A stretch of 37,685 nt of DNA. Origin: Pseudomonadota bacterium (GTDB lineage: Bacteria; Pseudomonadota; Gammaproteobacteria; Pseudomonadales; Moraxellaceae). Below, piece by piece: positions 1 to 37,685 of this stretch (within the stretch, counting starts at the first letter, position 1; each line of letters opens with the position of its first letter). Made by a program: the position numbers and the translations under genes. The notes below the pieces were generated by a model. The model made no database searches and was not told the origin of the DNA. It was given only the letters and a program-made list of their open reading frames with translations. The stretch covers positions 1-37,685 of the forward strand of contig CAUJHL010000061.1 in NCBI GenBank assembly GCA_963204705.1, in the 5' to 3' direction.

Positions 1-857
1 AGTACCGGATGAAACAATCCCATAGGCCGAAACAGCTGCCGGGGATTTTTGCGTAGCCACAGCCAGCTGCCCATTTCCAGCGTAAAGGGCAATACCATCG
101 CCCCCGCTGTTTGCTGCGATTGCAGGTAAATGTAATCCCAGATATCGCCATGCGTCGTGTAATTCAGACTCTGCGGCTCAATCCGGTAAAAGTCATGCAA
201 CGGATAACTGCGGTTAAATAGGTCGCACAACGCCACTGCTTCCGCGAGATGCGGGGAGGGCCGGGTGTGCGCCGCATACGGAAACCAGAGGCGATCTGTC
301 ATACCAAAACCCGAATGCAAATCCATCGCCAATAGAAACGTCGAGCGTGCTCGCCAGTAGTTAAGACTCTCGATCAATGCCTGATTTTCAGGAGCCAGCG
401 CTGTGCCACGATACCAGGGTAAATGCCGCGACAGTCGTTGACCGGCCAGCGGCCAGCGGTAGGAGCCTTCTGCTTCGACAGGTGCATTGCGCATCAGGTC
501 GATGCCCGCTGCCGTAGCGCGGGTGCCTTTGACCAGTCCGGTGACATTAATCATGGGCAAAATCACTAGCCTCACCCGTGACAGGAGATGTGCCTGATGA
601 TTATCCCAAGGAGACTGAGCCAGCAGGTGGCTGAGCCAGGCCAGCAAAATCTGACTGCCAATGACTTCGTTGCCATGCACACCCGCTGTCAGCATGAGGG
701 TAGGGCAATGCGCTTCGGTTGGTCCCAGTTGCAATTCGTAGAGTGGAAGCCCGTCAATGGTCGCCAGCACCCGGGATTGAACCAGGGGGTGAGCCAGCAG
801 CTCGGCGAGTTGAGTTGCTTCGGGAAGTTCCACATGTCGTAGAGGCAGGGCGTTCAT
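1..857 (-). CDS. M14-family zinc metallopeptidase (succinylglutamate desuccinylase/aspartoacylase-like), 3' end missing
   Basis: The frame is open from an ATG at 855-857 to the left edge, giving 285 codons without a stop, so the C-terminus lies outside the window. The protein shows the zinc-site signature HGNE at residues 61-64, a second zinc ligand in DLHSG (H181), and a LEMGSW segment with a candidate catalytic Glu at 261. This pattern fits M14 carboxypeptidases and the AstE/AspA-like deacylases that hydrolyse an amide next to a carboxylate. No signal peptide is visible, so a cytoplasmic enzyme is likely. The substrate cannot be read from sequence. It is the last minus-strand gene of the 1-5431 block but sits 273 bp from its upstream neighbour, so it probably has its own promoter. 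TTGACG (minus strand, 935-930) with an AT-rich element about 18 bp on is a weak candidate. Confidence 0.85.
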   Translation of the reverse strand, partial: MNALPLRHVELPEATQLAELLAHPLVQSRVLATIDGLPLYELQLGPTEAHCPTLMLTAGVHGNEVIGSQILLAWLSHLLAQSPWDNHQAHLLSRVRLVILPMINVTGLVKGTRATAAGIDLMRNAPVEAEGSYRWPLAGQRLSRHLPWYRGTALAPENQALIESLNYWRARSTFLLAMDLHSGFGMTDRLWFPYAAHTRPSPHLAEAVALCDLFNRSYPLHDFYRIEPQSLNYTTHGDIWDYIYLQSQQTAGAMVLPFTLEMGSWLWLRKNPRQLFRPMGLFHPV

Positions 858-1130
858 AGTGGTGATTTGTGCGTGTTGACAGGCTTTTCAGGCGGGGAGG
901 AACTAATAATTGGTGATGGAATTCAGAAGCGTCAAGGGCACTAGTTGAGTTGTTATTTGAATGAAACAATCAGCAAATGCGACAAATTCTTGTCATGTTC
1001 CCGAGCGTCCTTACCACGCTCATAACAGGCAGGGAACTTCAACCAACACAATTGTCCCAAATTCATTGTGTCGAATCCGTTTGCCAATCGCTGTACAGAG
1101 TCTTTTAAGCCAGTTAGCCAGCCAATGCAC
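858..1130. other. Intergenic region with nested inverted repeats
   Basis: I see no gene here. A perfect 5-bp inverted repeat, GACAA/TTGTC, lies at 981-994. A nested structure follows at 997-1037: outer arms GTTCCC/GGGAAC enclose inner arms GAGCG/CGCTC. Neither has a following T-run on the minus strand, so they do not look like simple intrinsic terminators for the upstream gene. Confidence 0.4.
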
Positions 1131-1595
1131 TTAGCCCAGCGTTGGCATGAATTGCGCCAGTTGTTCCGAGGTTTTACGCAAATTCAGGCTCAACAGGGAC
1201 GCCACGCCCTTCAGAATATTGATCCCAATCTCAGGATGCAGACGCAAAATCATCTCAAATCCCTTGCGAGTGAGCACGACCAGACCGGTGGGAACACTGG
1301 CACGCACAGACGCGGAGCGGGTCAGCCGGTCAATCAGCGCCATTTCACCGATCGACGCACCTTTGTTCAGGTGGGTCAGGACGACAGGCTGATCATTGGA
1401 ATTAATCTTGATGACTTCGAGAGTGCCATGGATCACAAAGCAGACGTAATCGCCCTTTTCGCCTTCCTTGAACACAAACTCACCCGGATTAATGGTGTTA
1501 AAAAACATGTACTTTTCAATAACTTGTAGGTCTGTTTGTGACAAATAGGAAAAGATTGCCACGTTGGATAAATGTTGGGCCAGCTGTTCAGCCAT
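1131..1595 (-). CDS. Cyclic-nucleotide-binding domain protein
   Basis: This 154-residue protein is almost entirely one cNMP-binding (CAP_ED) domain. The phosphate-binding-cassette pattern is visible as GEMALIDRLTRSAS at residues 83-96, with E84 and R93 at the positions that hold the ribose and phosphate in CRP-type domains. There is no helix-turn-helix after the domain; the last 40 residues form a helical tail, so it is not a complete CRP/FNR transcription factor. It may work as a small cNMP-responsive adaptor. Its start codon overlaps the end of the nitrilase-like gene by 8 bp, which suggests translational coupling and one operon. Whether it binds cAMP, cGMP or no ligand is unknown. Confidence 0.85.
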   Translation of the reverse strand: MAEQLAQHLSNVAIFSYLSQTDLQVIEKYMFFNTINPGEFVFKEGEKGDYVCFVIHGTLEVIKINSNDQPVVLTHLNKGASIGEMALIDRLTRSASVRASVPTGLVVLTRKGFEMILRLHPEIGINILKGVASLLSLNLRKTSEQLAQFMPTLG

Positions 1596-2481
1596 GAGTG
1601 AAATCCTTTGCGCTAACGGGTGAGGTCACATCCAGACGGCGGTGCGCCATGAGTGGCATTGCCAGACGGATTGCCTCCAGCTCAGTTGGATCATACCATG
1701 CTGTAATCAAAGAGGAACCCTCAGTTTGCGTTTGCCCGATCAAGTAACCATCGGGGTGGGCGATCGCACTGTGTCCCCAGGTTTTACGCTGGCCATGGGT
1801 TCCCTGTTGTCCTGCCCCGATGACATAACACTGACTGTCTGCTGCCCGTGCCCGCAAGAGCAATTCCCAATGTTTACGACCCGTCAGCTCTGTGAATGCC
1901 GAGGGTGCGGTGAGCACATCCGCTCCGGCAGCGCGTAGCGCCAGGGACAACTCGGGAAACCGCAAGTCGTAGCATACTTGTAGGCCAATTTGAGCAAACG
2001 GCGTGGCAACACTGACCACCGCGTCGCCCGGTTCAAACCAGCGGGATTCCTGATAGCCACCGGTGCCGTCGGCTACCTGAGCGTCAAACAAATGAATTTT
2101 GTCGTAGCGACCGATCAGTTTACCGGAAGGGTCGTAGGCCATACACGCAGAGCGCACGCGTCCATCGGCAATGCGCGAGCCATCCGGCCGGAAGGGGCAG
2201 GGAACCGTCCCCGCGATCAGCCAGCAATCGTGGCGTCTTGCCATGTCGGCAAACGCCTGCTGGATTTCCTCAAAACGTTCTGCTGTCCGCGCTTGCTGGT
2301 TGGCCGCAAAACAGGCCACATTCTCTGGCAAAACAACCAGCAGCGCATGTCCGGGTTCGGTTTTTGTGGCATCCGCGCGATACTGGGCAAGTAGACGGTT
2401 CACGCAGTCCAGATTCTGCTCGATATCTTCTTGACTGTTCAGCTGGCACGCGACCAGTTGGGGAAGGCCGGCTGTCGACAT
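1588..2481 (-). CDS. Carbon-nitrogen hydrolase (nitrilase superfamily, Nit1/Nit2-like amidase)
   Basis: The 297-residue length and the Glu-Lys-Cys catalytic set are typical of the C-N hydrolase family: E53 in LPENVACF, K128 in RYDKIHLFD and C170 in QVCYDLRFPEL. The YDKIHLFD and CYDLRFPEL blocks match the Nit1/Nit2 branch, which includes deaminated-glutathione amidase and omega-amidase. A metabolite-repair or small-amide hydrolysis role is therefore more likely than true nitrile hydrolysis. No signal peptide is seen, so it is probably cytoplasmic. It lies 12 bp after the STAS gene and overlaps the cyclic-nucleotide-binding gene, so the three are probably co-transcribed. The exact substrate is not determined by sequence. 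Confidence 0.9.
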   Translation of the reverse strand: MSTAGLPQLVACQLNSQEDIEQNLDCVNRLLAQYRADATKTEPGHALLVVLPENVACFAANQQARTAERFEEIQQAFADMARRHDCWLIAGTVPCPFRPDGSRIADGRVRSACMAYDPSGKLIGRYDKIHLFDAQVADGTGGYQESRWFEPGDAVVSVATPFAQIGLQVCYDLRFPELSLALRAAGADVLTAPSAFTELTGRKHWELLLRARAADSQCYVIGAGQQGTHGQRKTWGHSAIAHPDGYLIGQTQTEGSSLITAWYDPTELEAIRLAMPLMAHRRLDVTSPVSAKDFTHG

Positions 2482-2493
2482 GCGAGGAGTTTC

Positions 2494-3030
2494 TCAGCGG
2501 GCCTGAGAGGTGGAGAGAAATGAGGAGGCGGCTTGTTGCTGACGGATTTCTTCTTTTTCAAGTTGAGTGACCAGCGGCTCAAACATGGCGCGATTGCTGG
2601 CATTTAGATTCATTAGGGTGCGATGGGCTTCGAGGACGGTGTGCAGCATGGCCAGATGGTCGGGACATTCTTCTGGCAGTGTTTCGGTAAAACACTGATC
2701 AGAGCCCTTGCAATTCACCATTACAAAAATTTGATTCAGACCCATACTGTTGGCCAGTGTGGTGATGTCAGGGTTGGTGCTAAGCATGACCACCTGAAAG
2801 CCACGGTGTTCGTGCAACTGCAAGCCGAGCTTGGCCAGCATCCCCAGTGTGGTGCTGTCAATAAAGGTAGCTTCAGTCAGATCCACCAGGGCACCCGTAA
2901 CGACATCTTGTCGTTCGATGGTATCCAGGAGATGGTCCAGACTCATACAGGAATGGGCGCGTACTTCGCCGAAAAGCTTGAATACATGAGTGCCCTGAAA
3001 GGCGGCGTATTCAATATGACCAGTTGACAT
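2494..3030 (-). CDS. gigB: STAS-domain anti-anti-sigma factor (GigB-like)
   Basis: I place the start at the ATG at 3030, giving 178 residues, because the STAS fold begins there. An upstream in-frame ATG at 3153 would add 41 residues unlike the family. Residues 5-110 form the STAS domain. The phosphorylation motif DSTTLG is at 58-63, with S59 at the position phosphorylated in SpoIIAA/RsbV proteins. The C-terminal 60 residues are an extra helical extension ending in a Gln/Glu-rich stretch. The next gene upstream encodes a matching PP2C/RsbU phosphatase. In Acinetobacter baumannii such a pair is known as GigA/GigB, a stress and antibiotic-tolerance regulator linked to the nitrogen PTS. The gene name is by analogy of domains and pairing. 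Confidence 0.8.
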   Translation of the reverse strand: MSTGHIEYAAFQGTHVFKLFGEVRAHSCMSLDHLLDTIERQDVVTGALVDLTEATFIDSTTLGMLAKLGLQLHEHRGFQVVMLSTNPDITTLANSMGLNQIFVMVNCKGSDQCFTETLPEECPDHLAMLHTVLEAHRTLMNLNASNRAMFEPLVTQLEKEEIRQQQAASSFLSTSQAR

Positions 3031-3179
3031 AACTATGCCAGTTTCATCATCTGTAGCGGGAATTGAATTATTGCACAGGGCTGTTCTGCCAGCAAGTGAG
3101 CCTCTGCCAGGGGGTAGTGCCAAAGGGATAAACGTTATTGACGACTTGCACAACGGATACAGGATAAATATTTAATTTA

Positions 3180-4157
3180 TTATTCAGGTAGATAGCCAAT
3201 GGAGAAAAGAGTCAAATCATCTGGTAGGCCCACGTCTGGGACAAAAAAGTCCGAAGCAAGGTAATTCACCAATTGTTCCAGCTGCTCTGTAAGGCCGCCC
3301 TGATACATTTCCAGTGCACCATCACTACACAAAATCAGGTGTGAGTTGGGCGAGAGTAACACCGTGTGTGAAACCGGTACAAAATCTTGCGTAAGCCCTA
3401 GAGACAGGCTGCTGGAATACAAAATCCTTGGAGGATCACCGGGTTGCAGATAAATGGCAGGAGGATAATGTCCCGCACTGTACAGCGTGACCTGAGCGGT
3501 ATCCAGCGTGAGCATGCCCGCCAGCACGGTAATGTGCTTGCCTACATTGCGCTGAATAAGCTGTTTATTCATGAATTTCAGCAGCTCATCTGGCGTGGTA
3601 TTCATCCCGTGAAAGGCCGCCAGCCACGTCGTCAATAAACTGCTGGTGGTGCCATGACCCGAAACATCGGCCAGATAAAACAATAAGTTATTGTCATCCA
3701 GCAACCAGTAGTCGAGCCAGTCTCCGGACAAATGGGTTGCCGCCTGAAAATATTGGTCAATGCGGAAATTCGGCAAATCCATTTTGCGAGGCAATAATTT
3801 TTGTTGCAAACGCGCAGCACTGGGCATATCGCGACAATCCTGCAGCGTTTTATGGCGGGATTCCAGGGCATAGAGCAATTCTCTGGGATTGTCCGGTATT
3901 TCACTGCGCACCCAGCCACTGACGGCCCCCTGTTGCCAGGCTGCAGCGAGTGCCGCGCCCTGATGGGCATCTGCCAGTACGATCGTTGGGTTAGACCAGC
4001 CATATTGCAGATAAAGGTTGACGTCTGCCACCACCATCATCTGGGCAGGAAATAAACCAATGTCCTGAGGGTCGATCACCTCAATCGGATGCAAACGGGT
4101 TTTGAGCTGGGCCAGTCCGACGCTGCCAAGTCGGCTGTCAGTTTCGATCAGAAGCAT
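3180..4157 (-). CDS. gigA: PP2C/RsbU-type serine phosphatase with degenerate receiver-like N-terminus (GigA-like)
   Basis: The C-terminal two thirds (about residues 125-325) is a SpoIIE/PPM phosphatase. Metal-binding aspartates are visible in LSGDW (D146), ADVSGHG (D164), CSDG (D279) and PDDLT (D313, D314). Residues 1-115 look like a response-regulator receiver in secondary structure pattern, but the acidic pocket is not convincing, so phosphorylation there is doubtful. The expected job is to dephosphorylate the STAS partner encoded 149 bp downstream. No anti-sigma kinase of the RsbW type is in the window. The upstream neighbour, 29 bp away, is mlaA, an arrangement I recall from Acinetobacter. 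The name gigA is by analogy. Confidence 0.85.
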   Translation of the reverse strand: MLLIETDSRLGSVGLAQLKTRLHPIEVIDPQDIGLFPAQMMVVADVNLYLQYGWSNPTIVLADAHQGAALAAAWQQGAVSGWVRSEIPDNPRELLYALESRHKTLQDCRDMPSAARLQQKLLPRKMDLPNFRIDQYFQAATHLSGDWLDYWLLDDNNLLFYLADVSGHGTTSSLLTTWLAAFHGMNTTPDELLKFMNKQLIQRNVGKHITVLAGMLTLDTAQVTLYSAGHYPPAIYLQPGDPPRILYSSSLSLGLTQDFVPVSHTVLLSPNSHLILCSDGALEMYQGGLTEQLEQLVNYLASDFFVPDVGLPDDLTLFSIGYLPE

Positions 4158-4186
4158 GGGTGATCTTTACCAAAGAAGTGGGCAGT

Positions 4187-5431
4187 TTAGGGTTGTGTAT
4201 GGTTGCTGTCAGCATGGGATGAGGACGCGGCTGATGGTGTTGCTGATACTGGTGGTATTGAACGATCACTCGTCGTGCTTTCTGGGCTGGGAGCAGGGGA
4301 CGCAGACGGTGACGCAGAAGGAATCGCGGTATCCTCATCATCCCCAAAACCTTCATCAATCGCAGGGGGCGTCTGGTCAACCTGTTTACCAGAATTACTA
4401 ATGAGAAAATGCCGCCGCTGTAAATAGACGTCCCGGATCAGCGTGTACTGATCACCCTGAACCAAATCCTCAACGCCGATCAGATCCGCACGGGTATCAA
4501 TGCCTTCCGTGGCAGCCGGGGCAAGAGAGGCACCTGTGTTATCCACGAGTCGACTGGGGGAAGCCAGCCGATCGGCAACCTGACCCAGCGTATCCCTAAA
4601 CGTACTTGGGCCAATAAAGGGCAGCATCACAAAGGGTCCTGACCACATACCCCAGCTGGCCAGCGTCTGGCCAAAGTCACGACGGTTACGATCCAGCCCC
4701 AGACTGCTGGCGGGATCGGCAAAACCAAGGCTTACCAGACTGTTAATGGCAAAACGCCCCAGGGTTCGACCTGCTTCTCTGGGTTCGCGCTGCAGGAGTG
4801 CGTTGGCGGCGCTCCAGGGTTCACGCAAATTCGAGAAAAAGCGGGTAATGCCATCATTGACTGGTTTGGGGGTGATGTCCCGATACACCTTGGCGACAGG
4901 AAGCAAAACTTCACGGTCCATTTTTACGTTAAAACGGAAAATCTTGCGATTGAGGTCTTCGAGTGGATCCTTGATCGCATCCGGCTGGCTCGCAGTGGCT
5001 TCAACCTTGAAGTCATCGCGGTTTAAGGCTCTGTTTTTGGTTGAATTGCTGTTCTCGGAATCTGCTTCTGGGTGTTCAGAGGCCGTGGGGCTTTCGTTAG
5101 CGGTTTCCGTGGCACGTGAGGTTGGGAAGTCGTGAGTGGTGGGGTTCGGTTCGGCATCAGGAGCCGGAGCAGTGGCAGAGATTGCAGCTGCTGAATGCGC
5201 TGAATTAGCCACAGGCGCATCTTCGCCAAAAAATGCTTCTGCAGCCTGCAACGAAGCCGGAGAGGCTGTGTTTTTAGGAGTAATGGCTTCCGCAGCAAGG
5301 GATTGCATGGGCACAACCAGGGCGAGCGCTGGGATCAGTACTGCCGCAGCAGCAACGAGTACATGCGGAGCCGTAGAAAATGCAGCGTGCGGAACACGAA
5401 AAGTGGATGATGTCATTAGAATTCGATTCAT
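4187..5431 (-). CDS. mlaA: MlaA/VacJ family outer-membrane phospholipid-transport protein
   Basis: Residues about 154-350 are the MlaA/VacJ domain, beginning with the family's DPLEDLNRKIFRFN block and continuing through NLREPWSAANALLQ and the SWGMWSGPFVMLPFIGPS segment. MlaA sits in the outer membrane and removes misplaced phospholipid from the outer leaflet, passing it to MlaC and the inner-membrane MlaFEDB transporter; those partners are not in the window. The N-terminus has a hydrophobic segment (about 22-47) ending in an Ala-rich type I cleavage site, but there is no cysteine and therefore no lipobox, unlike E. coli MlaA. Low-complexity Ala/Ser/Pro-rich stretches flank the domain (about 50-150 and 365-414), making it 414 residues against about 250 in E. 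coli. An alternative start at 5416 is possible. Confidence 0.9.
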   Translation of the reverse strand: MNRILMTSSTFRVPHAAFSTAPHVLVAAAAVLIPALALVVPMQSLAAEAITPKNTASPASLQAAEAFFGEDAPVANSAHSAAAISATAPAPDAEPNPTTHDFPTSRATETANESPTASEHPEADSENSNSTKNRALNRDDFKVEATASQPDAIKDPLEDLNRKIFRFNVKMDREVLLPVAKVYRDITPKPVNDGITRFFSNLREPWSAANALLQREPREAGRTLGRFAINSLVSLGFADPASSLGLDRNRRDFGQTLASWGMWSGPFVMLPFIGPSTFRDTLGQVADRLASPSRLVDNTGASLAPAATEGIDTRADLIGVEDLVQGDQYTLIRDVYLQRRHFLISNSGKQVDQTPPAIDEGFGDDEDTAIPSASPSASPAPSPESTTSDRSIPPVSATPSAASSSHADSNHTQP

Positions 5432-5822
5432 AAAATGAGGTCGTACTTAGGCATGTGACGAAAGCGGGGGGAGCATCGCATTCATGAGGCAAACTGCTCT
5501 CTGGTCAGTACTGGTGTGAGCTTATGCCAATTTTAATTGGCTGTAAAATGGACATACTGTTATTCAGTCGAGCTAAAGTGTGTCTCCCCGTGGGTATACA
5601 CGTGGTCATTGGGGCATAGGTTGAGTCAATTATTACAGCGTTAAATGATTGGAGAGGGACAGCAACGGCAAATCGCTTGGCCAGATCACTTAGTCAAAGT
5701 CTCTTTGCAATCCGCTCTATCTAAATAAACGGGCATCCCGTTATACTTGGATTTTAATACCAGATATTTAAGCCAACCCAGCAGGGAGTGGCTGAATGGG
5801 GGGGAGTGGCCGACGGCCAGCC
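5432..5822. promoter_or_regulatory. Divergent mlaA/rpoN promoter region with two inverted repeats
   Basis: This 390-bp divergent spacer contains no convincing gene. A perfect 16-bp inverted repeat lies at 5526-5541 (GCCAATT, TT, AATTGGC), about 95 bp upstream of mlaA. A second perfect one lies at 5728-5742 (AACGGG, CAT, CCCGTT). It overlaps a TATACT -10-like hexamer at 5742-5747 that would drive rpoN; the matching -35 is poor. The position of the second repeat is what one expects of an operator on rpoN, but no regulator can be named. Confidence 0.4.
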
Positions 5823-7382
5823 ATGAAACTGTCACTGGGTGTAAAAGTTGGTACCAGTCTTGCACTGACGCCCCAGTTGCAACAGGCTATTCGCTTGCTT
5901 CAGTTGTCCAGTCTGGAGCTGGAGCAGGAAGTCCAGAATCAGCTGGACAGCAACCCACTTCTTGAACGGATGGATGAGGAATTTCCCAGCCAGTCCGGCG
6001 AGGTCACCGATACCAGTTACAGCCAGCCGCTGGAAAGCCATGGCAGTAGCACTGAGCAGTCGTCGCTCACAGAGAGTGGGCAGCCAGCGGAGGATGATCA
6101 GCGCCCCCTGGATGCCCAAATGGAAATCACCCAGCTTGGTGATGAGCTGCCTGTCGATACCCAATGGGATGATGTTTTTAGTCAGCAGGGCACTGCCGGT
6201 AGTCCGGATGACGAAGAGCGTGAGCAAAATCTGGGTGGCCATGAAACGCTGGCGGAGGTGCTGCGCTGGCAACTCAGTCTGGCCCGCTTTAGTCCCGTGG
6301 ATACCCTGATCGCCTATTGCCTGATCGATAGTATTGATGACCGGGGCTATGTGACCGAATCGCTTGCAGAAATTTTGAATGCCGTGCAGGCCCAGCTCAG
6401 CCAGCTCGAAACTACAAACGCCAGCACACAGGGGCAGGCGATTAACTGGCAAGAAGAAGTTGGCCCTGAAGAAGTAGAGGTGGTGCTGAAGCGGATTCAG
6501 CATTTTGAGCCGGCGGGCGTCGCTGCCAGGGATCTTCGCGAATGTTTGCTCCTACAGCTCAGGGCGTTGCCCAGTGATACGCCTTATCGCGATGAAGCCA
6601 GTCGGGTGCTGGAGCATCATGAGTTACTGGTCAATCATGAACTGGCCAGGCTGCTGAAAATGACACGCCTGACAGAGGGTTCGTTGCGCGAAGCCCTGAC
6701 GTTGATTAAAACACTTACGCCCTATCCTGGCTTGCGCTATCAGGCCAGTGAGCGGGATTATCAGACTCCGGATGTCGTCGTTCGCCGCAAGGACGATCGC
6801 TGGGAGGTGTTACTGAACACGGATCATTTGCCCCGTTTGCGAGTGAATAATTTTTATGCGGGCATGATCCGCCGCGCCGATCAGAGTGCGGATAACCAAT
6901 ATTTGAAACAAAATTTGCAGGAAGCGCGGAATTTCATCAAAAGTATTGAGGAACGCCATAAAACCCTGCTGAAAGTTGCCAGTTGCATAGTCCTGCATCA
7001 GCGGGCGTTTCTGGAACATGGGCCTCAGGCCATGAAGCCTTTGATTTTAAGAGACATTTCTGACGAAGTGGAGCTGCATGAGTCCACGGTTTCACGCATC
7101 ACGACCCAAAAATTTTTGCTGACACCGCGTGGCCTGTTTGAGCTGAAGTATTTCTTTTCCAGTCATGTCAGTACGAGTACGGGTGGGGAGTGTTCATCCA
7201 CGGCCATTCGTGCGATGATCAAGCAGATGGTCAGCGCCGAAGATCCCCGTAAACCCTTGTCGGATAACACCATTGCCGAGCGACTCAAGGCCGAAGGAAT
7301 TGATGTTGCCCGCCGTACCATCGCGAAATATCGTGAATCCTTACATATCCCTTCATCCAGTGATCGAAAGCGCTTGATTTAA
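5823..7382 (+). CDS. rpoN: RNA polymerase sigma-54 factor RpoN
   Basis: The 519-residue product has the full sigma-54 layout. Region I begins MKLSLGVKVG and contains the Gln/Leu-rich activator-responsive segment LTPQLQQAIRLLQLSS. An acidic, Ser/Glu-rich region II covers about residues 50-140, followed by the core-binding domain. The helix-turn-helix is around ELHESTVSRITTQKF, and the RpoN box ARRTIAKYRESL lies near the C-terminus and reads the -24 element. I chose the ATG at 5823 because it matches the conserved family start. An ATG at 5796 has a better-placed Shine-Dalgarno (AGGGAG at 5783-5788) and would add nine residues. The usual upstream partner lptB is absent, but hpf follows as in many gammaproteobacteria. 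Confidence 0.97.
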   Translation: MKLSLGVKVGTSLALTPQLQQAIRLLQLSSLELEQEVQNQLDSNPLLERMDEEFPSQSGEVTDTSYSQPLESHGSSTEQSSLTESGQPAEDDQRPLDAQMEITQLGDELPVDTQWDDVFSQQGTAGSPDDEEREQNLGGHETLAEVLRWQLSLARFSPVDTLIAYCLIDSIDDRGYVTESLAEILNAVQAQLSQLETTNASTQGQAINWQEEVGPEEVEVVLKRIQHFEPAGVAARDLRECLLLQLRALPSDTPYRDEASRVLEHHELLVNHELARLLKMTRLTEGSLREALTLIKTLTPYPGLRYQASERDYQTPDVVVRRKDDRWEVLLNTDHLPRLRVNNFYAGMIRRADQSADNQYLKQNLQEARNFIKSIEERHKTLLKVASCIVLHQRAFLEHGPQAMKPLILRDISDEVELHESTVSRITTQKFLLTPRGLFELKYFFSSHVSTSTGGECSSTAIRAMIKQMVSAEDPRKPLSDNTIAERLKAEGIDVARRTIAKYRESLHIPSSSDRKRLI

Positions 7383-7637
7383 TCCCCGCGGTGTGGTGAT
7401 CTAAAGGTGCTGCCTCTGGCAGTGTGACCCGTCTGACCAAAGGACGTAAAGACAGTATCCGAGATTTGTTCCAAGCTAACAAATTGAACTGTTTATACTT
7501 TTTTTGGCCGAAACATTAGTCGAAATTCAGGCATGGCGAAGGGCAACCTCCCGTGACCGGACGACCAGCCAGCTGACTGGCCGCCTCGATCCGAGGTGTT
7601 CTTCGCTACTCCCTGGAGCTTAAGCGAGGATGGTTTC

Positions 7638-7955
7638 ATGCATATTACAATTACCGGACATCACATCAACCTGACCCCTGCACTGGAAGCAAACGTCCAT
7701 GAGCGTTTGTCGCGGGTAGAGAAGCATTTTGAAAACATCAACAGTATGCATGTCGTACTGTCTCTGGATAATCATCACACCGATTGCAGCCATAAAGGTC
7801 AGAAAAACCATAAAGCCGAAGCCACGCTGCGGGTGCCGGGAGCCGAGCTGTTTGCCCACGCTGCGGCGGATGATATGTATGCGTCGATTGCCCTTTTGAC
7901 GGAAAAACTGGATCGCCAGTTAAAACGGCACAAAGAACGTCGCCTGAATCATTAA
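7638..7955 (+). CDS. hpf: Ribosome hibernation promoting factor HPF (short form)
   Basis: The 105-residue protein starts MHITITGHHINLTPAL and shows the short HPF/YfiA fold with a basic C-terminal tail (KLDRQLKRHKERR). Short HPF binds the 30S decoding region in stationary phase and promotes formation of inactive 100S dimers together with RMF. I chose the ATG at 7638 because it matches the family start and has GAGG about 9 bases upstream; an upstream in-frame start at 7596 would add 14 unrelated residues. It lies 255 bp downstream of rpoN. A small inverted repeat CCTCG/CGAGG at 7584-7596 sits in its leader. Confidence 0.93.
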   Translation: MHITITGHHINLTPALEANVHERLSRVEKHFENINSMHVVLSLDNHHTDCSHKGQKNHKAEATLRVPGAELFAHAAADDMYASIALLTEKLDRQLKRHKERRLNH

Positions 7956-8011
7956 TTGCCTGAATAAAGTGTATTGATGCTGAATTTGTCGTAGTTGAAC
8001 GTGTTAAACGC

Positions 8012-8206
8012 AGGTCTGCGCGGAGCAGACGGGAAGCAGGGAGGTGTGATGACGTTGATGGTAATACCAACAGCCTGTGTAAGACCCACTACCTTGGTGT
8101 AGTCCACTGTCCCTGACCGGACAGCAAAACCGGCACAGTGCCAGATACCCGCAGTCCGTTTCCCAAGGCTGCGACATGAATCTGGTCACACTGGCCGGTT
8201 TTTTTA
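8012..8206 (+). ncRNA. Candidate structured small RNA ending in an intrinsic terminator
   Basis: No reading frame here looks coding, yet the stretch is packed with consecutive perfect hairpins on one strand. These are GTCTGC/GCAGAC at 8014-8030, ACTAC/GTAGT at 8088-8103 and CTGTCC/GGACAG at 8107-8124, then a long rod from 8126 to 8201 followed by a T-run. In the rod, 8127-8134 pairs with 8194-8201, 8136-8140 with 8189-8193, 8141-8145 with 8181-8185, and an inner CGCAG/CTGCG stem lies at 8150-8173. The arrangement is what one expects of a free small RNA or a long structured 3' UTR of hpf. It does not match my memory of 6S, tmRNA, 4.5S or RNase P RNA. The 5' end is a guess and no strong promoter was seen. 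Confidence 0.35.
8127..8205 (+). terminator. Likely Rho-independent terminator (long branched stem plus T-run)
   Basis: AAACCGGC at 8127-8134 pairs perfectly with GCCGGTTT at 8194-8201, extended inward by CAGTG (8136-8140) with CACTG (8189-8193) across a single bulged A. Seven consecutive T residues occupy 8199-8205. It would end transcription coming from hpf or from the candidate small RNA. Confidence 0.55.
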
Positions 8207-8390
8207 TTGGGGTCTGTTTGCGTTTCAGCCATGCATTGCGTTACGAGAAACTGCTTTCTGTCACTGCCCCGCACAATTTGCTATAGACCAGCACACACAG
8301 ACGACACACACGGACTAAGGACGTGCACGGTTAGACTTCTTAGTATTTTAGGCAGTTCGGCATCCTCATTTTATGAATGCTCTTATTTAA

Positions 8391-8418
8391 TGATCTGATT
8401 TTCGTGATCTGATTTTCG
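8391..8418. repeat. Perfect 14-bp tandem duplication
   Basis: TGATCTGATTTTCG occurs twice in direct succession at 8391-8404 and 8405-8418, about 75 bp upstream of the transglutaminase-like gene. It could be a slippage product or paired protein-binding half-sites; nothing else in the sequence distinguishes these. Confidence 0.7.
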
Positions 8419-8425
8419 TAGTCAG

Positions 8426-8473
8426 AGCGTGCTCTCTGCCTTCTCAGGGTAGGTGATTGCTGGTGAGCACGCT
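8426..8473 (+). promoter_or_regulatory. Leader hairpin upstream of the transglutaminase-like gene
   Basis: AGCGTGCTC at 8426-8434 is perfectly complementary to GAGCACGCT at 8465-8473, giving a 9-bp stem that ends 10 bases before the GGAAG ribosome-binding site (8484-8488). A competing smaller palindrome, AGAGC/GCTCT, lies at 8424-8435. The two foldings are mutually exclusive, so a translational or mRNA-stability role is possible but unproven. Confidence 0.35.
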
Positions 8474-8493
8474 GTATTGCCCAGGAAGTTACC

Positions 8494-9501
8494 ATGACAC
8501 GAACTCCTTCTGTCTTACTTCAATCCACTCACAATTCTGCAGCCAATCATTCTGCCTCCAATCAGCCTGGCACCAATCAGCCCGCCACCGATTCGTTCCA
8601 GCCACATCAGGTGGATATAGATTGCACGCTGGATTATGAGGTGATCGAGCCCTCAGAGATGATCGTTCAGATGCAGGCGGCTGAACATCCCTGGCAAACC
8701 CTGGAAAATGAGTCGCTCAGTCTGATTCCTGGCGATTTGGCGGTGGAGTATTTCCGGGATGCCACTGGAATGAATCGCTTAATGCGCTTTAGCGTTGAGC
8801 CTGGACATTTGCAATTGCGTTATCAGCTAACGGCTACCCTGACGATGCCACAGCGTGATTTATCGCTGCCTGAAATGGACATTTCCGACATTCCTTCCGA
8901 ATATTTGCATTATTTATTGCCCAGTCGTTATTGCGAGTCCGAACTGATCGGCCCCATGGCGCGTCGTACCTTTGGCCATTTGCTACGAGGGGCAGCGCGG
9001 GTAGAGGCGATGTGCGACTGGATTCATGAGCATATTGCCTATGAAGTGGGTTCGTCCCATTTCACGATGACAGCCCGTGATGTGCTGATGAATCGCGCAG
9101 GCGTCTGTCGGGATTTTGCGCATTTGGGCGTGGCGTTTTGTCGGGCACTGAATATTCCTGCACGCTTTGTCTTTGGTTATATGGAATTTGACGATCCGCC
9201 GCCGGATTTTCATGCACTGTTTGAAGCCTATGTTGGCGGTCAATGGATGCTGTTTGACGCGACACGAATGGGCAAACTGGAAAAACTGGTGCGTATCGGC
9301 ACTGGTGTGGATGCCAAGGACGTTGCTTTTGCAACCATTTATGGCAATGTACGCATGAATTACATGAAACCACTGGTGCAGGATCATCGGCCTGGGGAGC
9401 CGGTGGTGTTTCATGAGGTAGACAGCTATATCGGGTGCCCACAGGGCGGGCCCATTCGGGGTGAAGCGGGTAACGGCGCGCTCGAAGTGGAGCAGCCTTA
9501 A
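8494..9501 (+). CDS. Transglutaminase-like cysteine protease family protein
   Basis: The 335-residue protein has the transglutaminase-like catalytic triad in order: C205 in AGVCRDFAH, H240 in DFHALFEAYV and D255 in LFDATRM. The N-terminal 120 residues form the beta-rich domain usual in bacterial proteins of this family, preceded by a Ser/Asn/Gln-rich low-complexity tail of about 38 residues. Bacterial members are mostly uncharacterised and probably cut peptide or isopeptide bonds. No signal peptide is visible, so it is likely cytoplasmic. The start at 8494 has a well-spaced GGAAG. It stands alone between the non-coding region after hpf and ibaG. Its substrate is unknown. Confidence 0.85.
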   Translation: MTRTPSVLLQSTHNSAANHSASNQPGTNQPATDSFQPHQVDIDCTLDYEVIEPSEMIVQMQAAEHPWQTLENESLSLIPGDLAVEYFRDATGMNRLMRFSVEPGHLQLRYQLTATLTMPQRDLSLPEMDISDIPSEYLHYLLPSRYCESELIGPMARRTFGHLLRGAARVEAMCDWIHEHIAYEVGSSHFTMTARDVLMNRAGVCRDFAHLGVAFCRALNIPARFVFGYMEFDDPPPDFHALFEAYVGGQWMLFDATRMGKLEKLVRIGTGVDAKDVAFATIYGNVRMNYMKPLVQDHRPGEPVVFHEVDSYIGCPQGGPIRGEAGNGALEVEQP

Positions 9502-9652
9502 CGGGACCTATTCAAGCCTGTTTATGCCGTTTAGCCCGATCGGTATCCCTGTCCGGGATGCGCTAAAAATCGGTGTGATCGTGGGTCATGACTGGACTGT
9601 CTCTGCTACCAAGAGTAACCTTAGCGCAGAATTGGCAAGTATAGGGTACGTC

Positions 9653-11846
<2,194 letters not shown>

Positions 11847-11936
11847 TCATGCTTCAGGTGTGCCATTTCCCCGCAGGATGTGGCCAGCCCTGAATTGGTT
11901 TTTCATGTTCGGGTTTTGACCCGCTCAGGACTGTTT

Positions 11937-13280
11937 ATGCGATTGCTCTCCACCCTCGATCCTGACTTCCCCACGGAACTAGATCGCTTATTGGCCTTTG
12001 AAACCGTCAATGATCCAGAGCTGATTCGTACCGTAGACGAGATTATTCATCGTGTGCGCACGCATGGAAACGATGAAGTGCTCCGGCTGACGCAACAATT
12101 TGACCAGCATCCCGCCGGCACGTTTCAGGAGCTGGAGCTGTCTGCCAGCCAGCTGGAGCAGGCATTTCAATCGCTCAAGCCTCAAGTGCGTGATGCACTG
12201 ATTCTGGCTGCTGAGCGGATTCGCCAGTTTCATCGCCTGCAAAAGCAGGAGGACTGGCAGCATACCGATCCATTGGGCAATGTGCTGGGCCAGAAAGTCA
12301 CGCCGCTTGATCGGGTAGGTATTTACGTGCCCGGTGGCAAAGCGTCCTATCCCTCCTCGGTACTGATGAACGCCATTCCTGCGCATGTGGCTGGCGTGCA
12401 GGAAATCATCATGGTCGTCCCCGCACCTCGTGGTGAGCTGAACCCGCTGGTACTGGCAGCGGCGCATCTGGCAGGTGTCAGTCGCGTATTCACGATTGGA
12501 GGTGCGCAGGCGGTCGCTGCGCTGGCTTATGGTACCGAAACCATTCCGCGCGTTGATAAAATCACTGGGCCGGGTAATCGCTATGTCGCCGCTGCCAAAC
12601 GCGCCGTGTTTGGTCAGGTGGGCATCGACATGATTGCCGGGCCGTCTGAAATACTGGTCTATGCTGAAGGTGCCAATCGTCCCGACTGGCTGGCCATGGA
12701 TCTCCTGTCACAGGCCGAACACGATGAAGTGGCCCAGTCCATTTTGATTAGTGACGATCAGTCCTTGCTGGAAAAAGTCGAAAAAGAGCTTTATAAGGCA
12801 TTGGACACTCTGCCGAAATCCGACATTGCCCGCAGTTCGATCACTCATCGTGGTGCCCTCATCCGGGTGCAGGGGCGGGAGGAGGCGATTGAGCTGATCA
12901 ATCGGATTGCGCCGGAACACCTTGAGCTGTGCATGGACAATCCTGAAGTTCTATTGCCAAAGATTCGGCATGCCGGGGCCATTTTTATGGGCCGACACAC
13001 CCCGGAAGCATTGGGGGATTACTGTGCAGGGCCAAATCACGTCTTGCCCACGTCCGGCACGGCCCGTTTTTCGTCACCGCTGGGTGTCTACGATTTTCAA
13101 AAACGCAGCAGCCTGATTCATTGCAGCCCCAAAGGCAGCCAGATTCTTGCCAATGCCGCCCAGGTGCTGGCGCGGGAAGAAGGTCTGGAGGCCCATGCGC
13201 GTTCCGCTGAATTTCGCCTTATGGAGCCTGAGCCTTTAGTGGAACAACCGCGTGTTGTGTCGTTAGCGCAGGAGCGTTAA
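11937..13280 (+). CDS. hisD: Histidinol dehydrogenase HisD
   Basis: HisD oxidises histidinol to histidine in two NAD-dependent steps. The 447-residue product carries the family blocks [31 protein letters not shown] and [11 protein letters not shown]. The zinc and active-site segments are [11 protein letters not shown] and [18 protein letters not shown] chose the ATG at 11937 because AGGA lies 7 bases upstream and the sequence aligns with the usual start; a GTG at 11880 would add 19 unrelated residues. It follows hisG by 90 bp and is 3 bp from hisC. Confidence 0.97.
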
Positions 13281-13283
13281 GCG

Positions 13284-14453
13284 ATGGCCTTAAATAACCT
13301 TAATAACCAGAACGCCAAAAATACGCCTATGGACATCACTGGCTTGATGGAGTTATTTCGGCCTGAAATTCGGAGTCTGGCTGCCTATCATGTGCAGTCC
13401 TCCGCGGGCATGCTGAAGCTGGATGCCATGGAAAATCCCTATCCTTTGCCTGCTCCTGTTCAGACTGCCTGGGCAGAAACCCTGGCTGCGATTGAGGTCA
13501 ACCGCTATCCCGCACCTGATGCGCCTGCACTGAAGCAGGCCATTCGGCGTGCCATGGCGATTCCTCACGACATGGAAATACTGCTGGGCAATGGCTCGGA
13601 TGAAATCATCCAGATCTTGCTGATGGCACTGGCCAAACCGGCGGCGTGTGTGCTGGCGGTCGAGCCCTGTTTTGTCATGTATAAAATGATCGCCCGATTT
13701 GTGGGGATGAATTACATCGGGGTGCCTTTAACTCCCGATTTCCAGATTCATCGGGATGAAACGCTCGCGGCGATTCAGACTTGCCAGCCGGCTATTATTT
13801 TTCTTGCGGAACCCAATAATCCCACGGGTAACCATTTCGACCCGGAGACTGTCGAAGCCATCATTCAGGCGGCACCGGGTCTTGTGGTGATTGACGAAGC
13901 CTATTTGCCGTTTAGTGATCGGCAGGCGCTACCCTTGCTGGAAAAATACCCTCAGGTAGTGATCATGCGCACCCTGTCCAAACAGGGACTGGCGGGTTTG
14001 CGACTCGGCTTGCTGGTCGGCCGTCCCGAGCTGCTGCATGAATGTGAGAAAGTAAGGTTGCCCTATAATATCAATGCCTTAACTCAGGCGGTAGCGACCT
14101 TGTGCCTGACACATCAGGCTGAATTTGACGCGCAGGCTAAACGGATTTGTGCAGAGCGTGACCGCTTGCAGACTGAACTGAATCAAGTGGGACTGCACCC
14201 CTTTCCTTCCAGTGCCAATTTTATTCTGGCACGAACCGCATCGGGTCAGGCGAGGCCGTTGTTTGAAGGATTGAAACGGCGGGGCGTACTCATCAAATGC
14301 CTGGATGGCGGCCATCCACTACTGACGGATTGCTTGCGGTTCACGGTCAGTACCCCGGAAGAAAACTCGCAATGCCTAACTGCCGTGAAAGAGGTCTTAG
14401 AGGAATTGAACTCACAAACACACCAGTCAAGCCTTTCGGAGCTCTCAGAATAA
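13284..14453 (+). CDS. hisC: Histidinol-phosphate aminotransferase HisC
   Basis: HisC is a fold-type I PLP enzyme that converts imidazole acetol phosphate plus glutamate to histidinol phosphate. Active-site residues can be placed: N179 in AEPNNPTGN, D204 in VVIDEAYLPF and the PLP lysine K233 in RTLSKQGLAGLRLG. The start has AGGAG nine bases upstream, inside the end of hisD, and the two genes are 3 bp apart, so they are coupled. The first 20 residues are Asn-rich and look non-conserved. It is the last gene of the ibaG-murA-his transcription unit. Confidence 0.96.
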   Translation: MALNNLNNQNAKNTPMDITGLMELFRPEIRSLAAYHVQSSAGMLKLDAMENPYPLPAPVQTAWAETLAAIEVNRYPAPDAPALKQAIRRAMAIPHDMEILLGNGSDEIIQILLMALAKPAACVLAVEPCFVMYKMIARFVGMNYIGVPLTPDFQIHRDETLAAIQTCQPAIIFLAEPNNPTGNHFDPETVEAIIQAAPGLVVIDEAYLPFSDRQALPLLEKYPQVVIMRTLSKQGLAGLRLGLLVGRPELLHECEKVRLPYNINALTQAVATLCLTHQAEFDAQAKRICAERDRLQTELNQVGLHPFPSSANFILARTASGQARPLFEGLKRRGVLIKCLDGGHPLLTDCLRFTVSTPEENSQCLTAVKEVLEELNSQTHQSSLSELSE

Positions 14454-14481
14454 CCCCTGCGAACTGGTTGAGCGCCCAGCC

Positions 14482-14536
14482 AACGGTCACTTGACTTCCC
14501 TTTAGCTTCCCTAGGGTTGCGGGGAGGCCGTTTTTT
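14482..14536 (+). terminator. Probable intrinsic terminator of the murA-his unit
   Basis: AACGG at 14482-14486 pairs with CCGTT (14528-14532), and a CTTCCC copy (14495-14500 or 14506-14511) pairs with GGGGAG at 14521-14526. The stem is followed by a run of T residues to 14536. The arms are separated by an asymmetric internal loop, so strength is uncertain. It overlaps the 3' end of the convergent TetR gene. Confidence 0.4.
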
Positions 14537-15299
14537 CCTGACGTTCCTGTAAGGTTCTGGCGCCGAGCAAGATCATTTTAATCATCACGACGGATTGATC
14601 GAGCAGGACGCGCTGAACTTCGGAATTGGACTCCGCGGCAGACGCTGCCATGCCAATGACCATCCGGGTAATGGCTTTTGCCGTAGTAGCAGGCTCAAAG
14701 ACTGTGTACCCAAACGACTGTTCGATCCGAATCAGATCGTCGCGTAATTCTTCTTCAAAAAAGACGTACTGGCGTTCCACCGCGTTACGAAATGCGGGGG
14801 AGCCGACTTTTCCTTCACGTAACAATAATTGCAGATAGTGCTGGTCGTTATTGAGTTGCTCAAGAAACACAGTCATCGAATTACGAACAATGCTGCGGCC
14901 TGAAAATGCCTGTTGACGCGCAGCACCAATAATTTTCCGCAAGGTCGTTCCCGCGCGTTCTATCAGTGCAATGGCAAGCTCATCCACATCCCGAAAATGA
15001 CGGTAAAAACTGTTGGGCGCGATTCCAGCTTCACGGGCAATTTCCCGCAAGCTCAGAGTGGACACACTGCGGTGTGGGCCAAGGAGTTTGAGTGCGGCAT
15101 CAATCAGCTCTTCGCGGGTAATGGTCGCACGACGACCCAGGGCGGGTCGGGAAGGCGGCGGCTGTTCAGCGGCGTGTTCTGTCAACAGCGCGCTGGTAGG
15201 AGCGTGTTCCTGAGCGTGTCGGGGGGATTCCGGCAAACGACCACGGTAGGTTCCCTGGGCAAAATCGGCAGTATGGGGAGAATATGGGATTGTGGTCAT
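14511..15299 (-). CDS. fabR: TetR-family transcriptional repressor, FabR/DesT-like
   Basis: A TetR helix-turn-helix covers about residues 83-108 (SLREIAREAGIAPNSFYRHF, then RDVDEL). This block, together with LLLREG further on, strongly resembles FabR, which represses unsaturated fatty-acid genes in response to acyl chains. The start at 15299 has AGGAA well placed; the frame also has a GTG at 15317. The 262-residue product is longer than E. coli FabR because of an N-terminal, low-complexity extension of about 58 residues. No fatty-acid gene is adjacent. A palindrome just upstream suggests autoregulation. The exact regulon is inference. Confidence 0.8.
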   Translation of the reverse strand: MTTIPYSPHTADFAQGTYRGRLPESPRHAQEHAPTSALLTEHAAEQPPPSRPALGRRATITREELIDAALKLLGPHRSVSTLSLREIAREAGIAPNSFYRHFRDVDELAIALIERAGTTLRKIIGAARQQAFSGRSIVRNSMTVFLEQLNNDQHYLQLLLREGKVGSPAFRNAVERQYVFFEEELRDDLIRIEQSFGYTVFEPATTAKAITRMVIGMAASAAESNSEVQRVLLDQSVVMIKMILLGARTLQERQEKTASPQP

Positions 15300-15324
15300 G
15301 AAAAATTCCTTTTTCACATGGAAT

Positions 15325-15349
15325 GTGTATTACACGTTAGTGTACTCAC
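15325..15349. promoter_or_regulatory. Candidate operator of the FabR-like repressor
   Basis: A perfect 11-bp palindrome GTGTATTACAC lies at 15325-15335, and a second imperfect copy GTGTACTCAC follows at 15340-15349, 15 bp further on. They lie 26-50 bp upstream of the repressor start, where an autoregulatory TetR site would be expected. The GTGTA core resembles sites remembered for FabR/DesT proteins, but no binding data support it here. Confidence 0.45.
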
Positions 15350-15438
15350 AGTTGTGCATTAACTCTATGACCAAACAGGACGATCGGTAGTAAAACACTG
15401 CTGACTGTTTTTTGCCTGCAATTTGGCAGTGGAGGCCC

Positions 15439-15468
15439 AAAAAAATGACAGCCGAAGCTGCCATTTTT
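15439..15468 (-). terminator. Rho-independent terminator of the ETF-QO gene, possibly bidirectional
   Basis: On the minus strand ATGGCAGC and GCTGTCAT form an 8-bp stem (one G-T pair) closed by a TTCG tetraloop and followed by seven T residues. On the plus strand the same stem is followed by five T residues including the last stem base, so it may also work in that direction. A second small hairpin, CACTGT/ACAGTG, lies at 15469-15484. Confidence 0.8.
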
Positions 15469-15504
15469 CACTGTAAAAACAGTGGGCTCTGACTTTAATT
15501 GTGA

Positions 15505-17160
15505 TCACATGTTTGGATAGTTTGGCCCGCCGCCGCCTTCGGGAGTCACCCAGGTGATGTTTTGTGCCGGGTCTTTGATGTCACAGGTTTTGCAATGTAC
15601 GCAGTTTTGCGCATTGATCTGGAACCGCGCACCTTCAGGCGAGGACACAATTTCATACACGCCGGCTGGGCAATAGCGCTGGGCAGGCTCTGCGTACAAG
15701 GGCAGATTTTTCTTGAGCGGAATCGACGGGTCGCGCAGCTTCAGGTGGACGGGCTGGTCTTCCTCGTGGTTGGTATTGGAAATAAATACCGACGAGAGTT
15801 TGTCAAAGCTCAGCTTGCCATCTGGTTTTGGATAGTCCGGTTTGTACGACTGCGAGGCCAGATCCAGCGTTTTGTAATCCGGCGTGGTGTCGCGGATTGT
15901 AAACGGAATTTTGAGCAGATTCTGGTCAATAAAATTAAACCCGCCACCCATGATGGTGCCCATGCGGTGCATCGACGATCCAAAGTTGCGTGACGCATAC
16001 AGCTCTTCATACAGCCAGGAGTTGCGGAATTTGTCGGCATAGGCAGTCACCGTGTCGCCACTGCGGCCAGCCTTGATGGCTTCAAAGACGGCTTCGGCAC
16101 AGAGCATACCGGACTTCATGGCCGTATGGGTACCCTTGATTTTGGCGAAGTTCAGGAAGCCTGCGTCATCTCCAATCAGGCAAGCGCCGGGCACCGCCAG
16201 CTCTGGCAGCGCATTCAGGCCGCCCTTGATCACGGCGCGGGCACCATAGGAAATGCGTTTGCCGCCTTCCAGATATTTGCTGATAACTGGGTGATGTTTC
16301 CAGCGCTGCATCTCGTCAAACGGAGACATATACGGGTTATGGTAGGAGAGATCGACGATCATCCCCAGCGTCACCTGATTGTTTTCCGCATGATACAGCC
16401 ACCAGCCACCGGTTGAGCCGGTTTCGGTCAGCGGCCAGCCACTGCCGTGCAGTACCAGACCTTCTTCATGCTTGGCGGGGTCAATTTCCCACAGTTCCTT
16501 GATGCCAATCCCGTAGTGCTGCGGATCGGCATTTTTGTTCAGGTTAAAGCGGCTGATCAACTCTTTGCCCAGATGCCCACGGCAGCCTTCGGCGAAAATG
16601 GTGTATTTGGCATGCAGTTCGTAGCCTGGGGTGAAGCTGTGCTTTTGCTCGCCATCACGGCTAACGCCCATGTCGCCGGTCACGATGCCTTTTACGCTGC
16701 CATCGGGATGGTACAGGACTTCGGCGGCGGCAAAGCCCGGGAATACCGTGACTTCGAGTTCTTCGGCCTTGGCGCCCAGCCAGCGCACGACGTTGCCCAG
16801 CGAGACAATGTAATTGCCTTCGTTATGCATGCTTTTGGGGACGACAAAATTGGGTGCCTGAATGCCCCGTTTTTCTGAAGTCAGAATGTAAATGCGGTCT
16901 TCACGCGCAGGCACGGTGAGGGGTGCCCCCTGTTCTTTCCAGTCAGGAATCAGTTCATTCAGCGCACGCGGTTCGATAACGGCACCGGACAAAATGTGTG
17001 CGCCGATCTCCGAGCCTTTTTCGACCAGACAGACGGATAAATCGGGCAAGCCCTGTTCAGCTGCCAGCTGGCGCAGGCGAATGGCCGCAGACAGGCCGGA
17101 CGGGCCGCCGCCCACGATCACGACATCAAACTCCATCGATTCGCGTTCGATGTGTTCCAT
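15505..17160 (-). CDS. etfQO: Electron transfer flavoprotein-ubiquinone oxidoreductase
   Basis: This inner-membrane-associated enzyme passes electrons from reduced ETF, loaded by acyl-CoA and other dehydrogenases, to the quinone pool. The 551-residue product has an N-terminal FAD-binding GGGPSG at residues 17-22. Its C-terminal 4Fe-4S cluster shows one cysteine in RYCPAGVYE and three in NCVHCKTCDIKDP. The ATG at 17160 is preceded by GAGGAG at ideal spacing; upstream in-frame codons would add ten residues with no ribosome-binding site. The etfBA genes are elsewhere. A strong terminator lies 37 bp past the stop. Confidence 0.97.
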   Translation of the reverse strand: MEHIERESMEFDVVIVGGGPSGLSAAIRLRQLAAEQGLPDLSVCLVEKGSEIGAHILSGAVIEPRALNELIPDWKEQGAPLTVPAREDRIYILTSEKRGIQAPNFVVPKSMHNEGNYIVSLGNVVRWLGAKAEELEVTVFPGFAAAEVLYHPDGSVKGIVTGDMGVSRDGEQKHSFTPGYELHAKYTIFAEGCRGHLGKELISRFNLNKNADPQHYGIGIKELWEIDPAKHEEGLVLHGSGWPLTETGSTGGWWLYHAENNQVTLGMIVDLSYHNPYMSPFDEMQRWKHHPVISKYLEGGKRISYGARAVIKGGLNALPELAVPGACLIGDDAGFLNFAKIKGTHTAMKSGMLCAEAVFEAIKAGRSGDTVTAYADKFRNSWLYEELYASRNFGSSMHRMGTIMGGGFNFIDQNLLKIPFTIRDTTPDYKTLDLASQSYKPDYPKPDGKLSFDKLSSVFISNTNHEEDQPVHLKLRDPSIPLKKNLPLYAEPAQRYCPAGVYEIVSSPEGARFQINAQNCVHCKTCDIKDPAQNITWVTPEGGGGPNYPNM

Positions 17161-17359
17161 ACTGGACTCCTCAGGTGAATCGGGTGCCAACGCAAGCGCG
17201 CCATGACCAGTCGGGCATGGGCGGGCTGTCTGCCCGGAAATTACAAAAGATCAAACCCTGCACAGGGCACAATCATTGTTAAATGCCGCGTAGTATAGAA
17301 TTATTGTCGGTTGAGTGCCACTTGCCAAAGACGCATTATTTGCGGGAGATTGAGCCACC

Positions 17360-18076
17360 ATGCTGCCGGATTCACCCTCACACCCTGACACGGCCAGGCA
17401 ATCCCAAACCGAACCCCAAACTGAGTCCCAATTCCAGCCCCAATCTCAGGCTCAATCCCAGACTCAGGGTCTGGGTGCCGTCATGGCAGCAGTCCGCCAG
17501 TCGGTTGAGCCATCGGACGCTGGTGGTGCCCTACCGGTCGATCCCTTGGAAGCGCACTGGACCACGCGGAAATTGCCCCCTGTCGAACGCTGGAATCCAG
17601 CCAGTTGTGGTGACATTGCCATTGAGATCAAAGCCAATGGTGAGTGGTGGCATGAAGGCCAGCGCATAGGCCGTGCGCCGCTGGTCACACTGTTTAGCAG
17701 CGTTCTGTGGCGTGAGGGCGATGATTTTTTCCTGAAAACGCCGGTTGAAAAAATGCGCATTCGGGTAGAGGACGTGCCGTTTCAAATCACCGAAATGCGC
17801 AGGCTACCGCATGACACGTTCCCTCAATTACAACTGCGGACACCACAAGGTGATGTAGTGACTGTGGATGAAGCGCATCCGTTGACCTTTCATTCCCCGC
17901 ATCATGAGCCTGAATCCGAGCAGCGTTTGTACGTTCAACTCCGTCCGGGCATCGAAGCCTGCCTTAGCCGTAGCCTGTTTTACAGTCTAATTGACCAGAG
18001 TGAGCTGAGTACCCATGAAGGCCAAACGGAGCTGGTGATCCGCAGTGGGGATTACCGGGCGAGCTGGACACTATGA
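17360..18076 (+). CDS. DUF1285 domain protein
   Basis: Residues about 55-235 match the DUF1285 family, with the typical opening WNPASCGDIAIEIKANGEW followed by a WHEGQRIGR turn. The function of this family is unknown; its compact beta-rich fold has been suggested to bind a small ligand. The first 40 residues are a Gln/Ser/Pro-rich low-complexity tail made of near-repeats of SQ/TQ pairs, absent from most members. The gene ends in an ATGA overlap with murI, so the two are translationally coupled. The 199-bp spacer shared with the divergent ETF-QO gene should contain both promoters. Confidence 0.85.
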   Translation: MLPDSPSHPDTARQSQTEPQTESQFQPQSQAQSQTQGLGAVMAAVRQSVEPSDAGGALPVDPLEAHWTTRKLPPVERWNPASCGDIAIEIKANGEWWHEGQRIGRAPLVTLFSSVLWREGDDFFLKTPVEKMRIRVEDVPFQITEMRRLPHDTFPQLQLRTPQGDVVTVDEAHPLTFHSPHHEPESEQRLYVQLRPGIEACLSRSLFYSLIDQSELSTHEGQTELVIRSGDYRASWTL

Positions 18077-18936
18077 CCGCTGATTCCACTGCGTTAAGGC
18101 CAGAAAAACGGACGATTGCAGAATCCCCGATTGGCATTTTTGATTCCGGGGTTGGCGGGCTGTCGGTATTGCTTGAAGTTCAGGCTTTATTACCTAAGGA
18201 AACCTTGCTTTATTTGGCGGATACGGCGCACGTGCCCTATGGGGGGCGGCCAGATGAGGAGATTCGCCAGTTAACCGCCAATGCCGTTGCGGAGCTGTAT
18301 CAGCGAGGCTGCAAAGCGGTAGTGGTTGCCTGTAATACGGCTTCTGCGTTTAGTTTGACGCAGTTGCGGGAGCATTATGGCCCGCATTTTCCGGTGATCG
18401 GGCTGGTTCCAGCCGTCAAGCCCGCAGTGCTGGCAACCAAAACGGGAAAAGTCGGCGTGCTGGCGACACCGGGAACGCTCAGGGGCAATTTGCTCAAGGA
18501 CGTCATCCGGCAGGAAGCTGATCCGCGTGGCGTCGAGGTCATGACCGTGGTCAGTCCTGAGCTGGTACCTTTTGTGGAAAGGGGAGAGCAGGAATCTGCG
18601 GCTTGTCAGGCGGAGTTGCGCCGAATCCTGCAGCCAGTGGTATCCGCAGGTGCAGACCAGCTGGTGTTGGGCTGTACGCATTATCCCTTTTTGCGGCCTG
18701 TTATCGAGCAGCTATTTCCCCACCAGTTTCAGTGCGTGGATTCCGGCGCCGCAGTCGCGCGACAGGTTGCGCGGGTGTTGGATCAGCAGGGATTGCTACG
18801 CGTGGAAAAGGCCAGCCTGGATCAGAAAAATCAGCCCCCCATTCGCTGTCTGGTCAGCGGTGCGGTACCGGAAGCCCAGGGGCAGATCGTTCGATTGCTC
18901 GGCCAAAACGTGCCTGTACTGGCGTTGCATGGATAA
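18073..18936 (+). CDS. murI: Glutamate racemase MurI
   Basis: MurI converts L-glutamate to D-glutamate for peptidoglycan. The cofactor-independent two-cysteine mechanism is supported by C87 in VACNTASAF and C201 in LGCTHYPFL. The entry motif IGIFDSGVGGLSVL and the substrate loop ADTAHVPYGGRP are also intact. The 287-residue length includes an N-terminal extension of about 18 residues compared with the shortest members. Translation is coupled to the DUF1285 gene by an ATGA overlap. Confidence 0.97.
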   Translation: MTADSTALRPEKRTIAESPIGIFDSGVGGLSVLLEVQALLPKETLLYLADTAHVPYGGRPDEEIRQLTANAVAELYQRGCKAVVVACNTASAFSLTQLREHYGPHFPVIGLVPAVKPAVLATKTGKVGVLATPGTLRGNLLKDVIRQEADPRGVEVMTVVSPELVPFVERGEQESAACQAELRRILQPVVSAGADQLVLGCTHYPFLRPVIEQLFPHQFQCVDSGAAVARQVARVLDQQGLLRVEKASLDQKNQPPIRCLVSGAVPEAQGQIVRLLGQNVPVLALHG

Positions 18937-19148
18937 CGTTTAATATAGGGGTAGAAATCACAGGTTTAGCCGTATTCCTTCAGGTATGCGTCGGGTGAAG
19001 ACCGCCCGAATGTGACAGGCTACACTGTAAATCCTGCGGGATCGGGTTATTGTTAAACAAGAGCAGGCAGCCTTGATCAGCAATTGGTTTAAAAAATGCG
19101 ATCATCATCACAGGTTGCAGGCAAAAGGACAGGCTTGTACACTTGTAC

Positions 19149-19173
19149 TCAGGTCAATGGACGGATGACCTGA
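19149..19173. promoter_or_regulatory. Perfect 8-bp inverted repeat upstream of the DUF4062 gene
   Basis: TCAGGTCA at 19149-19156 and TGACCTGA at 19166-19173 form a perfect dyad with a 9-bp spacer, 41 bp before the start codon. Just before it the sequence CTTGTACA then CTTGTACT forms a short direct repeat. The position fits an operator or a leader hairpin; no T-run follows. The rest of the 278-bp spacer (18937-19214) shows no gene. Confidence 0.45.
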
Positions 19174-19214
19174 CATGCGTCCAGTTTAACGACTGGGCAG
19201 TCAAGGAGTGGAAC

Positions 19215-20243
19215 ATGATTGACAAGCAATATCATGTCTATATCAGCACGGCGGGTCCCGATACCCAGCCGGAGCGTGCTGTGGTACAGCAAACCCTCGC
19301 CAGTCTTGGTTTTTTTTCATGGGGTCTGGAAGACAGGACACCCCTGACGACGGCGTTTGCCCGTCGCCAGATCGACGAATGCGATTATTTTCTGCTGCTG
19401 CTGGGAAGCAAATACGGTGAGCTATCGGCTTCTGGCGTCAGTTACATGCATCTTGAATACATTTATGCGGTCACCAAGCAAAAGCCGATCATTGTCCTGC
19501 TGCATGAGTCGCCGGACTCACGCCTGACTTCCCTGCAAGAAACCACTCAGGACGCCAAAATCAAATTTCAGGATTTTCGCCGTCAGTTGCAGCGGGAACG
19601 TGAGATGGTCGTTACCTATCGTGAAGCCCGCGATCTGGAACTGGCCCTGCGCCATGCGATGCCACAGTTTGTGACGCGTTATCCCGCCCAGGGCTGGATT
19701 CGACCCATGCAAACCCAGCGCCTGCAGGATGAAATCGACCAGCTCCGCCAAAAAATTGCACAACTGGAGTCACAGCCGCAGGCAGCCGTAGCCGAGCGCG
19801 ATAGTCTGGTACCCGGGCTTGACATTCCCAAGGTCAATGGTGATGAAGAATTTTCCTTTGACTACAAAGTCCATGCGTATCAGGATGGTAATTTCCGCGA
19901 ATTACGCCCCCAGCGCCGTATGAGCTGGAATGACCTGCTGATGGTGATTGGCCCCGGATTTAGCCCGGGTGCGCCAGAAGAAAATTTTGGTCGTGTGATC
20001 AACGATTATCTGAACAGTCATGCGCTGGAAGACGTTCGTGAGGTCATGCCACGGGCCCATGCGGTGGCCCGCAGCCAAATTAATGTACGCGGCTTGCATA
20101 CCATCAAGATGCAGCTCAAGCAAAATGGCTGGATCGTGCCAATTGGCCGTGACAATCGTCATCGCGTTTTGTGGGAGCTGTCTCCGGCAGGTGAGCGTTT
20201 GTTATCGAAAATGTTGGCTAAACAACGATTTAAAAATGCCTAA
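19215..20243 (+). CDS. DUF4062 domain protein with coiled coil and C-terminal domain
   Basis: The start at 19215 is set by AGGAG six bases upstream. Residues about 5-100 form a DUF4062 domain: an initial VYISTA strand, an E-R-x-V helix, [18 protein letters not shown] and a [13 protein letters not shown] strand. DUF4062 is a Rossmann/TIR-like fold, often found at the N-terminus of signalling or conflict proteins and of unknown biochemical role. A short coiled coil (about 170-187) follows, then a C-terminal domain (about 210-342). That domain ends in a possible winged-helix segment (helix, [11 protein letters not shown], then a strand-rich [15 protein letters not shown]). Its stop overlaps hemH by 8 bp, so the two are coupled although no functional link is known. 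Confidence 0.8.
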
Positions 20244-21255
20244 TTCGTCGAAACCTCTGGGCATATTGCTTGTCAATCTGGGTACTCCCGATGCGCCAAC
20301 GCCGGCAGCTGTCCGGCGTTATCTCAAAGAATTTCTCTCTGACACCCGCGTCGTTGAAATACCCCGCCTGATCTGGTGGGCGATCCTGACGCTGTTTGTG
20401 TTACCCCTGCGTTCTCCACGGGTTGCCAAAGCCTACGCCTCCATCTGGGAAACCGATTCACCGATGCGGCGTATTCTCAGTGATCAGGCGATGGCAGTCG
20501 CCTGCGCGCTGGATTCGGACACTTCGCCGGAGCTGGAAAGCCTACAGGCCCAACCGATCTGTGTTTTGCCGGCCATGACCTATGGCAAACCGTCGCTTTC
20601 CAGTCAACTGGATGCCATGATGAAGCAGGGCATTCGTCATATTCTGGTGATGCCGTTATTTCCACAGTACTCCGCCACAACCACCGCCGCCATTTACGAT
20701 GCAGTGCAGCGCTGGACGGCGAAACAGCGCGATTTGCCAGCACTTAATCTGCTGAATGATTACCACGATCATCCGCTGTACATCCAGGCACTGGCAGACA
20801 GTGTGCGCCGCTATCAGGCTGAGCATGGTGTGCCGGAAAAATTATTGCTGTCCTTTCATGGTATTCCCCAGCCCTATGCCGATAAAGGCGACCCGTATCC
20901 CCATCAGTGTCATCACACTGCGCGGTTACTGGCCAGCCTGCTGAATTTGGCTGACGATCAATGGGCGATCAGTTTTCAGTCGCGCTTTGGCAAGCAGGAA
21001 TGGGTTAAGCCCTACACGGATGGGGTGCTGGCGGATTGGGGACAATCTGGAGTGCGCTCAGTACAGGTAATCAGTCCGGCATTTTCAGCGGACTGCCTGG
21101 AAACTCTCGAAGAGCTGGCGGTTGAAAATCGGGAGCATTTTTTGGCTTCCGGCGGTCAGGAGTATGGTTATATTCCGGCGCTCAACACCGATCCGTTGCA
21201 CATTGAATTATTGAAAGACCTGGCCCGCCGGGGAGTTCGGGGCTTGGTAGGCTAA
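20236..21255 (+). CDS. hemH: Ferrochelatase HemH
   Basis: HemH inserts Fe(II) into protoporphyrin IX at the inner face of the cytoplasmic membrane, the last step of haem synthesis. The start at 20236 gives the family opening [14 protein letters not shown]. Metal-site residues are H208 in [15 protein letters not shown] and E289 in [14 protein letters not shown]. The 339-residue length is standard. The start lies inside the last codons of the DUF4062 gene and lacks a clear ribosome-binding site of its own, so translation is probably coupled. Confidence 0.96.
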
Positions 21256-21269
21256 CACTCGGTTAACAA

Positions 21270-21288
21270 TAGACTAAAAAATAGTCTA
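21270..21288. promoter_or_regulatory. Perfect 7-bp inverted repeat after hemH
   Basis: TAGACTA (21270-21276) and TAGTCTA (21282-21288) are exact complements separated by AAAAA. There is no following T-run, so an operator for the downstream AraC-type gene is as likely as a weak terminator for hemH. Confidence 0.4.
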
Positions 21289-21304
21289 GGTAATACAGGG
21301 CACA

Positions 21305-21395
21305 AAGTACCCGAGGAAAGGAACCCAGGAAAGCACTCCAGCAAAGGAACCAAGATAAGGAACTCAGAAAAGGAAACAAGAAAAGGAACCAAGGA
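21305..21395 (+). repeat. Seven tandem copies of a 13-bp purine-rich repeat ending at a start codon
   Basis: Exactly 91 bp divides into seven 13-bp units directly before the ATG at 21396. The units begin at 21305, 21318, 21331, 21344, 21357, 21370 and 21383. The best copies read AAGGAACCAAGAT, AAGGAACTCAGAA, AAGGAAACAAGAA and AAGGAACCAAGGA; the first and third units are degenerate. Most units contain AAGGAA, a Shine-Dalgarno-like core. Because 13 is not a multiple of 3 and the array is non-coding, copy-number change would alter leader length and ribosome loading rather than the protein. Confidence 0.85.
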
Positions 21396-22454
21396 ATGCC
21401 TGCTGCAGGACCTCGTGATATTTCCAATCGCCCCATCAGCGCCATCACTCTACACACTATTCAGCCCTATCTGGCACGCGCATTGGTGGACTGGTCACTG
21501 CGACGGGGATATTCCGCCGGCTGGCTGGCAACCCGACTTAATATTCCCACTCTGGATCTGCTGAGTCAGGCCGATTGCCGCCTGTCTGCACTGCAATATG
21601 AAGGGCTGCTGTCAGCACTCTATGACGAGGGCCACGCATCGCTCGGTGTCGACATTGGCCAGCAACTCACCGTCTCCAGCTACGGTGTGCTGGGCCATGC
21701 CATGCAAACGGCAGAAACAGTCGGTGATGCGGTGCAACTAGGGTTGTCCTTTTATCGTTTGACCAGCAATTTCATGACGCTGCAATCCCGCTGGACGCCG
21801 CAGGGCCTGTGTCTGGAGGCATTCATGGACTATGAACTGCCGGCGCTGGGACGGTTTGCACCGGAGGAGCATTTGGCCGGTATTTGCCAGATAGCCCGTC
21901 AATTGATTGGGCAGGCATTTACGCCCTTATCGGTGAGTTTGCCTGCGCAGAATGCCGATGCGTTGTCACAGTTTTTAGGGTGTCCGGTTGCGACCGGATC
22001 GAACAGTACGTGTTTTACCATTGCCCATTCGCTGCTGGAGAGAGGTTTGCCCTATGCGCACGCCCTGACTTCCCAGCAGTTGCGGCGTATCTGTCAACAG
22101 TTGGCAGATGAGGAGGAAGACCAGTCATCACCTGTGGATCTGAGGGGACAAGTGCGACAAATACTGACTCAGACCGATCCGCTATTGTGGCCTGATTTGC
22201 CCGCCCTGGCGCGTTCATTGTCCACGACCGAACGCACCTTACGGCGGCGACTGTCAGAGCAGGGGACAGATTATCGGCGGGAACAGGATCGTGAGCGACA
22301 AAAGCGGGCTGAATGGCTGCTGGAGAATAGCACGCTGTCGGTCGAAGCGATTTCAGCTCAGCTGGGCTATGGGGAAGTGGCCAGTTTTCGGCGGGCCTTT
22401 CATCGCTGGCATGGGCAATCCCCCCGGCAGCGATTTCCGGTGGTGATGTCTTAA
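21396..22454 (+). CDS. sphR: AraC-family regulator with OruR/ArgR-type sensor domain, SphR-like
   Basis: The N-terminal 200 residues match the arabinose-binding-domain type found in OruR-like regulators (YGVLGHAMQTAETVGDAVQLG block). The C-terminal 90 residues form a double helix-turn-helix of the AraC type (ARSLSTTERTLRRRL, then VEAISAQLGYGEVASFRRAF and the closing segment). In Pseudomonas aeruginosa a regulator of this architecture, SphR, senses sphingosine and activates sphBCD and ceramidase. The nearby cytochrome, FAD oxidoreductase, PLP enzyme and ceramidase genes suggest the same role here, so the symbol is by context. The gene is convergent with the acyltransferase, 6 bp apart, and its leader carries the 13-bp repeats. 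Confidence 0.75.
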   Translation: MPAAGPRDISNRPISAITLHTIQPYLARALVDWSLRRGYSAGWLATRLNIPTLDLLSQADCRLSALQYEGLLSALYDEGHASLGVDIGQQLTVSSYGVLGHAMQTAETVGDAVQLGLSFYRLTSNFMTLQSRWTPQGLCLEAFMDYELPALGRFAPEEHLAGICQIARQLIGQAFTPLSVSLPAQNADALSQFLGCPVATGSNSTCFTIAHSLLERGLPYAHALTSQQLRRICQQLADEEEDQSSPVDLRGQVRQILTQTDPLLWPDLPALARSLSTTERTLRRRLSEQGTDYRREQDRERQKRAEWLLENSTLSVEAISAQLGYGEVASFRRAFHRWHGQSPRQRFPVVMS

Positions 22455-22460
22455 CGTGAT

Positions 22461-23444
22461 TCAGGGGACTTCGCTGAAGGAAGCAGCCATTGAAGGACGT
22501 AGTGCAATGCCCGATTGGCCTCCCAGCATCTGATCGAGTCGCTGATCTTTTTCTTCCCAGATCTGGTTCACCCAAGTCTGAAAGCGTTCGCGAAACGCTG
22601 GGTCATGTTCATAATCCCCGCAGTGCAGCTCGGCTGGAATCGGTACTTCACGAATATGCACCTGAATAGCCGGTACCTTGCCGCACATAAACTCCCAGAA
22701 CCCCGGAATGCCATTGGGATAGGCAATCGTAAAATCCAGCAGCGAATGAAACTGGTCACCCAGCACGTTAATGGCCAGGGCGATACCACCAGATTTGGGT
22801 TTCAGCAGATGTCGATAGGGCGACTGCTGCTGTGCGTGTTTTTTCGGCGTAAAACGCGTTCCTTCCAGAAAATTCACTACTGAAGTCGGCGTGCGGGAAA
22901 ATTTCTCGCAGGCCCTGCGGGTGGATTCCTTGTCCTGTCCGCGTTTTTCAGGATGCTTGGCCAGATACTCCTTGCTGTAGCGTTTCATAAAGGGAAAATC
23001 GAGCGCCCACCAGCACAGACCCATGATAGGAACGTAAATAAGCTCATGTTTTAGAAAAAATTTAAGCATGGGCGCGCGCCGGTTAACGATGCGCTGCATG
23101 GCCAGAATGTCCACCCAGGACTGATGATTGGAGGTCACCAGATACCAGCCCTGACGTTGCAAACACGCCATTCCTTCAACTTCCCAGCGGGTCGGCTGGG
23201 TCAGGCGTTGCCAGGCATTGTTGCCTTCTGTCCAGCTTTCCGACACATAAATCAGCCATTGTTCAATAGTGCGCTGCACGGATAAAAATGGCAGTAACAG
23301 TTTGATGATGGTGAGCGGCAACAGCGCACTGAAATGGAGGGCAGTGTTGGCTCCCAACAGCACAGAGGCCAGAATGCCACGGGCTACCGGAGGCAAGCGG
23401 TGGATGAGAGTGGGGGGATTGGGCAGGAGCACGGGGGCGGACAT
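22461..23444 (-). CDS. PlsC-type 1-acylglycerol-3-phosphate acyltransferase family protein (YihG-like)
   Basis: The 327-residue protein has the acyltransferase HxxxxD motif (NHQSWVDIL, H107 and D112) and the FLEGTRFTPKK block that binds the phosphate of the acceptor. Hydrophobic segments in the first 60 residues (about 22-55) indicate anchoring in the inner membrane. Overall it resembles the YihG/LCLAT branch rather than the short PlsC. It probably acylates lysophosphatidic acid or a related lysolipid at the inner membrane. It lies between the AraC gene (convergent) and the cytochrome gene (divergent), so a link to the sphingolipid set is possible but only by position. Confidence 0.85.
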   Translation of the reverse strand: MSAPVLLPNPPTLIHRLPPVARGILASVLLGANTALHFSALLPLTIIKLLLPFLSVQRTIEQWLIYVSESWTEGNNAWQRLTQPTRWEVEGMACLQRQGWYLVTSNHQSWVDILAMQRIVNRRAPMLKFFLKHELIYVPIMGLCWWALDFPFMKRYSKEYLAKHPEKRGQDKESTRRACEKFSRTPTSVVNFLEGTRFTPKKHAQQQSPYRHLLKPKSGGIALAINVLGDQFHSLLDFTIAYPNGIPGFWEFMCGKVPAIQVHIREVPIPAELHCGDYEHDPAFRERFQTWVNQIWEEKDQRLDQMLGGQSGIALRPSMAASFSEVP

Positions 23445-23484
23445 ACAGAATTTCCAGTGAACAATCGTACACTATTTTGGCACA

Positions 23485-23510
23485 GTATTGCAGACAGCTT
23501 GCTGCAGTAC
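23485..23510. promoter_or_regulatory. Inverted repeat upstream of the acyltransferase gene
   Basis: GTATTGCAG at 23485-23493 and CTGCAGTAC at 23502-23510 are complementary at 8 of 9 positions with an 8-bp spacer, 41 bp upstream of the acyltransferase start. The geometry suggests an operator for a dimeric regulator. Confidence 0.4.
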
Positions 23511-23643
23511 AAGTAGGAAATGGCAAGGCCCGAGCGTACTGCTTCCCTGGCATTCAGACAATTGCCGAAAGGAGCAGGGGCTGGGACCAGGGCCGGCTAT
23601 TCCGTCACTGCAGTTGAGTTGACGCTATTAAGTTAGTTCTGTT

Positions 23644-23671
23644 GAGTTGTTGCGGATGAGTTGTTGCGGAT
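23644..23671. repeat. Perfect 14-bp tandem duplication in the acyltransferase/cytochrome spacer
   Basis: GAGTTGTTGCGGAT occurs at 23644-23657 and again at 23658-23671, followed by a third partial GAG. It lies in the 413-bp divergent spacer that otherwise contains no gene. One helical turn plus a few bases separates the copies, so both slippage and paired binding sites remain possible. Confidence 0.7.
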
Positions 23672-23685
23672 GAGGAATGGGTTAT

Positions 23686-23728
23686 TGGCCGGAAATATCC
23701 CCTTAATTGTCCGAAATCGTCCTTGGAA
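23686..23728 (+). promoter_or_regulatory. Candidate AraC-type activator site and -35 of the sph-like operon
   Basis: Two related 15-mers, TGGCCGGAAATATCC at 23686-23700 and TGTCCGAAATCGTCC at 23708-23722, match at 10 of 15 positions. They start 22 bp apart, two helical turns, the usual spacing of AraC-family direct half-sites. The downstream copy abuts TTGGAA at 23723-23728, a plausible -35; the -10 seventeen bases on (23746-23751) is poor, as expected of an activator-dependent promoter. The site is 136 bp upstream of the cytochrome gene start. Confidence 0.5.
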
Positions 23729-23857
23729 CATTGCAGGTGCTTTTTTAAGCTAGATTACCCGCCATTACCCGCGCATGCTGGCTATGCCGTGGAATGCGTT
23801 GCCCTGGTTCACCGTGCCGCACTTTTTTCAGTTTTTGTCAGGACAGGAAGCTCCACG

Positions 23858-24271
23858 ATGCGCAGATCCTTGAAATCCTCTAACGTATTAAAATCACTGA
23901 CATTAAGTTCGGTCATTGGGTGGTGGGCAATTCCCACGCTGATAGTGGCGATTTCGGGTTGTGGTGGGTCTGGCCAATCTGGGCCGGCCGCTTCGGAAGG
24001 TATTGAGGCCCTGCCGGTACTGACGGCGGCCCAGCAACAGTTGTATAACCAGAGCTGTAAAAACTGCCATGAAAATAAGGCAGTGGCTGCTCCACAAAAA
24101 GGCGATCTGGCTGCCTGGCAAGCCCGGGCAGCCCAAGGAATGCCGGTGTTACTTCAACATGCGGTGGCAGGCTTTAATACCATGCCAGCGGGTGGCCTCT
24201 GCACCACCTGCAGTGCAGAGGATTACAGCCAATTGATCCGCTACCTGAACACGGCTGCGGCCAAACCTTAA
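23858..24271 (+). CDS. sphD: Lipoprotein cytochrome c5 family protein (SphD-like)
   Basis: The start at 23858 has AGGAAG seven bases upstream. The 137-residue precursor has a signal segment (about 11-34) ending in lipobox ISGC with C35 as the lipidated residue, so it is probably a membrane-anchored periplasmic protein. One haem site is present: CKNCH at 67-71. The axial Met is M109 in FNTMPAGG, and the following CTTC pair (C115, C118) is the disulfide typical of cytochrome c5. It should accept electrons from a periplasmic dehydrogenase; the next gene encodes one. The name is by analogy with the sphBCD cluster. Confidence 0.85.
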   Translation: MRRSLKSSNVLKSLTLSSVIGWWAIPTLIVAISGCGGSGQSGPAASEGIEALPVLTAAQQQLYNQSCKNCHENKAVAAPQKGDLAAWQARAAQGMPVLLQHAVAGFNTMPAGGLCTTCSAEDYSQLIRYLNTAAAKP

Positions 24272-24322
24272 TGGAATCCGGCATGGAGGTGTGTACTCCG
24301 GCCTTGTGGAATTGAGTCTGTC

Positions 24323-25843
24323 ATGTCCAAACCTGATCTATCGTCGTCATCCTCTGAACCAGTTCTGTCAATGGCAGTCACTGCTGAACCCGCCACGGCT
24401 GTAACCAGACGACCTGCATATCGTCGTCGTGACGTGTTAGGCCGGATTGCGGCGCTGTCGGCATTGCCCGTGGTGGCAGGATCGGCCACGGTCGCAGGTG
24501 GACTGACAGGGTGTCAGCGCCAGTCTGCAGCCTCTGCAGCAAGTTTACCGATTGCAGATGCCAAGGGTCATCTCCTGTGGCAAAACTGGTCTGGCCTGAA
24601 TCATGGCTACCCGGCACAACGTATCGCTGCGGACAGTCCGCAGGCACTGGCGGCACGGCTTGCCAGCGCCCCTGTGCCGATTCGGGTACTCGGTGCGAGT
24701 CACAGTTTTAATGCGCAATGTGTGACCGAAGGAACGGCGCTGTCGATTGACGGCTGGAGCGGTATTCGTGCTGTGGATACGACTGCCCTGACCGCAACCG
24801 TCAAAGCGGGTACCCGTCTGATGCAGCTGGGCGAGGAGCTGGCCAGGGCCGGTCAGGAAATGTGGAGCCTGCCAGACATCAATAAGCAGACCCTGGCCGG
24901 GGCGATATCCACCGGAACGCATGGCGCCGGTTTGCACATTCCGGCGATGCACGGGCGCGTACACTCTTTCGAGCTGGTAACGCCAACGGGGCAGGTATTG
25001 AACTGTAGTCCTGAGACGAATGCTGAACTGTTTCACTCGGCGCTGGTGGGGCTGGGCAGTTTTGGCATCGTGACCGAATACACCCTGCTCAACTGGCCGT
25101 TGGCGCGTACCCGTCGGGAAACACAGGTGGTTCCACTGAAACAGATGCTGGGGGAATGGGAAAACCTCCGGCAACAGCATCGCAACGCTGAATTTTATTA
25201 TTTGCCCTTTACCGATCTGGCCGTGCGCATACTGCACGATACGACGACCGATGCACCGATTCCACGCCCTGCTGATCAGGACATGGATGGCCTGATGGAT
25301 CTGAAAAAACTGCGCGACTGGGCCAGCTGGTCAACCCCATTGCGCAAACGGATCGCGCAGGCATTGGGCAACAAACACAGTCCGGAAGTGGCAGTGGACG
25401 AAGCATGGAAACTGTTGTCCTCTGAGCGGACGATTCGCTTTAACGAAATGGAATATCACTTGCCGCTGGAGCATCAGTTGCCCGCGTTAGAGGAAATCAT
25501 TCATTTGATTGAGACACAGTTTCCCGAGGTATTTTTCCCCGTGGAATGCCGTGTGGTGGCAGCGGACGAGCAGGCCTGGCTATCACCGTTTTATCAGCGG
25601 GCGACGGGTTCTATTGCAGTGCACAGTTATTATCGTGAAGATCACACCGCAGTGTTTGGCGCGATAGAAAAAATCTTTCGCCGTTACGGCGGTAGGCCGC
25701 ACTGGGGCAAATTGCATAGCCTCAAGGCGGCTGAGCTGAAAGAACTGTACCCACGCTGGCAGCAGGTAGCCGCAGTGCGCCAGCAAGTGGATCCGCAAAA
25801 CCGCATGCTGAATGCCTATCTGCGTGCATTGTGGGGAGCCTGA
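24323..25843 (+). CDS. sphC: Tat-exported FAD-dependent oxidoreductase, sugar-1,4-lactone oxidase family (SphC-like)
   Basis: The N-terminus has a twin-arginine signal (YRRRDVLGRIAALSAL, residues 33-48) ending in lipobox LTGC with C64, so it is likely folded with FAD in the cytoplasm, exported by Tat and lipidated. The FAD-binding domain shows GASHSFN at 124-130 and the flavin-contact STGTHGAG at 196-203. The C-terminal half has the fold of D-arabinono-1,4-lactone oxidase and alditol oxidase, which oxidise primary alcohols or lactone carbons. The sole neighbouring electron carrier is the cytochrome c5 gene 51 bp upstream, which suggests dehydrogenase rather than oxidase activity. A sphingoid base is a candidate substrate by gene context, not by active-site reading. 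Confidence 0.85.
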   Translation: MSKPDLSSSSSEPVLSMAVTAEPATAVTRRPAYRRRDVLGRIAALSALPVVAGSATVAGGLTGCQRQSAASAASLPIADAKGHLLWQNWSGLNHGYPAQRIAADSPQALAARLASAPVPIRVLGASHSFNAQCVTEGTALSIDGWSGIRAVDTTALTATVKAGTRLMQLGEELARAGQEMWSLPDINKQTLAGAISTGTHGAGLHIPAMHGRVHSFELVTPTGQVLNCSPETNAELFHSALVGLGSFGIVTEYTLLNWPLARTRRETQVVPLKQMLGEWENLRQQHRNAEFYYLPFTDLAVRILHDTTTDAPIPRPADQDMDGLMDLKKLRDWASWSTPLRKRIAQALGNKHSPEVAVDEAWKLLSSERTIRFNEMEYHLPLEHQLPALEEIIHLIETQFPEVFFPVECRVVAADEQAWLSPFYQRATGSIAVHSYYREDHTAVFGAIEKIFRRYGGRPHWGKLHSLKAAELKELYPRWQQVAAVRQQVDPQNRMLNAYLRALWGA

Positions 25844-25845
25844 CC

Positions 25846-27159
25846 GTGGCAGAGCAGGGAGGCAGACGCCTGACCGGACACTTGGCCCAACAGGGTTTGA
25901 CTCGTCGCCAGTGGTTGTTAGGAAGTATGGCGGTGGCAGCGGCGGGCGGGTTTGCGGCGCGGCCAGCCCTTCGAGGGGCTCCACCTGGCCTTTATTTTAA
26001 ACGCTTGCAGCTGGCACTGGAGCAGGCAGACATCTGGGCACCGACGCTGGTCATCGATCAGCTAGCCCTGAAGGCCAATACTCAGACCGTCAAACAGTGG
26101 CTGGCGGTACATCAACTGCCCTGTCGGCTGGTGGTCAAGTCCTTACCCTGTTTAGCCCTTTTGCAGCAGCTGAGTGCTGAATTGCAGACCCAGCGCTTTA
26201 TGGTGTTTAACCTGCCGATGCTGGACAGTGTACTCACGGCGTTTCCAGAGGCCGATGTGCTGTTTGGCAAGCCAATGCCAGCGCCAGAAGTCGCCCACTG
26301 GGTAAAGACCTCGCCACACACCGAGCGTCTGGCGTCGATACAGTGGCTGGTGGACAGCGCAGCCCGAGTGCAGGAATACGCCGCTTTGGCTACCACTCAA
26401 CCCTTGCGTATCAATCTGGAACTGGATGTAGGCCTGCATCGGGGGGGATTTCCCGATTCCAAAGCGTTGGGTGCAGTACTTCAGCAACTGTCTACGCTAA
26501 AGAATCGTCTGACTCTGGCCGGTATCATGGCCTATGACGCCCATGTAGCCAAATTGCCCAGCCTGTTCGGCTTGCAGGCGGATGCCTGGCAGACGGTTCA
26601 GAGTCGCCTCGCGGATGCCCGCACGCAGTTAACAGCAGCCGGTTATGTGCCTGACCAGCTCACCCTGAACGCAGGCGGCAGCCCGACCTATCAGCGGCAC
26701 GCGGCAGGAACACGGGCGAATGAGGTGGCGATTGGCAGTGCCTTTGTCCAGCCTTCGCATTTTGATGACACGGTATCGGGCCATGTTCCGGCCTGTTTTA
26801 TCGCAACGCCCGTGCTGAAAGTGGTCGAGCCAGTGCAGATTCCGGGCATTGAATGGCTGAGTGCTGTGAGCCGACAGTGGGATCGCAATGCCGAACGTGG
26901 TTATTTTATCCATGGTGGGCAGTGGCTGGCCGATCCGGTGTCGCCTGCCGGACTGGAGCGGAGTAGCCTGTATGGCGTTTCCTCTAATCAGGAACTGTGG
27001 ATGGGCTCGAAGGCTACGGGGTTAACGGTCAATGATCGGGTGTTTTTTCGCCCGACCCAGAGTGAAGCTGTCCTATTGCAATTCGGCGATGTGCAGCTGT
27101 ATGACAGTCAGCGCAGCCACATTGAAGCGGCATGGCCGGTGTTTCCAGTATCGGCCTGA
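25846..27159 (+). CDS. sphB: Tat-exported fold-III PLP enzyme, D-threonine aldolase/D-serine dehydratase-like (SphB-like)
   Basis: I chose GTG at 25846, which has GGGGAG eight bases upstream, overlapping no other gene; GTG at 25831 is an alternative. A Tat signal is visible (LTRRQWLLGSMAVAAAGGFAA, arginines 20-21). The alanine-racemase-like barrel starts near residue 65, with the PLP lysine probably K98 in RLVVKSLPC. Family members cleave D-beta-hydroxy-alpha-amino acids or deaminate D-serine. The C-terminal metal segment, usually PNHxC in this family, reads PTQSE here, so the usual His and Cys ligands seem to be missing. It follows the FAD gene by 2 bp and is certainly co-transcribed with it. 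Confidence 0.8.
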   Translation: MAEQGGRRLTGHLAQQGLTRRQWLLGSMAVAAAGGFAARPALRGAPPGLYFKRLQLALEQADIWAPTLVIDQLALKANTQTVKQWLAVHQLPCRLVVKSLPCLALLQQLSAELQTQRFMVFNLPMLDSVLTAFPEADVLFGKPMPAPEVAHWVKTSPHTERLASIQWLVDSAARVQEYAALATTQPLRINLELDVGLHRGGFPDSKALGAVLQQLSTLKNRLTLAGIMAYDAHVAKLPSLFGLQADAWQTVQSRLADARTQLTAAGYVPDQLTLNAGGSPTYQRHAAGTRANEVAIGSAFVQPSHFDDTVSGHVPACFIATPVLKVVEPVQIPGIEWLSAVSRQWDRNAERGYFIHGGQWLADPVSPAGLERSSLYGVSSNQELWMGSKATGLTVNDRVFFRPTQSEAVLLQFGDVQLYDSQRSHIEAAWPVFPVSA

Positions 27160-27223
27160 ATTGGGCTGAGTATTCCAAATACATTACAGGACAGTCCCTA
27201 ATCCACTGACACGGGGGGAGAAA

Positions 27224-29212
27224 ATGCGGCAGCTCTATGATTTCAGTACTATTCCTGTTGGGAAAACACCGCAGTCTGGCCAGAGCATGGCGGGACATGC
27301 CCAGCGTGATATTACGCCGCCGCCGCATATGCCCAAGGCGGGTTATTCTGCCAATGCCAAATGCGGCAAGGGATTTCGTACCCGATTAAAAGCACGGGCA
27401 TTTTATCTGCGTGCAGAGGACGGATTGTCCTTTGCGCTGGTGCAGCTGGATTTGCTGGGCGGTTCGCTGATCGTCCGTCAGCGGGTACTGGAAATCGTTA
27501 GTCCGGTCACCGATATTGGCCCTGGACAATTGATGTTGGGTGCCACCCACACGCATTCCGGGCCGGGGAATTTTTGCGCGTCCGAATTTTACAATCGCTA
27601 TGCCTCCAATAAATCCGGCTTTGATCCGGTGTATTTTGAATTTTTGAGCCAGCAAATCGCCGAGGCAGTGATCGAGGCTTATCAGTCGGCCCGACCTGCC
27701 AGGGTTGCCAGCGGACAGGTAGCCGTCTGGGGTCTGACGCGCAACCGATCCCTGATTCCGCATTTTGAAAATATCCAGCGTCTGGTCACTGCGATCGATA
27801 GCCATACGGTGTTTTATGCGATTGATCCCCGGCTGAATCTGCTGCGTATTGACGCCTTGCATGATGATGGGAAGTATTATCCGCTGGGAGCCATTTCGAC
27901 TTTTTCCATCCATGCGACGGGGGTTCCCCAGCAGATTGATGAATACACGGCGGATTTATGGGCCCATGTCGAACGTGATCTGGCCAATCAGGTCGCGGCT
28001 GATTTTCATACTCCCTGGCCTGTTTTACATGCTGCTATTGAGGGTAATCATGGCGACATGACACCCGCCATCCATGTCGGTGCTGCCGGTTATATGGAAT
28101 CACGGCGGATTGGGGAAGCCATTGCGCAGGCGGCGCTTCGCCTGTTTGGCCAATTGGAACCGAGCCTGACCGAGCTGAACGAGTTACAACTGGCCTTTGA
28201 AATCCGGGATCTGCATCCCACGGCGGGTCACAAGGAATGGCAAGGTTTGCCAGAACCGATGATTGGTGCGGCAACCGCAGCCGGTGCCCGGGAAAATACC
28301 ACGCCTTTTTTGGAGCATTTGCCACCGTTTAAGGCAGGCTGGCGCAAGCCGGTTCCGCATCGTGCCGGAGGGCCAGCGCATGGCGCCAAAGTACCGATGA
28401 TCCCAGCCGTGTTGCGCAAGATTATTTTGCCAGCAGCGAATTATCCGCATTATTTACCCTTACAGCTGGTCAAAATCGGTGATTGGCTGCTGGCGGGGTT
28501 GCCGTTTGAAATCACGGTAGGCGCGGGGCAGCGCATCGAATCCGCACTCAGAACGCATCCTGCCCTGACGAACTGCCGCATCAGCCTGAGCAGTGTGTGT
28601 AACGATTACTGGGGCTATTGCACCACCGAGCAGGAATATGCCTGTCAGTTTTACGAAGGTGGCCACACACTGTACGGGCCGCACAGTAATGCCATTATGG
28701 CGGACTGGATGCAGCAATTGGCCGGTCGGCTGCTTCCGGCACAGTCGATCGTGGATCAGCCGGAGCGACTGGATTTTCGCCTCAGTCTGCACCGCTATAT
28801 GCCCGAATCGGCACTGGCTCTGGATGCTGCACGCTGGCTGACAGAGCCGGTGTATCGGCTGCCGATACGCTGGGAAGAAGGCTTCTGGTCGGCAGAATGG
28901 CTGGACGTCAATCCCTCGCAGATCGATTGGCACCGTCCGCTGGCGCATGTTGAAGCCAGTGATGACCATGGACAGCACTGGTGGGTGTTGACCGACGATG
29001 AAGGCGTGGATATGTCAGTGCGCTGGATCAAGGATACTGTGCGCGGCATGTCCCATTACACCGTTAACTGGTTTAACCCAGAGTTTGCTGGTGCGCGTCA
29101 GTATCGGTTGGTGGTACAGTCACGGGCATCGGGAGCCCTGATCAGTCCGGTATTTGGTGGAAACTGTCTGACGGAGAAGGCAGTGACGCTGATGGATCGG
29201 CTTACGCATTAA
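27224..29212 (+). CDS. Neutral/alkaline non-lysosomal ceramidase family protein (CerN-like)
   Basis: The 662-residue protein has the neutral-ceramidase zinc motif GATHTHSGPG (H109, H111), a second zinc-ligand block FSIHATGV (H230), and a C-terminal beta-sandwich domain (about 530-650). These enzymes split ceramide into sphingoid base and fatty acid. In the family the nucleophile lies in a GD/N-x-S-P motif; here it reads GDMTPA, with Thr (T280) in place of Ser. No signal peptide is visible and no better upstream start exists (GGGGAG precedes the ATG closely). Bacterial neutral ceramidases are normally secreted, so location and activity are open questions. It ends the four-gene set 64 bp after the PLP gene. 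Confidence 0.85.
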   Translation: MRQLYDFSTIPVGKTPQSGQSMAGHAQRDITPPPHMPKAGYSANAKCGKGFRTRLKARAFYLRAEDGLSFALVQLDLLGGSLIVRQRVLEIVSPVTDIGPGQLMLGATHTHSGPGNFCASEFYNRYASNKSGFDPVYFEFLSQQIAEAVIEAYQSARPARVASGQVAVWGLTRNRSLIPHFENIQRLVTAIDSHTVFYAIDPRLNLLRIDALHDDGKYYPLGAISTFSIHATGVPQQIDEYTADLWAHVERDLANQVAADFHTPWPVLHAAIEGNHGDMTPAIHVGAAGYMESRRIGEAIAQAALRLFGQLEPSLTELNELQLAFEIRDLHPTAGHKEWQGLPEPMIGAATAAGARENTTPFLEHLPPFKAGWRKPVPHRAGGPAHGAKVPMIPAVLRKIILPAANYPHYLPLQLVKIGDWLLAGLPFEITVGAGQRIESALRTHPALTNCRISLSSVCNDYWGYCTTEQEYACQFYEGGHTLYGPHSNAIMADWMQQLAGRLLPAQSIVDQPERLDFRLSLHRYMPESALALDAARWLTEPVYRLPIRWEEGFWSAEWLDVNPSQIDWHRPLAHVEASDDHGQHWWVLTDDEGVDMSVRWIKDTVRGMSHYTVNWFNPEFAGARQYRLVVQSRASGALISPVFGGNCLTEKAVTLMDRLTH

Positions 29213-29281
29213 CTGGTTATCGGTGTTTGCCCAATCCTGTGATTTTCTGTACCTCAAACCACTGGTCTAGTGTTGTGATTG

Positions 29282-31249
29282 CTATCGGCATACCCGCAGG
29301 CTATGGTGCAGGGAGTGCGACACTGGCAGTGCTTCGCCCAGCGCCGCACTGACCATCATTTCCGCACACAGGGGTGCAAAGGCAAATCCCTTGGAGCCCA
29401 GACCGGTCAGTACGCTGAGCAAGGGTGCAAATAAGGGGGCTAAGGGTACGGATGATGCTTGCATACCCTCAGTATCGCCCGTCAAAGTGCCCGCCCAGGG
29501 CAAATAATCCCGTGTCTGCGCCCGTATCGAGGCACGCCCTTGCCACTCGGATACAGGGGGGAGTGTGGCCAGTACTGGATGGTCATTGTGCTCAGAACAC
29601 CCCAGCGCTTGTGCCAACAAACGCGCATTGTGCCCATGGTCGGCCTCCCGCACGGTGCTGTCAGAATCACCCCGGATAAACGAAGCACCCAGCATCCAGT
29701 CGCCCTCCACACAGGCTGCATACCCCCCATAGCTGAGCGGTAATCTCAGCGGACACGGAGCGGGAAAGCGGCTGATTTGACCGCGAATGGCTTGCAGTGC
29801 CGGTAGTGGCTTTGCGGTCAATCCGGATGGCACTAAGGCAGGTGTTGACAGTGCGGTACACAGACTCAGCTGAGAGGTTGTGGCAATCACCTGACCGGAA
29901 GGATCCAGCAATTCCCAATGTGCTGCATCTCGATCCGCTTTTTGCCAATGTGCTGATTCGACAGACGTCGTTGCCAGCCGAATAGCAAAAATTTCCTGTT
30001 TACTCAGCGTGACAAGGGGCAGGTTGGTCACCTCTGCCGCAAACTGCTGCGGGTTGAGTAGGCCAGCTTTAGCAAAATAATAGCCCGACCATGGGATCGT
30101 TAAACCCGCCTGTGCTGAAACCGTCTGAGCATCCATCGCCTGCACCACGTCCTCGGGATAGTCGGCCAGCAGTTCAGGTTTTAAACGGCTGTCCGGTGTG
30201 TTGAGCCACAGTGCGCCAGTGCTTTCAATGACTTGTGGCCAATCGGCAAACCAGCGCAAGGTGCTGAGCCACCCCAGTGTGTGTAGATGCCGGTGCGCTT
30301 GCGCCAGTGTGGTCAGTTTGGGTACCAATAACGCACGCGGATTGCCAGAAGCTGCTCCAGCCGCACCCAGCGGATCCAGTAGCTGAACGGGATAGCCACG
30401 GCGCGCCCACGCCCACGCCAAGGACAGTCCGGCGATACCTGCACCGACGATCACGCGTGTCTGTGGCGTTTTTGGTGCAACGTGGCACTCGGTCGGGTGA
30501 GCCTCCGCTTCGCCTGGCCCAGTTTCGCCCAGCGGCCAGTGTGCCTTGAGCATTTGCCGTTTGCGGCCATAGCCCGGAGGCCGGGTAATCGTCACGCCGT
30601 GCGCACGCAAGCCCTGTTTGACCACGCCCGCCACGCTAAACGAGGCATAAGTCGTCCGGCCCTGCGCCGATAAGCGCATCACCTGGGACAGGATGGTCTG
30701 TTGCCACAGTTCGGGATTGCAGCTCGGGGCAAAACCATCCAGAAACCACGCATCCATGCCACGGTCGGCGATGATCTCAGGCAAAATTTCGTCCGCATCA
30801 CCCAGCCAGAGATCCACGGAAAAGCGTTCTTCGGCAAAAATCATCCGGTGCGGGCCAGGCAGGGCAGGGGGGTATTGGCTTAGCAGCTGACGGGACACAG
30901 CGCTCAACTCAGGCCAGACCTCATGGGCACGCGCGAGATCCTGACGCGTCAGCGGGTGTTTTTCTACCGTCACAACGTGCAATCGGCTGTGATTATCGGG
31001 CCGCACCTGCTGCCATAGTTGCCAGAGCGCCAGCACATTGAGACCGGTGCCAAACCCCAGTTCACCGACCTGAAAACACACACGATCCGGCAACTGCGCC
31101 AGTCGTTCCGCCAGATCATTGCCCTGTAAGAAGACATGGCGCGTTTCGGCCAGCCCATCCTGACGGGAAAAATAGACATCACCAAATTGCCGCGATACCG
31201 GCACCCCATCCTGCCAGTCGATAGCAGCAGGGGTGATTGGGCCTTTCAT
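29282..31249 (-). CDS. mnmC: Bifunctional tRNA mnm5s2U34 modification enzyme MnmC
   Basis: The 655-residue product joins two domains. Residues 1-245 form the MnmC2 SAM-dependent methyltransferase, with the conserved opening WQDGVPVSRQFGDVYFS, GFGTGLNVL glycine loop and DAWFLDGFAPSCNPELW motif. Residues 265-655 form the FAD-dependent MnmC1 oxidoreductase, with dinucleotide motif VIVGAGIAGLSLAWA. Together they convert the cmnm5 group at tRNA wobble U34 to mnm5. The gene is convergent with the ceramidase-family gene across a 69-bp spacer that has no clear terminator. Confidence 0.96.
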   Translation of the reverse strand: MKGPITPAAIDWQDGVPVSRQFGDVYFSRQDGLAETRHVFLQGNDLAERLAQLPDRVCFQVGELGFGTGLNVLALWQLWQQVRPDNHSRLHVVTVEKHPLTRQDLARAHEVWPELSAVSRQLLSQYPPALPGPHRMIFAEERFSVDLWLGDADEILPEIIADRGMDAWFLDGFAPSCNPELWQQTILSQVMRLSAQGRTTYASFSVAGVVKQGLRAHGVTITRPPGYGRKRQMLKAHWPLGETGPGEAEAHPTECHVAPKTPQTRVIVGAGIAGLSLAWAWARRGYPVQLLDPLGAAGAASGNPRALLVPKLTTLAQAHRHLHTLGWLSTLRWFADWPQVIESTGALWLNTPDSRLKPELLADYPEDVVQAMDAQTVSAQAGLTIPWSGYYFAKAGLLNPQQFAAEVTNLPLVTLSKQEIFAIRLATTSVESAHWQKADRDAAHWELLDPSGQVIATTSQLSLCTALSTPALVPSGLTAKPLPALQAIRGQISRFPAPCPLRLPLSYGGYAACVEGDWMLGASFIRGDSDSTVREADHGHNARLLAQALGCSEHNDHPVLATLPPVSEWQGRASIRAQTRDYLPWAGTLTGDTEGMQASSVPLAPLFAPLLSVLTGLGSKGFAFAPLCAEMMVSAALGEALPVSHSLHHSLRVCR

Positions 31250-31266
31250 AAGGTAGCCGCCACTAC

Positions 31267-31611
31267 TTACCAGCGGCGGTGACGATTAAAATAAAACGAC
31301 AGCATCATGCCGATCATGATGCCTACCGCCAGCGTGACGGCACCATAGAGAAACATTTGCGCTGAGGTTTCACTTTGCAGCACTTTGATCTGCACGCCAA
31401 GATTGTCATTTTCCAATTGCAATTTTTGATTGCTGGTTAAAATTTGCGCATTGGCGGTTTCCAGCTGTGACAGCCGAATCAGTTTCGCCTGCAGTTCTGC
31501 GTTGGCAGAAATCCCTGCGGCCGGAGTGGAACCTTTTACGATGACTGTGGGTTTGGCTGGTGCGGCAGAAGTGCTCGCCGGTTTTGGGGTCACAGGACTC
31601 GGTGTGGTCAT
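31267..31611 (-). CDS. Small single-pass membrane protein with coiled coil
   Basis: This 114-residue protein is not recognised as a named family. A Pro/Ala/Thr-rich tail (1-37) is followed by a coiled coil (about 38-83, heptads from AELQAKLIRLSQLETANAQ on), then one transmembrane helix (about 86-107) and a short basic end NRHRRW. The predicted topology is C-terminally anchored in the inner membrane, the bulk being cytoplasmic. The start overlaps the YciI stop as ATGA, so the two are coupled, and the stop is 17 bp from mnmC. Confidence 0.7.
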   Translation of the reverse strand: MTTPSPVTPKPASTSAAPAKPTVIVKGSTPAAGISANAELQAKLIRLSQLETANAQILTSNQKLQLENDNLGVQIKVLQSETSAQMFLYGAVTLAVGIMIGMMLSFYFNRHRRW

Positions 31612-31904
31612 GGCAGCGCCTTAAGGAATGGCCGTACCTCAACCGAGGCATACACGCCTTCAAGCACAAAGGGCTCCTCCGACAGCCAGGCATCGAGCGC
31701 GGCGCGATCCTCAAAATCCAGCACCAACAGGCTACCCAAAACGCCCTCAGCAGGGTTAGCCGGATTGACGGGGCAGGGGCCCGCTAAAACGAGTTTTCCT
31801 TGCGCATTCAGCGCATTCAACCGTTCCAGATGTTGGGGCCGCAAGTCCAGACGCTGTTGCAGGGTTCCGGGGGCATCGGTGGCAATCACACAAAACAGGG
31901 GCAT
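31608..31904 (-). CDS. yciI: YciI-like protein
   Basis: The 98-residue protein has the YciI fold, a ferredoxin-like alpha-beta barrel, with the candidate catalytic His in the RPQHLERL helix (H25) and the glycine-rich GSLLVLDFEDRAA and EEPFVLEGVYASVEVRPF blocks. YciI proteins are small cytoplasmic enzymes whose biochemical role is not settled. It lies 28 bp after yciB, the same pairing as in E. coli, and overlaps the coiled-coil membrane protein gene. Confidence 0.9.
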   Translation of the reverse strand: MPLFCVIATDAPGTLQQRLDLRPQHLERLNALNAQGKLVLAGPCPVNPANPAEGVLGSLLVLDFEDRAALDAWLSEEPFVLEGVYASVEVRPFLKALP

Positions 31905-31932
31905 AATGGCGGCTCTCGTCAGATTAACACGA

Positions 31933-32484
31933 CTAGGAAACGGGCTGATCGGGCTGTTTCAGATGCTTTCTTAGCGCAACAAAATTCAGCACGATAAACG
32001 TGATCATGATTGCGGTGCCCCCCATGACTTTAAAATCAATCCACCACTGGGGAAACACAAAGGCAAACAATAAATGCAATCCGCCGAGCGCGGCAAAAAA
32101 AGCCGCCCACACCAGATTCAGGCGAAACCAGCCTTGTGGGCTCAGGTCAAATACAGGGCCGAGCAGTCGTTGAATCAGCGGTTGCGGCGGTTTGCCTATC
32201 AGCGGACTGATCAGAAACGCACTGGCAAAAATCCAGTTAATCACCGGGGATTTCCAGCGCAAATATACGTCATCGTGCAGCACCAGCGTCAATCCGCCAA
32301 AAGCAATCGTCAGCACCAGCGTGATCCATTGGCTTTTTTCCAGTTTGCCTTTTTGCAGAAAAAAATGCAGTCCATACACCAGCACCGAACTGAGCATCAG
32401 CCCCTGGGTGGCCATGAAAATATTCTGTTGTTTGGCCAGCACAAAAAAGACAATCAGGGGAATAAAATCAAGCAGGGCTTTCAT
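31933..32484 (-). CDS. yciB: Inner membrane septation protein A homologue YciB
   Basis: The start at 32484 gives the family opening MKALLDFIPLIVFFVLAK; an upstream in-frame start at 32634 would add 50 residues with no match. Five hydrophobic segments are visible in 183 residues, in the standard YciB layout. YciB is an inner-membrane protein implicated in envelope maintenance and cell division. It is the first gene of the yciB-yciI-coiled-coil protein-mnmC group on this strand. The spacer upstream (32485-32650) holds only its promoter region. Confidence 0.95.
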   Translation of the reverse strand: MKALLDFIPLIVFFVLAKQQNIFMATQGLMLSSVLVYGLHFFLQKGKLEKSQWITLVLTIAFGGLTLVLHDDVYLRWKSPVINWIFASAFLISPLIGKPPQPLIQRLLGPVFDLSPQGWFRLNLVWAAFFAALGGLHLLFAFVFPQWWIDFKVMGGTAIMITFIVLNFVALRKHLKQPDQPVS

Positions 32485-32650
32485 GACGGGTTCCGAGTGA
32501 GCGGGGATCAGCAGGGAGCAACGGAGTAAGGGGTGCTCAAAACAGATTTGAGTAAAGGCGGTTTTCCCTTGGTGCGAAAGTATAGGCGATACAGCGCGTG
32601 GATGGACAGACGCACCGGTGATTTCAGAGGGCATTTACTATCATTGATAG

Positions 32651-32779
32651 ATAGAGACGCAAGAAACCCTAGCCCTGCTCAAAACTCTGGCGCTGGGGAA
32701 TCAGGAGGTGGTCGGTGGCAATGTCAGGCCAGTGGCGGATGTCGTCGCTTTTCTTCGTGCCAAGCGTGCCTCAGTCTGA
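32651..32779 (+). pseudogene. Remnant of a Phd/YefM-type antitoxin (C-terminal part)
   Basis: One plus-strand frame reads from a TAG at 32648-32650 to a TGA at 32777-32779. It encodes about 42 residues ending ADVVAFLRAKRASV, preceded by ETLALLKTLALGNQEVVGG. This is the C-terminal tail typical of Phd/YefM-family antitoxins that pair with ParE toxins. The N-terminal DNA-binding half is missing and no in-frame ATG is present. It is directly followed by a ParE remnant. The upstream part of the element is lost at the yciB promoter region. Confidence 0.6.
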
Positions 32780-32796
32780 TCACCAGCCACTCAGCC

Positions 32797-33120
32797 AGGT
32801 TTGAGGTACTACTTATTGAGGCAGTGGAGCGGGATCTGGAGGCCATCCACGACTGTATCTCCGAGTTTGACAGTGTGGCCAATGCCAATCCTGTCCTGGA
32901 TGCATTAATGGACGTTGTGGAGAGTCTGTCAAAATTTCCGGAGCGCGGAAGCTTTCCGAAGGAACTGGCAGACCTTGGGATTAAAGAATACCGTCAGACC
33001 TTCTTTAAACCCTACCGTGTGATCTATCGTGTCACAGGCAGTCAGGTCATTATTTACCTGATTGTAGATTGTCGGCGTGACATGCAATCCGTACTCGCAC
33101 GTCGCTTGTTAGCCGTTTAA
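32797..33120 (+). pseudogene. RelE/ParE-family toxin lacking a start codon
   Basis: The 107 codons from 32797 give a complete ParE/RelE fold: FEVLLIEAVERDLEAIHDCI, FPERGSFPKELADLGIKEYRQ, FFKPYRVIYRV and RRDMQSVLARRLL. Homologues start Met-Phe-Glu-Val, but the codon before TTT here is AGG, so the ATG appears mutated. The same frame is open for a long way upstream, to 32533, but that sequence is unlike the family and is probably accidental. With a truncated antitoxin before it, the unit looks like a decayed toxin-antitoxin module. Initiation from an unusual codon cannot be excluded. Confidence 0.7.
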
Positions 33121-33165
33121 TAACGGTTCTTAATGAACCCAGACCTCAAAAAAGACAACACCCCT

Positions 33166-34038
33166 ATGCAGCGAGTTGATTTACATACGCACAGTCATTT
33201 TTCAGATGGCGCCCTCAGCCCTTCGGCACTCATAACGGCTGCGCATGCAGCAGGGGTTGAGGTATTGGCACTCACCGATCATGACACGCTGGATGGTTTA
33301 CCTGAAGCCAGAGTGACGGCGCAAACGCTGGGGATTCAGCTGCTGGACGGCATCGAGCTGTCCACGCAATGGGAAAAACCTGCTCGCCTGAGTAGACACC
33401 GCCAGCCGCCAGTCTCCATTCACGTGGTTGGGCTGGGCATGACAGAACGTGGCCCAATGGATAAATTACTGGCAGAGCAGCAGCAGTGTCGGGCGGATCG
33501 TGCCCGGGCAATGTGCACCAAGCTGGCTGAATGCGTGCAGTGCGATCCGTGGCCAGCGGTGTGTGCCATGGTCGATGGGCGCGCCGACCGAATAACCCGC
33601 ACGCATTTAGCCAATTGGCTGGTCGCCGAGGGCAAAGTCACCCGCCATCAGCAGGCATTTGATCGCTGGCTGGGCGAGGGCAAAGCGGCCCATGTGCCAC
33701 TGCCGTGGGTCAGTCTGGCAGAAGGAATTCGGGTGATCTGTGAGTCTGGCGGTGTGAGCATTCTGGCCCATCCTGCCCGATATACCCTGTCAGCCACGCA
33801 TCGGCGGAAGCTGATCACCGACTTTGCCGAACTCGGCGGGGATGCACTTGAATTGCCGTCAGAAAATGAGCCCTTTGGCACACGCACGATGATTTACCGA
33901 TTGGTGGATCAGCTGGAGTTGAAAGTATCCGTGGGATCGGATTTTCATGGGGAGCATATGCCCTGGCATCGGCTGGGTCAGACGCCGGCAGTGATTGCAG
34001 GCATGCAGCCGGTGTGGGAAGGGCTGGTGACTGGTTAA
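33166..34038 (+). CDS. rnm: PHP-family 3',5'-nucleotide phosphatase/RNase (YciV/RNase AM type)
   Basis: The protein opens with the PHP metal motif DLHTHSHFSDG, followed by LTDHDTLDGL, a GIELST block and the closing GSDFHG. These histidines and aspartates bind the three-metal centre. The YciV branch removes 5' nucleotides from RNA fragments and dephosphorylates 3',5'-nucleoside bisphosphates in the cytoplasm. I prefer the start at 33166 because the conserved opening begins there; an in-frame ATG at 33133 would add 11 residues. Neither has a clear ribosome-binding site. yciV lies close to yciB and yciI in E. coli too, so the toxin-antitoxin remnant probably inserted between linked genes. Confidence 0.88.
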   Translation: MQRVDLHTHSHFSDGALSPSALITAAHAAGVEVLALTDHDTLDGLPEARVTAQTLGIQLLDGIELSTQWEKPARLSRHRQPPVSIHVVGLGMTERGPMDKLLAEQQQCRADRARAMCTKLAECVQCDPWPAVCAMVDGRADRITRTHLANWLVAEGKVTRHQQAFDRWLGEGKAAHVPLPWVSLAEGIRVICESGGVSILAHPARYTLSATHRRKLITDFAELGGDALELPSENEPFGTRTMIYRLVDQLELKVSVGSDFHGEHMPWHRLGQTPAVIAGMQPVWEGLVTG

Positions 34039-34079
34039 AAGCAGGTTCATTAAGCGTGTCGAAATGACCTGCCGATCAC

Positions 34080-34142
34080 CGCTCCCTTCGACGGGCTCAG
34101 GGAGCGTTAACTGTCCCTTCGACAGGCTCAGGGAGCGTTAAC
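34080..34142. repeat. Duplicated REP-like palindromic element
   Basis: A 29-bp unit beginning TCCCTTCGAC and ending GGGAGCGTTAAC occurs at 34083-34111 and again at 34114-34142 with one mismatch. The first copy extends to a perfect dyad, CGCTCCCT (34080-34087) with AGGGAGCG (34099-34106). This is the form of a common intergenic palindromic element in bacteria. The second copy overlaps the 3' end of ygfZ and supplies its TAA stop codon (34138-34140, minus strand). Confidence 0.85.
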
Positions 34143-34872
34143 GCGGCCGCTCAGGACTACCAGACAATTCAGGCGGCAACTCCAACAGCTTAAATCCTTC
34201 CAAGGCATCTGGCCGGGCCACCACCAGTGCCTCCCAGCCTTCTCCTCGTTGTACCGCATTCACCACTTGCACATGCTCCCGGACAAAACTGCCCGCTTCC
34301 GGCAGGGCTCCCGAACCGGCAATCCGATGGAGCCATTGCTTCGGGCTGGCCCGAAACCACAGTCGCGCAATCACTTCCTGCCCGAGATAGCAGCCCTTGT
34401 CATAATCCACGCCATGTCGCTGGTGCAGCCGTAATTCCTGCGGCTGAAACATTCCCTGTGTAACAGCGCTGATCCAGGTGCGGCCTGCGGCAATCATAGC
34501 CGCCGCCCAGGCCTGACCATCGTTAATGTCCTCGGGGCTGAGGCAGGCCATGCCATGGATCACATGCGGAAACAGTGGAAGGCTTTCGGTGGACGTCATT
34601 TTGGAGAAAGCCCCATACTTGCGGATATGCGCACGAAGGGCGTCTTCGACTGAGGCAGGGATGACGATCTCACAATGCTCGGCACTGCGGCGCGTGAGCC
34701 ATAGCTCAAACATCACACGACCTTTCAGATCACAGATCGCCGTCGCCCGCTGTTCGTTAAGCGGCAATTTCGGTACATCGAGCGTGACCTGACCCTGCAA
34801 AAATTTCTCGACATCCGGGCCATTCAGGGAAAATTGGACAAAACACAATTCGGCAGGCTGAAACGTCGTCAT
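34138..34872 (-). CDS. ygfZ: Folate-binding protein YgfZ, tRNA modification and Fe-S cluster maintenance
   Basis: The 244-residue protein carries the YgfZ signature with its cysteine, KGCYLGQEVIARL, about two thirds along the chain. The GcvT-like folate-binding fold is seen in the N-terminal half (FLQGQVTLDV motif). YgfZ helps keep Fe-S enzymes such as MiaB active, acting with tetrahydrofolate. The length is shorter than E. coli YgfZ (about 326 residues). The stop codon is provided by the REP-like element, so the C-terminus may have been trimmed or altered by it. Confidence 0.93.
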   Translation of the reverse strand: MTTFQPAELCFVQFSLNGPDVEKFLQGQVTLDVPKLPLNEQRATAICDLKGRVMFELWLTRRSAEHCEIVIPASVEDALRAHIRKYGAFSKMTSTESLPLFPHVIHGMACLSPEDINDGQAWAAAMIAAGRTWISAVTQGMFQPQELRLHQRHGVDYDKGCYLGQEVIARLWFRASPKQWLHRIAGSGALPEAGSFVREHVQVVNAVQRGEGWEALVVARPDALEGFKLLELPPELSGSPERPR

Positions 34873-35062
34873 GGCTCACTCAACACACAGAAAAACTGGA
34901 CCCTAGTCTATACCATCCCTGACGAAGGGACTGTGTGAGATGTGCGATATGCAAAGGGAGCACTCTTTTTGCTTTTGCTGCTCAGCGTTGTCGGAGACAG
35001 GATCACGTTAGGGTTGACCCCTTTGAAGGCGGGTAACAATCAGTCTCCGGGAGCCTAAGCGT
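34873..35062. other. Spacer with several inverted repeats, no gene seen
   Basis: A plus-strand hairpin, GCAAAGGG with CTTTTTGC, lies at 34951-34972 and is followed by a short T-run. A wider dyad, CGGAGAC with GTCTCCG, spans about 34990-35049. No reading frame is convincing. The dyad may be the terminator region for the YdcZ-like gene on the minus strand or part of the ygfZ promoter. Confidence 0.3.
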
Positions 35063-35524
35063 TCAGCGCTGGGCAATCAGGGTGACACCGGCAATAAGAA
35101 GTATCACTCCTGCAATCGCTTGCCAGTTGATCGATCGCTGCTGAAATCCCAGCCAGCCAAAATGATCCAGCAGCATCGACGTGATGAGCTGGGCGCTGAT
35201 GACACCTGCCGCCAGTGCCAGCGCGCTCATGCGTTGGGCCAGAAAAATCGTGACCCCGACATTAAACGCCCCGAGCAAGCCACCCGCCCACATCCACAGG
35301 GGCAAGTCAGCAAGTCGCTGCCATTTGGGCAAGCCATCTCCCTGCACGAGCAAGAGCATGGTCAGCACCAGCGTGCCCACCAGAAAGGAAATAAACGCCG
35401 CCTGCAAAGGCGAGTGGAGTTGCCCGCGCAATTCGGAATTCACGCCAACTTGCAGGGCCGTGCATAGGCCAATGGCAACGGCAGGTCCCCAGCTGAGCGC
35501 CAGCAGGGCTGTTTTTTCCCACAT
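35063..35524 (-). CDS. DMT-superfamily membrane protein, YdcZ (DUF606) type
   Basis: The 153-residue protein has five hydrophobic segments, in the half-size layout of the YdcZ/DUF606 branch of the drug/metabolite transporter superfamily. The closing ITSMLLDHFGWLGF and AIAGVILLIAGVTLIAQ blocks are typical. Such half-size proteins work as dimers or as pairs; no second copy is adjacent. Its substrate is unknown. It is transcribed away from the DUF486 gene across a short divergent spacer. Confidence 0.85.
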   Translation of the reverse strand: MWEKTALLALSWGPAVAIGLCTALQVGVNSELRGQLHSPLQAAFISFLVGTLVLTMLLLVQGDGLPKWQRLADLPLWMWAGGLLGAFNVGVTIFLAQRMSALALAAGVISAQLITSMLLDHFGWLGFQQRSINWQAIAGVILLIAGVTLIAQR

Positions 35525-35707
35525 GAGAATCTCCTTGCGCGTGGCACTGTTTGTACTCTACAAGGAAAATGGAGAGTCGTGACGTTTCTCCCTAAATTGG
35601 ATACCGAAATCGGCAATTCACACACATGGGAGCATTCCCCTCGTCGGAATCACAGTTTTCGGAATCACAGTCCTCATAACATCACCCTTATCGGAAAAGC
35701 ACACGGC

Positions 35708-36058
35708 ATGCGCGAAATCAGTCTGACCATACTTCTGCTCAGTTGCAGCAATGTCTTTATGACCTTTGCCTGGTATGCGCATTTGAAAGAACTCAGCAGT
35801 CGGCCCTGGATCGTCGCCGCACTGGTGAGCTGGGGCATTGCCCTGTTTGAATATCTGTTGCAAGTCCCAGCCAACCGGATTGGCTACACAGTGCTCAGTG
35901 TGGGTCAATTAAAAATGCTGCAGGAAGTCATCAGTCTGTCGGTATTTGTGCCCTTTGCTCTCTGGTATTTGAAGGAGCCACTAAAACTGGATTACCTTTG
36001 GGCCGGACTGTGTTTGCTGGGTGCGGTGTATTTTGTGTTTCGTAGCAAGCTTGCTTAA
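35708..36058 (+). CDS. DUF486 small membrane protein (DMT superfamily)
   Basis: The 116-residue protein has four transmembrane segments and the conserved DUF486 features: ALVSWGIALFEYLLQVPANRIG in the middle and LKEPLKLDYLWAGLCLLGAVYFVF at the end. The family is of unknown function and related to small multidrug-resistance-like transporters. I chose the start at 35708 by family length; an in-frame GTG at 35579 would add 43 polar residues with no support. No strong ribosome-binding site is present. Confidence 0.9.
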   Translation: MREISLTILLLSCSNVFMTFAWYAHLKELSSRPWIVAALVSWGIALFEYLLQVPANRIGYTVLSVGQLKMLQEVISLSVFVPFALWYLKEPLKLDYLWAGLCLLGAVYFVFRSKLA

Positions 36059-36115
36059 ATCGGCTTTACCGACCGTATTCGATAGGATGAATAGGATTCG
36101 CTAGGAGAGACCGTA

Positions 36116-36142
36116 TTAGCTCGGATAACAGTACTGAGCTAA
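36116..36142. promoter_or_regulatory. Perfect 7-bp inverted repeat upstream of xseA
   Basis: TTAGCTC at 36116-36122 is complementary to GAGCTAA at 36136-36142 with a 13-bp spacer, 38 bp before the xseA start. A direct repeat GACCGTATT occurs at 36071-36079 and 36109-36117 in the same spacer. No T-run follows, so an operator or leader hairpin is more likely than a terminator. Confidence 0.35.
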
Positions 36143-36179
36143 CCCTTCAGCGCCAGTGAACATTCAGGATAAATCGCCC

Positions 36180-37685
36180 ATGACGGTCAACACGAATACC
36201 CCCCATGACCAAGAGCCAGAACGGCAAAGCAAGACTGACGAAACTCGCAAAACGAGACAAGCGACCGAAGTGCAGTTAGAGCTGAAGTCCTATGGTGGCC
36301 GTTCCCGATTTCGTCGGGGCATCCGGCTGGAGCTGGCAGAACTGGATGAGCTGTCAACGGATCTGAGTGCAGTATCAGCAGTTCCCAAAACGGCACCTGA
36401 ATCACAGGCGGTCTCGCTCTCTGTGCTGATGAAACAGGTTGAACATGCGATTCAGAGTCAGTTTCCCATCAGTGTCTGGGTACGCGCAGAACTGACGGCA
36501 CTCACGACCAAAGGCGGCCATTATTATCTGGAATTACTGGATAAAGATCCTGATACCGGCGAGCGTCTGGCCAGTTGCCGTGCCACGCTTTGGAAAACGC
36601 GCGCGGCTGAGGTTGTGGCGAGGTTTCAGCAAGAGACCGGCTTTCGGCTGGATCGGGGCGTGCAATTGCTGATTCGTGCCCAGCCCACCTTTCATCCCCA
36701 GTTTGGCTTTGCCCTGAACGTCACGGACATTGATCCGGTGTTTACGCTGGGTCTGATGGCAAGACAGATTGAAGACATTCGCCGACGACTGATTTCAGAA
36801 CAGATTTACCGTTTGAATCGCCAATTGCCTGTACCGTTTGACATTCAGCGCGTATTGGTTGTAGCGCCGGCCAATGCGGCTGGGCTGGGGGATTTTCGGC
36901 GGGAAGCAGACAGTCTGGCTCAAGCAGGAGCTTGCACGTTTGAATATGTGTTCGCTACTTTTCAGGGCAATGATGCAGCATTGAGCATTCGTCAGGTGCT
37001 CACGGGGGCGCTGCGAGACTGGCCTGTGCGTCATGTAGCGGCGCCCGATCTGATCGTGTTGATCCGGGGTGGCGGTGCGGTCAACGATCTGGCGTATTTG
37101 AACGACTACGAGCTGGCCGCGCTCATATGCAAGCGAAAGGTTCCGGTCTGGGTCGGCATCGGGCATGAACGGGACAAAACCCTGCTGGATGAAGTGGCCC
37201 ATCGCAGTTTTGACACACCCAGCAAGGTGATCCATGGCATCGTTCAGCATTTGCGGCACCTTGCGCAGGGTGTGCGGCAATCGCAGCAGGCGATTCGCAA
37301 ACAGGTGGTTCAGCAGGTAGCACTGAGCCAGCAAACGCTCTTTCGGCAATGGCAAAGCATTAGCCACCGCAGTCAGATGCTGACACAGATGCAGATGCGT
37401 CAGGTGGATCATTACCAGCAGCATATCCGTGGTCAGACGCCCGCACTGATTGCGCGTGAAAAGAATCATCTGGCGGTACTACAGCAACAGATTGGGCTAC
37501 GGGGACAAGGTCTGTGTCAGACTTCAATGGAATCGATTCAGCACCACTGGCAGGGTATACAGCAACTGAGTCGCCAACAGGTCAACAGTGCGTCGCGTGA
37601 GGCAGAAGCCACGGTACGGGAAATACTCTCGCAAAGCCCCCAGCGTACCCTGCAAAAAGGCTATGCACGCATCGTACAGTCGGGT
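36180..37685 (+). CDS. xseA: Exodeoxyribonuclease VII large subunit XseA, partial at right edge
   Basis: The frame is open from ATG at 36180 to the window end, 502 codons, so the C-terminus is missing. An N-terminal polar extension of about 70 residues precedes the OB-fold DNA-binding domain (about 80-185, with SVWVRAELTALTTKGGHYYLEL). The catalytic core includes LIVLIRGGGAVNDLAYLND and the segment VWVGIGHERDKTLLDEVAHRSFDTPSKV. A long Gln-rich coiled coil starts near residue 360, where XseB subunits would bind. ExoVII degrades single-stranded DNA from both ends in mismatch repair and damage tolerance. AGGAT lies 11 bases before the start. Confidence 0.93.
   Translation, partial: MTVNTNTPHDQEPERQSKTDETRKTRQATEVQLELKSYGGRSRFRRGIRLELAELDELSTDLSAVSAVPKTAPESQAVSLSVLMKQVEHAIQSQFPISVWVRAELTALTTKGGHYYLELLDKDPDTGERLASCRATLWKTRAAEVVARFQQETGFRLDRGVQLLIRAQPTFHPQFGFALNVTDIDPVFTLGLMARQIEDIRRRLISEQIYRLNRQLPVPFDIQRVLVVAPANAAGLGDFRREADSLAQAGACTFEYVFATFQGNDAALSIRQVLTGALRDWPVRHVAAPDLIVLIRGGGAVNDLAYLNDYELAALICKRKVPVWVGIGHERDKTLLDEVAHRSFDTPSKVIHGIVQHLRHLAQGVRQSQQAIRKQVVQQVALSQQTLFRQWQSISHRSQMLTQMQMRQVDHYQQHIRGQTPALIAREKNHLAVLQQQIGLRGQGLCQTSMESIQHHWQGIQQLSRQQVNSASREAEATVREILSQSPQRTLQKGYARIVQSG

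Follow-up and report, generated by a model that had tools for sequence, protein, structure and literature searches.

How Pseudomonas aeruginosa and other bacteria degrade sphingosine, which acts as an antimicrobial lipid in skin and lung, has been described as an unsolved problem (PMC11893366). The locus described here raises the question of whether a Moraxellaceae genome carries a system of the kind defined by P. aeruginosa sphBCD, and which reactions its products would catalyse. A two-step route was proposed by LaBauve and Wargo (2014), in which SphC oxidises C1 and SphD cleaves the product to glycine and a long-chain aldehyde. In P. aeruginosa, the removal of sphingosine depends on sphB and sphC (DiGianivittorio et al., 2025, PMC11893366). 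The same work, whose genetics covered three sphingoid bases, found that P. aeruginosa does not need sphD to grow on sphingosine and that P. fluorescens WCS365 lacks this gene; sphBC of C. crescentus gave no significant rescue of a P. aeruginosa mutant. The pathway set out in a first-pass annotation of the locus is this published route, which is plausible but unproven.

The locus and its regulation

The window, the whole 37,685-nucleotide stretch that was analysed, comes from a 2.4 Mb Moraxellaceae genome that is 99.5% complete. ORF and domain checks found the gene set named by the first-pass annotation, all of it on the plus strand. An AraC/XylS regulator of 352 aa (21396-22454; PF12625 and PF12833) lies upstream of sphB (23858-24271), sphC (24323-25843) and sphD (25831-27159), which follow one another in that order, with the sphD start overlapping the sphC end by 13 bp. 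A PF04734 ceramidase-family gene (27224-29212) begins 64 bp downstream of sphD on the same strand. The gene families, their order and the nearby AraC regulator are shared with the P. aeruginosa sphBCD/SphR/cerN system (PMC3900636, PMC5150637, PMC11893366). Each system has an SphR-type operator preceding sphB, and each genome encodes a PF04734 protein. Together, families, order and operator support membership in the sphBCD kind.

The locus had been described as compact, but a minus-strand YihG-family 1-acylglycerol-3-phosphate acyltransferase (22461-23444; NF058536, 425.6 bits against a cut-off of 260) had been overlooked. It cuts the regulator off from its likely target operon and is missing from this position in the four closest relatives. 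Both this interruption and the placement of the AraC gene, upstream on the operon's own strand, differ from P. aeruginosa. It is regarded as unrelated and is not considered part of the system. No sphA porin was recognised adjoining the operon, unlike in P. aeruginosa, and an Rfam search of the window gave no match. Further upstream, a DUF4062 protein (PF13271; 19143-20243, plus strand) overlaps the start of a long ferrochelatase ORF (20020-21255), which places the real start of ferrochelatase downstream of 20020.

The published SphR half-site is TGNCCSNNRNNSNCC, present in two copies 6-8 bp apart (PMC3900636), and the full site has been described as two 15-bp repeats with a 7-bp spacer (PMC5150637). 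In the window, the plus-strand stretch 23686-23722 reads TGGCCGGAAATATCC-CCTTAAT-TGTCCGAAATCGTCC, with a 7-bp spacer, and ends 135 bp before the likely sphB start. It has one mismatch in total to the SphR consensus and is alone in the window in coming within one; first-order Markov simulation gives a chance expectation of 0.03 such pairs per window. AraC homologues with 41-45% identity adjoin sphBCD in four Moraxellaceae genomes of the same clade, where they lie upstream of sphB without the acyltransferase insertion. In all four a TGGCCGnnAnTATCC ... TGTCC element precedes sphB with 2-3 mismatches each; in G011, one of the four, a pair that overlaps the shared element has a marginally higher score. 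Loci lacking a linked AraC gene mostly show 4-6 mismatches to the consensus, which is background. No operator was found before sphB in P. alcaligenes, before the unlinked PF04734 genes of relatives, or before the PF04734 gene of the window itself.

SphR-type control, as proposed by the first-pass annotation, is thus supported by a predicted operator before sphB that is conserved in relatives. In P. alcaligenes the AraC gene next to sphBCD was not its reciprocal best match, so assignment of SphR orthology by this test failed. The linked regulator is a possible SphR counterpart, not a demonstrated orthologue.

Of 96 loci examined, 91 have SphC and SphD as same-strand neighbours, and the B-C-D order is found in 55; as 80 of the 96 were gathered by searching with SphD, loci with SphC but no SphD are under-represented. 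Such an arrangement lies well outside what chance would produce. One locus (L026, in genome G012) has SphC without a neighbouring SphD, like P. fluorescens WCS365, in a genome that also has a PF04734 gene. Among 274 sampled Gammaproteobacteria, SphD occurs in eight genomes, PF04734 in ten and both in seven, so that PF04734 is found in 7/8 SphD genomes against 3/266 others (Fisher p 4e-11, the genomes not being independent). A Moraxellaceae sample comprises 16 genomes with both SphC and PF04734, two with SphC only, four with PF04734 only and 15 with neither. Across 398 Proteobacteria, PF04734 occurs in 3/23 SphD genomes (p 0.0016). A strong ceramidase link throughout the Proteobacteria was therefore rejected; the link is distinct among genomes close to the window and loose among more distant ones. 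PF04734 is absent from 6/12 sampled SphBCD genomes.

The SphC of the window is only ~37% identical to a Pseudomonas SphC. In the SphC tree it falls, with its clade, within a largely alphaproteobacterial group (15 rows, 100/98), whereas the SphC proteins of other Moraxellaceae group with those of Pseudomonas (14 rows, 98/94). This placement suggests that the version in the window was gained horizontally.

SphB and SphC as a probable redox pair

SphB is a cytochrome c5-type lipoprotein (PF13442). Its ORF opens at 23723; from a reading of the sequence, the likely start is the ATG at 23858. In the numbering of the 182-aa ORF, it has a lipobox cysteine (Cys80), a CXXCH haem motif (112-116), Met154 and a c5-type CXXC (160-163). 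The cytochrome c5 features C112/C115/H116, M154 and C160/C163 are present in 60/60 aligned rows.

SphC (506 aa) is an FAD oxidoreductase of the alditol/aldonolactone oxidase family, with PF01565 and PF04030 domains and a TIGR01679 score of 505 bits (cut-off 292). It carries a Tat-type signal and a possible lipobox. In the signal region (24323-24520) the twin-arginine stretch is followed by a terminal LTGC, which raises the possibility that SphC is a lipoprotein exported by Tat and tethered in the same way as SphB. The FAD and ALO domains are shared with alditol oxidase (2VFR, 8OT8; PMC10771423) and with galactonolactone dehydrogenase, whose electrons go to a cytochrome c (PMC11099136). Also retained is the alditol oxidase site, consisting of the flavinylated His127 (covalent FAD) and the catalytic set Glu408, Arg410, His434 and Lys463. 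The pairing of SphB and SphC proposed by the first-pass annotation is supported.

SphC differs from these enzymes in its predicted Tat export and in two acidic positions. Relative to AldO-Ab, whose active-site residues are named in PMC10771423, Ser103 is replaced by Asp185 in 89/89 SphC sequences and Gln295 by Glu375 in 88/89; the serine of AldO-Ab hydrogen-bonds the flavin N5. Placed close to the flavin, two acidic residues would be well matched to an amino-alcohol substrate, whose ammonium group adjoins the alcohol that reacts; on the basis of the alignment, Asp185 and Glu375 are candidate substrate-recognition residues.

A third position corresponds to the flavin gatekeeper, Ala113 of galactonolactone dehydrogenase (PMC11099136). 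Among 89 SphC sequences it is Pro in 74, Ala in seven and Gly in eight, and the window has Pro184. Proline at this position is said to have been seen in oxidases as well, in work by Leferink from 2009. The residue was rejected as a marker of cytochrome use for the window, as Pro184 co-occurs with SphB and Pro is also reported from oxidases. Only glycine is informative, because all eight Gly-gatekeeper proteins (L027, L029, L032, L034, L035, L036, L038 and L125) lack a Tat signal and a neighbouring SphB, and their adjacent SphD also lacks a Tat signal. From this we infer a second, cytoplasmic SphC-SphD form that possibly uses oxygen; the window holds the exported form.

SphD and the ceramidase-family protein

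SphD (442 aa; PF01168) is a fold-III PLP protein with a Tat signal, which had been annotated as of D-threonine-aldolase type. Its AlphaFold model (pLDDT 90) matches the D-threonine aldolase of Alcaligenes xylosoxidans (4V15, PMC4401734) with a Z of 34.5 over 344 residues, at ~17% sequence identity. The closest folds are aldolases and beta-hydroxy-amino-acid dehydratases, and fold III racemases and dehydratases also match the model. The PLP lysine Lys103 is invariant in 95/95 SphD sequences, as are Arg204, which aligns with the carboxylate-binding Arg157, and Tyr235; the stacking tyrosine is likewise common to SphD and the aldolase.

The fold and the PLP lysine therefore stand from the original assignment, but the features that define the aldolase do not. 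Its metal ligands are His347 and Asp349 and its base is His193 (PMC4401734). In a profile alignment that ran through a homologue carrying the His-x-Asp motif, the ligands correspond to Gln410 (92/95) and Glu412 (95/95) of SphD. The base aligns with Lys241 in the window, a position that is Lys in 60/95 and His in 6/95. SphD aligned with one D-serine-dehydratase-like protein (L141) and not with another (L140). The metal site of the nearest known relatives is lost. Because both metal ligands and base are replaced, the case for SphD as a D-threonine aldolase is weakened, and by these residues it would at best be D-threonine-aldolase-like, minus the metal chemistry.

The stereochemical argument of the first-pass annotation is upheld. 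Oxidation of a (2S,3R) base at C1 turns the C2 label from S to R while C3 stays R, and the outcome computed for both sphinganine and sphingosine is the D-allo configuration, like that of D-allo-threonine.

The 662-aa PF04734 protein keeps all four zinc ligands (His97/His204/Glu411/Tyr448), as in P. aeruginosa neutral ceramidase CerN (2ZWS). It is otherwise divergent, and unlike its P. aeruginosa counterpart its gene is linked to sphBCD. The neutral-ceramidase equivalog NF041649 was not reached (127 bits against a cut-off of 1200), and the position of Ser274 is Thr, with Ala or Asn in the two nearest relatives. This Thr was rejected as a sign of a dead ceramidase, since the same residue is found in Pseudomonas and Massilia members that score highly. 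Close relatives are few (39% identity in G505 and 30% in G338; also G265), and SphD is present in 3/4 genomes that carry this PF04734 subtype. No signal peptide and no hydrophobic N-terminal stretch were seen in the window protein; the maximum mean hydropathy of its N-terminus is 0.2, compared with 1.8-3.2 in 6/8 relatives outside the Moraxellaceae. A signal peptide is likewise missing from nearly all of the shorter PF04734 proteins in other Moraxellaceae, and most relatives elsewhere have one.

The PF04734 protein may thus not share a compartment with the exported SphB, SphC and SphD. If it is intracellular, it would not feed an exported SphC directly. This makes the ceramidase step the least secure part of the scheme in the first-pass annotation: the genomic link to PF04734 genes stood, and a shared place in an exported pathway is called into question by the lack of a signal peptide.

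Alternative readings and what the locus may mean

Three other readings bear on different parts of the system. It may be that the PF04734 protein is an intracellular amidase rather than a ceramidase and merely neighbours the operon, which is a serious if doubtful prospect. The missing signal peptide, the low equivalog score, the variable Ser274 position and the lack of an operator of its own are consistent with such a role, yet the complete set of zinc ligands, the occurrence of the same Thr in high-scoring members and the presence of SphD in most genomes with this subtype argue for a ceramidase connected with the pathway. It is less probable again, and on the whole unlikely, that SphB and SphC detoxify alone while SphD converts the 2-amino-3-hydroxy acid in some non-aldol way, for example by epimerising, dehydrating or decarboxylating it. 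The replaced metal ligands and base would fit this, as would the match to racemases and dehydratases, the dispensability of sphD in P. aeruginosa and its absence from P. fluorescens WCS365 (PMC11893366), and the unaccompanied SphC of G012. On the other side, no gene accompanies SphC more consistently than SphD (a result partly ascertained by the SphD search), and the nearest folds of SphD include aldolases as well as beta-hydroxy-amino-acid dehydratases. Furthermore, the reported conversion of an alanine racemase to an aldolase that uses a histidine base and no metal (PMC4401734) indicates that such chemistry can do without the metal.

The remaining reading changes the substrate: what the operon oxidises would be a different long-chain amino alcohol or a hydroxylated lipid, such as a lipid of bacterial origin or one of its breakdown products, with sphingoid bases incidental. 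The alphaproteobacterial affinity of SphC, the half of sampled SphBCD genomes without PF04734 and the membership of SphC in a large family of polyol and lactone oxidases all leave room for this. However, the SphR-type operator, the PF04734 co-occurrence and the genetic results for three sphingoid bases in P. aeruginosa (PMC11893366) count against it, and it is improbable.

The explanation preferred here, that the locus is the Moraxellaceae version of the sphBCD sphingoid-base system, is judged fairly likely as a whole together with the following mechanism. The AraC/SphR-type regulator probably switches on sphB-sphC-sphD from the double operator before sphB, and the downstream ceramidase-family gene is perhaps expressed by read-through. 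SphC, with FAD probably covalently bound, would be exported by the Tat pathway and oxidise the C1 alcohol of free sphingoid bases, and its electrons would exit via the lipoprotein cytochrome c5 SphB. SphD would act on the oxidised 2-amino-3-hydroxy product, most likely by metal-independent, PLP-dependent retro-aldol cleavage. Cleavage would yield a C16 aldehyde together with glycine, or with aminoacetaldehyde should SphC oxidise no further than the aldehyde. Against this stand the alphaproteobacterial-type SphC alongside the failed C. crescentus rescue, the loose phylum-wide PF04734 link, a ceramidase-like protein without an export signal, the dispensable sphD of P. aeruginosa, an SphD without a metal site and a regulator whose SphR orthology is not demonstrated.

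The locus is a real conserved operon of a known kind, for which the published pathway hypothesis is plausible, though unproven. Added here are the operator, the co-occurrence test, the candidate substrate-recognition residues and an SphD without the metal site of known aldolases of the same fold. The comparison narrows the question to testable points, namely the double operator, the acidic SphC residues Asp185 and Glu375, the absence of a metal site from SphD, and the exported and cytoplasmic arrangements. Taken jointly, and only tentatively, SphD may represent an uncharacterised, metal-site-less branch of the D-threonine-aldolase/D-serine-dehydratase fold that is spread across the Proteobacteria and cleaves long-chain (2R,3R)-2-amino-3-hydroxy acids. 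With SphB, and with an SphC whose two acidic residues read the amine, it would constitute an exported substitute for sphingosine-1-phosphate lyase that involves no phosphate, alongside a second, cytoplasmic form that lacks SphB and whose SphC has an oxygen-permitting Gly gatekeeper.
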